From IMG/VR virus record IMGVR_UViG_3300020034_000025, positions 1 through 51,566 of that record: a stretch of 51,566 nucleotides of DNA; one strand, given 5' to 3'. The translations under genes and the position numbers were made by a program. Shown piece by piece: positions 1 through 51,566 of this stretch. The notes under the pieces are model-generated. The model had not been told where the DNA came from. It was given only the letters and a program-made list of their open reading frames with translations, and made no database searches. The stretch's first letter is position 1. Each line of letters begins with the position of its first letter. The DNA is from a virus.

Positions 1-158
1 GGCGGTGCGGGAGCGGGGTGGGGATTCGGTGTATTCGCTTTGGTGTTCCGGTATTGCCCATAGCTGAACCCTCCTGTTGTTGGCATTGGGGTTTCCTTTC
101 CGGTGCCCGCCGGATTGTGTCCCCAGTAGTGCTCTTCGTCGATCCAGTACGCTGTCAT
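1..158 (-). CDS. Partial early-operon protein, cut by the left edge
   Basis: An open frame begins with ATG at 158 and stays open to base 1 (52 codons), so the C-terminus lies outside the window. The ATG overlaps the stop of the methyltransferase gene (ATGA), the coupling used throughout this operon. The N-terminus reads MTAYWIDEEHYWGH and is then rich in Gly, Pro and Thr. I do not recognise it. Its main meaning is that the operon continues to the left. Confidence 0.6.
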   Translation of the reverse strand, partial: MTAYWIDEEHYWGHNPAGTGKETPMPTTGGFSYGQYRNTKANTPNPHPAPAP

Positions 159-1447
159 GCGTTGTCCATGAGGGTTTGGTTGGGTGTCAGGCCGTAGTCG
201 ATTTGGAGGTTTTCGCCTAGGCGTTGTGATGCGAGTGCGGCGTTCCTAATGTCGAGGTCGATGCCGATGCTGTCGCGGTTGTTGTTGTGTGCGACTAGGA
301 GGGTTGTGCCTGTCCCTGCGAAGGGGTCTAGGACTACACCGGGGCGCCAGGCGTTGTGTCCGCAGTCAGACCAACCGACCGTCTCGCTTATTCGGCTGAA
401 CGTGGCACCTGTTGCTCGACGTTTGGCGTGGGGGTCACGCCACGGTTCGAAAGCGCTGCGTCCGCTGAGGTTCTCATTGCGCGGCTTGCCGTTGGCTAGC
501 GCCTGCGCTTTGACGATGCGCCGTGAGGGTTCTCCGCAGACGGTGCAGACCCGTTCGGGGCACATTGCCTTGATGGGGCGTTCGCAGAGTTCGGGTGGGT
601 AGACGGCGTAGTGGGAGCCCTTGTATCCGCGGGTGGTGATTTTCCACCAGTCGAGCGGCGGCGCTCCTGCGGGGTTTGACTTCATCTTGTCGGACGGGTT
701 GCTCGGATCGGTGTGGTGGCCGGGCGCGCCGCGGTTAAACGTCGCTGGTTTAGATCCGGCGTCGGTTGCGGCTAACGGGTGCTTTAGCTGTTCTCGCACT
801 GCGTCGAGGTCGAACCACCGCTTAGCCGACTTGCACGCAACGATCAGATACGACGTCGCGGGGCGGAACTTGTCGCCTAAGGCACCAACGGGGGGGTTGG
901 GTCGTACCCAGTGGACGAGGTTGCGGATGCGCCATTGACCCGCGGGTGAGGGTTGGCCGGTTAGGAGGTTGATGCCGTAGGCGAGGGACCAGGCGTAGAG
1001 GGTGGGGATACCGGTTAGCGATTTGGGGAGTGGCCAGCCGATTCCGCCTTTGCGTGCCCCGTAGCGGTCACCTCCACTGAAACTGTTGTAACCGGAGCGG
1101 TTGCGTGTGGCGCTCCCCTCATATCTGGATTGGAGTTCCCGCCATCCTCCGTCGCGGTAGTCGCCGCCTGCGCCACCGGAACCGGCGTAGGTGTCGCCTA
1201 GCTCGACACACAGCGACCCGTGCGGGGCGAGTACCCGTGCTAGCTCCGCGGTGAGGGTTAGCAATGTGTCGATGAACTCGGCTGGGGTCCGTTCGCTGCC
1301 TATCTCGTAGCGTTTGAGGGGGTGGTCGTCGGGGAGGTAGGAACGCAACGCGAGGAACGGCGGTGACGTCATACAGAGGTCGACGCTGCGGTCTGGGAGT
1401 TCCTCGAGGCGCTGGTGTACGTCACCGATGAGGAGACGGGCGGTCAC
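155..1447 (-). CDS. Site-specific DNA methyltransferase (N4-cytosine/N6-adenine type)
   Basis: 430 aa starting with GTG that overlaps the upstream stop. The catalytic motif TSPP lies at residues 27-30 near the N-terminus and the SAM-binding motif DPFAGTGTT at residues 374-382 near the C-terminus. This order is typical of beta-class amino methyltransferases of the N6_N4_Mtase family, which transfer a methyl group from SAM to an exocyclic amine of A or C. A Cys-rich stretch (CPERVCTVCGE, about residues 294-304) with a later CGH may bind zinc. No restriction endonuclease is encoded nearby, so it is a solitary methylase. Protection of phage DNA from host restriction is the usual explanation but is inferred here. 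Target sequence unknown. Confidence 0.9.
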   Translation of the reverse strand: MTARLLIGDVHQRLEELPDRSVDLCMTSPPFLALRSYLPDDHPLKRYEIGSERTPAEFIDTLLTLTAELARVLAPHGSLCVELGDTYAGSGGAGGDYRDGGWRELQSRYEGSATRNRSGYNSFSGGDRYGARKGGIGWPLPKSLTGIPTLYAWSLAYGINLLTGQPSPAGQWRIRNLVHWVRPNPPVGALGDKFRPATSYLIVACKSAKRWFDLDAVREQLKHPLAATDAGSKPATFNRGAPGHHTDPSNPSDKMKSNPAGAPPLDWWKITTRGYKGSHYAVYPPELCERPIKAMCPERVCTVCGEPSRRIVKAQALANGKPRNENLSGRSAFEPWRDPHAKRRATGATFSRISETVGWSDCGHNAWRPGVVLDPFAGTGTTLLVAHNNNRDSIGIDLDIRNAALASQRLGENLQIDYGLTPNQTLMDNA

Positions 1448-1641
1448 GTGACGTCCTGCCAGAGCTTCTCTTTAACCTCAACGATGAACTCGGCGAACAC
1501 GTCATTAACGGCGTTGGCGATGTCGTCTGTGTAGTGGGCTGGGCAGTCTGGGAGGTGCTTGCCGCTTGTGGCGTATTCGATGAGGCAGTCGCATTCGAGG
1601 ATGCCTGTTAGCGCTTCTCGTACGCGTTCGGAGAAGGTCAC
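1444..1641 (-). CDS. Small protein of unknown function
   Basis: 65 aa, starting with GTG inside the stop of the upstream gene (GTGA) and itself overlapping the methyltransferase start. It contains two closely placed cysteines (ECDC) and an acidic helical C-terminal half ending KEKLWQDVT. No family recognised. The coupled position within the early operon and normal codon pattern support it as real. Confidence 0.65.
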   Translation of the reverse strand: MTFSERVREALTGILECDCLIEYATSGKHLPDCPAHYTDDIANAVNDVFAEFIVEVKEKLWQDVT

Positions 1642-2213
1642 GCGGCGGCCTTGAGGTCTTCGCTACAGAGGTCGCAGAGTCCGAGGTTGGTGGTCGCGGT
1701 GGTGGAGTCGCATCGCCAGCACCTGTCTGCGGTGTTCTCTTGTGACCACTGGTCGACGGTGAGGTCTTCGAAGAACCCGCGCCAATCGCTGGTGTGGTTT
1801 CGCTCTATCTCGCGGTCGATGGCCTGGCCTAGTTCCGCCATCTGTTGCGCTGCGCGTTGCATTTCGCTAGCGAAGGTGCCCCACTGTTCGGTCCACCCTG
1901 AGAGCGCGTTGACGAACCCTTGCGCGGCGGCGTAGATGACCTGTTGCGCCAATGAGTGCGCGGTTCCTTCCGCGATGAGGACGTTCGCGGATAGCGGTTC
2001 GTTTTCGTATTCGGGTCCCCATTGCCAGGTGACCGCGCAGCGCTGGTATTCGGTTACGTCTGCGTTGAACGTTGTGACGTCTTCGCCTGAGCGGAGTTGT
2101 GTCCAGAGTTCAACGGAGGTGGGCCGGTAGACACGGAGGGTGTCTCTGCCTTTGGCGATGCGGAGTGTCCTGCCGTCGTGGGGTCCGCCGATGGCGTACA
2201 GCTCGTCGTTCAC
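1638..2213 (-). CDS. Unknown protein with C-terminal zinc-ribbon-like motif
   Basis: 191 aa, GTG start overlapping the previous stop (GTGA at 2210-2213). The N-terminus begins MNDELYAIGGPHDGRTLRI; the GGP(H/W)DG element occurs in many short actinophage and actinobacterial proteins of unknown role. The middle is helical and Gln/Ala-rich. The C-terminus has two CxxC pairs (CWRC and CDLC, about residues 166-183), consistent with a zinc ribbon. DNA- or protein-binding is plausible but not shown. Confidence 0.75.
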   Translation of the reverse strand: MNDELYAIGGPHDGRTLRIAKGRDTLRVYRPTSVELWTQLRSGEDVTTFNADVTEYQRCAVTWQWGPEYENEPLSANVLIAEGTAHSLAQQVIYAAAQGFVNALSGWTEQWGTFASEMQRAAQQMAELGQAIDREIERNHTSDWRGFFEDLTVDQWSQENTADRCWRCDSTTATTNLGLCDLCSEDLKAAA

Positions 2214-2431
2214 GGTTCACACCCGACGTGTACATAGGACCCGTCAGACAGGCACGAGAGGCTTTGTCCTACGTGGATACCTAGGTTGCATTCTTCGCAG
2301 TGACCATCGAAGCGTGCGTATATGCCGCTGCGTTCAACGGTGACGCGGGGGGCGGGTTCGATGTTCCCCTCTTCCATGCAATCCCAGCAGTTCGCCGGTT
2401 TAGGAAACCCGTGCTCGCATGCGTAGGTCAT
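2210..2431 (-). CDS. Small Cys-rich protein, probable zinc finger
   Basis: 73 aa. The frame is open further upstream, but the ATG at 2431 is preferred because it overlaps the stop of the 48-aa gene (ATGA) and because the residues before it look non-native (Arg/Pro-rich). It carries several metal-ligand-like cysteines: CEHG, CWDC, CEECN and a final CEP. No family recognised. It is one of at least five small Cys-pair proteins in this operon. Confidence 0.65.
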   Translation of the reverse strand: MTYACEHGFPKPANCWDCMEEGNIEPAPRVTVERSGIYARFDGHCEECNLGIHVGQSLSCLSDGSYVHVGCEP

Positions 2432-2574
2432 CTGCGGGATACCTCGTCGAGCGCGACGGAGACCCGCTCGAGCCAGTACCACACGCGGTGGGGTCTGCCG
2501 TGGTCGAAGTTCCCGAAATGGCGGTCGTTCCATTGGCCGATACGAGCTGACAGGTAGGTGCAGACGTGGCGCAT
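2428..2574 (-). CDS. 48-aa protein of unknown function
   Basis: Very small frame starting with ATG at 2574, three bases past the stop of the upstream gene (TGAACATG), and overlapping the next gene by ATGA. The sequence begins MRHVCTYLSARIGQWNDRHF and is rich in Arg, His and Trp, ending in a helical LERVSVALDEVSRR. A longer upstream extension in the same frame looks like antisense noise. Support is position and coupling only. Confidence 0.5.
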   Translation of the reverse strand: MRHVCTYLSARIGQWNDRHFGNFDHGRPHRVWYWLERVSVALDEVSRR

Positions 2575-2576
2575 GT

Positions 2577-2849
2577 TCACCCGTCGACTCCGGGGACGAC
2601 GACCTGAACATCGGGGGTGAAGTTGAGCGCTTCCGCCGGTATCTCGATCGTGACTTCCGGTCGAAGCGGTTTGAACGCCTGGTCCGGAATCGAGATTTTG
2701 AGTTGTACGACGGTCCCGCGGTGCATCACAGGCCGTTTCTGTGTGACTCCTGCGACCTTGATCGCTCGGAGCGAGTAGTTCCCGTTGTCGTCGCGGTAGT
2801 AGTTCGACCATTCAGGTTCGATGCGTAACCAACAGGTAGCGGTGGCCAT
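2577..2849 (-). CDS. Protein of unknown function, beta-rich
   Basis: 90 aa, ATG at 2849 overlapping the upstream stop (TAATG). It begins MATATCWLRIEPEWSNYY and has alternating hydrophobic strands (VVQLKISIP, PEVTIEIPAEAL, PDVQVVVPG), suggesting a small beta fold. No homologous family recognised. The residues upstream of this ATG in the same frame are basic and Pro-rich and are excluded. Confidence 0.65.
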   Translation of the reverse strand: MATATCWLRIEPEWSNYYRDDNGNYSLRAIKVAGVTQKRPVMHRGTVVQLKISIPDQAFKPLRPEVTIEIPAEALNFTPDVQVVVPGVDG

Positions 2850-3022
2850 TAGATGTCGCGGTCCATGTCGCGGTAATCGACCCTGATTTGGCCGCCGTTG
2901 CGGCGTGTCTGCCACCCTGTGAGCAGCAGAAACGAGACGAGTAAGACGACTGCGAGGGTGAGTGCCCCTGCGAGGAAGATCCCCGCGGATGCCAGCCCGC
3001 CACAGGCGGCAGTGGTAGACAT
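2849..3022 (-). CDS. Single-pass membrane protein, 57 aa
   Basis: The ATG at 3022 is chosen because a purine-rich ribosome-binding site (GAAGGAG) lies just before it. The N-terminus MSTTAACGGLAS is followed by a hydrophobic segment of about 24 residues (GIFLAGALTLAVVLLVSFLLL, approximate), then a basic, polar tail ending DYRDMDRDI. That topology fits one transmembrane helix. Function unknown. It is the first gene after a hairpin (3065-3098), so its expression may be set apart from the gene upstream. Confidence 0.65.
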   Translation of the reverse strand: MSTTAACGGLASAGIFLAGALTLAVVLLVSFLLLTGWQTRRNGGQIRVDYRDMDRDI

Positions 3023-3064
3023 GGTGCGCTCCTTCTCCGTTTGCGACGGGGGTTGGAGGGTTGG

Positions 3065-3098
3065 CCTGGTGGGGTCGACGACCGCCGACCCCACCAGG
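3065..3098 (-). terminator. Hairpin, 13-bp perfect stem
   Basis: The arms at 3065-3077 and 3086-3098 (CCTGGTGGGGTCG and its exact complement) enclose an 8-nt loop. It lies in the 118-bp gap between the gene ending at 3141 and the gene starting at 3022. There is no U-tract, so it could attenuate transcription or protect RNA ends instead of terminating. Confidence 0.6.
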
Positions 3099-3140
3099 GA
3101 TCTGGTTGCTAGCTAGACGGGTGCCTGTAAGCCGCAGGCC

Positions 3141-3671
3141 CTAGATCACGTCGGTTCCGACGAGCGGGGCGAACAAGTCCCCCGTCGGGGCCGGCTGGTC
3201 CCCTCCCTGAGGCGCCTGCTGGCCGCTGGGCTGCCCCTGGTCCCCCAGCAGCGCAGACACCGCGGGCGGCCGGTACTGGGCCTTGTGGAGCTTCTGAGGG
3301 GACATCCCCACTTGCTCCGGTGGCTTGTCGTCGTACCACTGCAAAGCCAGGGCCCCACCGTTCTCCAGACCCTGCGCGCTCGCTGCGATGACAGCGTCTC
3401 GGACCGCCTGGCGGGCCTGACCCTTGATGTACATCTTGCGTAAGCCGTTGTCGTCGGGGTTGTCGGGGTTACGTTCGCTGGTTTCGCCGGTAACGACGAT
3501 CTGCATTTGTGGTTTCTTGTCCTCGTAGAACAGGGGAAGGCGGGTCTTGAAATCGACGCGTTGGACGGCTTCGACGTTGGTGATTCGGTCGATGGTTACG
3601 GTGTGTCCCTTGTACTGCGGCTTGGTAGCGGGGACACCAGCGCCCATGAGCAGGGCGTTCGGGTCGGTCAT
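3141..3671 (-). CDS. Early protein next to the exonuclease, unknown (possible ssDNA-binding role)
   Basis: 176 aa with a ribosome-binding site (GGGAGC) before the ATG. The first 120 residues mix strands and helices (YKGHTVTIDRI, PQMQIVVTGETS, MYIKGQARQAVRDAVIAA). The C-terminal 50 residues are low-complexity, rich in Gln, Gly and Pro, and end in a hydrophobic/acidic tip (DLFAPLVGTDVI). A folded domain plus disordered tail with a terminal tip recalls single-stranded DNA-binding proteins, and the neighbouring gene is a Cas4/RecB-type nuclease. That role is an inference from layout; I see no OB-fold signature. Confidence 0.8.
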   Translation of the reverse strand: MTDPNALLMGAGVPATKPQYKGHTVTIDRITNVEAVQRVDFKTRLPLFYEDKKPQMQIVVTGETSERNPDNPDDNGLRKMYIKGQARQAVRDAVIAASAQGLENGGALALQWYDDKPPEQVGMSPQKLHKAQYRPPAVSALLGDQGQPSGQQAPQGGDQPAPTGDLFAPLVGTDVI

Positions 3672-3723
3672 CTAGCTCCCTTGTTGGGGTTTTGGGGGTG
3701 TGGGTGGTTGGTAAGCTGCCGAA

Positions 3724-3948
3724 ATGTTGTGCAATTACCCTCGTATCTGGCGGCTTCGGCGACGCGCCAGAAGGAACAGCCCGCGGCGTCTCGCAGCGAT
3801 CGCGGGGCGCCCGTGGCACTACCGGTGGCGGTACGACGCAGGTGTGCGTACGTGCGATGTGGCGGTGAGGTGGGGTGACCGCTGGTTGCACCTGTGGGGT
3901 TGGGTGACCCGCAGCGACGCGGCGTACCAGCGGCGTTCCTCGAGCTAG
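3724..3948 (+). CDS. Small, very basic plus-strand protein (tentative)
   Basis: 74 aa on the strand opposite to the operon, filling the only gap in it (3672-3944). It is Arg- and Trp-rich (RRRARRNSPRR; WHYRWRYDAG). Its TAG stop shares the bases CTAG with the stop of the convergent exonuclease gene. There is no clear ribosome-binding site. The alternative is that this gap only holds a promoter and leader for the gene starting at 3671. Confidence 0.4.
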   Translation: MLCNYPRIWRLRRRARRNSPRRLAAIAGRPWHYRWRYDAGVRTCDVAVRWGDRWLHLWGWVTRSDAAYQRRSSS

Positions 3949-5729
3949 GCGGCGTTGACTCCGTGGCCGACCGCTACACAGGCGGCTAGGAGGACGTCAC
4001 CGCAGAGGTCGTCGTAGGTGACGGGGACCTTCACTCCGAGGCGCTTCGCTACGCGTTTGCCGCGGCGGAGCGCTTCTAGCTTCGTTGCCTTTGTGACGGT
4101 GCCTGTTGTTGGCATCGCCGCTAGTAGCGCCTTCTCCATGTCTTTGACGCCGCGGATGTCCACTCCGCTTCCGGACCAGTGGGCTACGATCACTCCGGCG
4201 GGCGCTGACACTTGTGTCACTACCGCTTGGAGCGCTAGGTAATGTTCTCTGCTCATGACCGCAGCCGCGCAGCGTGCCGTTTCCGCGCACTTATGGGCGA
4301 GAACGTCGTCGTCGAGGAGACTCAACAGCGCCCGGCCTTTGGTGGCCCAGCCTTCCGCTTCCGCTTTCGGGTTTGGGCGTGGCTTTGGCCGGTCGTCTTG
4401 TTCTGGTTGGGGTGGCTGGTCGTCTTCGTCTGGTTTCTCCGGGGGGAACGGAAGGCCGTATAGCCCTTCCATGTCCCAGCACCATTGTTCGATGGCCGGT
4501 AGGTGTTCGGGCTCCACGTCACCGCTTTTGAACGTGGGAACACCTACCGGCCATCCGATGGGTAGGGGGCGGCCTGCGGCGGTTTCAACGATTAGAGCTA
4601 CTCGGGAGCGAGCATGCCCAACAAAGTCGAAGTCTGTACCTGGCTCCGCCATTTCGTTTACAGCATTTGGAACGTCCCCGCGTGTGTCGGGGTCATCGTC
4701 GTTATCGCCGCTGACATCCTCACCAACCAGCAGAACGGGTTTATCAACGTGCTGGTCTGTTTGGGGTTCATCTACGGAGCGTGCTACCTGCTCGCTTTCG
4801 TGGTCTATTACGGCGCGTGTGGGGCGCGGCGCTGGTAGACCGACAGCTTTCCTGGCGACGCTCTCACCGTCGCGGCGGATACGCCACGTCTCAAAGAGCC
4901 CTAGGAACGCGTGCCGTGCGTCTGCGATTTCGACCGGGTAGAGCCTGTATCCGTCGTCGGCGGTGATACTGACGATCGCGCCGTGTTGGACCTCTGGCGG
5001 GTCGACTCGCTCGAGGTCGCCTTGTTCGTTGGTGATGACGACGTATTCGCCTGACGCATACCCGCCAAGCTGGCAGACCTCTTCGGGGTAGGCGCCGTGC
5101 GCTGACCCGCGGCTTTTCCAATCGACGATGGTCAACCCGTAGGGCTCGTCGCAGGTCGGGCAGATGGCGTCTGGGAACTCGACTAGCGCGTCCGCGGTAC
5201 CGGCGAAACCGAGCGTCCGGTTGATGACTACGAATTCGGTCATGCGCCACCGGGGCGACCACTCTTCAACGAACAGTTCACATGCGGGGATGAACGGTCG
5301 CACGTCGTCGTCGTGTAGCTCAGGTGCGAGGCGGATACCTGCGGCTAACCCTTCGACGACGCTGTGTACACCTGTCCCGCGGTCACCTGCTCGAGCTAGG
5401 TCCCGTTCAGGCGCTGTAGCAACCATCGTGAACGCCTGCTCTGGGTGCATCGCGGCTAGCTGTGCGATGTTCTCGCTGACGTAGGCGGCTGCGCGGTAGG
5501 CGTCGAGGGGGACGACTAGACCTGACGGTGTCTTTTTCCGCCACGGTTTCGACCACGCCTTTTTGATGGTCGTAACCGCGGGTACCGCATCGGTCATCTC
5601 TGGCCACTTGTGGTCTGCGGGTAGCGGGTCGCGGTACCACCTGGCGCCGGAGCGCTTCGTACGGAATATGTCTGGATCGATGGGACCTCTAAGCAGTCCC
5701 GGCATCACCAGCCTTAGCGGTACCTTCAC
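3945..5729 (-). CDS. PD-(D/E)XK exonuclease, Cas4/RecB-like
   Basis: Up to 594 aa. Starts at GTG 5729 and ATG 5705 are both possible; the latter gives MPGLLRGPIDPD and overlaps the upstream gene less. The nuclease core is in the first half: GFAGTADALVEF (the Asp of motif II), then TIVDWKSRG (D-x-K of motif III), then EVCQLGGYASG (QxxxY motif). These are the hallmarks of the RecB/Cas4 family, which degrades or resects DNA ends. The second half (after about residue 330) is acidic and Pro-rich followed by a separate Ala-rich helical domain that I cannot assign. In related phages this nuclease works in recombination or genome replication; no annealing protein is recognisable beside it. Confidence 0.85.
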   Translation of the reverse strand: MKVPLRLVMPGLLRGPIDPDIFRTKRSGARWYRDPLPADHKWPEMTDAVPAVTTIKKAWSKPWRKKTPSGLVVPLDAYRAAAYVSENIAQLAAMHPEQAFTMVATAPERDLARAGDRGTGVHSVVEGLAAGIRLAPELHDDDVRPFIPACELFVEEWSPRWRMTEFVVINRTLGFAGTADALVEFPDAICPTCDEPYGLTIVDWKSRGSAHGAYPEEVCQLGGYASGEYVVITNEQGDLERVDPPEVQHGAIVSITADDGYRLYPVEIADARHAFLGLFETWRIRRDGESVARKAVGLPAPRPTRAVIDHESEQVARSVDEPQTDQHVDKPVLLVGEDVSGDNDDDPDTRGDVPNAVNEMAEPGTDFDFVGHARSRVALIVETAAGRPLPIGWPVGVPTFKSGDVEPEHLPAIEQWCWDMEGLYGLPFPPEKPDEDDQPPQPEQDDRPKPRPNPKAEAEGWATKGRALLSLLDDDVLAHKCAETARCAAAVMSREHYLALQAVVTQVSAPAGVIVAHWSGSGVDIRGVKDMEKALLAAMPTTGTVTKATKLEALRRGKRVAKRLGVKVPVTYDDLCGDVLLAACVAVGHGVNAA

Positions 5730-5877
5730 CTTCGTAGTGAATGTTCATGTCGCTAAACGCACCAGGGGCAGAGGGCGCGTCGCACCAGATGCAACACCAG
5801 CCAGGCGGGTCAGGTCGCCACGTGTGTAGGCATCGCTGTTGCCGTCTATGCCGAAGCCACAGGCGAAGGCGTCTCAC
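5689..5877 (-). CDS. Small zinc-finger-like protein
   Basis: 62 aa starting with GTG that overlaps the upstream stop (GTGA). It has a basic N-terminus, then a CLHTW...CCIWCDAP element with Cys/His spacing of a zinc finger, then an acidic tail. Similar short proteins with C-x-x-C-(D/G)-A-P are common in actinophages and have no established function. It overlaps the start of the exonuclease gene by 17-41 bases, so translation is probably coupled. Confidence 0.65.
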   Translation of the reverse strand: MRRLRLWLRHRRQQRCLHTWRPDPPGWCCIWCDAPSAPGAFSDMNIHYEGEGTAKAGDAGTA

Positions 5878-6050
5878 TCGTCACCGAACCCGTAGGGGTA
5901 AGCGTCGTTGTCGTCGTAGTAGTTGTCGTCTGCTAGCGGAGACAGTTCGTGCTCTTCGCCGATCCTGTTGAGGTAACCGGCTGCGTGTGCGGCGTAGTCG
6001 AGGCGTCTGTCGTCTGGCATGTCTGCAATTTCGTCGTAGAGGTCAATCAC
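5874..6050 (-). CDS. 58-aa acidic protein of unknown function
   Basis: GTG start at 6050 lies directly after the upstream TAA (TAAGTG) and the gene ends in a GTGA overlap with the next. The translated sequence starts VIDLYDEIADMPDDRR and ends with a Tyr/Asp-rich tail (DDNYYDDNDAYPYGFGDE). Its strongly acidic character with aromatic residues suggests an interaction or mimic-type protein, but nothing specific can be said. Perfect coupling on both sides supports it as a real gene. Confidence 0.6.
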   Translation of the reverse strand: MIDLYDEIADMPDDRRLDYAAHAAGYLNRIGEEHELSPLADDNYYDDNDAYPYGFGDE

Positions 6051-6284
6051 TTACCCTTGCTCCTCTCTGTGTCGGTGTCTGTGGATCATCGCTACGTCTT
6101 CGGCTAGGGACACAACGCGACCGTCAAGGCGTGTCGCTTTGATCCTGTCGAGACGTGCGTCTGCGATGAGCATCGTCCGCGCTTTGGCGTGTAGGCGCCA
6201 CGTGCGTTTGAACTCACGCAAGATCAGCGCGGAGAGTTCACATATGGGGCAGCTAGCGTCGGGTGTGGGTTCGGATGAGGACAT
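6051..6284 (-). CDS. Unknown helical protein with N-terminal CPIC
   Basis: 77 aa from ATG 6284, overlapping the HicA-like gene by 32 bases. It begins MSSSEPTPDASCPICELSAL and is otherwise a basic amphipathic helix followed by IHRHRHREEQG. The single CxxC pair and C-terminal His cluster could bind metal. No family recognised. Confidence 0.6.
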   Translation of the reverse strand: MSSSEPTPDASCPICELSALILREFKRTWRLHAKARTMLIADARLDRIKATRLDGRVVSLAEDVAMIHRHRHREEQG

Positions 6285-6759
6285 CTGTTACCCGGTACGC
6301 GGCTAGTTCTTTGCGTGCAGCTTCGATCGCGGTGGCTGCTCGTTTGTAGACGGACGGGTCGCGGTCGCGGGTGGTGGCGTCTCGTTCGATGTCGCCTAGT
6401 TCTGTGCGGAGCTTGACTGCTGCTCGACGCACGTCACCCTTGCTTGTTTGGCGTGCCGGTACCGCTCGGAGCGCGGCGCGGGGTTTGCCTTTGACCTGTA
6501 CCGGATATCCGAGCGCTTCGCGTAGCCCCGGGTAGCTCATACCGAGTTTGGTGGCGATGTCTCGGAGGATGGTCGTTGAGACGGATTTGCCTTGCGATGC
6601 GACGACGCCGGCTTGTTGTCCGTTGGGGAACTTGACGCGGACGTGGCTGCCTGTTTGGCGGACGACTATCGCGCCTCGTTTGGTGAGGTAGTCGAACAGC
6701 ACTCGAGCTGGGACGGGTGTGGAGTGCGCGGAGCTAGCGGCTGCACCTGGGGAGGTCAT
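6253..6759 (-). CDS. HicA-like (YcfA-fold) protein with C-terminal helical extension
   Basis: 168 aa, ATG overlapping the previous stop (ATGA). Residues about 18-80 show the HicA pattern: an N-terminal helix (VLFDYLTKRGA), then VVRQTGSHVRVKFPNG with the conserved G-S-H histidine, and a C-terminal KSVSTTILRDIATKLGM helix. HicA proteins are small mRNA interferases with a double-stranded-RNA-binding fold and an essential His in this position. The protein is about twice the normal HicA length because of a basic helical C-terminal half, and no HicB antitoxin is encoded beside it. It may therefore be an RNA-binding protein rather than a toxin. Confidence 0.6.
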   Translation of the reverse strand: MTSPGAAASSAHSTPVPARVLFDYLTKRGAIVVRQTGSHVRVKFPNGQQAGVVASQGKSVSTTILRDIATKLGMSYPGLREALGYPVQVKGKPRAALRAVPARQTSKGDVRRAAVKLRTELGDIERDATTRDRDPSVYKRAATAIEAARKELAAYRVTDVLIRTHTRR

Positions 6760-7103
6760 GCCGCGTCGTTATTGTCTGTGAAGTCGAACGCACGCACCAA
6801 CCCTCCGCATCTTCCTGCGCTTGAGACGGTGTGTCGCCCGTATTCGACTTTGAATCCGTGTGAGACGAGGACGCCGCTGCGGGTGACGCGTCCGGTTGCG
6901 ATGGCTCTGCATCGGGAGCACTGCAAGAGCCATGCGCGGTTGGCTGCTCGTTTCTCTGCTGCCTTTTCTTGTAGGCGCCTGCGTCTCTTGTCTTCTGTGG
7001 TCATCCCTCGCCATGCCATTGGCCGGTTGGCTGGCCGGGCGTCTTCGGCGACTGTTTGAAGTTGGGTGGGGTGGCGCTTGAGCGCCACTGGCGGTGGTTT
7101 CAC
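6756..7103 (-). CDS. Cys-rich protein of unknown function
   Basis: 115 aa. The start is set at GTG 7103 because it overlaps the stop of the HTH gene (GTGA); the long frame upstream is Pro/Arg/His-rich noise. The first half is basic (DKRRRRLQEKAAEKRAANRA). The second has CSRC and a later GRCGG, suggesting a zinc ribbon. An internal ATG at 7019 is an alternative start. It follows the Cro-like gene directly, the position of early regulators or host-takeover proteins in temperate phages, but no function is evident. Confidence 0.55.
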   Translation of the reverse strand: MKPPPVALKRHPTQLQTVAEDARPANRPMAWRGMTTEDKRRRRLQEKAAEKRAANRAWLLQCSRCRAIATGRVTRSGVLVSHGFKVEYGRHTVSSAGRCGGLVRAFDFTDNNDAA

Positions 7104-7333
7104 GCGTGTACCTCGGTTCGGGGCAGGAGGTCGATGACCTCGATACCGAGCGCCTGTGCTATGGCGGTCAGGTCGGCGTGGGTGGGGGTGAGGGTGCCGA
7201 TTTCGACTGCTGATAGCCAGCTGCGGGAGCGGCACACTTGTGCGGCCAGCTGTCGCTGCGTGAGGTCCCGGGCCCGCCGCCAGTTGTGGATTCCTCCACC
7301 GGTGGTTGCGTGGGCGAACACTGGGCGGGGCAT
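7100..7333 (-). CDS. Cro-like HTH regulator (XRE family), first gene of the early operon
   Basis: 77 aa from ATG 7333. It contains a compact Xre helix-turn-helix: RRARDLTQRQLAAQVCRSRSWLSAVEIGTLTP, then a helix TAIAQALGIEVIDLL. No other domain. It faces the repressor gene (7459, plus strand) across a 125-bp gap with an inverted repeat immediately upstream of its start, the geometry of a cI/cro switch. It leads at least 15 same-strand coupled genes. There is no ribosome-binding site before the ATG, so it may be leaderless. Assignment as the Cro-like partner follows from position; which of the two proteins maintains lysogeny is inferred. Confidence 0.8.
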   Translation of the reverse strand: MPRPVFAHATTGGGIHNWRRARDLTQRQLAAQVCRSRSWLSAVEIGTLTPTHADLTAIAQALGIEVIDLLPRTEVHA

Positions 7334-7337
7334 GTCG

Positions 7338-7372
7338 AGTGGTCTACCACTGGGCGTGCTAAAACGTCTACC
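7338..7372. promoter_or_regulatory. Candidate operator: 14-bp inverted repeat plus GTCTACC direct repeat
   Basis: Positions 7338-7351 form a near-perfect palindrome, AGTGGT-CT-ACCACT, just upstream of the Cro-like gene. The heptamer GTCTACC occurs inside it (7342-7348) and again at 7366-7372, 24 bp away, on the same face of the helix after a little over two turns. Located between two divergent HTH genes, this is the likely binding site of one or both. Binding itself is inferred. Confidence 0.5.
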
Positions 7373-7444
7373 TTCCGTCCGAAGTCCTGTCACTTTGACA
7401 CGGAGAGTGGCAGGTGACCCCTTGTCCCACCACCCTCCGGCCGC

Positions 7445-7450
7445 TACCCT
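7445..7450 (+). promoter_or_regulatory. Leaderless-type promoter (-10 TACCCT) of the repressor gene
   Basis: TACCCT fits the actinobacterial -10 pattern TANNNT and ends 8 nt before GTG 7459, so transcription would begin at or next to the start codon. There is no ribosome-binding site before that GTG. A TTGACA at 7395-7400 is too far upstream to be its -35 box and could serve a second promoter. Confidence 0.5.
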
Positions 7451-7458
7451 CCGGAGTC

Positions 7459-7989
7459 GTGGAAGCGGACGAAATCCGGCGTCGAATAGGCAACGCTCTA
7501 CGAGTAGTGCTGACCGACGCGGACATGACACACGCGCAGCTAGGCGCCGCTATCGGGAGCAGCCGCAGCGCAGTCGCATCGTGGGTCAACGGAACGAACA
7601 TGGTTTCGCTAGAAGCGGTCCCACGCATAGACGCAGTGCTCGGATGCCGCCTACTGGAACAAGCGGGGATCATCACCGCCAGGTCGTTGCTCGACGCGAT
7701 TGACGCAGACGGGTCGCTCGACGAGCTTGCTCGAGGTGACCTCAGAGCGACCCTAGAGCGCTGTATCGCCGATACAGCCCGCAGGCGCATAGCGGAGGTC
7801 GCAAGCGACGGTGACGCCACTGAGACGCACGTAGCGCTGCCTGACGGTCCGTCGACCGAAGAGGCAGCGCTACGTCTACTCGTCGAGCTGTTTGGGCCCG
7901 GCAGGCTCGCAGAGCTAGGCGCTCAGATAACCAGCCTCGCCGCTGTGGTCCCGGTGGCTACGGACGGGTCTGCCACCGGGGTGGGCTAA
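7459..7989 (+). CDS. Probable immunity repressor (HTH protein)
   Basis: 176 aa when started at GTG 7459 (preferred because of the TACCCT box just before it; an upstream in-frame start at 7414 adds 15 Pro-rich residues). An Xre-like HTH lies at the N-terminus: VLTDADMTHAQLGAAIGSSRSAVASWVNG. The rest is helical and acidic with no peptidase (Ser/Lys) dyad like that of LexA/cI, so induction by self-cleavage is not evident. It diverges from the early operon, as expected of a prophage repressor. A general HTH regulator remains possible. Confidence 0.7.
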   Translation: MEADEIRRRIGNALRVVLTDADMTHAQLGAAIGSSRSAVASWVNGTNMVSLEAVPRIDAVLGCRLLEQAGIITARSLLDAIDADGSLDELARGDLRATLERCIADTARRRIAEVASDGDATETHVALPDGPSTEEAALRLLVELFGPGRLAELGAQITSLAAVVPVATDGSATGVG

Positions 7990-8189
7990 ACGAATGCGTG
8001 CTCCCATCGGTGTGCTTGGACGTACACCCCGGGTACTCGCATGCGTTCCAGCTCTCCGAACCTGACGCGTCGGTCATCTGTGAAGCCACGAACGGTCCGC
8101 TCCTGCGACCCTTCGACTTGCGCTTGACGGTGTTGTGTGACGTTGCCACTGGTGTCCCCCACCTGAAATAGATCCCTCGGAAACTGCAA
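7986..8189 (-). CDS. 67-aa protein of unknown function
   Basis: Starts MQFPRDLFQVGDTSGNVTQH and ends GVYVQAHRWEHAFV; polar, mixed alpha/beta, with no Cys. Its stop overlaps that of the convergent repressor gene by sharing bases 7987-7988. A terminator-like hairpin (8191-8229) sits directly before its start, so it needs its own promoter in that stretch. Coding character looks genuine, but I recognise no domain. Confidence 0.6.
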   Translation of the reverse strand: MQFPRDLFQVGDTSGNVTQHRQAQVEGSQERTVRGFTDDRRVRFGELERMRVPGVYVQAHRWEHAFV

Positions 8190-8190
8190 C

Positions 8191-8229
8191 CAGGGGTGGC
8201 CGGCCCCGCTGCGAGGTCAGCCACCCCTG
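8191..8229 (-). terminator. Terminator-like hairpin after the TPR gene
   Basis: Ten-bp perfect arms (8191-8200 and 8220-8229, CAGGGGTGGC and its complement) with a 19-nt loop. They begin six bases past the stop of the minus-strand TPR gene. The minus-strand tail GTTGCAGTTT is only modestly U-rich. Confidence 0.6.
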
Positions 8230-8234
8230 CTGTT

Positions 8235-9329
8235 TCAAGCTGCGTTGCAGACCGCTTCCCGCAGCTCATCGGCCGCAGGATTACCCGCACAACGATCACA
8301 CGCGGCGCTGACCATCGTGAGGTGTTCAGCGACCCGCTGCGACGTGACGCCAGCTTGCATGTCGATGGCTTCACGTCCGGTAGCTAGCGCTTCGTCTGGT
8401 GCTCCCCGCAGGGCCTGCGTAGCTGCGAGGTTGAGCGCAGTCATCGACGCTGACCGCCGGTTTGTGCCTGTGTCGTACTGCGACAGCGAAGCCCGGTGGC
8501 GGAGGTCCGCTGTGTCGAGCGCCCTGGCGACGCTCTGAGGGGAGACGTCGTCAGACGCGGCCCATGCGAGGTCAAGTAGCGCGCGGCCAGTGTCACCCTG
8601 CTGGTGCGGTTGGTCGAAGAACGTCGACCATGGGCGTGCGATCATCTCGCCAGGGAGAGCACCCGCCAGCGCCTCGTCTGACTGGCCGACCGCGGTCAAC
8701 GTCGGTTGCCACAGGCCCATTCGTGCGAGTGCTCGAGCTTGCACGCTGTAGAGCATCGACAGTTCTGTTGGGGTCAGACCTGGCAGCTCTAGCGCCCGTT
8801 GTGCTAGCAGCGCTCCGGCTTGTGGGTCGCCGTTCCACGCTTCGGTACGAGCGCGGGTCCCGATAATCCTCGCTTCTAGCGACGGGTTTCCGGCGTGGAC
8901 CGCGCATTCCTGTGCTGCGCTGAGTAGGTCGTTGGCGATGGTTCTCCGGTTGGTGTCGAACGCGAGGAACCCCACCGCTCGGAACAGCCACGCCGCCGCG
9001 GCGTACAGGTCTGCGTCGAGGTGGTTTGGGTGGTGTGACCTCAGGAGCGCTTCGACGTCTCGGACGCTCACGAGAGCCGCTGTGTACTGCTCCCCGTGGT
9101 CGTCTTCCGCGCCACCCCCGACGACCATCGCTCGCGTCTCGTAGAAGTGTGCGACTGCACGGATTTGGTCGATTTTGGCAGGGTCGACCTGTGCGGTAGG
9201 CGCCTCGCCTGCGACGCCGCGCATGCGTTTCGCGACCTCGTTGAGAGCGGAGCCGAGCGGCTGGTATCTCCCTAGTCCTCCGGCCACAGCAACGACACCC
9301 CCCACTCGTAGAAACGTTCGTCGGTCCAT
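8235..9329 (-). CDS. Orphan TPR-domain protein of the actinobacterial regulator type
   Basis: 364 aa, Ala-rich and helical. Paired-helix repeats are visible (LYAAAAWLFRAVGFLAFD, LEARIIGTRARTEAWNGD, LSMLYSVQARALARMG, MTALNLAATQALRGAPDEAL), matching the tetratricopeptide half of Streptomyces-type HTH-TPR regulators, which usually follows an Xre HTH in one chain. Here the HTH is absent. The N-terminus MDRRTFLRVGGVVAVAGG resembles a twin-arginine signal, but the same RRxFL segment is common at the HTH-TPR junction of those regulators, so export is doubtful. Beside the lysogeny switch, it may sense a ligand or peptide and act on one of the HTH proteins; this is inference. Confidence 0.7.
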   Translation of the reverse strand: MDRRTFLRVGGVVAVAGGLGRYQPLGSALNEVAKRMRGVAGEAPTAQVDPAKIDQIRAVAHFYETRAMVVGGGAEDDHGEQYTAALVSVRDVEALLRSHHPNHLDADLYAAAAWLFRAVGFLAFDTNRRTIANDLLSAAQECAVHAGNPSLEARIIGTRARTEAWNGDPQAGALLAQRALELPGLTPTELSMLYSVQARALARMGLWQPTLTAVGQSDEALAGALPGEMIARPWSTFFDQPHQQGDTGRALLDLAWAASDDVSPQSVARALDTADLRHRASLSQYDTGTNRRSASMTALNLAATQALRGAPDEALATGREAIDMQAGVTSQRVAEHLTMVSAACDRCAGNPAADELREAVCNAA

Positions 9330-9477
9330 GGGTTCATCGTCTCATACCTCCCCCTGGTCAGGGGTCTAGGTTCTCACGTTTGGTGGTCCTGTGCTTTCGC
9401 TGTGTGTTATCTTCGTCCCGCAACGGAAGGTGGCCACACGCCCCCTAGGAGTGGTGGGCGTGGGTTCCTTTCGGGTT

Positions 9478-9549
9478 GGAGCGGTACCGGTGTCCCGGTG
9501 TGCCCCTCTCCCTGTTTGGCCGCAGGGGGTACACCACCGGTACCGCTCC
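9478..9549. repeat. Long nested hairpin, 15-bp outer stem
   Basis: The outer arms 9478-9492 and 9535-9549 (GGAGCGGTACCGGTG and its exact complement) enclose 42 nt. These can pair again (GTGTGCCCCT with AGGGGGTACAC, imperfectly). It begins five bases past the stop of the minus-strand gene 9554-10057 and lies upstream of the TPR gene. There is no U-tract. The rest of the gap 9330-9477 holds a shorter hairpin near 9433-9463 and nothing coding that I can support. Confidence 0.7.
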
Positions 9550-9553
9550 CCGT

Positions 9554-10057
9554 TCACTCGCCCGTGAGCGCGTCGATCACCTCCTGCGACGCTCCGAGCG
9601 CGACCAGGCCGTCCCGCAGCTCATCTTTGACGTTCCGGAACACCCACGCTGTCTGTCCGCCGCAGTCGACTGGCTCGCGTACGAGGCGGACGTACTCGCC
9701 TGTGGTCGGGAGGGTGAACGTGACCTTGTGCTCCGCACGTTCGAATGCCTGTCCGAGCGTCGAGCAGTGTTCCCCACCGTCGACCTGTATGAGTCGGCGA
9801 TGGTCGCCTTGTCCGTACAGGTAGACCTTTGACCACTCGTCTCCGGGGCGTAGGTCCATCTTGTTGCGGTGCATCACCCCAGAGTTCGGGTTGAACCATC
9901 CGATGTGGGTGAGCCCTTCTGGTACGGGGTCGAGCCCATGTTTGGCCCACCTGGCGGACACGAGGCGTGCTCCGTTGTCGGAGAGCAGCTCCGCTGCGAC
10001 GTCGACAGGGTCAGTGCCTGGTGCCGCGGGGAGGTCGAGCTGTAGCAGGAGCCTCAT
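9554..10057 (-). CDS. Protein of unknown function
   Basis: 167 aa from ATG 10057, which overlaps the upstream stop (ATGA). The first line reads MRLLLQLDLPAAPGTDPVDV, and later strands alternate with polar loops (GVMHRNKMDLRPGDEW, KVYLYGQGDHRRLIQVDGG, KVTFTLPTTGEYVRLVREP). It resembles a small beta domain followed by a helical end. No family recognised. It forms a two-gene unit with the 60-aa gene upstream. Confidence 0.7.
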   Translation of the reverse strand: MRLLLQLDLPAAPGTDPVDVAAELLSDNGARLVSARWAKHGLDPVPEGLTHIGWFNPNSGVMHRNKMDLRPGDEWSKVYLYGQGDHRRLIQVDGGEHCSTLGQAFERAEHKVTFTLPTTGEYVRLVREPVDCGGQTAWVFRNVKDELRDGLVALGASQEVIDALTGE

Positions 10058-10236
10058 CGCTGGGTTGCCTTGACGTGGACGCGCCACGCGGCGCGCTCTA
10101 GTACCTGAGCGGTCCGCTCAGCGACCCGTCTCTCAGCGGCGCTGAGGTGACCGGCCCTGTCGACGCATGCTCGCAGGACTGCGATCTGTGCCGCGTTGAA
10201 TGTGAGTGTCACCGCTGGTCGTCGTTGACCGCTCAC
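10054..10236 (-). CDS. 60-aa helical protein of unknown function
   Basis: The start is placed at GTG 10236, which is preceded by a strong ribosome-binding site (GAGGTGG). From there the protein reads MSGQRRPAVTLTFNAAQ and continues as a basic, Ala/Arg-rich helical stretch. The longer upstream frame crosses a hairpin and is rejected. Its size and basic helices would suit a small DNA-binding protein, but no HTH is identifiable. Confidence 0.6.
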   Translation of the reverse strand: MSGQRRPAVTLTFNAAQIAVLRACVDRAGHLSAAERRVAERTAQVLERAAWRVHVKATQR

Positions 10237-10329
10237 GGGCACCACCTCTGGGGGACGTTCACAAGGGGGACTGTTCCTCTCCCCGCCACGCCTTCGAACC
10301 CCATATTGATACACCGTACGGACGCGACA

Positions 10330-10384
10330 GCGCCCCCACCACCCTTGCACCGGAGTTGTGGACTTCGGGAGGTGGTGGGGGCGC
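10330..10384. repeat. Inverted repeat with 14-bp perfect arms between divergent units
   Basis: Arms at 10330-10343 and 10371-10384 (GCGCCCCCACCACC and its complement) are separated by 27 nt. It sits in the 293-bp gap between a minus-strand gene (start 10236) and a plus-strand gene (start 10530). It could be an operator region or a structured RNA. An AT-richer patch at 10300-10315 beside it may hold the minus-strand promoter. Confidence 0.65.
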
Positions 10385-10516
10385 CGCTTGCAGCACCCGA
10401 CGGCCTGGGCTTGACGACGCAAGCCGGGGGGCGAGGGACACGCTATCGAACCGCACGGGGCCGCATCAATGGGACCGTCGATTCGGGGGGTTCACTCTGC
10501 GTGGCGGGCCTGCTAC

Positions 10517-10522
10517 TACGGT
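10517..10522 (+). promoter_or_regulatory. Leaderless-type promoter (-10 TACGGT)
   Basis: TACGGT (TANNNT) ends 7 nt before ATG 10530, placing the transcript start at the start codon. There is no ribosome-binding site. The spacing is the same as at 14504, 16162 and, on the other strand, 16112 and 20563. Confidence 0.55.
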
Positions 10523-10529
10523 GTCAGGG

Positions 10530-11111
10530 ATGAGTACGGGACAAAGGTTCTCCTTAGAGGACAAAGCCCGGGGCCTGTGGCTCTGGGACAGCGGTTGGCC
10601 GGTCGACGAGGCGGCCGCTGACATCGGAACGGCGCAGCAGAGCTTGTACGCCTGGCGGAAGGACGTCGCGGACGGGAAGCTCAAGCTCCCGCTCTTCTCG
10701 CCGCCTACTGAGCTGCTGGTCGAACGTGCCAGGCGCAGGGGGGACCAGCTCCCCGCCACGGGCACCGAACCCGCGGCAGACGACGACAACGGCGGAGCGT
10801 TGGAACTGTCGACTGGTAGCGGTGTGCCGGAGCGCCCCGAGGTGGTTCCGGCGTCCGAACTGGTCCGAACGAAATCGGATCTGCGTGCCGCTCGAGATGA
10901 GCACGCGAGAACGAAAGCTCAGCTCGACGCTGCGAACGAGGCGATCACGGAGCTGCGGGTCGAAGCGGTCGAAGCGAAGGCGCGTTCCGACGCGGCGCTC
11001 GATGTCGCCGCGACGGAGCTGGCGGACGAGCGGGCGAAAACCAGGGCGGCTGTCGACCGGGCGGACACGTTCGCCCGGTCCATCGGGTATCTGTCGGAGG
11101 TCAAGCGATGA
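10530..11111 (+). CDS. HTH-plus-coiled-coil protein with a transposase-like N-terminus
   Basis: 193 aa from ATG 10530, chosen for the leaderless promoter and because the upstream frame is noise. Residues 5-50 (FSLEDKARGLWLWDSGW, then DEAAADIGTAQQSLYAW) resemble the HTH of IS3-type OrfA/transposase-family proteins. A Pro/Gly/Asp linker follows. About residues 110-185 form a long coiled coil (RAARDEHARTKAQLDAANEA...). The IS3 OrfA plan is an HTH followed by a leucine zipper, but no OrfB, terminal repeats or IS context is present. A domesticated DNA-binding protein is more likely than an active element. Confidence 0.7.
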   Translation: MSTGQRFSLEDKARGLWLWDSGWPVDEAAADIGTAQQSLYAWRKDVADGKLKLPLFSPPTELLVERARRRGDQLPATGTEPAADDDNGGALELSTGSGVPERPEVVPASELVRTKSDLRAARDEHARTKAQLDAANEAITELRVEAVEAKARSDAALDVAATELADERAKTRAAVDRADTFARSIGYLSEVKR

Positions 11112-11440
11112 GTTTCACGAACGCTCACCTGTGCGCCAGGAACGCAGGCGGTCTAGGTCACAGGTGGGACATCATCCCCGTCGAGTGGGAACCGAATACC
11201 CAGTGGTTCTACGACGATATCGACAACTACCGCTGCGAGCGCTGCGGGAAGATCAAGGCGGTCCTGTTCGACAGCAACTACGACCGCTACACCCTCTACA
11301 AGGGGAAGACAGGGGTCGTGTACGGAGCGGACGACGCACGCCCCACACCAGAGGACATCCGGCGGATGTTGCATGCGAAGGTGGCGCGGATCGAAGACCA
11401 GCGAGCGAGACGAGGCAACCTCGCAGCGGTCGCTTCGTAG
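11108..11440 (+). CDS. Protein of unknown function with zinc-binding Cys pairs
   Basis: 110 aa, with its ATG overlapping the stop of the coiled-coil gene (ATGA), so the two are co-translated. It carries an N-terminal CARN...GHRW and a central YRCERCGKIKAVLFD, a plausible C-x-n-C/H plus CxxC zinc site, followed by a helical basic C-terminus (RMLHAKVARIEDQRARRG). No family recognised. It may act with its coupled HTH partner. Confidence 0.7.
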   Translation: MSFTNAHLCARNAGGLGHRWDIIPVEWEPNTQWFYDDIDNYRCERCGKIKAVLFDSNYDRYTLYKGKTGVVYGADDARPTPEDIRRMLHAKVARIEDQRARRGNLAAVAS

Positions 11441-11484
11441 GTCCACCACCACACTGGCGCGGGTGTGGCAGGATGGTCACTGTT

Positions 11485-11562
11485 CGCGGTGAGGACGTCG
11501 CGATTCCTGTCGCACCCGCCTACGCCGGTGGAGGTGTGTAACCGGAGACGTTCCTCACCGCG
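11485..11562. repeat. Inverted repeat 1 of the integrase-side cluster
   Basis: CGCGGTGAGGACGTC starting at 11485 is mirrored by a matching arm ending at 11562, with one extra T in the right arm. The spacer is about 47 nt. A 22-codon frame (ATG 11474 to TAA 11541) overlaps the left arm and spacer. Confidence 0.6.
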
Positions 11563-11564
11563 AG

Positions 11565-11632
11565 CCCCGCGTGTAGCTGGGTAGGCAGCTGGCCACTTAC
11601 CCAGGGAACAGCCATGCCAGCTACACGCGGGG
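11565..11632. repeat. Inverted repeat 2, 16-bp perfect arms (attP candidate)
   Basis: CCCCGCGTGTAGCTGG at 11565-11580 and its exact complement at 11617-11632. The 36-nt loop contains further pairing (CTGGGTA with TTACCCAG, partly overlapping the arms). Total span is 68 bp. It lies on the 3' side of the serine integrase, a usual place for attP, but core bases cannot be named from this sequence alone. Confidence 0.65.
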
Positions 11633-11665
11633 GTGGCGGCCCGCACCTCGGAGCCGGCCGCCACC
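11632..11665. repeat. Inverted repeat 3, 10-bp perfect arms
   Basis: GGTGGCGGCC at 11632-11641 pairs with GGCCGCCACC at 11656-11665, followed on the plus strand by AAAAT. It directly adjoins repeat 2. Confidence 0.6.
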
Positions 11666-11674
11666 AAAATCGCA

Positions 11675-11709
11675 AGCGACCCACCAGCGCATTGGGCTGG
11701 TGGGTCGCT
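11675..11709. terminator. Inverted repeat 4, 14-bp perfect stem, terminator-like
   Basis: AGCGACCCACCAGC at 11675-11688 and its exact complement at 11696-11709, with a 7-nt loop. It has the shape of an intrinsic terminator stem. On the minus strand it is followed by GCGATTTTGG, so it could end leftward transcripts. It could also cap rightward transcription from 11440. Confidence 0.6.
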
Positions 11710-11727
11710 GCGTGCCTCGGGCGAACA

Positions 11728-11794
11728 TGCCAGACAGGCCAGAACCGTTGAAGAAAGACCGTCCCTCACGGTGCAGCATCTGACCTGTCTGGCA
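11728..11794. repeat. Inverted repeat 5, 11-bp perfect arms (attP candidate)
   Basis: TGCCAGACAGG at 11728-11738 and CCTGTCTGGCA at 11784-11794 enclose 45 nt with an inner ACCGT-CCCTC-ACGGT hairpin. At 67 bp the span is almost the same as repeat 2. Serine-integrase attP sites are imperfect palindromes of roughly 50 bp, so this and repeat 2 are the best attP candidates here. Confidence 0.6.
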
Positions 11795-11802
11795 AACCAA
11801 CA

Positions 11803-11847
11803 GGCGCACCGGGACCCGCCGACGAGGCTAGGAGGTCCCGGGGCGCC
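11803..11847. repeat. Inverted repeat 6, 14-bp arms with one mismatch
   Basis: GGCGCACCGGGACC at 11803-11816 against GGTCCCGGGGCGCC at 11834-11847. A competing pairing, GGCTAGG (11826) with CCTAGCC (11846), overlaps it, so alternative structures are possible. Just beyond lies a 12-bp palindrome, ACGCCTAGGCGT, at about 11900-11911, then three near-copies of CCTGTAAC at about 11938-11960. Confidence 0.55.
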
Positions 11848-11992
11848 TAGCCACCAGTGTGGCACTCGCGGAGCGTCTCCGTACACTCCCCAGCACTACA
11901 CGCCTAGGCGTTTGGGTCCTCTCACCCTCCCGTAGCTCCTGTAACCACCTGTAACACCTGTGGACAGCGCCCCAGCTATGGGAGGTGCCTTC

Positions 11993-12244
11993 GTGGCTAC
12001 CCGACACGCGCAAACGCCGCAGGACCCCCAACGGGCGATCCTGCGGCGCTACTGCGACCTGCTAAGCCGCCGCCACCCTGGCACCCGCTGGCACCTTGAC
12101 GCGAATAGGGGTGAGGGTGGTGACCCTGGTGTCATCTCCGGGGAGGTCCCTGGGGCAACCGATGTCACCTCGGTTCCAGACCCCGACCCGCTCGACGACG
12201 GGACCGCGGTGGGGGGTGACAGCGACCACCTCGAAACCGTCTGA
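11993..12244 (+). CDS. Possible small antisense gene at the integrase 3' end (weak)
   Basis: An 83-codon frame starts with GTG at 11993 after GGGAGGTG at good spacing. Its first 23 residues (VATRHAQTPQDPQRAILR...) look protein-like and fall outside the integrase. The remainder is antisense to the integrase C-terminus and is acidic, low-quality sequence. It also contains the terminator-like hairpin 12015-12048. I list it because of the ribosome-binding site only. Confidence 0.25.
   Translation: MATRHAQTPQDPQRAILRRYCDLLSRRHPGTRWHLDANRGEGGDPGVISGEVPGATDVTSVPDPDPLDDGTAVGGDSDHLETV
12015..12048 (-). terminator. Hairpin after the integrase gene
   Basis: CGCCGCAGGA at 12015-12024 pairs with TCCTGCGGCG at 12039-12048 across a 14-nt loop, 14 bases beyond the integrase stop. 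Likely terminator or RNA-end stem of the integrase operon. It is also the last member of the inverted-repeat cluster. Confidence 0.6.
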
Positions 12245-13678
12245 CAGAAACTTTCGCTTGTCTTCGATGTCGAGGGTGGGCCAGTCTTCGGCGAGGTGGA
12301 CGGGGAGCGCCACACCGAACGCCGCGGACCTGGCCGCGGCGACAGCCTCGCGGGTTTCAACGACCCGTGAGACCTTCGCACGTTGCGCCTCGTCGGCCCA
12401 TGTGTCTCCGAGGGTGGCGCGTAGCTCGTCGGTCGCAGGGGACGTCAGGAAGGCGTGTAGGGCCGTTTCCGCCTGCTCCTGCGCGGCGATCGCGGCGTCA
12501 AGCTCCGTGGTCGACACCGAGGGGCGGAGGGTGTGGTCGAGGAACCGGTCCCGGAAGAGGTTGGACACCAGTTCTTCGACCTGCTCAGCGCGGACCAGTG
12601 CGGGGGCGGTGCACTTCCCGTACCCGGTGGTGCGGCACCGGTAGTACCGGTAGGTGACCTCACCCTTAGGGGTGTGCTTCCGGTCGGTGCGGCCGGCCAT
12701 GCGGACCCCGCACGTGGCGCAGCGGATGAGCCCGGAGAGCATGAACTGTCCGGCTTCGCGGCGGATGGTCGTGGTGTTGCTGTTGTTCACCCGCTCCCAC
12801 AGGCCATAGTCGGGAAGGTCGTCAGCGGTGACGAGCAGCGGTTCGTGCGCGTCGGTGTTGACGGTTTCACCGGAAGCGATTTCACCGAGGTACACCCGTG
12901 AGCAGACGATGTTGCGGACGCTCGAGATGCCCCAACCGGCGGCCTTCCCACGGGGCTTGACCCCTTCGGAGTTCAGGTGGTCCGCGATCTTGCGCCAGCT
13001 CGCGCCCCTGTCGCGCATAGCGAAGACGTTGACGACGTACGGAGCTTCGAGGACGTGGGGGATCAGCCTGCGGGTGCCACCGTTGGGTTTGCCGTCGGGG
13101 CCGTAGGTGACGTCTTTGACGTAGCCGAAGGGGGCGTGGTTGGCGATGCCGCTGGCGATGTGGCGCGCGGTGACAGCGGCCCACCCTTCGGTGAGGGTGT
13201 CGCGCTGCCATTGGGCGAGCATGAGCCAGAACGTGCGAATCAGCCTGTCCGTGCCGGTCGCCTTCTCCGGTCCGACGATCATCCCCTCGCGGGCGGAGCG
13301 GAGCTGTCCGCCGCAGTCCTCGAGCTGGTTCATGGCGCCTAGGCCGCCTTGGACGGTGCGGGCGAACCGGTCGACCTTCGCGACGTAGATACCGGCGGAT
13401 TTACCGGCCTTGGCGCGGGCGATGGCGGTTTGCAGGTCTTCGCGGTCGACGGTCCCACCGGAGACGCTGTCGGTTTCGTAGAAGATCCTGTCGATGGTTT
13501 CGCCGTCGGCGGCGGCGCGGCGGTTGATGGCGTCGAGCTGTTCGTCGGGGGACATGAACGCGTCACCCTCGCGGCCGTTGCGGCGTGAGACGCGAATGAC
13601 GGCGTCGAACGGGAGCTTGGTGACGACGACGGAATCGAGGGGGAGGCGGTTGACGTCGAGGGTGTTGGTGGCGGCCAT
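12062..13678 (-). CDS. int: Large serine recombinase (phage integrase)
   Basis: 538 aa from ATG 13678, which follows a strong ribosome-binding site (GAGGGGAGC). The catalytic domain has the nucleophile in VIRVSRRNG (Ser31) and the conserved Arg region KVDRFARTV. The Recombinase domain follows (PFGYVKDVTYG, KIADHLNSEGV, SSVRNIVCSRVYLGEI), then a zinc ribbon (LIRCATCGVRM...YYRCRTT...KCTAP), a coiled-coil stretch and a C-terminal tail. This is the full plan of integrases such as those of Bxb1 and phiC31, which recombine attP with a chromosomal attB without high-energy cofactors. A basic frame further upstream is rejected. Excision would need a directionality factor; the small genes just upstream are candidates by position only. 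Confidence 0.95.
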   Translation of the reverse strand: MAATNTLDVNRLPLDSVVVTKLPFDAVIRVSRRNGREGDAFMSPDEQLDAINRRAAADGETIDRIFYETDSVSGGTVDREDLQTAIARAKAGKSAGIYVAKVDRFARTVQGGLGAMNQLEDCGGQLRSAREGMIVGPEKATGTDRLIRTFWLMLAQWQRDTLTEGWAAVTARHIASGIANHAPFGYVKDVTYGPDGKPNGGTRRLIPHVLEAPYVVNVFAMRDRGASWRKIADHLNSEGVKPRGKAAGWGISSVRNIVCSRVYLGEIASGETVNTDAHEPLLVTADDLPDYGLWERVNNSNTTTIRREAGQFMLSGLIRCATCGVRMAGRTDRKHTPKGEVTYRYYRCRTTGYGKCTAPALVRAEQVEELVSNLFRDRFLDHTLRPSVSTTELDAAIAAQEQAETALHAFLTSPATDELRATLGDTWADEAQRAKVSRVVETREAVAAARSAAFGVALPVHLAEDWPTLDIEDKRKFLSDGFEVVAVTPHRGPVVERVGVWNRGDIGCPRDLPGDDTRVTTLTPIRVKVPAGARVAAA

Positions 13679-13679
13679 G

Positions 13680-13847
13680 TCAGCTCCCCTCGTTGCTGCG
13701 TCGGTTGGCGAAGTATGCGGCGATGTCTGCGGGCATCTCTGGTGCGGGGTAGTGACCGTTACGGGGGGTGCCGTGTGTGTGGTGCCACTTCTCGAACCTG
13801 TCGAGCGTGATTTCGTCGTCACACTGGTAGCAGGTAGTAGCGGCCAT
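13680..13847 (-). CDS. 55-aa zinc-finger-like protein upstream of integrase
   Basis: ATG at 13847 has a ribosome-binding site (GGAAAG), and the stop is followed after one base by the integrase ATG (TGACATG). It opens MAATTCYQCDDEITL and contains a HTHG element, giving a C-x-x-C...H pattern. Function unknown. It shares an identical junction with the two neighbouring small genes. As a tiny gene cotranscribed with integrase it is a candidate directionality factor, on position alone. Confidence 0.65.
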   Translation of the reverse strand: MAATTCYQCDDEITLDRFEKWHHTHGTPRNGHYPAPEMPADIAAYFANRRSNEGS

Positions 13848-13848
13848 G

Positions 13849-14061
13849 TCAGCTTTCCTTCTCGGTGGTGGCGGGTCGGATGGTGCGTGCGGCGAACTCT
13901 GCGCAGCGCACACCGGGGGTCGAGTTGTGGCGGCGGAGGTAGACGTACGGGTACCGCACCCCGTTGCGGTCGCCGAGTGAGGTGTAGATGAAACCGTCGG
14001 TGGTGCAGACGTCGCGGTCGCACTTGCACCGGAACTTGGTGGACAGCGGAAAGTCGGCCAT
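13849..14061 (-). CDS. 70-aa Cys-rich protein in the integrase operon
   Basis: ATG at 14061, one base after the upstream stop (TGACATG). It contains FRCKCDRDVCTTDGF near the N-terminus, then a basic Tyr-rich middle (VRYPYVYLRRHNS) and GVRCAEFAARTIRPA. Cys spacing suggests metal binding. Function unknown. It is one of three small genes joined by the same junction before the integrase. Confidence 0.65.
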   Translation of the reverse strand: MADFPLSTKFRCKCDRDVCTTDGFIYTSLGDRNGVRYPYVYLRRHNSTPGVRCAEFAARTIRPATTEKES

Positions 14062-14062
14062 G

Positions 14063-14362
14063 TCAGTTCCCTTCGCTGTGTGCGTCGTCGAGCATTTCGG
14101 AGAGCATCGTGCGGAGGAGGTCGAGCGCCAGTTCGTGCGCTGCGGCGTTCCACCCGCAGGTGGTGCACCTCGTTCCGTCCCCGGCGAAGTCGATGCAACA
14201 CCCTTCGTCGTCGTCGGTGTCGTCGTTGGCTTCGGTGGGGCACTCGGTCAGGCCGTTCGCTTCGTGAACGAATCCGGGGTAGCCGTGCTCGGTGGTGTCG
14301 TACCGCACTGGCAGTTCGCAGTGCTGGCAGACCGACAGGGGGTTGGGTGCTTGCGTCGTCAT
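14063..14362 (-). CDS. 99-aa acidic Cys-rich protein, first gene of the integrase operon
   Basis: ATG at 14362 with a -10 box (TACGCT) six bases upstream and no ribosome-binding site, so the mRNA is probably leaderless. Two Cys clusters are visible (VCQHCELPV; GTRCTTCGWN) separated by a very acidic stretch (ANDDTDDDEGCC), and the C-terminus is helical (LALDLLRTMLSEML). No family recognised. It starts the four-gene unit that ends with integrase. Confidence 0.65.
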   Translation of the reverse strand: MTTQAPNPLSVCQHCELPVRYDTTEHGYPGFVHEANGLTECPTEANDDTDDDEGCCIDFAGDGTRCTTCGWNAAAHELALDLLRTMLSEMLDDAHSEGN

Positions 14363-14368
14363 ATCCCC

Positions 14369-14374
14369 AGCGTA
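14369..14374 (-). promoter_or_regulatory. Leaderless-type promoter (-10 TACGCT) of the integrase operon
   Basis: On the minus strand TGTACGCT (extended -10 form) ends six bases before ATG 14362. Further upstream CACCCCCAACGGGGAGTG (about 14395-14412) is nearly symmetric and may be an operator; CACCCCCAA recurs at about 14445. Confidence 0.5.
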
Positions 14375-14464
14375 CAGGCTTCGGACTGTCTTACACACCC
14401 CCAACGGGGAGTGAAAGATGGTCCGAACGCTGTGACCTGGGGAAACACCCCCAAATTCCCACAA

Positions 14465-14490
14465 GTTCAACATTACCGAGTTGTGTTGAC
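14465..14490. promoter_or_regulatory. Shared promoter/operator element, copy A
   Basis: Begins GTTCAAC and ends GTTGTGTTGAC; 20 of 26 positions match the element at 16122-16147 without gaps. It contains TCAACA and TGTTGA as an inverted pair (14467-14472, 14484-14489). It covers the -35 region of the plus-strand gene at 14517. Confidence 0.55.
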
Positions 14491-14503
14491 GGCGCGGAGG
14501 TCG

Positions 14504-14509
14504 TAGAGT
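14504..14509 (+). promoter_or_regulatory. Leaderless-type promoter (-10 TAGAGT)
   Basis: TAGAGT ends 7 nt before ATG 14517. TTGTGT at 14481-14486, 17 bp upstream, is a plausible -35. The same hexamer TAGAGT serves the minus-strand gene at 16104. Confidence 0.55.
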
Positions 14510-14516
14510 GACCCAC

Positions 14517-14747
14517 ATGGCCACCACAGCAGGACCCCAGGCAGAGACACCCTCCGAGCGCGGGACCAGGATGGCTCGCAAGCACGCCAGCAAGCCCAGC
14601 GTCGTTGACCCCACCCGCACGCGGCTCTGCGCCTGGGACTACGCGGAACGCATGGCGGAGGTGTCGGACCGGGCGTACTGGACGGCCTACGCGGCAGAGT
14701 CCAAGCGGATCGACCCCGACAGGAACCGGACCACCAACCGGCCATAA
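14517..14747 (+). CDS. 76-aa basic protein of unknown function
   Basis: ATG 14517 is preferred over GTG 14508 because the -10 box overlaps the latter. It begins MATTAGPQAETPSERG, then a basic stretch (MARKHASKPSV), then a helical DYAERMAEVSDRAYWTAYAAE and a basic, polar tail. No domain recognised. It is a single-gene unit with its own promoter and a strong terminator (14757-14794), the layout of a prophage-expressed accessory gene. Confidence 0.65.
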   Translation: MATTAGPQAETPSERGTRMARKHASKPSVVDPTRTRLCAWDYAERMAEVSDRAYWTAYAAESKRIDPDRNRTTNRP

Positions 14748-14756
14748 TCGACCAAC

Positions 14757-14794
14757 GGAGAAGGCCCCGGGACCGCACCCCCGGGGCCTTCTCC
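14757..14794. terminator. Strong bidirectional terminator hairpin
   Basis: Fifteen-bp perfect arms (GGAGAAGGCCCCGGG at 14757-14771 and its complement at 14780-14794) with an 8-nt loop. It lies exactly between a plus-strand gene ending at 14747 and a minus-strand gene ending at 14799, so it can serve both. Confidence 0.8.
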
Positions 14795-14798
14795 GCGT

Positions 14799-15119
14799 CT
14801 AAGGACTCTCGCTGCTCTGTTCCTCCGGTGCGCTGATTGGGTTCCTGCGCCACCGGTCCGCTTTGAGGATGCCGACGAACAACGTGGTGATGTAGTTGTG
14901 CTGCCCCTCGCGAGCGAAGGTGCTGACTAGCCACAGGAGCGTTTCCGCTTGGTCATCGTCTAGCCCTTCGACAAAGGCCCGAACACGAAGATCGTTGGCC
15001 TCTTGCGTCATCTCCTCCTTCTCTTTGGTTTCCTCAGTTTTGATACCGAAGAGACCTTCGAGGAGTTCGGTAGGAAGCGGCATGGTGAAGCCGCCAGGCC
15101 CGTCGTCGTCATCGCTCAT
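14799..15119 (-). CDS. 106-aa acidic protein of unknown function
   Basis: Begins MSDDDDGPGGFTMPLPTELLEGLFG, then a Lys/Glu-rich helix, then DDDQAETLLWLVSTFAREG and a C-terminus ending PEEQSSESP. No Cys. A leaderless-type promoter (TAGCGT) lies six bases before the ATG, and it ends at a strong shared terminator, so it is a stand-alone unit. No family recognised. Confidence 0.7.
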   Translation of the reverse strand: MSDDDDGPGGFTMPLPTELLEGLFGIKTEETKEKEEMTQEANDLRVRAFVEGLDDDQAETLLWLVSTFAREGQHNYITTLFVGILKADRWRRNPISAPEEQSSESP

Positions 15120-15125
15120 CTCGCG

Positions 15126-15131
15126 ACGCTA
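15126..15131 (-). promoter_or_regulatory. Leaderless-type promoter (-10 TAGCGT)
   Basis: Minus-strand TGCTAGCGT (extended -10) ends six bases before ATG 15119. A TTGACA further upstream (about 15153-15158) is 21 bp away, longer than an ideal spacer. Confidence 0.5.
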
Positions 15132-15214
15132 GCAGCCGGCCCCTACGGAGAGTGTCAAGGCAAACGCACCGCTCACGAACCACCCCGGGCCCTTCCACCT
15201 TTCACCGCCATGGG

Positions 15215-15754
15215 TCAGGCACCTGGCCAGGTCGCGCACCGGCAACGCTCAGCGTCCGGCCGGCCCCCGGAGGGGAGCGCGTCGAGCTGCTCACGGGTGA
15301 GCATGACTGCACGCATGCGCTTCTGGGGAGCTGCCGCGGTGCAGCCCCGTAAGGAATGCACCCGCCCGGACGGAGCGCGCCAGAACTGCCGTTTGTCGCT
15401 CAGGTCGTCTCGCTCAGCCTCATCGGCGAGAGCGACGAAATCGGACTCGATCAAGGTGCGGCCGCCAGGCGTTGTGACCGGTCCATCGGACACGACAACC
15501 GATGCTCGAGGTCGTGAACCGCCACGCGGGCGGAGCCGTACTCCGTTGCGGAGCAGCAGCTTGCGCACGCCAGCTTCGCTCATGTCCGCTTCGTCTGCAA
15601 TGGACCGCAACGACGCGGACGTGTTCGCCTCGTATGCGTCCGCGATGGCGCTTTCTAGACCAGCGGTGACGCGTGCTCGTTCGCGTCGCCACCAGTCGAC
15701 CAGCTCTAGCGGGTCGGTCGGCTTCTCGTCGGGGGTGTCGACGGTGGCGCTCAT
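15215..15754 (-). CDS. Probable HTH DNA-binding protein
   Basis: 179 aa from ATG 15754, overlapping the upstream stop (ATGA). The N-terminal part carries a helix-rich WWRRERARVTAGLESAIADAY, then an HTH-like SLRSIADEADMSEAGVRKLL followed by a basic RNGVRLRPRGGSRP. The C-terminal 80 residues include GCTAAAPQKRM and a CRCATW end. The HTH pattern (A-D-E-A-x-M-S-x-x-x-V-R) is good. A transcription factor in this region of single-promoter units might control them, but that is inference. Confidence 0.7.
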   Translation of the reverse strand: MSATVDTPDEKPTDPLELVDWWRRERARVTAGLESAIADAYEANTSASLRSIADEADMSEAGVRKLLLRNGVRLRPRGGSRPRASVVVSDGPVTTPGGRTLIESDFVALADEAERDDLSDKRQFWRAPSGRVHSLRGCTAAAPQKRMRAVMLTREQLDALPSGGRPDAERCRCATWPGA

Positions 15755-16104
15755 TGCTCGTGGCTGTCGTCGTAGTCGGCGAAAACGGCAACTAGCGAAG
15801 GGTCTTCGGCGCGCACCTCGGCCACGAGACGGGCGTCGTCGGCGGTCAACCACCGGGCAGACTCGGTCGGGGTGGTGAACATCCACGCCACCGCACCGTC
15901 GGGGATTTCGTCATAGACCAGCTGGCCGCGGGTGGCCCTGTCGTAGCGAAGACCCCCCGCGGTGTCCTGCCAACTGGAGTCGTCGACCTGGTACCGCGAC
16001 TCGACAGTCATGTTGTCGTACCAGACGACTGCCGTGGCGCCTTCCGGTAGTCCCCTTGCGTCGATGATCTGTCCGAGGGTGATGGTGGTGGTCGTGTCGT
16101 TCAT
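15751..16104 (-). CDS. 117-aa protein of unknown function
   Basis: ATG 16104 lies 7 bases after a TAGAGT box and has no ribosome-binding site, which decides the start. It opens MNDTTTTITLGQIIDARG and has a beta-rich middle (AVVWYDNMTVESRY) and acidic helices. No domain recognised. It is the first gene of a two-gene unit with the HTH protein and diverges from the gene at 16175. Confidence 0.65.
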   Translation of the reverse strand: MNDTTTTITLGQIIDARGLPEGATAVVWYDNMTVESRYQVDDSSWQDTAGGLRYDRATRGQLVYDEIPDGAVAWMFTTPTESARWLTADDARLVAEVRAEDPSLVAVFADYDDSHEQ

Positions 16105-16111
16105 GGTGTGG

Positions 16112-16117
16112 ACTCTA
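16112..16117 (-). promoter_or_regulatory. Leaderless-type promoter (-10 TAGAGT), minus strand
   Basis: TAGAGT ends 7 bases before ATG 16104 on the minus strand. It faces the TATGGT promoter at 16162-16167, with the shared element copy B between them. Confidence 0.55.
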
Positions 16118-16121
16118 CCGC

Positions 16122-16147
16122 GTTCAACCTCACTCGGTTGTGTTGGC
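16122..16147. promoter_or_regulatory. Shared promoter/operator element, copy B
   Basis: Begins GTTCAAC and ends GTTGTGTTGGC; matches copy A at 14465-14490 in 20 of 26 positions. It contains CAACC-TCACTC-GGTTG. Its end lies 14 bp before the plus-strand -10 box (13 bp in copy A). Lying between divergent starts, it could regulate both directions. Confidence 0.55.
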
Positions 16148-16161
16148 TCAAGTTCACCGGG

Positions 16162-16167
16162 TATGGT
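16162..16167 (+). promoter_or_regulatory. Leaderless-type promoter (-10 TATGGT)
   Basis: TATGGT ends 7 nt before ATG 16175, with TTGTGT 18 bp upstream as possible -35. No ribosome-binding site. Confidence 0.6.
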
Positions 16168-16174
16168 TGCGGCC

Positions 16175-16861
16175 ATGACGACGCAAGCCACCGAAATCGC
16201 ACGAACCCAGTTCATCGGGACGTCAAGCGGTCACTTCGACGACCACGACAAGTGGATCGTTGGTCCCGTCCTCGTAGACGTCGTGATCTACACGCACGGA
16301 CCAGGCGTCCGCGACACCTACTCGCTCGTGATCGACGGGCAGCCGCAGCTAGGCGGATACGCCGACGAAATCGGCGTTGACGGTCTGCCGCAGTGCGCGT
16401 TCCTGACGCTGCGCGCCGCTAGCAGCGCCTACCTCGACGGGTGGAACGATCACATGTCGTTCGTCGCCGGTCAGGAGACCCGCAGCGCAGGCGACCTCGG
16501 TAGAGAGACTCCGGAGTACCGGGAGGACTACGGCAAGGGGTGGGCCGCTGCTCGAGCTGCGACCGCTCGCACATCGATCATCGTCGAGCCCACCGTTACG
16601 GCGGTACCTTCGCCGTTGGAGCTACCCGCAGGAGAGGACACTGTGACAGACGAGCCAGACGACAAGTTGCCGTTCACGGCTAACGACTACTTCCCCCTCA
16701 CCCGCCAGGCGACCCACGACCTCCTGACGGTGCTAGAGGAGGCGTTGAAGTTCGGTCAGTTCACGGAGGCTCAGACGGACCGGTGCAACGACCTGTTCGG
16801 ACAGCTGCTGAGCCACCAGGCCCGGCTGATCTCCCACGGGGACCCCGAACCCCTTCCGTGA
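16175..16861 (+). CDS. 228-aa protein of unknown function
   Basis: The ATG at 16175 is fixed by the leaderless promoter. The N-terminal half has strands (PVLVDVVIYTHGPGV, TYSLVIDGQPQLGGY) and helices (RAASSAYLDGWNDHMSF). A linker rich in Pro/Glu/Asp lies near residue 165. The last 60 residues are helical (RQATHDLLTVLEEALKFGQF) and might be a separate domain. No family recognised. It ends at a terminator-like hairpin, so it is a single-gene unit. Confidence 0.7.
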   Translation: MTTQATEIARTQFIGTSSGHFDDHDKWIVGPVLVDVVIYTHGPGVRDTYSLVIDGQPQLGGYADEIGVDGLPQCAFLTLRAASSAYLDGWNDHMSFVAGQETRSAGDLGRETPEYREDYGKGWAAARAATARTSIIVEPTVTAVPSPLELPAGEDTVTDEPDDKLPFTANDYFPLTRQATHDLLTVLEEALKFGQFTEAQTDRCNDLFGQLLSHQARLISHGDPEPLP

Positions 16862-16868
16862 CCCTGAC

Positions 16869-16895
16869 GGCGCCCACCTGCTGGGGGTGGGCGCC
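16869..16895 (+). terminator. Terminator-like hairpin
   Basis: GGCGCCCACC at 16869-16878 pairs with GGTGGGCGCC at 16886-16895 around a 7-nt loop, eight bases after the stop of the gene ending at 16861. No U-tract. Confidence 0.65.
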
Positions 16896-16922
16896 CGGAC
16901 TGGACTACGGAAGGCAACCCCC

Positions 16923-17261
16923 ATGAACCCCTATCGCTTGCTCGCTATCTGTGTGCTCGGCGCCGCTTCGGCGGTGTCGACCTACAGCCTCAGTACTGGC
17001 GTCGTCAGCGTCACCGCAGGCCCTGACATCGTCGCTGTCCCCGCGTGCGAAGCGGAGCTGACGGACCTCATGCGCGACCCCGGGTCCGTTACGTTCGACG
17101 AGATCACTTCCGACGACATCCCCGATAGCGGCTGGTCGGTGACCGGTGGCTATGGGGCACGCAACGGTTTCGGGGGGATGAACAAAGGCGTCTTCGTGTG
17201 CTTCACAAGCGACGACGGAACCGACCCGCGGGTATTCACAGATGAGAGCTTGGAGGACTGA
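16923..17261 (+). CDS. Secreted protein of unknown function
   Basis: 112 aa with a ribosome-binding site (GGAAGGC) before ATG 16923. The N-terminus MNPYRLLAICVLGAASAVSTY is a signal peptide or anchor. The mature part has CEAELTDLMRDPGSVTFDEI and a second Cys near the end (VFVCF), which could form a disulfide outside the cell. Sequences of the form D-P-x-S-V-x-F are seen in small exported actinobacterial proteins of unknown role. It starts a run of four short coupled genes; surface alteration of the lysogen is possible. Confidence 0.7.
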   Translation: MNPYRLLAICVLGAASAVSTYSLSTGVVSVTAGPDIVAVPACEAELTDLMRDPGSVTFDEITSDDIPDSGWSVTGGYGARNGFGGMNKGVFVCFTSDDGTDPRVFTDESLED

Positions 17262-17263
17262 AC

Positions 17264-17344
17264 GTGGAAATCATCATTCCTGTACTGGTCGTGTGCCTGG
17301 TGCTCGCGTTCTTCGCCGTGGCTATCAAGGTGCTGTACGGATGA
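17264..17344 (+). CDS. 26-aa single-pass membrane microprotein
   Basis: GTG at 17264 lies at ideal distance from GGAGG (17252-17256), and the stop overlaps the next ATG (ATGA). The whole peptide is one hydrophobic helix: MEIIIPVLVVCLVLAFFAVA followed by IKVLYG. Good signal and coupling on the downstream side make it likely to be translated. Function unknown; it might anchor or partner the secreted protein upstream. Confidence 0.6.
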   Translation: MEIIIPVLVVCLVLAFFAVAIKVLYG

Positions 17345-17508
17345 GCACCATCGTTCTTCGCATCGGCACCACCGACGTCGATCCCACGCTTGTCGACCCA
17401 GAGAACCTCGCAGCTGACATTGTCGACACCTACAACGACGACCTGCGGCACCGCGTGAACCCTCTTAACGGACCTGTCGAGCTGATCGAAGCGGAGTGGG
17501 AAGCATGA
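17341..17508 (+). CDS. 55-aa acidic protein of unknown function
   Basis: ATG overlaps the microprotein stop and the gene ends in an ATGA overlap with the next. It reads MSTIVLRIGTTDVDPTLVDP at the start and ends LIEAEWEA; acidic, no Cys. Coupling on both sides is the main support. Confidence 0.6.
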   Translation: MSTIVLRIGTTDVDPTLVDPENLAADIVDTYNDDLRHRVNPLNGPVELIEAEWEA

Positions 17509-17774
17509 GCATTCGCATCCTGGCAATCGAGACGCTCGACGAGTACCAAATCCTGCGAGTCGAGATCACTGAAGATGGAGAGGTAGCGACCGGTTGGGAG
17601 TCGTGGTGCCTCCATGAGGACTGCACCACCGGGAATCTCGCTGTCATGGTCAGCCACGACGACGCGACGACCGCGGTAGCGGTGCACGTGCACGAGCGTC
17701 CCCCCGCGGATATCCCGCAGGGGTCGCTGCGTCGAGCTGTCGCCGCGGAGATGCGCGCCAGCTGCTCCCGCTAG
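17505..17774 (+). CDS. 89-aa protein of unknown function
   Basis: ATG 17505 overlaps the previous stop. Beta-rich N-terminus (MSIRILAIETLDEYQILRVE), WCLHEDCTT in the middle, and a helical basic end (LRRAVAAEMRASCSR). Its TAG stop shares CTAG with the convergent gene at 17771. No domain recognised. Confidence 0.65.
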   Translation: MSIRILAIETLDEYQILRVEITEDGEVATGWESWCLHEDCTTGNLAVMVSHDDATTAVAVHVHERPPADIPQGSLRRAVAAEMRASCSR

Positions 17775-18091
17775 GCGAGGTCGTCTGCGTCGTCCCCTCC
17801 GGGGTCGTCGAAACGTTCGTCGTCGTAACCGAGCAGCTCTGTACGAGCCGCCTGCCGGTCCGCCCCGGTGGGCGGCTCGTTTGATGTGTGCGCGAGCGTT
17901 GCGTTTGCTCTTCGTGCGGACGTTGATCCTCTAAGGTCGAGTTCGCCGCACTCGACTCGATGCAGGGTGGACGGAAGCATCCCTGTTCGCCGCGCCGTTT
18001 CTCGTAGACCTATCCCCTGCGACAGCCGTAACTGCCGCAGGTTCGGTCCGAGGGTTCGGCGTGCGAGTGTTAGCGCAGCTTCCGGTGTCAC
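17771..18091 (-). CDS. XRE-family HTH protein
   Basis: 106 aa from GTG 18091, which has a strong ribosome-binding site (GGAGGTGAG) and overlaps the upstream stop (GTGA). The HTH is clear: LRQLRLSQGIGLRETARRTGMLPSTLHRVECGEL. The C-terminal third is disordered and very acidic (DDERFDDPGGDDADDLA). It is the last gene of a four-gene unit that begins with the phosphatase. A second regulator away from the main switch might control the accessory units. Confidence 0.8.
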   Translation of the reverse strand: MTPEAALTLARRTLGPNLRQLRLSQGIGLRETARRTGMLPSTLHRVECGELDLRGSTSARRANATLAHTSNEPPTGADRQAARTELLGYDDERFDDPGGDDADDLA

Positions 18092-18312
18092 GGGATCTTT
18101 CTCACCTCCCGCCCGACTATGTACGGATTCCACTCGATAGGCAGGCTGCCACCGTCGATCAGGTAGCGGTCGATTGCGTCGAACAGCGCAGCTGCGGTCT
18201 TTGCGAGGACGCACAGGCGGTCTGTGCCTGTCTCAGCACGTATCTCGCTGGTGACCGCCCGGAGTTCAGCGAGGGTGGCGGTCAGTTCGAACGCAGGCCG
18301 CGTCACCGTCAC
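18088..18312 (-). CDS. 74-aa helical protein of unknown function
   Basis: GTG 18312 overlaps the upstream stop (GTGA). Amphipathic helices (ATLAELRAVTSEIRAETG, RLCVLAKTAAALFDAIDRYL) are followed by PIEWNPYIVGREVRKIP. No motif recognised. Coupled on both sides. Confidence 0.65.
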   Translation of the reverse strand: MTVTRPAFELTATLAELRAVTSEIRAETGTDRLCVLAKTAAALFDAIDRYLIDGGSLPIEWNPYIVGREVRKIP

Positions 18313-18695
18313 TGCTCATCCTCTGTGGCTCGTTCGCCGCCGGTTATCTCAATCCTGGGGTTCGGGTGCTGTTCGTTGTCCGCTAGTAGCAGGGCAAGCG
18401 TCCGCGCCATCTCGTAGGTGTCCGACCAGGCCACCGCGATGCAAGGCGTGCGGCGGTCTGGGACGAACTCCACAACCGTCGCTCCGGTGCTGTCTTTGAC
18501 CGCGAACCAGCCGATAGGCGGCGGGGCCGAACGGATCTTGAGGTGCGGAGCGCAGTGGCCAGTGACGATGTCGAGCGCTTCTAGTAGCGCGTCGTCTGCG
18601 GTGACAATTTGGCCCTGTCCTATGGCTACTCGAGCTAGATCGATCTTCCACCGGAGATAGTCCGGTCCGGTCCGCAGAGCGTCCTCAACGGCCAC
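18309..18695 (-). CDS. 128-aa protein of unknown function
   Basis: The start is set at GTG 18695, preceded by GAGGGGC and overlapping the phosphatase stop by 11 bases. The protein opens MAVEDALRTGPDYLRWKIDL, has a central strand region (TGATVVEFVPDRRTPCIAVAW) and a final helix (ARTLALLLADNEQHPNP). No family recognised. Confidence 0.6.
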   Translation of the reverse strand: MAVEDALRTGPDYLRWKIDLARVAIGQGQIVTADDALLEALDIVTGHCAPHLKIRSAPPPIGWFAVKDSTGATVVEFVPDRRTPCIAVAWSDTYEMARTLALLLADNEQHPNPRIEITGGERATEDEQ

Positions 18696-19320
18696 CAGTG
18701 CGCCCCTCAGGGAACGTGTGGCAGCGGTTGCAGTACCCAGACTCGATGTCTCTCGGATGAGCGCTACGGGCACCACAGGCACCACAGGTGAACAGCTCGA
18801 TACCACGCATGGCGAACTGTCGCCAGACGATGTACCGCGACCCCTGCCGTGCGATCGGAGGTTCTATCCCCGGGTCAACGACCGGCAGGACAGGCAAACC
18901 GAGCTGGCGCCACATGTCGATGACCTGGGGGCGGTCGTCGACCACGTAGCGGACGGTATAGAGCGGGGCGATCTGCTCTCGGTACATCTGGGCTTTGACC
19001 TCGGAATCGATGCGATAGTCGCCACCCGCACGCATCAGCAGCCAGTCAATGGGCAGCTGGTGCTTGACGATCCAGTCTTGCATACGCCACCTGCGACGCC
19101 GGTCACCCGCCCAATCCCCCTCCCGTCGACCGCTGACCATGATGCGCGTTACCCCGGGGCGGATGGCGCGTAAAAGCCCGCAAACACTGGGAATCGGAGC
19201 GTCAAACGGGAGCGCGGCGTTGTACTCCGCCCACGCCGCATCGGTCCCGGTGGCAGGGAGGCAATAGGCGACGGAGGCTAGGGTCCCGTCTCGGTCGAAG
19301 ATCACGGCGGGCGGTTTCAT
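18685..19320 (-). CDS. PseT-like polynucleotide 3'-phosphatase (HAD superfamily) with C-terminal zinc ribbon
   Basis: 211 aa from ATG 19320. Motif I is AVIFDRDGTLA (nucleophile Asp and the D-x-D-G-T signature), motif II is IMVSGRREGDW, and motif III is YVVDDRPQVIDMW. The stretch between, with DWLLMRAGGDYRIDSEVK, is the pattern of the phosphatase half of T4 polynucleotide kinase/phosphatase, which removes 3' phosphates or cyclic phosphates so broken DNA or RNA can be resealed. The kinase half is absent. The last 45 residues carry CGACGARSAHP and YCNRCHTF, a zinc ribbon that could supply nucleic-acid binding. No ligase is seen in the window. The start codon lies only 12 bases from the divergent gene at 19333. 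Confidence 0.8.
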   Translation of the reverse strand: MKPPAVIFDRDGTLASVAYCLPATGTDAAWAEYNAALPFDAPIPSVCGLLRAIRPGVTRIMVSGRREGDWAGDRRRRWRMQDWIVKHQLPIDWLLMRAGGDYRIDSEVKAQMYREQIAPLYTVRYVVDDRPQVIDMWRQLGLPVLPVVDPGIEPPIARQGSRYIVWRQFAMRGIELFTCGACGARSAHPRDIESGYCNRCHTFPEGRTGGR

Positions 19321-19332
19321 CGGAGGACACCT

Positions 19333-19797
19333 ATGCCCGCTCGCACCCCAGAGGAACCACTGACCGAAGCAGACGAAAAGCTTGTCGACGCCGCCGTGCG
19401 ATGGATGGCCGCGGAACAGGCAGCGACGCGCCCGCCGCGCTGCGAGAGCCACGACCCGTCCGCCCGGCTGCTGGTCGACCTCCCGCTCGCGAATCAGCTA
19501 GAAGCTATGGCCAGTTGCCTCCCCTGTGACTGGCCTGCCAGCTTCGAACCGGGGACACCGATAGCCCGGATACTCAACATGTGTGCTACTGCGGTGCGGG
19601 ACCTGATCTGCCAGCGAGACGAGGCGGCGCTAATGGCCGCGGTGTTGCACGTCTTCAATCGTAAGTTCGTCCCGAGTTACAGCGGTTCCCCGCTCGACGT
19701 GCGGGTGAAAGAGTTCCTAGCGAAAGTCGACGGGGGACCCGCGTACGCGGACCCGCCTTGCACCTGCAAGGAAGAAACCCCCACAAAACCCGCCTAG
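19333..19797 (+). CDS. 154-aa protein of unknown function
   Basis: ATG 19333 follows GGAGG at good spacing. It is Ala-rich and helical (DEKLVDAAVRWMAAEQAAT), with cysteines spread through it and a CTCKEE end. No domain recognised. Back-to-back with the phosphatase gene, so its promoter must overlap that gene. It ends before a U-tract terminator at 19896. Confidence 0.7.
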   Translation: MPARTPEEPLTEADEKLVDAAVRWMAAEQAATRPPRCESHDPSARLLVDLPLANQLEAMASCLPCDWPASFEPGTPIARILNMCATAVRDLICQRDEAALMAAVLHVFNRKFVPSYSGSPLDVRVKEFLAKVDGGPAYADPPCTCKEETPTKPA

Positions 19798-19895
19798 TGA
19801 CGTCCTGTAGGGAAGACACAGCGCCTACCCTGACAGATGCGAGGTAGCGCCTGACCCGCTCGCCAGGTGCGTACTTCGTGAAATCCGCCGCCAGG

Positions 19896-19944
19896 CAGCG
19901 CCCCCCTCGGTTCCCCCACCGACCAGGGGCGCTGTCCTGTTTTT
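19896..19944 (+). terminator. Intrinsic terminator with U-tract
   Basis: CAGCGCCCC at 19896-19904 pairs with GGGGCGCTG at 19926-19934, followed by TCCTGTTTTT. The T-run makes this the most classical terminator in the window. It closes the plus-strand unit that ends at 19797; the 98 bases between hold nothing I can assign. Confidence 0.75.
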
Positions 19945-19953
19945 CGGCCAGTA

Positions 19954-20004
19954 CCTCGTTCCCTAGGGAGCCGCCCGCCGACTCCCTAGGACGAGGGAAC
20001 GAGG
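19954..20004. repeat. Interrupted 17-bp inverted repeat
   Basis: CCTCGTTCCCTAGGGAG at 19954-19970 is matched by CTCCCTAGG (19982-19990) and GAACGAGG (19997-20004), with six extra bases splitting the right arm. It may be a minus-strand terminator for the gene ending at 20058 or a protein-binding site. Confidence 0.55.
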
Positions 20005-20057
20005 CGGAAATCTAGGCGTCGAAACGCGGCTCTACCCTGTAGGAACTGGTGCTTTCT

Positions 20058-20555
20058 CTACCGCCGCCAGTACGCCTTGATCCCTGCGAGCACTGCAACT
20101 GTGAGAGCAGCACATCCTGCTATGAGCAGGACAGGGGAGTCTGTGGCGAGCGAACCGACACAGAGGGGGATGGCGGTGACGACGAGTCCCCATGCGAAGA
20201 CCTCGTAGACGTTGCGGTTGTCCCGCGGTTCCTGTGCGTAGTGCTCGTCTGCTCCCATCACGGCACCGATGAGCACCGCGGCTTCGTCTTCGGTGACCAG
20301 TGCTCGAGGGTCCGCCAGGCGGGTGATGATCTCGTCTGCGATGTCGTCGGCGTAGCTCCCGCCCCGGTATGAGGGGATCTCAAGCCCTGCGGCGCGTGCG
20401 ATCCGTTGGAACGCGAACGATTCCTTGTGGGTGCTGTCCCTGCGGGGTTGGACACCATGCCGGATGCGATCGGCGGTCGGGGACAGCAGGTAGCCGATAG
20501 AGAGCGCTGCGATAGCACCCCACCAGACGGATTCGAAGGAAGGAAGAGCGGACAT
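20058..20555 (-). CDS. Membrane protein with N-terminal and C-terminal helices
   Basis: 165 aa from ATG 20555, fixed by the leaderless box TAGCCT 7 bases upstream. A first hydrophobic segment (WWGAIAALSIGYLLS) is followed by a polar central region (about residues 28-105), then two adjacent hydrophobic segments (FAWGLVVTAIPLCVG and VLLIAGCAALTVAVLAG) and a basic end (KAYWRR). The plan of about three membrane helices with a soluble middle fits an envelope protein of the lysogen. Function unknown; exclusion of other phages is one possibility for such morons. Confidence 0.7.
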   Translation of the reverse strand: MSALPSFESVWWGAIAALSIGYLLSPTADRIRHGVQPRRDSTHKESFAFQRIARAAGLEIPSYRGGSYADDIADEIITRLADPRALVTEDEAAVLIGAVMGADEHYAQEPRDNRNVYEVFAWGLVVTAIPLCVGSLATDSPVLLIAGCAALTVAVLAGIKAYWRR

Positions 20556-20562
20556 TCGGGAC

Positions 20563-20568
20563 AGGCTA
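20563..20568 (-). promoter_or_regulatory. Leaderless-type promoter (-10 TAGCCT)
   Basis: Minus-strand TAGCCT ends 7 bases before ATG 20555; no ribosome-binding site. Confidence 0.5.
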
Positions 20569-20636
20569 CGGTGTCCGACCACCTCGGTAGGGACAGGGAG
20601 GGGACCACCAGCCACCCGACCCCCTACGGAGTAGAT

Positions 20637-21116
20637 ATGCGCAGAGCATCCGCCACGCTGCTCGCACTCGCAGCGCTCTTCGGTTGCAGCGACGACGACC
20701 CTGCGGCGTCGCTCGACACCAACGCCGCCGAATCAGCGAGCGTCGATAACGTCCACTGCGACAGCGACGACGAAACCGGTGCGTTCGCATCCGGGGAACT
20801 GACGAACGACTCGGAAACCACGTGGGCGTACGAGGTCGAAGTTCACTGGTACCGCAGGGACGGCAAGTTCTATATGGGTGCGAGCGACCTCACCCCCAAC
20901 CTTCCCCCGCATTTCACCTACGTCTTTCAGATTGCCGCTGACGCACCTGAGGCGGTCGGACCGGACACGCCAGGGGACCAACCGACCTGCCGCGTGGTCG
21001 ACGTTCAGCAGCGGGTGCCGCTGAACGAGGCAACGATTGACGGTTCGACCGACGTGATAGAACCTCCGGCGGGGTGGGCGACCGAACGAGAGGAACCCCC
21101 TTGCGAAGACTGCTAG
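20637..21116 (+). CDS. Lipoprotein of unknown function
   Basis: 159 aa. ATG 20637 is preceded by GGAG. The N-terminus MRRASATLLALAALFGCSDDD is a lipoprotein signal with lipobox A-L-F-G-C, so Cys17 would be lipidated and the protein held on the outer face of the membrane. The mature domain is acidic with strands (WAYEVEVHWYRRDGKFYMGA; FTYVFQIAADAP), resembling an immunoglobulin-like fold. Prophage lipoproteins often block superinfection, which is the leading guess. Coupled to the secreted protein that follows. Confidence 0.75.
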   Translation: MRRASATLLALAALFGCSDDDPAASLDTNAAESASVDNVHCDSDDETGAFASGELTNDSETTWAYEVEVHWYRRDGKFYMGASDLTPNLPPHFTYVFQIAADAPEAVGPDTPGDQPTCRVVDVQQRVPLNEATIDGSTDVIEPPAGWATEREEPPCEDC

Positions 21117-21418
21117 TTACCGCTCTGACCATCGCGGCAGGTGTCGCCGCCATGGCCTTTGCGGGTACCCACGTCGTGTCCGCTGCGACGGACCATCCGT
21201 GTAAGGACGGCCGGTCATGCGAAACGACGACGACCGCACCTCCGGACACGACGACGTCGACCGTCGTCGAAACGACGACGACCAGCAGCGTCCCCGACGA
21301 GGACACCACACCACCGGACACGACTCCGCCGGCCACGACACCACCACCGGAGATCACGCCTGACGACCAGGCGCCTCCTGCGGTCCCAGTGGCCGCAGAG
21401 CCCAGTTTCACGGGGTAA
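21101..21418 (+). CDS. Secreted Thr/Pro-rich protein
   Basis: 105 aa if started at TTG 21101 (after AGGA), overlapping the lipoprotein gene by 16 bases; the track-length alternative starts at 21074. The signal peptide is MRRLLVTALTIAAGVAAMAF. A short Cys-containing segment (DHPCKDGRSCE) is followed by about 60 residues of Thr/Pro/Asp repeats and an end, AAEPSFTG. Such linkers span the cell wall in actinobacteria. No LPXTG with hydrophobic tail follows, so it is probably released or held by a partner. Confidence 0.6.
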   Translation: MRRLLVTALTIAAGVAAMAFAGTHVVSAATDHPCKDGRSCETTTTAPPDTTTSTVVETTTTSSVPDEDTTPPDTTPPATTPPPEITPDDQAPPAVPVAAEPSFTG

Positions 21419-21434
21419 CGTCCCCGCACGCGGA

Positions 21435-21467
21435 AAGGCCCCGGAGACGCTGCGTCTCCGGGGCCTT
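21435..21467. terminator. Strong bidirectional terminator
   Basis: AAGGCCCCGGAGACGC at 21435-21450 and its exact complement at 21452-21467, a 16-bp stem (the tip would open to form a loop). It separates the plus-strand lipoprotein unit from the minus-strand gene ending at 21481. Confidence 0.8.
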
Positions 21468-21480
21468 CGTCGTTGTCTGG

Positions 21481-21894
21481 CTAGTGCAGGCCAGCGGCCT
21501 TCAACACCCGCGGATGCACACCCAGCTCCCGGAACGCACCAACAGGGATGGCGTTGCGGGTCGCCCACGGCTTCGCGACCGCAGCAAAGTCCCCCTCGAG
21601 CTTGGCCACCATCTCAGGGTCAAGCGCCACCCGCTCCGCAGCCTCTAGCTCTTCCTCCGCATTGAGGCGCTCAGCGACCACGCGAAGCCGCGTGACACCA
21701 GCGGGCCCGTTGTCCGCTGCCAGTTTGGCTCTGAGCCTGTCGACGGTGGCTCGCAGCTGGGGGACGGACCTGCGCGGCTTCGGCGTCGTGATATACGCCA
21801 TGAAAGCTTGAACAGCCTTGTCCTGTTCGCCGCGCTGTTCCGGTGTCGTCCCGTCGTCGACCTCCTGCGCGGCTGCCGCTCGCCGCGCACGCAA
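21481..21894 (-). CDS. Protein of unknown function with C-terminal helical motif
   Basis: About 137 aa if started at TTG 21894; the true start is uncertain because the frame is open to 22200 and no good ribosome-binding site is visible. The region after about EVDDGTTPEQRGEQ is clearly coding: basic PKPRRSVPQLRATVDRLRAK, then an acidic helix, then KPWATRNAIPVGAFRELGVHP and VLKAAGLH. The last part recalls a short C-terminal helical domain (A-F/W-R-x-x-G-V-x-x-x-V-L-K-x-A-G) that recurs in actinobacterial DNA-associated proteins of unknown function; this is a recollection of pattern, not an assignment. Confidence 0.65.
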   Translation of the reverse strand: MRARRAAAAQEVDDGTTPEQRGEQDKAVQAFMAYITTPKPRRSVPQLRATVDRLRAKLAADNGPAGVTRLRVVAERLNAEEELEAAERVALDPEMVAKLEGDFAAVAKPWATRNAIPVGAFRELGVHPRVLKAAGLH

Positions 21895-21991
21895 GCGTGA
21901 ATTCGTCTGTGTGTGCAGTAACCGGCATAAATCCTCGTTTCGCTGTGGGGGAGCAACCGAGGATGGTAGGTGACCGGACCGAAAACCAAAA

Positions 21992-22024
21992 GGACCCCGT
22001 CCCTGCGGCGAAGGGACGGGGTCC
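21992..22024 (-). terminator. Intrinsic terminator, minus strand
   Basis: GGACCCCGTCCCT at 21992-22004 and its complement at 22012-22024 form a 13-bp perfect stem with a 7-nt loop, followed on the minus strand by TTTTGGTTTT. Good candidate for the end of late leftward transcription past the lysis genes. Confidence 0.75.
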
Positions 22025-22170
22025 AAATGTGCGGCGGCGGTCTGTCCGATCGGTGCCGCACCCCGCGAGGCGGTTGTGTGCGAGATGCGACACCGACCAG
22101 GTGAAGGCACCGTACGCCGCACGCTCGGTAGCCGTCTAGAGACACAAGCGTTTTCTTCCTTGTCGGGTCG

Positions 22171-22199
22171 TTGACACACCAACCCGCGTCCGGTAACCA
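22171..22199 (+). promoter_or_regulatory. Candidate plus-strand promoter (TTGACA-17-TAACCA)
   Basis: TTGACA at 22171-22176 is a perfect -35 box. Seventeen bases later TAACCA is a fair -10. Transcription would start near 22206 at the first base of a 15-bp hairpin; no protein gene follows on this strand. Confidence 0.45.
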
Positions 22200-22202
22200 T
22201 CC

Positions 22203-22312
22203 CCTCGGTGTCTACGCCTCCGGAACGGCGTCTCTAGGAGGCGTAGACACCCCGCAACGCGAAACAGGCACCGGCCCCGCGGGGGTGCGGGACCGGTGCC
22301 TGTTGAGTTTCA
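22203..22312 (+). ncRNA. Candidate structured small RNA
   Basis: The gap between the gene at 21481-21894 and the holin-like gene contains, after a good plus-strand promoter, a 15-bp perfect hairpin (22207-22221 with 22237-22251, loop 15 nt). Next come 11 bases and a second hairpin (AACAGGCACCGG at 22263 with its complement ending at 22304, extended by CCCCGC/GCGGG), ending in GAGTTT. Promoter, stem and terminator-like stem in order suggest a transcript of about 105 nt. It would be antisense to the 3' leader of the lysis transcript. The second hairpin could simply be the minus-strand terminator of the holin-like gene. Confidence 0.4.
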
Positions 22313-22330
22313 CTACCGAGGTAACGGACG

Positions 22331-22507
22331 CTACGACGCGACGACCTCGCCGCGGTCGTTCGGGACCTGGTACACACCAAACACCGTCGCCACGGCGACG
22401 ACTGCCTGTACGTACGGGTTGTCCGTGTATGTGGTGGACACGACCCACAGAGCGGCGCCACACGCAGCGATGATGGTCTTACGGATCTTGCGATAGTCGA
22501 CCTTCAT
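22331..22507 (-). CDS. Holin-like small membrane protein
   Basis: 58 aa from ATG 22507 with a strong ribosome-binding site (GAGGAGG). A basic N-terminus (MKVDYRKIRKTIIAAC) leads into one hydrophobic segment (GAALWVVSTTY), a polar turn, then a second (YVQAVVAVATVFGVYQV) and a short charged tail (PNDRGEVVAS). Small proteins with two helices and a V-Y-x-V/T-P-N end lie directly after the endolysin in many actinophages and are regarded as holins or holin partners. The location fits; lytic activity is inferred. Confidence 0.65.
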   Translation of the reverse strand: MKVDYRKIRKTIIAACGAALWVVSTTYTDNPYVQAVVAVATVFGVYQVPNDRGEVVAS

Positions 22508-22543
22508 AGGGTCGGACCTCCTCTCAGCATTCACGAATTTGGG

Positions 22544-22566
22544 AGCCGGTTAGCGGTTAACCGGCT
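22544..22566 (-). terminator. Short hairpin between endolysin and holin-like genes
   Basis: AGCCGGTTA at 22544-22552 pairs with TAACCGGCT at 22558-22566 with a 5-nt loop. It may lower read-through or stabilise the upstream mRNA end. Confidence 0.5.
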
Positions 22567-22578
22567 GGTCTGTATTCA

Positions 22579-23307
22579 CTAACCGTCGAGCGCATCCGCG
22601 AGGACAGCCCTTACGCCTGCCTCGACGGTCGCCTGGTCGACATCGCCACCAGCGGGGAACTTCGCGAAGATCCGTGCGGCGATGTCGTCGGCGGTGAGCC
22701 CACCGAGAGCGGCACGGATCATGTTCGTGTTGTTATAGGTAGCGCGGGAAACTTCCACGTGGTTGCGGTTCGTTTCTGCCCAGCCGCGATTACCTAGCAC
22801 TGTGCCTTCGTCGAGGACAGAGCGAACCGCGGTCGCCACGTTCTTAAGGTCGTTAGCGTCTAGCGGCATCTCGCCTCCTTCTCCGTACCAGTCGACGGTG
22901 CTGTTGAGCCCAGTCGTCGTGTTCAACACCGAAACGTGCAAGTGCTGCTCGTGCGCGTTGACCCCGGTGTAGGCGCGGGGTGTCCACGCGGCGACACCAC
23001 CCGTCGGGTAACTCGCGACAATCCGCCGCTCATAGATGAGGTACTTGACCCGCGGGTCGCGGGTAGCGACGATGTGAGCCCAGAACGCGTGCAAGTCAGG
23101 TCCGTTAGCGTGATCTTCGGTGACGTCAACTGCGGCGACCCACCCGCCATCACTCGGGTTGTGGTCCGACGTCCTCGAGCTGTGCGAGGTGTCACCGATC
23201 GACCCGTCAGAGATCCGTGACCGGCGCGGCCACCGCCTGTCCGTTTCGTCGATGAGCGCGACGAGTGACGGTGCGAGGCGCCACCCATCCCCAGACTTAG
23301 CGACCAT
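22579..23307 (-). CDS. Endolysin, M15-type peptidase
   Basis: 242 aa. The N-terminal 145 residues form a zinc peptidase of the VanY/M15 kind: GDTSHSSRTSDHNPSDGG with the first His, AAVDVTED with the Asp, and a closing HEQHLHVSV with H-x-H. These cleave peptide cross-links or the L-Ala-D-Glu/D-Ala bonds of peptidoglycan. The C-terminal 95 residues are helical (LKNVATAVRSVLDEG, ADDIAARIFAKFPAGGDVD) with repeated A-V-R-A-V-L-A elements and probably bind the wall. No amidase or second catalytic domain is present. The ATG abuts the upstream stop (TAGATG). Confidence 0.85.
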   Translation of the reverse strand: MVAKSGDGWRLAPSLVALIDETDRRWPRRSRISDGSIGDTSHSSRTSDHNPSDGGWVAAVDVTEDHANGPDLHAFWAHIVATRDPRVKYLIYERRIVASYPTGGVAAWTPRAYTGVNAHEQHLHVSVLNTTTGLNSTVDWYGEGGEMPLDANDLKNVATAVRSVLDEGTVLGNRGWAETNRNHVEVSRATYNNTNMIRAALGGLTADDIAARIFAKFPAGGDVDQATVEAGVRAVLADALDG

Positions 23308-23655
23308 CTAGGCGACCCCTTCCACGATCTGCAACAGAAACGACCGGATGCGGTCTTTGTCCGTAGCGGTGTTGTGGGCTTGGAGCTGACACGTCCACGC
23401 ACGCGGGGTGAGGTCGTCGAGTTCGCCGGCGTCCCAGGTAATCGTGACGTTCGGGGCACCTGACTCTTTGGTAGGTACAGGGTTAGCGCCTGCGATCCCA
23501 TCGGTTTTGGTGAGGACTGCGGGGAGTCCTGCGACCCCTACCTTTAGGGTGAACGTCCACCCAGTGGAAAAGTCGATGACGTTGTCGCTGGTGTCGAGCC
23601 AGACAATGGGGACGCTTGGCAGTTCCGCACCCGCGAGGTACTCGACGGTGGTCAT
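23308..23655 (-). CDS. Tail-associated protein of unknown function, beta-rich
   Basis: 115 aa, start overlapping the fibre gene stop (ATGA type). Strands dominate: SVPIVWLDTSDNVIDFS, WTFTLKVGVAG, NVTITWDAGELDDL, RAWTCQLQAHNTATDKDRIR. The form resembles the immunoglobulin-like baseplate or tail-tip domains (BppU-type N-termini) of siphoviruses. Between the large fibre and the endolysin, it is most likely a virion or tail-tip accessory protein. Confidence 0.65.
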   Translation of the reverse strand: MTTVEYLAGAELPSVPIVWLDTSDNVIDFSTGWTFTLKVGVAGLPAVLTKTDGIAGANPVPTKESGAPNVTITWDAGELDDLTPRAWTCQLQAHNTATDKDRIRSFLLQIVEGVA

Positions 23656-26456
23656 TGGCCAGCCTCCTGAAACGTGACGCAGGTTTCGCTGAACGTGGGG
23701 CCGCTGGTCGATTCGCTAACGACCGTCCCTGTTTCGCTGAAACCCACAGACCCTGTCCCGCTGAACGTGATGACCGCGGGGTCTGCGTTTGGTGGGATAC
23801 CTGCGGTGGTCGTTGCGGTGAAACCTGCGAGCGCAGCGGCAATGGCCGAGTGCTCGATGTTCGCTACGGCCGCGGTTGTGCCACCGAACACCGCAGCGAA
23901 CGCGGCGGGCGATGTGACGTCAGCGGCGAGAGCAGCGATGCCTGCGAGGTCGACAACCGAATTGGCAGAGTGAGCGACTACCGCCGTGGCTGCTGCGGTA
24001 GTCCCACCGAGCGGCCCGGCGAGGACAGCGCTGACACCGCCTGCGGTTGTAGCTCCCGCTTCAGCGTCGAAACCGAACGCTGCTGTAGCCGCGGCTTCGA
24101 CCTGTGGTGTTGCGATAGCCGCAGCGCCGCCACCGAGCGCAGCAGCAGCTGTCGCTGTCAAACCTGGCGCGGCGATGGCAGCGGCTGTACCCGCTAGGTC
24201 TGCTACCGCTGTAGCGAACGTTCCCCGCGTAGCTGCGACTGCCGCGATGCCACCGAGTGCGGCGTCGAACACGGAACCGGTTGTTGCCGCAGCTGCGGCT
24301 ACGCCACCCATGTCCGCTGCGAGCGCAGCTGTGTGGGTGGTTGTCGCCGTTGACGTTGCGGCGCCGCCGAACCCAGCGGCGAGGACAGCGGCACGTTCTA
24401 CCGTTGCGCTCGAGGTGCTTAGCCCACCGAGGTTCGCTGCGAGAGCAGCAGACGGTTCGGGTGTCGCCAGCGCTGACCCTGTGCCACCCAGTGGAGCGTC
24501 TAGCGTCGCTGAACGGACAGATGCGGCTAGGAGCGCTGCGTTCCCACCAAACGCAGCAGAGAGGACCGCAGCGTGGTCTGCGGTGGCTGTAGCTGTGGCT
24601 ACGCCACCGAGTGGCACTGACAGGACAGCTGGGACGTCTGGTGTCGCGGCGAGAGCAGCTACGCCGCCTAGGGGAGCTGCGAGGACAGCTGGCCTGTCCG
24701 ACGCTGCTGCGAGCGCAGCTACCCCACCAAGCGGCGCTGCGAGCACCGCAGGATGGTTAGGGGTAGCCGTTGCGGTTCCGACGCCACCGAAACCGCTTGT
24801 GAGGACAGCTGGCCTGTCCGATGCTGCTGCGAGCGCACCTACCCCACCGAGCGACGCGGCAAGCACCGCAGGATGGTTAGGGGTAGCGCTAGCAGCAGCA
24901 CTGCCACCGAAACCGCTTGTGAGGACAGCTGGCCTGTCTGGTGCTGCTGCGAGCGCAGCTACTCCACCGAGCGGCGCTGCGAGAACAGCCGGGTGGTTAG
25001 GGGTGGCGCCAGCAGCAGCAACGCCGCCAGCAGCAGCAGTGAACGTCGCGGGGTGGCTGACCGTTACCGCGACCGTCGCGACCCCACCGAGCGGCGCGGC
25101 GAGCACCGCAGGATGGTCAGGAGTAGCGCCAGCAGCAGCAACGCCACCTAGAGGCGCAGCGAGGACAGCGTTAACAGCCGCTGCGCTCGGAATAGCAAAC
25201 ACGAGGGTGACACCGTTGTTGATGTCGTTACCGACCGCTGTTTCTGTGACGGTCGCAGTGCCGGTCGAGCCTGCGGTCGTGAAGTCCTCGCGGGCGCTCA
25301 TCGCCTGTGCGATGCCGTTAACGGTGGTGACGTCGTAGTCGGCGCCACCGAAGATCAGCGCACCTTCAGAGTTCGTTGTCGCCGAACCGCTCAAACCAAG
25401 CACGTTGTCGTCAGCGGAACTAAAGAACCGGGTAACGGTGCGGTGTGTGCCTGTGTCTGTGACTGACGGTGCGGTGACAGTCGCTGACGCGGCGTTTGAC
25501 TGCGAGCCGCTAGCGACGATCGCGCTAGCAACAGTGGTCCAGGGGGTCGACGCGTGCGCAGGGTTGCGGACGTTCGCCAGTGTCATACACCAGCCGCCGG
25601 TACCTGACCCAATGGTAAACGTCGGGGTTGTGTCGTCTGTAGAACCGGTGCCCCAGACCTTCGCGAACAGGAACCCTTCTAGCCCTGTTTGCGAAGGGTT
25701 CTGGACAAGCGACCAGCCTTCACCCGCGGGAGCGGTGACTGTTTGCGCGGCGTCCTTCGCGGTCACCCACGCTAAAAGGCAGTCGCCCGCGACGAGCCCA
25801 ACGGGCTCCGTCGGGGTGAGCGTCGCAGCTGTGCCTGTGACCTGAGCGGAAATACCGGCGACATACGGAGCGACGAGGTCGTCGAGCGGCCCGGCTTGGA
25901 AGTTGTCTTGTTCGGAGAAGTGTGCTGCGGTGTTGTTGTACGCATTCAAACCACCGCGTTGACCGGTAGTAATTGTCGTGTCACGGGTACACGCGACCAG
26001 AGCACCGTTGACCTTGCCGCGCAGGAGCGAACCGGTTATCTCTAACCGGAGGGTGTCCCCGGATGCGATAGCAACGGTTAGCTCAGGTGAACCAGTCCCG
26101 GAGTTCCCTGCGAGACGCAGCTGTGTTTCTGTGCCAGGAACGAGACGCCAGAAACTCGCTGTGTTGCTGTTGTGGTTAGTCGCAAACTGGTAGCTCTGCT
26201 GAGTCGCACCCGTCGCGCCGCGGACCAGAATACCCGTGTTGTCGAATGGGTCAGTCTGCGACGACGACGTGACCGCCTGCGCGTACATATCAGCGGAACC
26301 AACATCGGTGTCATACCTGAGGTAGTAACCAAAAGTTCCGCCAATAGTTGTGCATCGGCATTTGTTGGTTGCGATCGCCCACGTGCCAATAAGCGCGGTC
26401 CAGCTCGCGCCGACGGCGCCGTCTGCCCTGTTGAAGTCGTCGGAGACGGTGACCAC
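23652..26456 (-). CDS. Large repetitive tail fibre / minor tail protein
   Basis: 934 aa. Residues about 5-190 look like a concanavalin-type jelly roll (DDFNRADGAVGASW, GILVRGATGATQQSY, TLRLEITGSLLRGKVNG), a carbohydrate-binding fold found in tail fibres. Residues about 195-425 are a second beta domain. Residues 430-890 are 23 imperfect copies of a 20-residue unit (AVLAAPLGGVAALAATPDHP-like), Ala-rich with a nearly constant L-G-G. The last 44 residues contain FSETGTV-like strands. The repeat block would make a long rod separating the binding domains. Long plus-strand frames in this stretch are shadows of its codon bias. Confidence 0.85.
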   Translation of the reverse strand: MVTVSDDFNRADGAVGASWTALIGTWAIATNKCRCTTIGGTFGYYLRYDTDVGSADMYAQAVTSSSQTDPFDNTGILVRGATGATQQSYQFATNHNSNTASFWRLVPGTETQLRLAGNSGTGSPELTVAIASGDTLRLEITGSLLRGKVNGALVACTRDTTITTGQRGGLNAYNNTAAHFSEQDNFQAGPLDDLVAPYVAGISAQVTGTAATLTPTEPVGLVAGDCLLAWVTAKDAAQTVTAPAGEGWSLVQNPSQTGLEGFLFAKVWGTGSTDDTTPTFTIGSGTGGWCMTLANVRNPAHASTPWTTVASAIVASGSQSNAASATVTAPSVTDTGTHRTVTRFFSSADDNVLGLSGSATTNSEGALIFGGADYDVTTVNGIAQAMSAREDFTTAGSTGTATVTETAVGNDINNGVTLVFAIPSAAAVNAVLAAPLGGVAAAGATPDHPAVLAAPLGGVATVAVTVSHPATFTAAAGGVAAAGATPNHPAVLAAPLGGVAALAAAPDRPAVLTSGFGGSAAASATPNHPAVLAASLGGVGALAAASDRPAVLTSGFGGVGTATATPNHPAVLAAPLGGVAALAAASDRPAVLAAPLGGVAALAATPDVPAVLSVPLGGVATATATADHAAVLSAAFGGNAALLAASVRSATLDAPLGGTGSALATPEPSAALAANLGGLSTSSATVERAAVLAAGFGGAATSTATTTHTAALAADMGGVAAAAATTGSVFDAALGGIAAVAATRGTFATAVADLAGTAAAIAAPGLTATAAAALGGGAAAIATPQVEAAATAAFGFDAEAGATTAGGVSAVLAGPLGGTTAAATAVVAHSANSVVDLAGIAALAADVTSPAAFAAVFGGTTAAVANIEHSAIAAALAGFTATTTAGIPPNADPAVITFSGTGSVGFSETGTVVSESTSGPTFSETCVTFQEAGQ
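23787..25169 (-). repeat. Tandem 60-bp coding repeats within the tail fibre gene
   Basis: About 23 in-frame units, mostly exactly 60 bp (individual units 54-66 bp), best conserved in the 5' half (units 1-10, roughly 24570-25169), where nearly identical blocks such as GTGAGGACAGCTGGCCTGTC recur on the plus strand. The 3' units are more diverged. Such a block can change length by recombination or slippage. Confidence 0.85.
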
Positions 26457-26473
26457 GCGGGGCGCCTAACGGC

Positions 26474-26860
26474 TTAGGCCGCGGTGTTAAACGTGACGGT
26501 CAACGCACCGATAGCAACCGTATAAGTGTCACCAGCCGTGTAGGCGTTGGCAGTAATCGTCCCGGAGAACCGGAACGTACCTGCGGTCGACGCGGACCAC
26601 GCCGAGAAATGCGTAGCATCCTGAGAACCAGCAATGCTGGTCCACGTGAGAGCGACGTCATTAGCCATCGACCCACCGGAAGCGGCGCCGAACGACGCAG
26701 ACTTACGGGTCGTTTCGGTAGCGATGCTGGTGGTACCGGCGACGCCAGGGTCTGCGGTGTGTAGCTGAATCCACACTGCGGCGTCAGCGGTGTAGTTAGC
26801 AGCGTTGCCAAGCGCGTCGAGGAACGCGTTAGCTGTGGTTGGACTGAGTCCAAGCGCCAT
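26474..26860 (-). CDS. Tail-tip / virion protein of unknown function
   Basis: 128 aa, beginning MALGLSPTTANAFLDALGNA and rich in Ala, Thr and Ser, with an aromatic strand WIQLHTADPG and later FSAWSASTAGTFRFSG, NAYTAGDTYTVAIG. Proteins with the LHTxDPG element preceded by an N-terminal helix are very common in the tail-fibre region of actinophages and prophages; their precise role is not established. A virion location is inferred from position. Confidence 0.75.
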   Translation of the reverse strand: MALGLSPTTANAFLDALGNAANYTADAAVWIQLHTADPGVAGTTSIATETTRKSASFGAASGGSMANDVALTWTSIAGSQDATHFSAWSASTAGTFRFSGTITANAYTAGDTYTVAIGALTVTFNTAA

Positions 26861-26905
26861 GTTCTGACCTCCCCAGAGAATCAGCTATGAGACAGGCGAG
26901 AGCGC

Positions 26906-27433
26906 CTATCGGGTAACGAATGTAAGAGCGAACTCGTCGAGCGTGATATCGACAGTCACCCCGGTGTCCTGGCGTGCGCGAACAACGATGAAATCGCCGG
27001 GAGCGAACACGATCTTTCGCCCACCTGAAACGATCGTGTCTCTTGCGCCGTTGTGGGTGACGTTGCTTAGCTGCGCAATGTTGTACTGCGTAACACCGTT
27101 TACAAAGAACTGTGCGAGACGGCCGCTAGCAGCAGTAGCGGAGTAGTTGTGTCGCACCACAAGCTGGCAGTCGTAGCGGCCCGCGGTTTGGATAGTGATC
27201 CGCTCAGGGTTGGTAACAGTTGAGTGCATCGCGTCGTTGTCGAAGTTCTCTGTACCCGCGGTGAGCGTTACGATCGTGCTAGTTGTCGCAGCGACAGCAG
27301 CTGAGCCCTGCACTGAACAAGCGGGCGGGTCAATAAGAAACTCGAGGTCATCGCGGAGGACGTCACCCCACGCCGCAGGCGCCACAGCACCGGTTGACGG
27401 GTTGTGGATGAGGTTCGGGTCTGAGTAAGGCAT
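26906..27433 (-). CDS. Minor tail / baseplate protein, jelly-roll-like
   Basis: 175 aa from ATG 27433, which overlaps the upstream stop (TAATG). The N-terminus MPYSDPNLIHNPSTGAVAPA is typical of phage tail-tip proteins (NLIHNP...). From about residue 60 it shows a C1q/TNF-like beta pattern: TSTIVTLTAGTENFDND, GRYDCQLVVRHNYSAT, ITIQTAGRYD, FVVRARQDTG. Such domains form trimeric receptor-binding or adhesion tips in phages. Function by analogy. Confidence 0.7.
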   Translation of the reverse strand: MPYSDPNLIHNPSTGAVAPAAWGDVLRDDLEFLIDPPACSVQGSAAVAATTSTIVTLTAGTENFDNDAMHSTVTNPERITIQTAGRYDCQLVVRHNYSATAASGRLAQFFVNGVTQYNIAQLSNVTHNGARDTIVSGGRKIVFAPGDFIVVRARQDTGVTVDITLDEFALTFVTR

Positions 27434-27900
27434 TAACCCGCGCTCGCGATCTGCTCGACAGTTACCCCATCCTTGAACGCTGTCTTCGCCGCTTCGTGCG
27501 CTGTCTTTGCGTCTGCGAGCGCAGCCCACGCGGACTGAACACGCGTAATCTCAGCGTCGTTCAAGACGGGTCGGACGGCGTTGCGGTTACGAGCTGCGTT
27601 GCCGCATTCGACCTCGACTGCGGCGAGTTGCTGCCTGTGCTGCTCGACAGCTTTCACTGCGTCTTGGACCGCTACCCTGTTCGTTTCCCACACCGAATCG
27701 ATGACGTCCCGTAGGGGTTCCTCTGCGTTCCGGAACACCTCGAATGCGTCACTCCACGCGTCACGCGCTCTGGTGAGTTCGACAACTTCGGGTGTCTCAT
27801 CGTCGTTGGTGCCGTGTTCTGCGATCGCAGCGGTTAGCGCCGCGTCAGCGTCGACAACATCTGCGCGTGCGCGCGCGTAGAGAATGTGCGTTTCGTCCAT
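27433..27900 (-). CDS. Coiled-coil virion-region protein
   Basis: 155 aa from ATG 27900, with ribosome-binding site AAGGGG. Almost wholly helical and Ala/Glu-rich (DADAALTAAIAEHG, DAVKAVEQHRQQLAAVEVE, AWAALADAKTAHEAAKTAF). No domain assigned. Trimeric coiled-coil stalk or chaperone for fibre assembly are reasonable options given the fibre genes on both sides. Confidence 0.7.
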   Translation of the reverse strand: MDETHILYARARADVVDADAALTAAIAEHGTNDDETPEVVELTRARDAWSDAFEVFRNAEEPLRDVIDSVWETNRVAVQDAVKAVEQHRQQLAAVEVECGNAARNRNAVRPVLNDAEITRVQSAWAALADAKTAHEAAKTAFKDGVTVEQIASAG

Positions 27901-27908
27901 GCGACCCC

Positions 27909-30449
27909 TTATCCCCAGACGGTCGTTTCGCCCCACGTTGACGTTCCCCAAATCCAAACCTGGGAATCATCTGCGTTAGACAGGCGATAGTCGACAGTCC
28001 ATGAGCCGTCTTCGTTGAGGCTCATGTCTGTCCCCTCGATGGTGAGGGAATTAACGATTGGTACACCTACGAGCTGCGGATGTCGTGTAACGGTGGTCCG
28101 GTCGGAGATGCGAAGGTCAAGGATCGTTGCCCAGAGGTCGGGTTTCCCTGCGAGGTCAAACGGGAGGCGCCTCAACCGGACCTGCGGGTCCTTATAGCGT
28201 GAGATCAGCCACCCGCCAGCGCTTTGCGCTACCGACGGTGTCGGCGCTTCTGTTGTCAGCGAGCGGCGCTGTGCCCCGTAGCGGTCCCGGCTGGTGTCGT
28301 CGACAACGATTTCTGTTCCGCCCTGCCAGGTGACCTCAGCAACGTTGACGATGGTGTCAATGCCGCCCGGTTCTGGTTCGATGTCTTCGCGGAAATCACA
28401 GGGATCGAACGATGCCTGTGAGGTCGTTGACCTAGTAGCGGTGAGACGGTCGTACCGTCCCCGGAATGTGAGTACGCCACCGTTGCGGTGATCGACGTAG
28501 AACACACCTTGCTCAGATTCGACGACGCCTTGTAGGTAACTCGCAGCGGCCTGACTACCGTAAACCGCCGGGCCTACGGTGGTGTCACCCGCCGCTATGT
28601 CTCGCATGGCGACGGGAATACCGATGAGATCAAGTACCCGTTCGATACGCGCACCGGACGTTTCGCCACCGAACGCGGTAGAACCAGCCTCGTAGAGCGT
28701 GGCGATCTTGTCAGCGGTCAGGACATCCGAATGCACAGACACTTCATCGATAAGACCGTCAAGACCGAAGTCACCGGACTTAGCGTTGATCGAGTTAGCG
28801 ACAGTCCAAATCAGATGGCTCGACCACGCGCCAGGTACGGACCCAAAAACAAGGGTCTTCGTTTCGGCAGCTCCGTCGACGTAGAGCAGCACCTCAGCGG
28901 CAGTAAGCCCCGCGATAGTGCACGCGACCATATGGATTTCATCGTCGTCGATACGAGTGTTGCCGCGTGCCTTGTAGTTACCACCGAGGTTGAAGAACTC
29001 GACGACTAGCTCCCCGTTAGGGGACCCAAACGCAGACTCTTCGATATCGAACATCAAACCGGACCGCAACGTCGAATCCCGCTGAGCGATGATGATTCCC
29101 TTTAACGCCGCGAGGTCCCTAGGGGTTTTGATCCACGCAATAAGCGTGCAGGGCGGCCCAACGGGGAGCCCTTCACCCTTGAACCTGCCACGGTTGTCCC
29201 CGACGTGCGGGGCGAGGAACGAACCGCCACCACCGAACACCAGCGACTCTTGACCCAATGTCCCGTTGTCGATGAACCCGTGACGTCCGTTCCCTGACGA
29301 GTCGAACATCTGCGCGCCTGCGCGTTCGTCGAGACGCCAGAACGCTCCGGGGTTGTTGAGCATCATTTCCGCCTCGTAGGCGGACCCCGGAAGTTCGTCA
29401 CTTTCGAGGACACCTAACATGTCCTCGAGGTCGACTGTGCATGTCGACGCGTAGGGCTTCTGGTACGCCTGTTTCCAACCCGATTTGACGAACCCGTAGA
29501 ACTGGTCCGACCACGACAGTTCGTCTAACGAGAGTTGAATCCGAAACGGTGCGCGTGGGAGAAGGTCCCCGTAATGCTGACCGGCTGTGTATTCGGGGTC
29601 GTAGAGGCGGTCGTTGTTCCGGAAGACAATTGTCGCCGTGCCTGACCGGAACTGGTCGAGTTCGTTGTCCCGTCCGGTAGTCCATGAAAGCGACTTGACG
29701 TGTCCGCAGGGGATGTCGACCCAATCGAACCCACCGATCGAGGCGGTGCCGTTGACGGTCCATGGGCGCCCCGCAGAATCGACGAACGCTGTCGCGCCTG
29801 GCGTCTGGTTGGTGAAGTCGGGGTTAGCGACGATGGTCCCTGCGGGTGTACCTGAGCGCATCTGTGCGCGTAGGAGCCTCCCCGGATATGGGGTGAAACC
29901 CGAACCGATGACGTCGCCGGCACTCAACAGCGCGGTAGACGCGAACACCGAGGTTGTCCCTGCGGCTGTCTGCGGGGTGCCAAGCACTGGCAGGGTCGCG
30001 ACGAGTTCTGCGAGTGTCGGGGCACTGTAGAACGTCACTGTGTTGTTACCGGCGTTGTCGATGTCGAGCCAGAAACCAAACGCGAGTGTCCCAGAGACCG
30101 GCCGCGGGAGAGGTTCGCTCGAGGTGCGGTTTAGTTCGTTTAGGCCGTCGGGTGACCAGCGGACCCGCAGTTTCTGATCTGACGACAGATACATCACAAA
30201 CGAACGCTGGTTACCTGTGGGCTGTTGTTTCCCTATCACCTCATAGCTGACGCCTACGGGTGGGGTCGGTATCGTCCCGTCTGTTTCGACCGCGACGAAC
30301 AGGTCACCCGTAACGTCTAGCGACGCGTGGTCGGGTGTGCTGGCACTGGCGCTGGCTACCCCTGGGAGCGTCAGCCACGTCACCCCTGCGACGTCGTAGG
30401 GGCCTGCCCCTGGGAGCCATTGGACGCGATATGCGGGGATAGTCACAGG
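27909..30449 (-). CDS. Large minor tail protein with LamG-like domain
   Basis: 846 aa from GTG 30449 (MTIPAYRVQWLPGAGPYDV). The first 270 residues are a beta-rich tail module, probably anchoring to the tail tip. Residues about 270-370 include SLSWTTGRDNELDQF and a strand FRNNDRLYDPEY, resembling phage proteins that follow the tape measure. From about 385, MMLNNPGAFWRLDERAGAQMFDSSGNG starts a LamG/concanavalin-like domain (GFIDNG, CTLIAWIKTPRDL), a sugar-binding fold. The C-terminus (RYKDPQVRLRRLPFDLAGKP) resembles tail-hub proteins. As the first gene after the tape measure it combines positions usually held by Dit/Tal proteins. Confidence 0.8.
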   Translation of the reverse strand, partial: PVTIPAYRVQWLPGAGPYDVAGVTWLTLPGVASASASTPDHASLDVTGDLFVAVETDGTIPTPPVGVSYEVIGKQQPTGNQRSFVMYLSSDQKLRVRWSPDGLNELNRTSSEPLPRPVSGTLAFGFWLDIDNAGNNTVTFYSAPTLAELVATLPVLGTPQTAAGTTSVFASTALLSAGDVIGSGFTPYPGRLLRAQMRSGTPAGTIVANPDFTNQTPGATAFVDSAGRPWTVNGTASIGGFDWVDIPCGHVKSLSWTTGRDNELDQFRSGTATIVFRNNDRLYDPEYTAGQHYGDLLPRAPFRIQLSLDELSWSDQFYGFVKSGWKQAYQKPYASTCTVDLEDMLGVLESDELPGSAYEAEMMLNNPGAFWRLDERAGAQMFDSSGNGRHGFIDNGTLGQESLVFGGGGSFLAPHVGDNRGRFKGEGLPVGPPCTLIAWIKTPRDLAALKGIIIAQRDSTLRSGLMFDIEESAFGSPNGELVVEFFNLGGNYKARGNTRIDDDEIHMVACTIAGLTAAEVLLYVDGAAETKTLVFGSVPGAWSSHLIWTVANSINAKSGDFGLDGLIDEVSVHSDVLTADKIATLYEAGSTAFGGETSGARIERVLDLIGIPVAMRDIAAGDTTVGPAVYGSQAAASYLQGVVESEQGVFYVDHRNGGVLTFRGRYDRLTATRSTTSQASFDPCDFREDIEPEPGGIDTIVNVAEVTWQGGTEIVVDDTSRDRYGAQRRSLTTEAPTPSVAQSAGGWLISRYKDPQVRLRRLPFDLAGKPDLWATILDLRISDRTTVTRHPQLVGVPIVNSLTIEGTDMSLNEDGSWTVDYRLSNADDSQVWIWGTSTWGETTVWG

Positions 30450-30532
30450 GCCGCTCCTACAGAAACGCAAATGGCCGCGTGGGGCGGGCTATGGTCCTGG
30501 GGCAAAGGTCCGAACGACAGGGAGCAAAAGTG

Positions 30533-30655
30533 ATGCTGTTCGCAAGCAACGTTGGTCTGCCCGTGCTCGTGCTCGGTGTGTGCGCTTTCGGGTTTGCCAT
30601 CTACGGTCTGGCCGTTCTGATCGGCCGCGGGTTCCGCAGAGGTCGCGCAGGTTGA
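30533..30655 (+). CDS. 40-aa membrane microprotein on the opposite strand of the late operon
   Basis: ATG 30533 (GTG 30530 directly before) follows AGGGAGC at suitable spacing. The peptide has one hydrophobic helix (VGLPVLVLGVCAFGFAIYG) and a basic tail (GRGFRRGRAG), a good membrane-protein plan with positive-inside end. TATGGT at 30490-30495, the same -10 hexamer as at 16162, lies upstream. It fills the gap between the minus-strand tape measure end (30660) and the minor tail start (30449). It could be a holin-like, toxin-like or regulatory peptide; nothing distinguishes these. Confidence 0.5.
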   Translation: MLFASNVGLPVLVLGVCAFGFAIYGLAVLIGRGFRRGRAG

Positions 30656-30659
30656 GCTT

Positions 30660-33284
30660 CTAGGCGGTCGCTAACCGCTTCCCGTTGACGTTGACAAGGC
30701 CGCTTTTAGCGGCCTTGTTCCATGCAGAGGACACCATCCGCTGAAACTGCGTGCGGTCAGCGACGACAGACCCACGCATGTCGACGTGGACCACGACACC
30801 ACCGCCACCACCGCCGAACGCTCCGCCCGACGTCCACCGGCCAGACGTCGACATAGCGGCAAGCTGGGATTGGTTATAGACGTGCCCTGGTTGCTGGCCC
30901 ATTACGAGCAGCTCAGGTCCGTTCTCACCGACCCATGAGACTTCACCTGCGGCGAGAGGTCCACCACCAGCGTGATTGCTCGCTTGGCTAATGAGGCTCA
31001 ACGCCTGGCCAACCGCGCCGCCCACAGACACGTCGATGGTCACGTGTTTTACCCAGGGCAACCGGTCGAGCTGGTCTTGGAACGCCTTTACCTTCTGCCC
31101 AGATTCCGAAAGCCCAGTTGTTGACACATCAACGGCAGGGTCTACACCGTCCAATATGGCGGCTTTCAAAGCCGCTATATCAAACTTCCGGGCCATAGCA
31201 TCCGCGGTGCTCTGTGTGATCAGCCCTTGTGAAACCCACGTAGCGAGCTGTGCCTTCGCGTCAACGACGTTTACCGTGCCAGCTTCGATCCCCGCAGAAA
31301 GTTGATCAGACGCTGCCGTCAGGTCAAGCGCTGACCCCGTAGCTTGGCGCTGTGCTTCCTCAAGCTCAGCTTGCGCCGCTGCGGCTTCGGTTGACCCCTC
31401 GCCGCCAGCCGCCAAAATGTCGTTAAGTTTCTTCTGTGCTTCGGTGACAGCCGCTTGAGCTTCCTCGTTACCGTGCAGCGCGTCCATCATCCCAAACAAC
31501 GGATCGAACTGGGCAGTAAGCGCGTCAGAGTACGCCTGTAGCTCGTTAACGGCGTTGCTGGTTTCTTCGTTGAGCCCTTCGAGCGCGCCGTCCGTCCCAA
31601 CGTAAGCCGCGGCTGTCTGCTCTTCCTGACCTACGAGAGACTCTTCCTGTGCTTCGAGTTCAGCGAGACGCTCGCGGGTCTGGTCAATTTTCTCTTGCCT
31701 GTCAGCGTCGCCGCTTGTAGCAAACACGTTGTTGTCGCCGACACTGAACAACCGGTGCTTACCCTCTTCGTTATCCATCACGTCAAGCTCTCGCTTAACC
31801 CTCTGAATAGAAGACCGCACCTCATCGAGGGTGCCAGGGTCACCGACCATGTCTTCGACCCATCCCCGCGTCCGCGATTCGCGTTGACCTGCGATGATTT
31901 CGATGGCCACTAGCGCCACACCGATCGCTCCAAGCGCGGTAGCGACACCACTGGCGATAGACGGCAGCTTGGACATCGCGCCGCCGAACCTGCCTGAGGC
32001 AGCAGAGGTCTTTTCGAGCCAACCAGACATCTTTGAAATGTTGGTTGTCAAGCTCCCAAAGATTTTGAGGACGGGGCCGGACGCTGCGAGAAGACCACCA
32101 AATAGAACGATCGCTGTGCGCAGTTCGTCAGGCATGCCGCCCAACACACCCAACGCGGCTGACGCGAGGTCAGCGAGCATCGTGACGATAGGCAGGATGG
32201 CGTCACCGAAACGGATCATCGCTCCTTGAGCCTTAGCCCAAGTGATTTGCATCTTGCGCGTATCGTTATCGGTTTTCTTGAACGCCTCGTCGAGCGCACC
32301 AGACGCATTGTTCGTATCGTCCATGATGCCAGAGAATTGATCGGCCGACTCGCCTGTCATCTGCAACGCAGCTGACAGCGCCTCCGAGTCATCGAACAGT
32401 TGCTTAAAGCCACTGTCGCCCATGCGCTTGCGCAGCTCTTGGATCGTGCCATCAAGACCCTTTTTGCCGAGCATGTCGCGTAGATCAAACGCCTTCATCC
32501 CGATTTGCTCAAGCGCAGCCGCTCCCTGCGTTGAAGGTTGCAACAGCTTGCGAAGAACGCCACCTAGACCGGTAGATGCCTGCGAAGCGTCACCGCTCGA
32601 GACGGTCAGGAACGCTAGAGCACCAGCGACGTCACCGAAACCAACGCCGAGTTCCGCGGCGACGGGTAGCAAACGTCCGAACTGCGGCGCCATCTCCGAC
32701 GCCTCAACTTTGGCAGCAGTAACGCTCGCTACGAGGATGTCACCAGCTTCTGCCGCCGAGATGTTCGATGCGCCATAGGCGTTGAGAACGTTAGTGAGCG
32801 CATCGGCCACTTCGATGGTTGTGCCTAGCCCAGACGCGGCTGCCCTAGCGGACACCTCTAGTGCGTCTAGCGCCGTTTGGCCAGAGAGACCGGCGCCGCG
32901 AATAAAGTAGAGCGCTTCCGCTAGTTCCTTAGGTCCACGACCGGTTGTTTCGGACAGCCCTAGAACTGATTCTTTGAGACCGTCGATTTCGTCGCCAGAC
33001 ACACCAGCGAGCGCTGCCATCTGATCAAACGCACCGTTGAAGTCCATTGCCATTTTCACGGAAGCTGCGCCAAGCGCAACAATCGGCAACGTGACTTTGC
33101 TGGTCATAGACGAACCGAGGTCGGAGGTCGCTTTGCCTAGCTTCTGCCACGAACCAGAGGTGCGCTTACCGGTCTTCTCTGTCTCATCACCAATGCCCTT
33201 AGTTTCCTTAGATGCCTGGCGTGCACCCTTGACGTACTCGTCAATGACGAGTCGCAACCGCGCGGTAATCGTCCGATCTGCCAT
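30660..33284 (-). CDS. Tail tape measure protein
   Basis: 874 aa. The N-terminal third is coiled coil followed by the TP901-type core: MDFNGAFDQMAALAGVSGDEI, LYFIRGAGLSGQTALDALEV, LTNVLNAYGASNISAAEAGDIL, GVGFGDVAGALAFLT. Hydrophobic segments follow at about 370-460 (LPIVTMLADLASAALGVLGG, LGAIGVALVAIEIIAG). It sits right after the frameshifted chaperone genes, as in nearly all siphoviruses. Tape measure length sets tail length; at about 1.5 angstrom per residue this gives a tail of the order of 130 nm. The Gly-rich stretch near the C-terminus (GGAFGGGGGGVVV) precedes a conserved end. Confidence 0.92.
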   Translation of the reverse strand: MADRTITARLRLVIDEYVKGARQASKETKGIGDETEKTGKRTSGSWQKLGKATSDLGSSMTSKVTLPIVALGAASVKMAMDFNGAFDQMAALAGVSGDEIDGLKESVLGLSETTGRGPKELAEALYFIRGAGLSGQTALDALEVSARAAASGLGTTIEVADALTNVLNAYGASNISAAEAGDILVASVTAAKVEASEMAPQFGRLLPVAAELGVGFGDVAGALAFLTVSSGDASQASTGLGGVLRKLLQPSTQGAAALEQIGMKAFDLRDMLGKKGLDGTIQELRKRMGDSGFKQLFDDSEALSAALQMTGESADQFSGIMDDTNNASGALDEAFKKTDNDTRKMQITWAKAQGAMIRFGDAILPIVTMLADLASAALGVLGGMPDELRTAIVLFGGLLAASGPVLKIFGSLTTNISKMSGWLEKTSAASGRFGGAMSKLPSIASGVATALGAIGVALVAIEIIAGQRESRTRGWVEDMVGDPGTLDEVRSSIQRVKRELDVMDNEEGKHRLFSVGDNNVFATSGDADRQEKIDQTRERLAELEAQEESLVGQEEQTAAAYVGTDGALEGLNEETSNAVNELQAYSDALTAQFDPLFGMMDALHGNEEAQAAVTEAQKKLNDILAAGGEGSTEAAAAQAELEEAQRQATGSALDLTAASDQLSAGIEAGTVNVVDAKAQLATWVSQGLITQSTADAMARKFDIAALKAAILDGVDPAVDVSTTGLSESGQKVKAFQDQLDRLPWVKHVTIDVSVGGAVGQALSLISQASNHAGGGPLAAGEVSWVGENGPELLVMGQQPGHVYNQSQLAAMSTSGRWTSGGAFGGGGGGVVVHVDMRGSVVADRTQFQRMVSSAWNKAAKSGLVNVNGKRLATA

Positions 33285-34207
33285 TTAGACGACCCCCTTG
33301 CGTTCGCGGCTCGTCACCAAGTAGTAGCGACCAGGTGGAGCCTCACCGCCGTTTGACTTGACGGCATCTAGTGCAGTGCGATCGCGTGCAGCGCACGCGT
33401 GACACGCAACGGACTTCACGTCAAAGAAAGGCGCGTCTTCTTCGTTGACCATCGTTTCGTCACGTGGAAGGCCGCAACCACCACACTTGACGTCTTGTTC
33501 GGCTTGCCATTCGAGAGCGGCCCGCAAATCGTTTAACGACCATTCAGGCTCGCTTGTTGTTTCCGAATGGCTTAACCGTCCGGTGTCGTCGTCGTAGAAA
33601 TGTCTGGTGACGGATCGGCGAGCGTGCCCGAGGAGTTGCCGTCTGGGGATACCAAACGCAGCCCCGTAGTCGAGGATGCGTCGTTCAGACGGGACCGATC
33701 GGTAAACGCTGCCAGGACCGATTTTGGGGCGCCGAGCACCTCACCGTTAGCTTCTAACACCGCCCGGTAGAGCTTCTCGTACTCGCCAGGCGGTAGCTTG
33801 CGCATCATCGTTTCTGCCTGTGGTCGCGTGATCTTTGGTTCATGCGAACAGGCGACGATGACGTCAATAGAAAAAGGCTCGAGGTTGGTATCGAGACCTT
33901 CTGTGCGCTGCGCGTCCGTCGGCGGATACTTGCGCTTGAGGTTCTGCCACGTCTCTTGGCCAGCTGAGCGGAACGTAAATGTCTTTTCCGACGCTGCGAT
34001 TTCTGTCTCACAGGCACGCAATGCCTGTTCAACATCCGCAGCTTCGGCGTCGTGCATCACGTCGTCTGCTGCCTGCCGCGCCTTAATCCACGCCAGGTCG
34101 AGGCGGGTGTGTTCAGCGATCAGCGCGGCCTTTTGGACAACTTTGGCGGTAGCGATGTACGGCTCGTAGTCCTCGAGCCAGGTGTCAAGATCGAAGTCGC
34201 CTGCCAT
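33285..34207 (-). CDS. Tail assembly chaperone, long form by -1 frameshift (GT)
   Basis: The frame ending at 33285 is not an independent gene. Read back in that frame it continues without stops to the slippery site 33722-33728. After the shift it gives PKIGPGSVYRSVPSERRILDYG, then RRQLLGHARRSV, HFYDDDTGRLSHSE and a Cys-rich end (CGGCGLPRDE, CHACAARDR). That product is typical of the extension found in G/GT chaperones of phages: the short and long forms together coat the tape measure during tail assembly in a fixed ratio. The two CxxC pairs in the extension would bind zinc. Confidence 0.9.
33572..34207 (-). CDS. Tail assembly chaperone, short form (G)
   Basis: 211 aa in frame 0, starting at ATG 34207 in a TAATG overlap with the major tail gene. 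Helical and acidic (WLEDYEPYIATAKVVQKAALIAEHTRL...), with EKTFTFRSAGQETWQNLKRKYPP and KLPPGEYEKLYRAVLEANG typical of this family. After the slippery codons the zero frame runs on to a low-complexity Ser/Thr/Pro/Asp end that is not conserved in character. Made in excess over the long form in related phages. Confidence 0.9.
   Translation of the reverse strand: MAGDFDLDTWLEDYEPYIATAKVVQKAALIAEHTRLDLAWIKARQAADDVMHDAEAADVEQALRACETEIAASEKTFTFRSAGQETWQNLKRKYPPTDAQRTEGLDTNLEPFSIDVIVACSHEPKITRPQAETMMRKLPPGEYEKLYRAVLEANGEVLGAPKSVLAAFTDRSRLNDASSTTGLRLVSPDGNSSGTLADPSPDISTTTTPDG
33722..33728 (-). promoter_or_regulatory. Programmed -1 ribosomal frameshift site, C CCA AAA
   Basis: On the minus strand the frame-0 codons GCC CCA AAA contain the canonical X-XXY-YYZ heptamer CCCAAAA. 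Slippage by one base re-pairs CCC and AAA and enters the frame of the chaperone extension exactly where it becomes protein-like. This mechanism is established for tail chaperones of tailed phages. Confidence 0.9.
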
Positions 34208-34701
34208 TACGAGGCAACGACCACACCGTCGAGACTCGGAGCCTCGCTACCGAAAATCGTGAGCATGAACTTGCTCTGCTCGTTCGTAGCGACGTCGGCG
34301 GGGCGGCGGATACCGAGCGAACCGGGGTAAGACTCGACTGCCTGGCTGGCCGCCCACGGAGTCTCAGCGGGGACACCACGACGGACAACAAGGGTGCCGA
34401 CCTCACCGCGGTTGCTGAGTAGATCCCACGCAACATCGGTGTCTCCACCGACGGTGTTGCGGCGCTTAAGGGTCAGCTCAACAGCGGTCTTGTAGGAACC
34501 CGGAAGAGTGGCGTCGTACGTCTCGCAAAGCGCGCCGTCGTCGACCTCATTTTCCGTGAAACCAGTTTTCAGACCGTCCTTAGTCATGTGGCACGCCAAA
34601 TCTTCTGCGGCGTTTAGCACTGACTGCGACGGAAAGTCCTTATCGACAACGGTGGTGACCCAGACGGCCTGAATGTAACCGTCGTTTGCGTAACGGGGCA
34701 T
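34207..34701 (-). CDS. Major tail tube protein
   Basis: 164 aa, between the tail terminator and the chaperones as expected. Begins MPRYANDGYIQAVWVTTVVD; long strands (YKTAVELTLKRRNTVGG, GTLVVRRGVPAETPW, KFMLTIFGSEAPSLDGVVVAS) fit the tube-forming beta sandwich shared with lambda gpV. A ribosome-binding site (GGGAGAA) precedes it, and a hairpin (34725-34747) just upstream may allow high-level expression from a processed mRNA. Confidence 0.88.
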   Translation of the reverse strand: MPRYANDGYIQAVWVTTVVDKDFPSQSVLNAAEDLACHMTKDGLKTGFTENEVDDGALCETYDATLPGSYKTAVELTLKRRNTVGGDTDVAWDLLSNRGEVGTLVVRRGVPAETPWAASQAVESYPGSLGIRRPADVATNEQSKFMLTIFGSEAPSLDGVVVAS

Positions 34702-34724
34702 AGGGTTTCTCCCTTGACGCGAAG

Positions 34725-34747
34725 CAACCCCGCTGTTTGCGGGGTTG
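34725..34747 (-). terminator. Hairpin upstream of the major tail gene
   Basis: CAACCCCGC at 34725-34733 pairs with GCGGGGTTG at 34739-34747, 5-nt loop. It lies between the tail terminator gene and the major tail gene. It could be an attenuator or an RNA stabiliser for the abundant tube protein message. Confidence 0.55.
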
Positions 34748-34790
34748 TCGTTGGTGAAATGTGCGCTCTTTTAAGGGAGGTACGTGATGT

Positions 34791-35261
34791 TTATGAGCCA
34801 GGTGCGAGCGGCGTGCTGTCCACGCGGTAGCGCGGGGTAGCGATAAATACGGGTGGCTGTACGGTGTCGTCTCTGCGGACTCCGCCACCGGCCATGTCCG
34901 CCCATATACGGAAGATGAACCGGTTAGCGACGTTCAACGTCTGACCGATGAGTACCGCGGCGACTTGATCGGCGACCCATTCGCATTGTCCGCGTGTCGC
35001 TCCGACACAGGTCACTTGCCAGACGAGACTGGCGTCATCGTCTGGGCAGCCAAGCGGACCGTCAAACAGGCCACCTGGGAGCGGATAGACGATGCAGTAC
35101 GGACGGAACTCGGAGTCACCTGGGGTGCCTTGCCATCCCCATCCGAACCCGCCAGGTATCACGTTGAGGTCTGGTGCTCCTGCGTCAAACACTTTGAGCA
35201 TCACGTCGAGCGCATCGACGATGGCGTCTGTGTGGGTACGGAGCTGTGCGAGATCAGTCAT
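34791..35261 (-). CDS. Probable tail terminator protein
   Basis: 156 aa from ATG 35261 (MTDLAQLRTHTDAIVDALDV), overlapping the gp10-like stop. It includes PGGFGWGWQGTPGDSEFRPY, CIVYPLPGGLFDG, LVWQVTCVGATRGQCEWVADQV and a C-terminal RYRVDSTPLAPGS. Size, order and the D-x-x-x-x-W-Q-V-T-x-V-G element fit the proteins placed before the major tail gene in HK97-like modules (tail completion, lambda gpU-like). Specific function assigned from order. Confidence 0.75.
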   Translation of the reverse strand: MTDLAQLRTHTDAIVDALDVMLKVFDAGAPDLNVIPGGFGWGWQGTPGDSEFRPYCIVYPLPGGLFDGPLGCPDDDASLVWQVTCVGATRGQCEWVADQVAAVLIGQTLNVANRFIFRIWADMAGGGVRRDDTVQPPVFIATPRYRVDSTPLAPGS

Positions 35262-35685
35262 CGCCGCCATCCTCCCCACCACCACCACCGCCGCCGTCTC
35301 CCGATAGCGGTTCTGGTGCCGCTAGAGCCGCAGCGGGGAATGTCCGTTCAGCGGCAGCCAAAGCTGGTGCAAAGAAATCCTGCGGAGCTGTAGACGCCGT
35401 CCCAAAGAGAACAAAGAACCCAACGGGTCTGCCCTTCTTGTCCGGTACCGAGTAGACGGTTCCGAGTACGGCGTCAGGGTAGGAACTCGTGCGCCTGCGC
35501 AGGCCCTGCGTTGCCAGCCACGGGCGGTCTTTCGGTGCGTCTGACTTCGCGTGGGTTAACACCTTGCCGATTTCAGAGACGACTACCTTGCGTGCGGCGC
35601 GGCGGATCTGTTTAGGTGCCGCCTGGTCGAGGTCTTTCGCGAGCTTGTAAATCTCAGAAGCGTCTATGTCAATCTTGACGCTCAC
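35254..35685 (-). CDS. HK97 gp10-like head-tail/neck protein
   Basis: 143 aa from GTG 35685, overlapping the upstream stop (GTGA). Start MSVKIDIDASEIYKLAKDLDQA is the typical N-terminus of this family, followed by the basic helix KQIRRAARKVVVSEIGKV, aromatic strands (GFFVLFGTAST) and a C-terminal Gly-rich acidic tail. The family bridges connector and tail in HK97-type phages. Confidence 0.8.
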   Translation of the reverse strand: MSVKIDIDASEIYKLAKDLDQAAPKQIRRAARKVVVSEIGKVLTHAKSDAPKDRPWLATQGLRRRTSSYPDAVLGTVYSVPDKKGRPVGFFVLFGTASTAPQDFFAPALAAAERTFPAAALAAPEPLSGDGGGGGGGEDGGDD

Positions 35686-36107
35686 GACGCAGCGCCTATC
35701 CCCTGTGGTTGCTCGCGGTCGTCGAGTCCTAGGCGCCTGTCGATCTGCCACGACGACCAACCAACATGCGAAATTTGGAACGACCGACCGACGAGCTGTG
35801 CGTCTAGCGACGCGGTGACGGTCAGGTAGTCGTCTACTCGCACGTCACCCATGTCATGCGGCAATGTCGCTACATAGGGGCCCAAAGTTTCGTGTAGGTC
35901 CCCAACCTCTATGTCGAGTTCCTGTGAGCCTCGCGGGCGGACGCGACACGCGCCTGTGTAGACGGTGGTTGGCGCTGCGGGGGTGAGGTAACCGGTTCCA
36001 ACGTCGAGTGTCGGTTCGCCACTAGGGCGGGTGATGGTGCACCGGTCCGGTAGCGCTGACTTCGAAGTCGAGCGCATGCCTGCTATCTCCGGGGCGGTTA
36101 GCACCAC
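35682..36107 (-). CDS. Head-tail stopper protein (connector)
   Basis: Up to 141 aa, with GTG starts at 36107 or 36104, overlapping the adaptor stop. Strand-rich: DRCTITRPSGEPTLDVGTG, TTVYTGACRVRPRG, DDYLTVTASLDAQLVGRSFQI, ending near HVGWSSWQIDRRLG. The N-terminal C-T-I-x-R...G and Y-x-G-x-C-R-(V/I) are typical of actinophage stoppers. Confidence 0.78.
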   Translation of the reverse strand: MVLTAPEIAGMRSTSKSALPDRCTITRPSGEPTLDVGTGYLTPAAPTTVYTGACRVRPRGSQELDIEVGDLHETLGPYVATLPHDMGDVRVDDYLTVTASLDAQLVGRSFQISHVGWSSWQIDRRLGLDDREQPQGIGAAS

Positions 36108-36460
36108 ACCTCGGTTTCACGCATCAACGCGGGGCAGCTCTGCACCTTCGCGATAGCCCGCTTCCGTTGGTGCTCGAGGTGGTCGAGGGTTTGGTTCCGT
36201 GTAAAGGTCTGGCCGTCGGTCGTGAAACTAAATCGGCCAACGGCTTTGCTGTACTTGGCCATGAACCCTTCGGCGATCGCATACCAACACCCACGAATCG
36301 AGTAGGTCGATTCCCACCGGTCGTCTTCGGGTGCGTTGCCGTTGATGTCGCTTGTAGCTGCGAGGGTGACGAGCTGCGCGACTTCCCCGTCAGTGAGCGC
36401 AGGGTCGGTGGCGGGCTGTAGGCGTAGCTCGATGAACTGGCGGGCTTCGGTCGCGTCCAT
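36098..36460 (-). CDS. Head-tail connector (adaptor) protein
   Basis: 120 aa. Helical with ATEARQFIELRLQPATDPALT, TDGEVAQLVTLAATSDINGN, WYAIAEGFMAKYSKAVG and a DGQTFTRNQTLDHLEHQRKR end. The plan (helix bundle, then F-x-x-x-G-x-x-x-x-R-x-x-x) matches gp6-like adaptors that sit on the portal. First structural gene after the glycosylation island. Confidence 0.8.
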   Translation of the reverse strand: MDATEARQFIELRLQPATDPALTDGEVAQLVTLAATSDINGNAPEDDRWESTYSIRGCWYAIAEGFMAKYSKAVGRFSFTTDGQTFTRNQTLDHLEHQRKRAIAKVQSCPALMRETEVWC

Positions 36461-36464
36461 CGCG

Positions 36465-37190
36465 TCACCTCCGTTGTGCTAGCTGTGCCTTCCCTTCGGC
36501 GATGAGCGAGCGCATGGCGCTGCGGTCAGGGTTGCGGGAGGCGTGGTGGTAACGCTCGTAGAGCGCTTTATTGTCGAGCGATCCGAGTCCCCATGTGATG
36601 CGTTCCTGTGGTGGGTGCCAGAGGTGCCAAAGGGTCGAATCGAATCGTCGAGGCGGTCCGTAGAGGTGTCCGAGCGCTACCGCCCATGACTCGTCATCGT
36701 GTCCCCAGTCGAGAAACCTGACGTCAATTGGGCATTCGTCCCAGACGTCTCTGCGGAGGACAACGACACCGCCTCCTAGGAACCCCTTGTATGGCTTTGT
36801 GAGGACAGCTAGGGGCATCCCAGGGTGTGGCGGCACTCCTGCGAGCACAGAGGCTGTAGCAGCCTCTGTGAGCCTGTGTAGGAGGAGATGTGGGACAGCC
36901 CACGGTGCACCGCCCGCTACTGCGTCGATGGCGTCGAGCATTCCGTCGCACCAGACGTCACCGTCGGCGATGACGAGGACGTCACCGCTGGTCTGGTCGA
37001 CGCCGTTCTGTGCGGCTGCGCCTTTGCACCACGAACCGGCTGCGGTTTGCATACCAAGTCGTAGCTCGATGTCCCGTCCGCATCCGCGCCAGCGTTGTTT
37101 GATGTACCGCAGCGCGGCTTCTCTGTGTGTGCATCCGGGGCGCCAGGGGATGACGACGCTTACAGGCAGCGTGCTAGCTCTTCGAGCCAC
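36465..37190 (-). CDS. GT-A fold glycosyltransferase (family 2-like)
   Basis: About 241 aa if started at GTG 37190; overlap with the gene upstream leaves the exact start open. The domain begins with strand SVVIPWRPG and shows NGVDQTSGDVLVIADGDVWCD with a D-x-D metal/nucleotide-sugar site, then GFLGGGVVVLRRDVWDE and GHDDESWAVALG, the usual acceptor/catalytic region of GT2 enzymes. It would transfer an activated sugar to an acceptor, probably a virion protein. Last gene of the island. Confidence 0.8.
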   Translation of the reverse strand: MARRASTLPVSVVIPWRPGCTHREAALRYIKQRWRGCGRDIELRLGMQTAAGSWCKGAAAQNGVDQTSGDVLVIADGDVWCDGMLDAIDAVAGGAPWAVPHLLLHRLTEAATASVLAGVPPHPGMPLAVLTKPYKGFLGGGVVVLRRDVWDECPIDVRFLDWGHDDESWAVALGHLYGPPRRFDSTLWHLWHPPQERITWGLGSLDNKALYERYHHASRNPDRSAMRSLIAEGKAQLAQRR

Positions 37191-38176
37191 AGGGGTTTCA
37201 GTTCCGCCCACGTGTTCGACTTCGCCCACTCACGCGCCTCCTGTTGGAGCGCTCCGATACGCCACGGGTGCCAGGTGAGGTCATCGATCAGCCCAGCTAG
37301 TTTCCTGGGGTCAACGTCGTGTAGGGGGATGTCTCCGCCTGGTGTCCAAATCTTCGAACGGGTCCGTTCCTGCAACCGGGGCCCTGGCCAGACCTCGTTA
37401 GGGGAACAGTCAGGCATGACGACAGCAAGCCCTGCGTGCATTGCCTCTTGTGCTGGTAGGCACAGGCCACCGAAGCGGCGGGGCATGAGCAGTACGTCTG
37501 CGTTGCGGTAAAGGTCCCAGTAGTTGTCTACGTTCCCGGATTCGACCGTCAACCGCGGGTTGGGTCGGATGCGGCGAACGTCGCGGTGTTGGCCACGGAT
37601 GACCACTTCACAGTCTGAGCGGAGGTACTTCACCGCTTCGGCGACGATGTTGGTTCCGTTGCGGTCGCCACCGGTCGGCCAACCGGCCACGTGCACGAAC
37701 CTGGCGCGGGCCGCTGGTAGCTGTTCGGTGGCACGTTCTGCGACAGGCATCGGGACGACGCGGGTACCCGCGGGGAGGTGCTCGAGGCGCCAGGGGGTAG
37801 CGGACCACCACACTGCGTCGGACAGCAGCGCACCTCGTTCGGGTGAGAGCTGTTCGGGGTTCGCGTGAACGACGACCTTGCATCCTGCGTCGAGTGCCCA
37901 GCCGGGTAGGCGGTCGTCGTAGGGGGTTTCTGCGGTGTAGACGACGTCGAGTCCGTCGAGCCAGGCGCGTGCGGCGGTTTCGTCGAAGGTGTATCCGTGT
38001 TGCCAGCGGAGAATGGTGGTGTCGAACTGGTCGAACCGCTCAGGGTGCTGCGTGAACCGTCCGTCTCTACCGGGGTCGACAAGTAGGACCCGTTCCGGTT
38101 GGAGGTGTCTGCATGCCTCGTACGTTTGGTTTCCTAACCCGCGGTCTTCGCCCCTGGCTATGACACCGATTCTCAC
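37160..38176 (-). CDS. GT-B fold glycosyltransferase (family 4-like)
   Basis: 338 aa from GTG 38176 (GTGA overlap). The N-terminal Rossmann-like half begins VRIGVIARGEDRGLGNQTYE. The C-terminal half carries PTGGDRNGTNIVAEAVKYL, YWDLYRNADVLLMPRRFGGLCLPAQEAMHAGLAVV: the E-x7-E-type motif of GT4 enzymes (here GLCLPAQEAM, with the first Glu replaced). It likely uses a nucleotide sugar. Confidence 0.8.
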   Translation of the reverse strand: MRIGVIARGEDRGLGNQTYEACRHLQPERVLLVDPGRDGRFTQHPERFDQFDTTILRWQHGYTFDETAARAWLDGLDVVYTAETPYDDRLPGWALDAGCKVVVHANPEQLSPERGALLSDAVWWSATPWRLEHLPAGTRVVPMPVAERATEQLPAARARFVHVAGWPTGGDRNGTNIVAEAVKYLRSDCEVVIRGQHRDVRRIRPNPRLTVESGNVDNYWDLYRNADVLLMPRRFGGLCLPAQEAMHAGLAVVMPDCSPNEVWPGPRLQERTRSKIWTPGGDIPLHDVDPRKLAGLIDDLTWHPWRIGALQQEAREWAKSNTWAELKPLWLEELARCL

Positions 38177-39819
38177 GAGTCGACCCACTTAGGGTCTTCG
38201 CCTCGCCCGTCGAGGGTGTAACTGCGTTTGATGTTCCCACCCGACGGCGAGTAGAGCCACAGGCGGTAGCGGTCCCAACCTGCGGGACCGAATTCGCGCC
38301 ATGCGCTGTGCGCGACGCTGTGCATTACGTCCTCGATCATCCCGCGGTGTGTCTCCGGGAAATGGTCACGGAGGACACGCCGATAGAACGCAGCGGACGC
38401 TAGGTGTGGGCGCTGTGACCATTGGACGGTGCGGAGCAGCGGTGCCCCTTCGACCGTTTGGGGTTCCCTGTCGAGCATCAGGTGTTCGTGGTCTGGTAAC
38501 ACCAGCGCCTCATGATGCAACCGGATTACGTCCGCGCGATCAGCGCGGCACGCGGCGATCAGCGCATCGAAGTCGATTGGTTCGTCTGTGACGAGCGGCG
38601 CGTCGTGTTCAACGAACAGCACTAATGGCGTACGGACCAGCGGCAGGGTGCGTCTGGTCATTTCCGCTTGGTGCAGGTGCTCACCGAACAGGATTGGTAG
38701 GACGTTGTGCCATTCGTGCGCTGAGAGCCACAGCAGACGGTTTAGGTATTCGTCGTAGCGTTGCTGGTATTCGTACTGTTCTGGTCTGACCCCGTCGCAC
38801 ATAACCAGAATCTCAGCGTCGGGGAGGTGGTGTCGTACAGACGCGATCGTTGTTTCGATGATGCTGGTGTCAGGGTGCGCGGCGATAGGCGAGGTAGGCA
38901 CTAGAACTGTGACCGGTCCGAGGTCGGGTGATTCGCCTGACAGCTGGTAAATGCTGTTGCTGATCCGCTCGGAGAGTTTCCGCTTGTAGTCCTGCCAACG
39001 CGATTGGACGTCGTTCGCGACGCCTGGCCATCTGCGCTCGAGGTGCGTGCAGAGGTCGGGGAAGGTCCGCCAGTCTTCGATGATCGGTAGTCCTAGCTGA
39101 GGTGCGACTAGACCCCAGTACCAGGTTGCGTCACCAGCTGGGGTGCGACCATCGACTACAGGCACCGCTCCAGCTTGTAGTGCTTCCCATGCGCGGAACG
39201 TGTCTGCTGTGTGCGGTCCGGACGGGCATGGGATCACACGCGCACCCGCGAGCGCACGTATGTAGGCGTGTGGGGCGAGCCCTTGCGTGAACCCTGGTGT
39301 CTCTACGAGGCGCCCACCTGGGGTACCGCGGAGGACGTCGACGCATTCGCGGCGTCTGGTGTTGTTGACCTGCCCTGCGAAGAACCATCCGCTGCGGTCT
39401 GGTTGGTCCAATCCCTCGAGCTGGTCTGCTGTCTGCGGTGGCGGCCCAACGGGAAGGTAGGCGTCGACATCGTCACCAGCTGCTGGGGTTTGTACCCATA
39501 CCCGCATGGCCGGGTGGTCGAGCTTCGCAACGGGGAACAGGCGCTCTTCGTCTGAGGTGAGGATGACGAGAACCCAGGACAGCCGCGCCAGCAAGGCGTT
39601 GATGTCGTCGGTGTCGCCTGCGTGGTAGCGGGCGGGGATGACGACGACAGCGCCGGCCGGGAGCACCCTGTCATCTGCCCATGTGGTGAGCGCAGGGAGT
39701 GTGCCTGTGTGGTGTTCGAACTCGTATCCGGTTGGCCAGCCAGCGCCGCACAGGATGTTGTCGACGATGTCTTGATCCCAGCAGAACGGGTGAGCGTCGA
39801 CCCACAGGACGGGGATCAC
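38173..39819 (-). CDS. Two-domain glycosyltransferase (exostosin-like plus GT2-like)
   Basis: 548 aa. Residues about 1-300 resemble exostosin/GT47 or CgeB-type transferases (SGWFFAGQVNNTRRRECVDV, PCPSGPHTADTFRAWEALQAGAVPVV), with the acceptor-side EALQAGAVPV motif. From about 305, GPVTVLVPTSPIAAHPDTSI begins a second GT-A-like domain with VLFVEHDAPLV (H-D in place of D-x-D) and PHLASAAFYRRVL. Fusion of two transferases in one chain suggests consecutive sugar additions. Coupled on both sides (GTGA/ATGA). Confidence 0.75.
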   Translation of the reverse strand: MIPVLWVDAHPFCWDQDIVDNILCGAGWPTGYEFEHHTGTLPALTTWADDRVLPAGAVVVIPARYHAGDTDDINALLARLSWVLVILTSDEERLFPVAKLDHPAMRVWVQTPAAGDDVDAYLPVGPPPQTADQLEGLDQPDRSGWFFAGQVNNTRRRECVDVLRGTPGGRLVETPGFTQGLAPHAYIRALAGARVIPCPSGPHTADTFRAWEALQAGAVPVVDGRTPAGDATWYWGLVAPQLGLPIIEDWRTFPDLCTHLERRWPGVANDVQSRWQDYKRKLSERISNSIYQLSGESPDLGPVTVLVPTSPIAAHPDTSIIETTIASVRHHLPDAEILVMCDGVRPEQYEYQQRYDEYLNRLLWLSAHEWHNVLPILFGEHLHQAEMTRRTLPLVRTPLVLFVEHDAPLVTDEPIDFDALIAACRADRADVIRLHHEALVLPDHEHLMLDREPQTVEGAPLLRTVQWSQRPHLASAAFYRRVLRDHFPETHRGMIEDVMHSVAHSAWREFGPAGWDRYRLWLYSPSGGNIKRSYTLDGRGEDPKWVDS

Positions 39820-40343
39820 TTGCGAGCCTCAACGATCAGGGCCTGCGTCTCGCGGTCGTCGAGCGACGCGATACGCGGGTCCGTTGACAGCATCGGTTCA
39901 TGCGGTGTCGCGGTAGCGATAGCACCGAACCCTGCGGCGTCGAGTAGCGACACCGCGTAGAGATAGGTCCACTGGCTCTTCGCTGTACCGAACCAACCGA
40001 CGTAGCAGCACAGGCGCTCGTCGACCGACACGAGGTCATCGCCAAGCGGGAACCATGCGGCATCGCCGCGCTCATACGCGGCGAACGCTCCGAGTAGATC
40101 GGGGACCAGCAACCGGAGGACACCACCAGGCATGAGGACTCGACGGAGTTCTATGAGCGCCGGGGCCAGTTCATGGTGCGAGAGGTCAGAGAGACTGTGA
40201 TTCGCCACGATGTAGCGCACTGACGCGTCAGGGAACGGCAAACCAGCTAGTACATCCGCGACGTACGACTGGCCGTAATCGACCTTGTCAACGTTCATCC
40301 AACCTTCGGGTTGAACGGTTCCGCATCCGAAGTTGACTCTCAC
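39816..40343 (-). CDS. SAM-dependent methyltransferase (class I)
   Basis: 175 aa from GTG 40343, inside the stop of the deacetylase gene (GTGA). It starts MRVNFGCGTVQPEGWMNVDK, where FGCG is motif I binding SAM, then VADVLAGLPFPDASVRYIVANHSLSDL and RRVLMPGGVLRLLVPDL, matching the Methyltransf_11 pattern. In sugar-modification clusters such enzymes methylate sugar hydroxyls or amino groups; the substrate here is not known. Confidence 0.8.
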   Translation of the reverse strand: MRVNFGCGTVQPEGWMNVDKVDYGQSYVADVLAGLPFPDASVRYIVANHSLSDLSHHELAPALIELRRVLMPGGVLRLLVPDLLGAFAAYERGDAAWFPLGDDLVSVDERLCCYVGWFGTAKSQWTYLYAVSLLDAAGFGAIATATPHEPMLSTDPRIASLDDRETQALIVEARK

Positions 40344-40945
40344 CGTCGAACAACCCACATTCGTTCCGGTGCGGAACAACAGCGGTCTGCGTCTTCGCCA
40401 AACTGGTTGGTGAACAACCGGCAAGCCTCCCGTTTCTCCGTTAGATGACCACCGCAACCAGCGAACTCGACAGGCGCCGGGCGTAGCGCGTCAAGTCGTG
40501 TGGCGGTTTCGTCTGGGTACATCACCCGATAGGGCAAATCTTCGTAGACCATTACTCGAGCTGGCGTTTTGAGTGCTTCTGCGAGCGCTACTGGTGCGGC
40601 TAGGAGGTGATCTAGGTGGCGGATACCGAGCGGTACGAGCACTTCTGTCGGTTTCAGTTCTGCGAGGTGACGCCGCAACGCTGTCGCTAGTTCTCTGGTC
40701 GACAACGGTCGACGCCTGTACTTGCCGTCAAGAAACGGCAAGTTGACGACTCTCGCACCCAGAGTGGAACAGGCTGCGTCTTTGTCAGCTAGGAGCTGTT
40801 TCACCCATGTTTCTTCGGGTGCACCGTAAGGAATGGCGGCGAACGCGGTGATGACTACTACGTCAATGTTGCGGCGTTCTGCGATCCATTCGCCTACGGA
40901 GTAAACCCCGTCGTCTGCGTGCGAGTCGACTACGACAACGGTCAC
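40340..40945 (-). CDS. PIG-L/LmbE-type N-acetylglucosamine deacetylase
   Basis: 201 aa, GTG start. The N-terminal VVVVDSHADDGVYSVGEWIA is the zinc-binding H-x-D-D element (family consensus PHPDDE), and GIRHLDHLLAA supplies the second H-x-D-H. Members remove the acetyl group from GlcNAc-containing glycolipids or thiols. In this cluster it could deacetylate a transferred GlcNAc. The family's usual Glu after DD is replaced by Gly here, which is worth noting for activity. Confidence 0.78.
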   Translation of the reverse strand: MTVVVVDSHADDGVYSVGEWIAERRNIDVVVITAFAAIPYGAPEETWVKQLLADKDAACSTLGARVVNLPFLDGKYRRRPLSTRELATALRRHLAELKPTEVLVPLGIRHLDHLLAAPVALAEALKTPARVMVYEDLPYRVMYPDETATRLDALRPAPVEFAGCGGHLTEKREACRLFTNQFGEDADRCCSAPERMWVVRR

Positions 40946-41125
40946 TTAGACCGCTGCGAGCGCTGCCCAGAGAAATGGGATAGCGAACACTGCGAGCCCT
41001 GCGGCGAGCACCGAGATCCGACCAACGGTCACCTTGATTGCTGAGAGAGACAGCAACACAACCGCGACTGCGTAGAACAGGACCTGTATGGCGGGGTCCA
41101 TAGCTGCGACTGCGAGAGTAGTCAT
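40946..41125 (-). CDS. Small membrane protein with two helices
   Basis: 59 aa from ATG 41125, overlapping the FkbM gene stop (ATGA). Two hydrophobic segments (IQVLFYAVAVVLLSLSAI and ISVLAAGLAVFAIPFLWAAL) flank a basic loop (KVTVGR). Its location inside a sugar-modification cluster may mean it presents lipid-linked substrates, but a stray holin-like gene is equally possible. Confidence 0.6.
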   Translation of the reverse strand: MTTLAVAAMDPAIQVLFYAVAVVLLSLSAIKVTVGRISVLAAGLAVFAIPFLWAALAAV

Positions 41126-41826
41126 CGGCTGAACCTCCAATGTTCCTCGTGGTCTGTCGCTAGGTGTTCACCTGTGTAACCGGCTGCTCGCATCATTTCG
41201 TGCACGTGGCCGGCGGTGAGCGGCGAATAGTCGCGGTCGATGAGGTCCGGATGTATTGACACCCACAACTGAACGTCGTTGTTAGCGAACAGTTCTGTTC
41301 CGCCAGCGAGTGCGAGTACTTCGGCGCCTTCGATATCCATGCTGATAGCGGCGGGCGGTTCGAAATACTCCGCTAGCCGATCAAGCGTGCACGCCCCTAC
41401 TTCAGCGAGGTCACTGGGGTTATGCGCGTACCTGTACGGGCGCGCAGGGCATTCTGTGTCGCTGTCCGCGGAGGATGGCCAGTAGCGGTACTGCACTGTG
41501 ACGTCACCGCTTGGCACGTCGGAGACAAGCCCTTGCACAGTCCCTAGCGGCATCCGTAACCCGTTGTGTTCCCATGTCATCCGGATGTTGGGCCAGAACT
41601 CTGGGGACGGTTCAACAAGCACTGTTTCGCCTACGAGACGGGCCCAGAGCGCAGCCATATAGCCATGCTCCGCGCCGATAACCCACAGTGTGTCTGTCCG
41701 CTCGAGGTGAGCGGCCATCGAGTCGAATCGCTCGCGTTCCCAGTAGTCGTGAACGTCCCACGCTGCGAGATGGTCTGGGAGCACCAGGTCTGGTACGTCA
41801 CCCCTGTAGACCTGTGTGTTTCTCAT
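41122..41826 (-). CDS. FkbM-family methyltransferase
   Basis: 234 aa. TLWVIGAEHGYMAALWARLVG is the SAM-binding region, VLVEPSPEFWPNI the second acidic element, and AISMDIEGAEVLALAGGTEL the diagnostic FkbM motif (D-I-E-G-x-E). FkbM enzymes methylate hydroxyl groups, often of sugars in surface polysaccharides. Coupled to the genes before and after. Confidence 0.82.
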   Translation of the reverse strand: MRNTQVYRGDVPDLVLPDHLAAWDVHDYWERERFDSMAAHLERTDTLWVIGAEHGYMAALWARLVGETVLVEPSPEFWPNIRMTWEHNGLRMPLGTVQGLVSDVPSGDVTVQYRYWPSSADSDTECPARPYRYAHNPSDLAEVGACTLDRLAEYFEPPAAISMDIEGAEVLALAGGTELFANNDVQLWVSIHPDLIDRDYSPLTAGHVHEMMRAAGYTGEHLATDHEEHWRFSR

Positions 41827-42794
41827 GCCGCAGCCTCGATCATGTCGCGTTCCGCCAGGAGGTCTAGGAGCTGCCGCATTCGCACTTCGTAGGTGTGGTG
41901 TTCGAGGACGTGTCTGCGACCTTCAGCCGCTATCTGTGTGCGTGTCTCATGGTCTGCGAGGTAGTGGCCGATGGTGTCGCCGAGTTCACCCCAGTTACCG
42001 AGCGTCCACGCGGCGAGGTGGACACCTTCGGAGAACTCGCCGTTGGTGATGCCTTCAACCCGGGGGTGAATGAGGAACCCACCGCGACCCAACGTTTCGG
42101 GGATGCGGTCAGAACAGTACAAGTGAGCGTCGCCAGTTAGGCACGAGTCGCCTACGAGTACCTTCACAGAGGCATACAGGTCACGGAGTGCCTGTCCTCG
42201 TACTGCGTGTTCACCGCGCCGCGGCCAGAACGCACAGCGGGCCCCGTAGGTCCGCTCGAGCCAGTCGACAAGCTGCTGTCGGTGTCGCCATTCGGTGTGG
42301 TATCCGCCTTGCCAGGAACCAACGAAAGCGATGTCGCTGCGGTACTCGTCTTGTGGGGTACCTAACTCGCATTCCTGTGCGGACACGCCAGGTGGGAACC
42401 ATGCGTGTTCGATACCGGAGAGCGCCCACTTGTCGCCTTGTCCACCGTCGGCGGTGACGACTAGGTCTGTGTTCTGAAAGAACGGCTCCTCATAGACCTG
42501 ATATTCGCGCTGTAGTCCCCACCACCTATCGAGGTGGTAGCCCACGGTTGGGGTACCGCGACGTGCGAGCGATTCCAGAAACTTCGCCTGGCGCCCATGC
42601 GTCTTCGGTGGTCCGTACCCGTGGGTGTGCGTCCACAAGACGAAAGCCGTTTTGGCCGGGACCTTTTTGGGGTCCCAGCCAAACGACTGCTCTTGTAGCC
42701 GAATAACGCTGACGCCTTGAGCCTCTAACGCTGTCGCTACGTGGTTCTCAGTAGAGTGCGGCGGCTCAAAGTTGCCGACGTATGCGGCTCTCAC
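41823..42794 (-). CDS. CgeB-like glycosyltransferase
   Basis: 323 aa, GTG start abutting the capsid gene stop (TAAGTG). MRAAYVGNFEPPHSTENHVA opens a Rossmann domain. The C-terminal half has SDIAFVGSWQGGYHTEWRHR, LVGDSCLTGDAHLYCSDRIPETLGRGGFLIHPRVEG and HHTYEVRMRQLLDLL, the pattern of spore-coat CgeB/DUF3880-type transferases (GT-B). First gene of the island, read through directly from the major capsid gene. Confidence 0.8.
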   Translation of the reverse strand: MRAAYVGNFEPPHSTENHVATALEAQGVSVIRLQEQSFGWDPKKVPAKTAFVLWTHTHGYGPPKTHGRQAKFLESLARRGTPTVGYHLDRWWGLQREYQVYEEPFFQNTDLVVTADGGQGDKWALSGIEHAWFPPGVSAQECELGTPQDEYRSDIAFVGSWQGGYHTEWRHRQQLVDWLERTYGARCAFWPRRGEHAVRGQALRDLYASVKVLVGDSCLTGDAHLYCSDRIPETLGRGGFLIHPRVEGITNGEFSEGVHLAAWTLGNWGELGDTIGHYLADHETRTQIAAEGRRHVLEHHTYEVRMRQLLDLLAERDMIEAAA

Positions 42795-43739
42795 TTAGCT
42801 GGACGCAGGCGTCAGAACGCCGAAGTAGCTGCGCTGAGCGGCGGTGGGCTTAATGGGGTTAACGGGGTTCGCGATCTGCCAAGCGAACCGGGCCACGACC
42901 CGCAGAGCAACGCTGTCCTGCTGCATCAGGTTATGCACGACGTTGCCGCTGTTATCCGAAATGACACCCTCCGTAAAAACGCGGAAAGTCATGTCCTGAC
43001 GGACACCGAGAACGGCCTTGCTCCAGTCGCCAGCGATGACACTCGCGACGTTGGGGAACCAGCCACCGTTACGGACCTGCGGGAGAGGCTCACCATAGAG
43101 AGTGCCAGGCTGGCCACCAGCGGGCGGAGCGTAGATGGGGATGCCATCAACGCTGCGCATCTTGGTCAGTCGCCAGTTGAACCCTGGGGCGGTGGCGAAA
43201 CCGGTGATGTCGCCGCCATCCTCAGCGATCAGCTGGGCAAGCTCGGCGATATCAACAGCGAGGTCATCTCCGGTGCCTTCGACGACCTGGTTGCCAGCAG
43301 CAATAGCGGAGTTAACGATAGCCTCACCCCACGTAACGGGCTTCGACTCGTTAAACAAGATGGTCCGGTCAAGCCGGCGACCGAAAGCCTCAGCGATCAG
43401 CGGTCGAACCTCAGACCAAACAGGCACAGCGGCGTCATCGAGGTAAGCCTCAGGGATCATGACAATAACGGCGATTTCCTCAGCCGTAAGAGTCAGGTTG
43501 TCCCACTCAGTGCTAGTCGTCTGCTTAAGCCCGGTGTCGCCTTGCACGAAATAGGCTTCCGGCAGTGCAGACAGAACAGGCTGACGCTGCGTCTTGCTTG
43601 ACATAAGAACCCGTCGGGCGAGGCTCAGGATTGCCGAAGACTGCGGCATTTCCTTAATGACCTGCGCGACGTAAGGCTCAGGAACCAGTGCGTCCGAACC
43701 CGAACCGGCCCGGTTGATACCTTCATTGAAACCGGCCAT
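42795..43739 (-). CDS. Major capsid protein, HK97 fold
   Basis: 314 aa. Features of the family: N-terminal SGSDALVPEPYVAQVIKEMP, SSAILSLARRVLMS (N-arm and E-loop entry), TAEEIAVIVMIPEAYLDDA, the spine-helix region VWSEVRPLIAEAFGRRLDRTIL, and a C-terminal DWSKAVLGVRQDMTFRVFTEG and LRVVARFAWQIANP. Ribosome-binding site TAGGAGG. A separate scaffold gene precedes it, and a terminator-like hairpin (43771-43791) lies just upstream. Confidence 0.93.
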   Translation of the reverse strand: MAGFNEGINRAGSGSDALVPEPYVAQVIKEMPQSSAILSLARRVLMSSKTQRQPVLSALPEAYFVQGDTGLKQTTSTEWDNLTLTAEEIAVIVMIPEAYLDDAAVPVWSEVRPLIAEAFGRRLDRTILFNESKPVTWGEAIVNSAIAAGNQVVEGTGDDLAVDIAELAQLIAEDGGDITGFATAPGFNWRLTKMRSVDGIPIYAPPAGGQPGTLYGEPLPQVRNGGWFPNVASVIAGDWSKAVLGVRQDMTFRVFTEGVISDNSGNVVHNLMQQDSVALRVVARFAWQIANPVNPIKPTAAQRSYFGVLTPASS

Positions 43740-43770
43740 GCCGGATACCTCCTATGAGGGGGCGCGAAAA

Positions 43771-43791
43771 GAGCCGCCCTAGTGGCGGCTC
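43771..43791 (-). terminator. Hairpin with U-run upstream of the capsid gene
   Basis: GAGCCGCC at 43771-43778 pairs with GGCGGCTC at 43784-43791; on the minus strand TTTTCGCG follows. It could partly terminate, or stabilise the 5' end of the capsid message. Confidence 0.6.
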
Positions 43792-43827
43792 TTGTTGTGG
43801 TTGCTGCCTCCCCTCGCGGGAGGCGTG

Positions 43828-44421
43828 TTATCGACGACGACCGGCTGTACGTAGCCAGGCGTCCATGCCTGCATCCGAGTCACCTGCGGGGGTACTCGGT
43901 GGACGCGCCCCGAATTCGGGGTCACGTGAGCCGGACAGATGCGGCTTTGTCTTCACGAGGTCATCGATCGCTGCCTTAATGCCAGCGCTGTCGACCTCAC
44001 CGTTATCCCCAACCGCGAACTCAGTAAGAGCACCCGTATTCGCCAAAATGGCGTAGGCGTCCTCAGGGTCAGCGACCTTCCCAGCAGCAGCAGCAAGTAC
44101 CTCCGCACGCAGCAGACGGCTATTGCCCTTGCTGACACCTTCGGTCAAACCCTCTTTACGAGCTGCGTCAACGGCCTTCTCGTGTTCGCTCATCTGTGTT
44201 GCCTTGAGCTGTGCCAGTTCGGCTTCTAGCGCCTTTGCCTTCTTGTCCGCGTCGCGGGCTAGGCGGCGCTCCTTGTCGACAACGGTCTTGAGTTCCGGGG
44301 GAAGCTCACCCTTGTCGTCGTCGTTCTTCGCAGGCGTCGTCTTAGGCGCAGGCGGAGCAGTGGGAGGCTCAGGGGTGGGCGGGTCACCCTCGGTATCCGT
44401 GGTAGTCGGTTCGTCTGCCAT
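43828..44421 (-). CDS. Capsid scaffold protein
   Basis: 197 aa. N-terminal Pro/Thr/Asp-rich disordered region, then a long charged helix (VVDKERRLARDADKKAKALEAELAQLKATQMSEHEKAV in part) and a C-terminal region with DPEDAYAILANTGALTEFAV and DLVKTKPHL, ending in a basic tail (AWLRTAGRRR). The D-P-x-D-A-x-x-x-x-x-x-(G/A) plus K-P-H-L/W elements are typical of scaffolds upstream of actinophage capsid genes. Confidence 0.85.
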   Translation of the reverse strand: MADEPTTTDTEGDPPTPEPPTAPPAPKTTPAKNDDDKGELPPELKTVVDKERRLARDADKKAKALEAELAQLKATQMSEHEKAVDAARKEGLTEGVSKGNSRLLRAEVLAAAAGKVADPEDAYAILANTGALTEFAVGDNGEVDSAGIKAAIDDLVKTKPHLSGSRDPEFGARPPSTPAGDSDAGMDAWLRTAGRRR

Positions 44422-44482
44422 CGCGGCGTGACTCTCCTATGTGCATCGCGTGCCAACCGTCTCGGCGGCTACGCGGGTGTTT

Positions 44483-44508
44483 CTCCCTGTCCCATCACGG
44501 GACGGGAG
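44483..44508 (-). terminator. Hairpin before the scaffold gene
   Basis: CTCCCTGTCCC at 44483-44493 pairs with GGGACGGGAG at 44499-44508 with one bulged T and a 5-nt loop. Intergenic between the MuF-like and scaffold genes. Confidence 0.5.
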
Positions 44509-44514
44509 ACGGTC

Positions 44515-45234
44515 TTAGGCTGCGGCTGCTATCAGCGTTGGGCCAAGATCGGTAATGACGACATCGACGTTTGCCAGCTCTGAACCTTCAACAACGATGC
44601 GTCGAAGGGAGCCGTAGTCGTTGCCGCCTGCGCGCTTGTAGAGCGAGCGCAGTAGATCGTTAGTCGGTTTCGTCCACGCTGGGACCTCGCCATACTGGGG
44701 TGACACACCGCACCCGCAATGCGAGTGGATTGGGGACAGGTCACCTTTGTGATAGGTCCGCGTCGCTGCTGCGACACACAAGGCACAGTTCTTCCCTGAT
44801 CCCAGGGTGCGCCTGTATCCGGTGATGCGTGTGTCGCCTGCGGTGTGGACGAAACTGGCGGCACGTTGTGCGAGGGTTACGTCGGTGTTGACTTCGCGGA
44901 GCATCCGACCTGCGAAGGTCCCTTGTTCTGCGCGGTGGTTCCGCCCGTAGACGTCCTCGAGGTAGTCCCCGCGGCGTGCGCGGACACCGATCAGTGCGCC
45001 TGCGTCGAGTCCCCAGGGCTGCGTGCTGGTGCGGGTGGCTAATCCGGCTTCCATCGACAGATAGGCGTCTGTCTCACGGACCGTCGATTCCTGCGCAGCG
45101 AGGACAATCGGGACGACCTTCGCAACGAACTGGTCTGTTGCGGCCACGTCAGCGGCGACGACTCTCGCGGCGGTGCCGTTACGGATGCGCGCTAGGCGCG
45201 CCTTATAGGCACGCTGTAGCGCTGTATCAGGCAC
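44515..45234 (-). CDS. MuF-like minor head protein
   Basis: 239 aa, overlapping the portal gene by 8 bases. N-terminal helices (ALQRAYKARLARIRNG) lead to the typical domain with TRITGYRRTLGSGKNCALCVAAATRTYHKGDLSPIH and SHCGCGVSP, the Cys/His pattern of MuF/gp7-type proteins. They enter the head with portal; some carry toxic or ejected functions, none visible here. Confidence 0.85.
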   Translation of the reverse strand: MPDTALQRAYKARLARIRNGTAARVVAADVAATDQFVAKVVPIVLAAQESTVRETDAYLSMEAGLATRTSTQPWGLDAGALIGVRARRGDYLEDVYGRNHRAEQGTFAGRMLREVNTDVTLAQRAASFVHTAGDTRITGYRRTLGSGKNCALCVAAATRTYHKGDLSPIHSHCGCGVSPQYGEVPAWTKPTNDLLRSLYKRAGGNDYGSLRRIVVEGSELANVDVVITDLGPTLIAAAA

Positions 45235-46765
45235 CAGCGGGGACCGGTGCAGGCTTAGCTGCTGGTGCCTGTCCTGGGATCGGAGGTGCCGCTAGGGCAG
45301 CCTGCGTGTCCGCTACGAGAGCTGTCTGCGTGTCGAACAGTTCCATGCGCTCTATCTCCGACGGGCTGTTACCGAGCTTCTCGCGTGCCACAGGGATCGG
45401 GGTGATACCGGCCTGAACCTGTTTGATGATCGCGTCAGTTAGCTCAGCCAACGTCCGGAACTCCGGGTCACCCCAAATCGTCTCGATTGGCTGCGGGGTC
45501 TGGCCCTTCATCTTGTGCCAAAGGCGGATTGCCTCAGAAAACGAGCGCCCGTACTGCTTCTGACGCTCTAGAACCTTCGCAACCAGGCCAGCTTCGGCGC
45601 TCTTAATGGCATCACCAGACGGCGACTGACCTTGCTGCAAGAAATAGTGTCGAGGTGTGCGTGTTTGCACTGCGATGTGCTGCACATCCTCTTCAACAGC
45701 TTGGATGTAGTTATTTAGATCAGTCGCAGGGAACGCACCGAACTTTGCCTCAGGGCTAGTGTCAGCAAACAGGCGGTCAATAGCGGCCTGAAACGTCTGG
45801 ATAGCCTGACCGGTCTTCGGGTCAATAGGAATATCGATACCCGTAGCCCATTTTTGCTGATATGCGGCGGTCCAAGCGGCAAGAGAACGGTTAAACAACA
45901 TCTCGTTGATGCGCTCTTGCGTCAAATAGACGTCATCTATCTCCGATTCCCCATCGGGGATCTTGAGCGTCGACGGCTTATTAACAATCGGGATGATCGG
46001 AACGTCGCCGTAGGGGTTCTTCGCCTTCTCAACTTCAATCCACGACGCGGACCACTCGTCAACGGTCTTAGCGGGTTCCTCGCGGAGTACCTGGTTCGTG
46101 AACCGCACCTGTGAATCGTCGATGGGGAACGGTGGCTGCCACGTTTGCGGCCAAAGAGTCGACCGCAACATGCGATCTGCCTTCGACCGGAAACGGAAAC
46201 GCTCGCCGTTAAACCAGACATCGGCGCAAACGGTGCCAGTCCAGTCATCGTTAGATAGACGTAGCCCAGCTGCTCTGCGTTGACGGTTCGAATGGTCCAT
46301 TTCAACCATGGCCATACGCGGATCTTCGATCTGTACGCGTGGCTCATCTTCGCCCTGGTACTTCCACACCGAGAGATACCCGCGGCCCATGGACAACGCG
46401 TTGACTATCGCGATATTCGCATCGACATCCATGCCTTGATCTAGCCACCAGGCCCACGCGTCCTGATCTGCGTCTTCGGCGCCCCGCACACGGAACCCCT
46501 GTAGCGACAGGCGCTCCGCAGGTGCATCGACAACTACGCCCATAAAGTTTGAGCGTGACTGCACGAGCATCCGCCGGTATTCACGCGTCAGCTCGCGGGG
46601 GATGTCCGGTAGCGGGTGTTCTCCGCGGTAGTAGCGGTCCATAAGGACCATGCGCGGACGGTCGATGAGGAGCTGTCCGAGTAGACGGTGTAGCCACCAA
46701 ATCGGCGAGCCTGGTTCTAGTGCGTTTATTCCCGCGCCAACGCCGGCGAGCATGATGTCTGACAA
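45227..46765 (-). CDS. Portal protein
   Basis: About 512 aa. The start is placed at TTG 46765 because GGAGGTG lies six bases before it; ATG 46753 is the alternative, and the longer frame overlaps terminase. Typical DPBV/HK97-class portal sequence: YYRGEHPLPDIPRELTREYRR, NFMGVVVDAPAERLSLQGFR, NIAIVNALSMGRGYLSVW, NRSLAAWTAAYQQKWATG, and QQGQSPSGDAIKSAEAGLVAKV near the C-terminus. Forms the dodecameric DNA-entry ring. Confidence 0.92.
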   Translation of the reverse strand: MSDIMLAGVGAGINALEPGSPIWWLHRLLGQLLIDRPRMVLMDRYYRGEHPLPDIPRELTREYRRMLVQSRSNFMGVVVDAPAERLSLQGFRVRGAEDADQDAWAWWLDQGMDVDANIAIVNALSMGRGYLSVWKYQGEDEPRVQIEDPRMAMVEMDHSNRQRRAAGLRLSNDDWTGTVCADVWFNGERFRFRSKADRMLRSTLWPQTWQPPFPIDDSQVRFTNQVLREEPAKTVDEWSASWIEVEKAKNPYGDVPIIPIVNKPSTLKIPDGESEIDDVYLTQERINEMLFNRSLAAWTAAYQQKWATGIDIPIDPKTGQAIQTFQAAIDRLFADTSPEAKFGAFPATDLNNYIQAVEEDVQHIAVQTRTPRHYFLQQGQSPSGDAIKSAEAGLVAKVLERQKQYGRSFSEAIRLWHKMKGQTPQPIETIWGDPEFRTLAELTDAIIKQVQAGITPIPVAREKLGNSPSEIERMELFDTQTALVADTQAALAAPPIPGQAPAAKPAPVPAGA

Positions 46766-46781
46766 AATGCCCACCTCCGAG

Positions 46782-48395
46782 TTAGCGCCAGGAAACGGAC
46801 ACCTGTTTCTTGGCCATGCCATCTGCGATGCAGTCGCGGCGCGCCTCCCATGAGAGACAACCGGCCATCGCGGCATCAATCTTGTTAACCGAGTCGTTGC
46901 GTTCTTTACGGATAACCCACAGGGGTTTCCCCTGGTCGTCCGTTAGCGACAGCTCGTGACGCCACGCGTTACCGATATGAGCGGCGAACCTGGGGTCACC
47001 GTCGTGTGTGACCTCACCTGATTGCATCGCGTGCGCGTACGCCTTAAGCGCGAACGACATCGGCTTAGGACGGTTCGTCCACCACTTAACGACCCGCTTG
47101 TTACCCCACCGTCCAGCCCACCTGTCGACGGTCGTTTCCCAATATGGCGGGTCGGCGTAGAAGCGTTTGACCTGCCATTTGCGGAAAGCTTCGTTGACGA
47201 CGTCGGTTACCTCATCTTCGGGTATTTCGTCGTCTGGTGAGGTGCTGGTGTCCCAAAACCCTATGAGCTGCTGGTAACCGGACAGGAGGTCCGTAGCTAC
47301 CAGCGCTGTGGTGTCGTGAAAGCGGGAACCGTCGAAACCAAGCGTGACCTTCGCTCGCCATGGGATCTCCGTAGACGGAGCGGCGAGCGCCCGCCATGCG
47401 GTGATGTCGAACGCCTGCGCTGTCGAGGGGCGGGCCCTGTTGAGCCAGACCCGCTCGAGGTAGTTCCGGTCGGCGTCTGGTTCGTCCCACTGGGAGACAA
47501 TCGACTCGATGTCCGACCACTCCGCCGCAGGCCCTGACGCTTCGACAACAGCTGCGTATCGACCGTCGTAGGTGTTGAGGTCGTGGTTGTCGCCAGCTTG
47601 ACGGTGAAAGAAAAAGAGCTTCGGGTCTTTGACCTTGCCCAGCTCGATTGCTTTGGCGTAATCCATGGTCGCTTCTGCGACGCTGTTCTCACCAGGCGTA
47701 AACGCCGTAGTTGTCTCTAACGACCACGGGTCGGCCATGGGTCGCTTAGGGATGTTCGCGAGCATCGTCCGATGCGCCCTTTTCAACGCGTCGAGCGTGA
47801 AACGGTGGCTCTCGTCGAAGTGCTGGAACGTGGTCCTGGCGCCGTCACGAGCGTTCGGTGAACCAGCGAGCGCTAGAACCTTCCCAGCTGCCTTACCCGT
47901 GGGTCCGAGTACAAGGATGCGCTCGAGCCCAATGTCGTAGTCTTCGGCTAGCGACGACTCCGACAGGATCGTATGTAGAGCGCTGTAAGCAAGCTCTTCG
48001 GTTTGTTCCTGCGTGTACGCGACCAACGGGATATATGGGTCGTTGACCCCGCGGCCTACGGGTTGTCCATAGGCGTCGAAACCGTCACAGCGCGCGGGCG
48101 CCTCAGGGTGCGACTCGACAGCGGCAATGATCGCTGCCTTCTCCGTCTTACCCAGTCCCTTGCGCTCGCTGATCGCTACGCGTTTGAACCTGCGCTTACC
48201 TGCCCGGGGGTGGTTCGCCGGATAGCACTCATAGGCCCTGTAGAGCCAGGCGGCGAAGTCTGAGGCAACCTTGTAGGGCTGGGAGCGGAGGTCGCCTGGC
48301 CCGTAGACGAGATATGCCTCTATCCATGCGACGACCTGCGGTCCGAGCGTTGGCCATGGTTCGTCGTCGAGCGGCGGTACTACCAGGGTGGTCAC
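46782..48395 (-). CDS. Terminase large subunit
   Basis: 537 aa. The ATPase half carries AISERKGLGKTEKAAIIAAV (Walker-A-like), IPLVAYTQEQTEEL (adenine-side motif) and FQHFDESHRF (Walker B with catalytic Glu). The nuclease half has VTLGFDGSRFHDTTALVATD (first metal-binding Asp), RFYADPPYWETTVDRWAG and NKIDAAMAGCLSW. It packages DNA through the portal. The gene is divergent from the plus-strand gene at 48428. Confidence 0.93.
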   Translation of the reverse strand: MTTLVVPPLDDEPWPTLGPQVVAWIEAYLVYGPGDLRSQPYKVASDFAAWLYRAYECYPANHPRAGKRRFKRVAISERKGLGKTEKAAIIAAVESHPEAPARCDGFDAYGQPVGRGVNDPYIPLVAYTQEQTEELAYSALHTILSESSLAEDYDIGLERILVLGPTGKAAGKVLALAGSPNARDGARTTFQHFDESHRFTLDALKRAHRTMLANIPKRPMADPWSLETTTAFTPGENSVAEATMDYAKAIELGKVKDPKLFFFHRQAGDNHDLNTYDGRYAAVVEASGPAAEWSDIESIVSQWDEPDADRNYLERVWLNRARPSTAQAFDITAWRALAAPSTEIPWRAKVTLGFDGSRFHDTTALVATDLLSGYQQLIGFWDTSTSPDDEIPEDEVTDVVNEAFRKWQVKRFYADPPYWETTVDRWAGRWGNKRVVKWWTNRPKPMSFALKAYAHAMQSGEVTHDGDPRFAAHIGNAWRHELSLTDDQGKPLWVIRKERNDSVNKIDAAMAGCLSWEARRDCIADGMAKKQVSVSWR

Positions 48396-48415
48396 AGGCC
48401 CCGCCTTGAGTTAGG

Positions 48416-48421
48416 TACCGT
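48416..48421 (+). promoter_or_regulatory. Leaderless-type promoter (-10 TACCGT)
   Basis: TACCGT ends six bases before GTG 48428, with no ribosome-binding site between. It serves the plus-strand gene that separates the two terminase genes. Confidence 0.5.
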
Positions 48422-48427
48422 CACCAC

Positions 48428-48649
48428 GTGGACACGACGTGGACCTTTGAGACGACCGTTGACCCTCCGTGCGTGGAAGAGGAGGACAGCGGCACGCACC
48501 TTGTTGCCTACGGACTCGGCGACGACACCTCGCCGCTGTATGTGCACCTGCTGTCCGAAGATGGATCGGGCGCGCATGCGGAGCTGCGGTCCCTGATCGG
48601 CCGGCGCGTACGGATCACCATCGAGGTGGTAGAAGAACTAGGCGAGTAG
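48428..48649 (+). CDS. 73-aa acidic protein between terS and terL, opposite strand
   Basis: GTG start with leaderless promoter; the stop overlaps the 3' end of terS by 12 bases. It begins MDTTWTFETTVDPPCVEEED and ends with RSLIGRRVRITIEVVEELGE, a beta-rich and acidic small protein. No domain recognised. Its position interrupts the late operon between terminase genes, so it is a moron-like unit expressed independently of packaging genes. Confidence 0.65.
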   Translation: MDTTWTFETTVDPPCVEEEDSGTHLVAYGLGDDTSPLYVHLLSEDGSGAHAELRSLIGRRVRITIEVVEELGE

Positions 48650-49078
48650 ACGGCGTGGGTCGTCACCGACCGCGGCGACCCGCGACGCGGTGACAGCGCT
48701 ACGACGCCGCTGTGTGTCCTCGCTCGCCGCGTCGCCCCTGTTGATCTCCCATTGCAGGCGGCGGCGGTCAATCGGGGTCAGACCGAAGCACTGCCTTTGG
48801 AGGCGGATCTCCGCGGCGATTGGCTGCGACGGGCACTCCCAGAAGGCGTCTACGAGGACAGCGAGGAGGTACAGGCCATGGATGTCCGACTCGTCGTACT
48901 CCGGTGCCATTGGGCTGGCCCAGACGTCTCGCCACCAGGCCCTGGTTTGCTTGTGCCACGTCTGCCCTGTCGGGAGCTTCGGCGCCTGCACGTCGTGAAC
49001 GACGCTCAGGGTGCGGTGCGTGCTCGTCTTGTTCCGCCGCTGGCGGGCGGTCGGATGCTTCGGGGTGGGTGACGCCAT
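48638..49078 (-). CDS. Terminase small subunit
   Basis: 146 aa from ATG 49078, preceded by GAGGGGG. A basic N-terminus (TPKHPTARQRRNKTSTH) is followed by VQAPKLPTGQTWHKQTRAWWRDVWASP, DESDIHGLYLLAVLVDAFWEC and FGLTPIDRRRLQWEINRGD, the pattern of P27-like terS proteins in actinophages. It recognises the packaging site, usually nearby. Confidence 0.88.
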   Translation of the reverse strand: MASPTPKHPTARQRRNKTSTHRTLSVVHDVQAPKLPTGQTWHKQTRAWWRDVWASPMAPEYDESDIHGLYLLAVLVDAFWECPSQPIAAEIRLQRQCFGLTPIDRRRLQWEINRGDAASEDTQRRRSAVTASRVAAVGDDPRRLLA

Positions 49079-49250
49079 GGCGGTGACCCCCTCACGGAGA
49101 GTGACGGTGTAAAGTCGCGGGTCGATGTCGCACGAACCCAACCCAGCCAGCGGCGTAGCTCACGCGTCCGCACTCGGACGTGCCTGCGCGTTCGGACCGC
49201 GGCTACGCGACCTCCGGAAGAGCAGGGGCATTCAGCTAAAACTCTGACGT

Positions 49251-49715
49251 ATGGGAACCCACGTGAACGATGACCTTGTACTGATCTGCTCGACAGTCGC
49301 TGAGGTACCGAAACCACCGATGCTCAGCGCAGGTAGCAAATGCAGTAGCTGCCAAACCCCCATTTGGGTTTCGTGGGGTGCGCTACCGCTCAAGGCGAAA
49401 GCTGTTTGCCTCGATTGTGCCGGTACCAAGATCGCAAGTGGTGACGCAGAAACACTGTTGAAGCTGAATCCTGCGCTCGGTAACGACATCGAAGCACTCA
49501 AACGGCAAATCGTCGAATGGACCAACCGCTACAACGGCCAGAACTTGCACTCAGTCATGCAACAGCGCCGACTGACAGACGACCATCTCTACGAGGTGGC
49601 AAGGCACGCAGCGGACACAGGCGACCTCGTTTGCGCTCAAATCGTGTTGGCTACCCAGGGCCTGACGATGGCTGAACGTCACGAGGTGTGCGACATGATC
49701 GAACGGAGCAGCTAG
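49251..49715 (+). CDS. 154-aa protein with zinc-ribbon-like N-terminus
   Basis: ATG 49251 has no ribosome-binding site; TAAAAC seven or eight bases before it may be a leaderless -10. GSKCSSCQTPIWVSWG and later VCLDCAGTK give two CxxC pairs about 30 residues apart, a zinc ribbon. The C-terminal half is helical (NDIEALKRQIVEWTNRYNG). Function unknown. It is divergent from terS; the 172-bp gap between holds terS control sequences and possibly the packaging site. Confidence 0.7.
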   Translation: MGTHVNDDLVLICSTVAEVPKPPMLSAGSKCSSCQTPIWVSWGALPLKAKAVCLDCAGTKIASGDAETLLKLNPALGNDIEALKRQIVEWTNRYNGQNLHSVMQQRRLTDDHLYEVARHAADTGDLVCAQIVLATQGLTMAERHEVCDMIERSS

Positions 49716-49719
49716 GCAA

Positions 49720-50049
49720 ATGTCAGCGGAGGAAGCATTAGCGAAGCTCGATAAGCAAGTCGCAGCGATCATCGCGAGCAACCCGCCCAATCCGGACACC
49801 TACCCGCGGAGGGTTTGCGGTTACTTCCTTGACCCGCCAGCACGCGGCTCGATCAAGACGGACTGTGAGCACTGCGGCGGTTCAATGATGCTTGGTCCAC
49901 AGTCACAGCTAGCACTGCTCACCGTTCCCGGTTTGCGCAAGCTGTGTGTGCCCTGCTCTTGCGCTATTGAACTGCTGCTGACAACCGAACCACCGACGCT
50001 AGTCGTTGACCCAAAGGTGTTCGACCCGTTCAGAGGACGAGAGAGCTAG
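49720..50049 (+). CDS. 109-aa Cys-rich protein of unknown function
   Basis: Four bases after the previous stop, with GGAGC upstream, so cotranscribed. N-terminal helix (EEALAKLDKQVAAIIASN) then RRVCGYFLDPP, TDCEHCGGSMM and LCVPCSCAIELLL: two CxxC pairs. Like its neighbour it appears to be a small zinc protein; the two may form a complex. No family recognised. Confidence 0.7.
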   Translation: MSAEEALAKLDKQVAAIIASNPPNPDTYPRRVCGYFLDPPARGSIKTDCEHCGGSMMLGPQSQLALLTVPGLRKLCVPCSCAIELLLTTEPPTLVVDPKVFDPFRGRES

Positions 50050-50050
50050 G

Positions 50051-50434
50051 TCATTTGACCAGCAGCAGCACCAGCGGCATAACGAACGCTGCGATGCCAA
50101 CGACACCGAGCAACACACCCCACCCTGAGCTGATCCCAGAGGTACGACCTTCGATGCGGTCCAACCTGCCGACCACCGCGGACAGCTTTTCGTCGTTGGT
50201 CGCTAGGCGCTGGTCGACCTCGATGCGGGTCGCGAACGTGGCGGCCTGGTCGGTGAGCGCACCGCGGAACTCGTTCATGACGTTCAGGCGCTGGTTCGCT
50301 GCTGTCAGAGCGGCGTCAACGGCCTTCTCCTGCGCATCGAACCGTTGCTCGTACCTGCGGTCAGCCGCGGCTGCGAGGGCCTGTAGGTGCTCACGTAGAG
50401 CCTCTAGCGTCCACCCTGCGTCCGACGTCGTCAC
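50051..50434 (-). CDS. Coiled-coil protein with C-terminal membrane anchor
   Basis: 127 aa from GTG 50434 (GTGA overlap). Residues about 10-95 are a continuous amphipathic helix (RYEQRFDAQEKAVDAALTAANQ, DQRLATNDEKLSAVVGRLDRIEG). The end is one hydrophobic segment (WGVLLGVVGIAAFVMPLVLLL) followed by VK. Tail-anchored coiled coils of this shape occur next to lysis or packaging genes in many actinophages; holin, spanin-like or membrane-tethering roles have been proposed for them, none shown here. Confidence 0.75.
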   Translation of the reverse strand: MTTSDAGWTLEALREHLQALAAAADRRYEQRFDAQEKAVDAALTAANQRLNVMNEFRGALTDQAATFATRIEVDQRLATNDEKLSAVVGRLDRIEGRTSGISSGWGVLLGVVGIAAFVMPLVLLLVK

Positions 50435-50640
50435 TGGTCGAGGACCACGATTCGTGTCCGGCCGTTGTGGCCATGGATGTGCTCGAGGTCGGAGAGGCTG
50501 TCGTAGAACGCTGTCGAGCGGATCTCTGGCAGCCAGCGCATCGCGCAATGGCCGTCGGTGAACTCGACGCCTTCGGCGACGATGCCGGTACCGGAGATGC
50601 CGGTTTCGTCGGTGTCGCGGTGGAGTTCGAAACGTCTCAC
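50431..50640 (-). CDS. 69-aa conserved-type phage protein of unknown function
   Basis: The start is set at GTG 50640 (MRRFELHRDTDETGISGTG). It continues with VVAEGVEFTDG-like sequence, CAMRWLPEIRSTAFYDSL and IHGHNGRTRIVVLD. I recognise the pattern (G-V-E-F-x-D-G...R-W-L...S-x-x-x-Y-x-S-x-x-D-x-x-x-x-H-G-H) from many actinophages as a short protein without known function. Coupled to the coiled-coil membrane gene. Confidence 0.7.
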   Translation of the reverse strand: MRRFELHRDTDETGISGTGIVAEGVEFTDGHCAMRWLPEIRSTAFYDSLSDLEHIHGHNGRTRIVVLDQ

Positions 50641-50707
50641 GGCGACCCCGGTTGCGATAGGCGACACCCGCGCTGGCAAACCCTCGGGAGAACCAGCGCG
50701 GGTGTCA

Positions 50708-50784
50708 TGGTGGCGGCGGCGGGATTTGAACCCGCGACCTTCTGGTTATGAGCCAGACGAGCTACCAGGCTGCTCCACACCGCG
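50708..50784 (-). tRNA. tRNA-Met (CAU), initiator-like
   Basis: A complete 77-nt cloverleaf with encoded CCA. Parsed on the minus strand: acceptor CGCGGTG/CGCCGCC; D-stem GAGC/GCTC; anticodon arm TCTGG-CTCATAA-CCAGA; T-arm GCGGG-TTCAAAT-CCCGC. Position 1 against 72 is C against C, not a Watson-Crick pair, and the D-stem has A11:U24; both are marks of bacterial initiator tRNA. The usual three G:C pairs below the anticodon are reduced to two (U29:A41 replaces the first). It is the only tRNA gene seen. Confidence 0.92.
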
Positions 50785-50799
50785 GCGAAAAGGGGAGAG

Positions 50800-50982
50800 A
50801 TGAAAGTTGAACTAGCGGCCATCAACGTGCGGCTCGACAACGGCGAACTCGTCGAGGTCCAAGTACGGACCAACGACAGCGCACAAGTCGCTTACGTCGC
50901 GTTCGTAGTAGAGGACACGCCAGGCGTCGACTCTGCCGACGAGAGCACCTACGAGCTAACAGACGAAAGAGAGCACCCGTAA
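50800..50982 (+). CDS. 60-aa acidic protein of unknown function
   Basis: ATG 50800 after GGGGAGAG. It reads MKVELAAINVRLDNGELVEV, strand-rich then acidic (DTPGVDSADESTYELTDERE). No Cys. It begins a run of coupled plus-strand genes that starts just past the tRNA. Confidence 0.65.
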   Translation: MKVELAAINVRLDNGELVEVQVRTNDSAQVAYVAFVVEDTPGVDSADESTYELTDEREHP

Positions 50983-51248
50983 TGGCAAGGTGGGAAACAT
51001 TCGTAACCGGCCCCGACAGGCGATCCGAGGTCATCCACACTGGCCGCTACGACACCTGCGCAGAAGCCGCGCACCTCGCAGCGTGGAAAGCGTTCGAAGC
51101 TCTCCCCCGGAGAGAGCAGACCGTCGACAAGGTAGACGACCTAGCGGCGATCAAGGAGCGATCTGATAACGAGACTGGTACCTGGTGGTGGTCGCTTGCT
51201 GGCACCACCTATGGGGTGCGACAGCGAGGCATTGTCGCTACAGGATGA
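50982..51248 (+). CDS. 88-aa protein of unknown function
   Basis: ATG overlaps the previous stop (TAATG). MARWETFVTGPDRRSEVIHTG, then a helix (CAEAAHLAAWKAFEALPRREQ) and a WWWSLAGTTYGVRQRG end. The T-C-A-E-A-A-H-x-A-A/W pattern looks like a small domain with one helix packed on strands. Function unknown. Confidence 0.65.
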   Translation: MARWETFVTGPDRRSEVIHTGRYDTCAEAAHLAAWKAFEALPRREQTVDKVDDLAAIKERSDNETGTWWWSLAGTTYGVRQRGIVATG

Positions 51249-51309
51249 CGCAGAACACGCACCACAGGAAATCAGCGAGGCAGTAACCGAGGTGACAAAA
51301 CATGGGTGA
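51211..51309 (+). CDS. Possible 32-aa linking frame (weak)
   Basis: A frame from ATG 51211 to TGA 51309 overlaps the end of the previous gene by 38 bases and the start of the next by 8. It is acidic (MGCDSEALSLQDDAEHAPQE...). No ribosome-binding site of note. It fills the gap between two coupled genes and may be translated, or the gap may simply be an intergenic leader. Confidence 0.3.
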   Translation: MGCDSEALSLQDDAEHAPQEISEAVTEVTKHG

Positions 51310-51532
51310 AGCTCCTACATCACTAAGGGAATGGTTGCGTCAGCCAGAAGGTGTCGCAACGCGTCTCCGTAGAGCACGCATGCGAACAGACCAATGCAAC
51401 GCTCTCCCCTCAGCGATACGCACTGGGAAACGATGTCGTCGAGCATTCGCTGTAGCTTTAGCGTCATCCACCAGCCCTCTTATATGTGATAAGATGACTT
51501 ATCGGAATGCCACCGAGTCGTACAGAGCATAA
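51302..51532 (+). CDS. 76-aa basic protein, tentative
   Basis: From ATG 51302: MGEAPTSLREWLRQPEGVAT, then basic RLRRARMRTDQ. The second half (RTGKRCRRAFAVALASSTSP) looks less natural, and the 3' end covers an AT-rich inverted repeat at 51488-51503, so the true gene may be shorter or frameshifted. A small DNA-binding protein would fit the basic helices. Confidence 0.4.
   Translation: MGEAPTSLREWLRQPEGVATRLRRARMRTDQCNALPSAIRTGKRCRRAFAVALASSTSPLICDKMTYRNATESYRA
51488..51503. promoter_or_regulatory. AT-rich inverted repeat GATAAG-ATGA-CTTATC
   Basis: A perfect 6-bp inverted repeat with a 4-nt centre, inside the most AT-rich stretch of the window (TTATATGTGATAAG...). It has the look of an operator or UP-type promoter element near the right edge. 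The gene it would control lies outside. Confidence 0.45.
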
Positions 51533-51566
51533 TCTGCTGACCAAAACGCCTGGCGGCATGTCGTCT

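Follow-up and report, generated by a model that had tools for sequence, protein, structure and literature searches.

Eight long inverted repeats with unrelated arms are packed into about 0.6 kb beside the serine integrase gene of a phage, and the question that this locus raises is what so many different hairpins do there. The window, i.e., the whole stretch of DNA that was analysed, covers an entire virus record of IMG/VR (51,566 bp). Its portal protein is nearest to those of Arthrobacter and Streptomyces phages (about 34%), and its terminase has many relatives in Streptomyces, Nonomuraea, Nocardia, and other actinobacteria; judged by these relatives, the phage is tailed and its host is probably an actinobacterium.

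Genes flanking the gap

The hairpins lie in the longest non-coding gap of the record (11441-12061, 621 bp), between a plus-strand gene and the minus-strand integrase, with a small plus-strand ORF reaching in from the right:

11108-11440, plus strand: upstream gene for a CxxC-containing protein of 110 aa (ORF list and coding score)
11993-12244, plus strand: small ORF of 83 aa with a GTG start, GGAGG at 11981-11985 and an RRHPGTRW motif (homologues beside integrases)
12062-13678, minus strand: large serine integrase with resolvase, recombinase and zinc-ribbon domains (PHROG 95, E 1.4e-59; Pfam)

The transcript of the upstream gene is predicted to enter the hairpin array. The start of the integrase is only 1 nt from the next gene, so that its 5' side is closed. 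The whole gap had been taken as non-coding in the earlier note. This holds for 11441-11992, where the coding score gave no signal in any frame and a reading of the array as coding sequence was thereby ruled out, and fails for 11993-12061, which is part of the small ORF. The 110-aa gene has no relatives in IMG/VR, and single-sequence protein searches with the integrase and the two plus-strand genes returned no relatives. Further upstream, a plus-strand gene at 10530-11111 encodes a 193-aa protein with a transposase-type HTH, matched at the cut-off (HTH_Tnp_1), and probably a coiled coil, for which no relatives were found in phages or IMG/VR; it is divergent from the gene at 10212, and the intervening gap holds a hairpin with 14-bp arms (10330-10384).

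An alignment search with the integrase found relatives in the phages L204 (46%) and L217 (37%), the first of which has a methyltransferase, an exonuclease and a regulator in common with the window phage as well. Homologues of the small ORF are present in L204 (7602-7799, plus strand), L217 (7297-7548, minus strand) and, more weakly, L213 (7312-7566, minus strand). A gene of 66-85 aa with a (C/A)xxLxRRHPGTRW-like motif thus stands beside related serine integrases in four phages and overlaps the integrase 3' end antisense in three, as it does in the window. The codons of RRHPGTRW differ between the window and L204 at third positions only. The protein has no Pfam or PHROG match, and its AlphaFold model is of low confidence (pLDDT 65); it is a candidate partner of the integrase and perhaps its directionality factor. 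The array itself, for which a search of related phages had been proposed, is missing beside the integrases of L204, L217 and L213. L204 carries one perfect hairpin (7580-7614) behind its integrase and no array; a hairpin behind the integrase therefore recurs, while the array does not.

Inventory of the hairpins

All seven inverted repeats described earlier are present, with coordinates correct to within 1 bp, and an eighth, I6, had been overlooked. From left to right they are:

11459-11519: hairpin I6, 15-nt arms (87% matching), both mismatches being G-U on the plus strand
11484-11563: hairpin I8, 12-nt perfect arms, 16 nt when extended through one bulge
11565-11632: hairpin I1, 16-nt perfect arms
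11632-11665: hairpin I4, 16-nt arms (88% matching), a 34-bp dyad with the non-palindromic 2-bp centre TC
11675-11709: hairpin I2, 14-nt perfect arms
11728-11794: hairpin I3, 16-nt arms (94% matching), the mismatch being G-U on the minus strand
11802-11848: hairpin I5, 15-nt arms (93% matching), 47 bp with a single-base centre
12015-12048: hairpin I7, in the first codons of the small ORF and 13 nt past the integrase stop (12062)

I6 and I8 begin 18 and 43 nt past the stop of the plus-strand gene (11440), and the middle hairpins lie 120-420 nt from the stop that each would serve. Three pairs of hairpins overlap or abut, and I8, I1 and I4 are packed nearly without linkers; I6 and I8 are interleaved and therefore mutually exclusive, and arm bases common to adjacent stems are found at 11558-11563 and 11632-11639. 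The smaller elements reported before were also recovered, namely the perfect 12-bp palindrome ACGCCTAGGCGT (11900-11911) and three direct repeats upstream of the small ORF (CCTGTAAC at 11938-11945, CCTGTAAC at 11948-11955 and CCTGTGGA at 11957-11964). The arms are indeed mutually unrelated, as no direct-repeat family exists within 11300-12200, which rules out a repeat array.

Hairpin density compared with chance and with other phages

Inverted repeats were scored with +2 for a match and -3 for a mismatch at spans of up to 90, counted from a score of at least 20 and called strong from at least 24. The 621-bp gap contains eight repeats scoring at least 20, while 1000 dinucleotide shuffles had 0.15 on average and never more than 2, and five scoring at least 24, compared with a maximum of 1 in 1000 dinucleotide shuffles. 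The proposal that these structures are selected and not random is well supported; the density is far above that of the shuffles. The whole window holds 43 such repeats, compared with 10-14 in simulated sequence.

The comparison set of 2.59 Mb was drawn from records of related phages, the surroundings of integrase genes and six annotated phages. Only here were five strong hairpins found within 450 bp; the few other clusters had at most four, at least one of them (L213) consisting of related repeats, and no comparable cluster of unlike hairpins was seen in the approximately 2.6 Mb compared. Two candidates, L157 1216-1662 and L213 9583-9754, were set aside as they contain related repeats. In L157, a phage record related by its terminase, the interval 1558-1680 carries AGTCCCTTTACCC / GGGTAAAGGGCCATGATG repeats in tandem direct and inverted order. 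In L213, inverted repeats of TCACTGA / TCAGTGA units lie within a replication-protein-like gene, an arrangement like that of an origin with iterons inside an initiator gene.

Hairpins as proposed tandem terminators

Among the explanations considered, transcription termination, an option missing from the earlier note, fits the position and build of the hairpins best. We give about an even chance to the array being a tandem terminator field, i.e., a transcription barrier between two opposing transcripts. GC-rich intrinsic-terminator hairpins in tandem, with few or imperfect U tails, would separate the rightward operon (10530-11440) from the leftward integrase. A polymerase coming off the integrase would encounter I7, I5, I3 and I2 in turn, and one coming off the rightward operon would meet I6/I8 and then I1. 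The purpose would be that neither transcript continues as antisense RNA into the territory of the other, of which the integrase 3' end and the small ORF are part; if attP lies within the gap, the array would also insulate prophage and host genes from each other. Both the termination activity and this purpose are inferred.

Several observations point in this direction. All eight hairpins fold alone, with z about -4 to -7.5 on the plus strand and -2.5 to -6 on the minus strand, and pairing is equal on both strands, as two-way barriers would show. The outermost hairpins of the array, I6 and I7, begin 18 and 13 nt past the stops of the two flanking genes. Elsewhere in the window, 6 of 14 strong isolated hairpins lie within 50 nt behind the end of a gene or tRNA, as compared to 7.8% expected (p = 0.0004), the gene ends being those of the codon-score gene calls made in this analysis. 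These six are 3065-3098, 9478-9549, 14756-14795, 21435-21467, 22263-22304 and 50663-50706, the last behind tRNA-Met. The isolated hairpins have mostly perfect, GC-rich stems of 13-18 bp, and those of the cluster are built alike. A second gap with tandem hairpins (21895-22330, 436 bp) contains three of them (21992-22024, 22207-22251 and 22263-22304) with scores of 26-31. The exact arms of I2 occur in three unrelated phage contigs as an isolated hairpin at a gene junction; this exact recurrence of its 11-bp stem core at gene junctions in unrelated large-phage contigs may be chance. Exact arms of I1 were not found in IMG/VR.

In the three contigs, two of which measure about 276 kb, this hairpin is a near-perfect CATAGAGACCCACCAGCC structure (L244 8104-8147, L245 4925-4969 and L246 6369-6413), whose stem core is that of I2. 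It lies at a gene junction a few bases from stop codons, the genes being convergent in L246, and is apparently a two-way terminator. In the window, a perfect hairpin with 18-bp arms (4491-4555) falls within the long exonuclease ORF (3945-5705), past the region with matches to exonuclease families, and this ORF is possibly a fused or composite gene.

Other findings speak against a terminator field. Two hairpins suffice for two converging transcripts, and eight are excessive; a consensus scan called only one canonical terminator, and a weak one; overlapping or abutting pairs are odd if the terminators are independent; and L204, which has the closest related integrase, lacks the array next to it. 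How many hairpins there are and how tightly they are packed is the part left unexplained.

U tails and known terminators

Within the 10 nt following each hairpin in the direction of the integrase transcript, I7 has 4 U, I5 has 5, I3 has 3 and I2 has 5. Across all eight hairpins, the integrase strand has 24 U in 80 nt (p = 0.008) and the plus strand 10 U in 80 nt (p = 0.78; 0-2 U per tail), in a test devised after the data had been seen. In Term-seq data, Streptomyces terminators show 3-4 U per 10 nt, and their hairpins are reported as the longest and most stable (PMC12207403). The array resembles them in its long, very stable hairpins, Streptomyces being a genus that may not be the host, and on the strand of the integrase I7, I5, I3 and I2 reach the U range; the remaining four hairpins and every plus-strand tail fall below it.

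Terminators without poly-U tails have been described in the actinophage phiC31 (Ingham 1995, as cited in PMC8355165 and PMC5335608). As reported by these citing papers, the terminators of the phiC31 early region (Ingham et al., 1995) are like the array in being GC-rich hairpins behind genes with little or no U tail, and differ in being single or paired, while here eight stand in 0.6 kb. The same hairpin scan applied to the phiC31 genome found strong intergenic hairpins, one about 107 nt behind gp11 (29590-29626) and another 8 nt behind gp21 (34772-34837), and no array. Clusters of hairpins have been proposed genome-wide as terminators (Gupta and Pal, 2021, PMC8355165); as in the array, several hairpins stand at most 15 nt apart behind stop codons and U tails are unnecessary, but those clusters mostly have stems of 2-10 bp and usually two hairpins, whereas the array has stems of 10-16 bp and eight. 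A U-less hairpin reduced expression in vivo in one orientation (PMC5335608). In vitro, however, the mycobacterial polymerase reportedly depends on a U tract, if only an imperfect one (Czyz 2014, cited in PMC5335608); the U-poor plus-strand tails count against the terminator field.

Alternative explanations

The earlier note had pointed to the gap as the expected place of attP. A wider form of this idea, in which the gap holds attP together with other recombination, excision-factor or replication-protein sites and the palindromes are double-strand binding sites or cruciforms, is in our view distinctly unlikely as an account of the array. The location suits it: no other non-coding gap of the record is as long (621 bp), the gap adjoins the serine integrase, and, with only 1 nt between the integrase start and the neighbouring gene, it is where attP would naturally be placed. 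Equal pairing of both strands also suits DNA sites. Serine-integrase attP sites, such as those of phiC31 and Bxb1, are a single imperfect dyad of about 40-50 bp, and the dyads of serine-integrase sites are centred on two base pairs. The array resembles them in its dyad symmetry and in its non-coding position beside an integrase, but consists of eight mostly perfect, unlike dyads with no mapped site, where one short site is expected. Half of the repeats (I6, I2, I3 and I5) are of odd length and so have no 2-bp centre, I8 (80 bp) and I1 (68 bp) are too long, and I4 and I7 (34 bp each) are of even length but short for attP. The 34-bp dyad I4 with its centre TC is the most site-like repeat. Half of the repeats thus do not fit a dyad with a 2-bp crossover; attP within the gap is plausible by position only, and would not account for eight unlike hairpins. 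No lysogen or att junction was found, the relatives in GTDB genomes by terminase alignment reaching at most 58%. The arms share no sequence and are therefore not sites of one protein, and hairpins of the same style stand behind unrelated genes. With no clear turn of strand skew at the array, a replication origin was rejected as well, as were the palindromes of Streptomyces telomeres, which the tight packing had brought to mind; the interval is not terminal, and the genes belong to a tailed phage.

A single structured non-coding RNA, about 420 nt long and made up of successive hairpins with its ends possibly closed by a CCAGTGTGG/CCACACTGG pair, is unlikely. The fold is very stable on either strand (z -9.2 on plus and -9.9 on minus against matched shuffles), its two ends are paired in the prediction, and the tight packing of I8, I1 and I4 would suit one molecule. 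GOLLD and ROOL are large ornate phage RNAs with several hundred nucleotides of packed hairpins in phage DNA, and the array is like them in this respect but differs in having neither an Rfam match nor a strand preference. The energy difference between minus and plus strand (-11.7) is within the spread of the shuffles (-7.5 +/- 6.1) and therefore does not suggest that either strand was selected as the transcribed one; an apparently much better fold of the minus strand (z -12.2 versus -8.4) vanished with matched shuffles. Mismatches in the stems favour neither strand (two are G-U on plus, one on minus, the rest on neither), and I6 and I8 exclude each other. A covariance-model search of Rfam gave no match at the gathering threshold and, at E <= 5, nothing but noise, and no homologue of the interval DNA was found in phages or plasmids, hence no covariation. 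The multi-hairpin RNA named among the earlier options has thus gained no positive support. A regulatory leader, in which alternative stems (I6/I8, I8/I1 and I1/I4) act as an attenuator-like switch on plus-strand read-through into the RRHPGTRW gene at 11993, would make use of the arm bases shared by neighbouring stems, which allow mutually exclusive folding, and of the position of the array between two plus-strand genes. We regard it as very unlikely: the small gene does without such a leader in L204, L217 and L213, U tails are absent from the plus strand, and about 145 bp including the direct repeats lie between the array and the small gene, space for a separate promoter. Equally little credence is given to an array without function as such, in which terminators or inverted repeats piled up in a tolerant gap by recombination or template switching. 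The nearest relatives do lack the array, and the mostly perfect stems look as though young; the stems are, however, unrelated to each other and therefore not copies, and their density is well above that of the rest of the phage and of the 2.6-Mb comparison set. There is also a slight chance that the array is a new phage element, a folded multi-hairpin RNA or DNA structure that would act with the integrase and the RRHPGTRW protein in integration or excision.

Implications

If the proposed tandem terminator field indeed terminates in both directions, it would act as a strong natural insulator in GC-rich actinobacteria and could be used to test whether a tandem arrangement helps U-poor hairpins to work. 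It would also help to explain why temperate phages keep opposing transcripts apart by barriers at the integrase.
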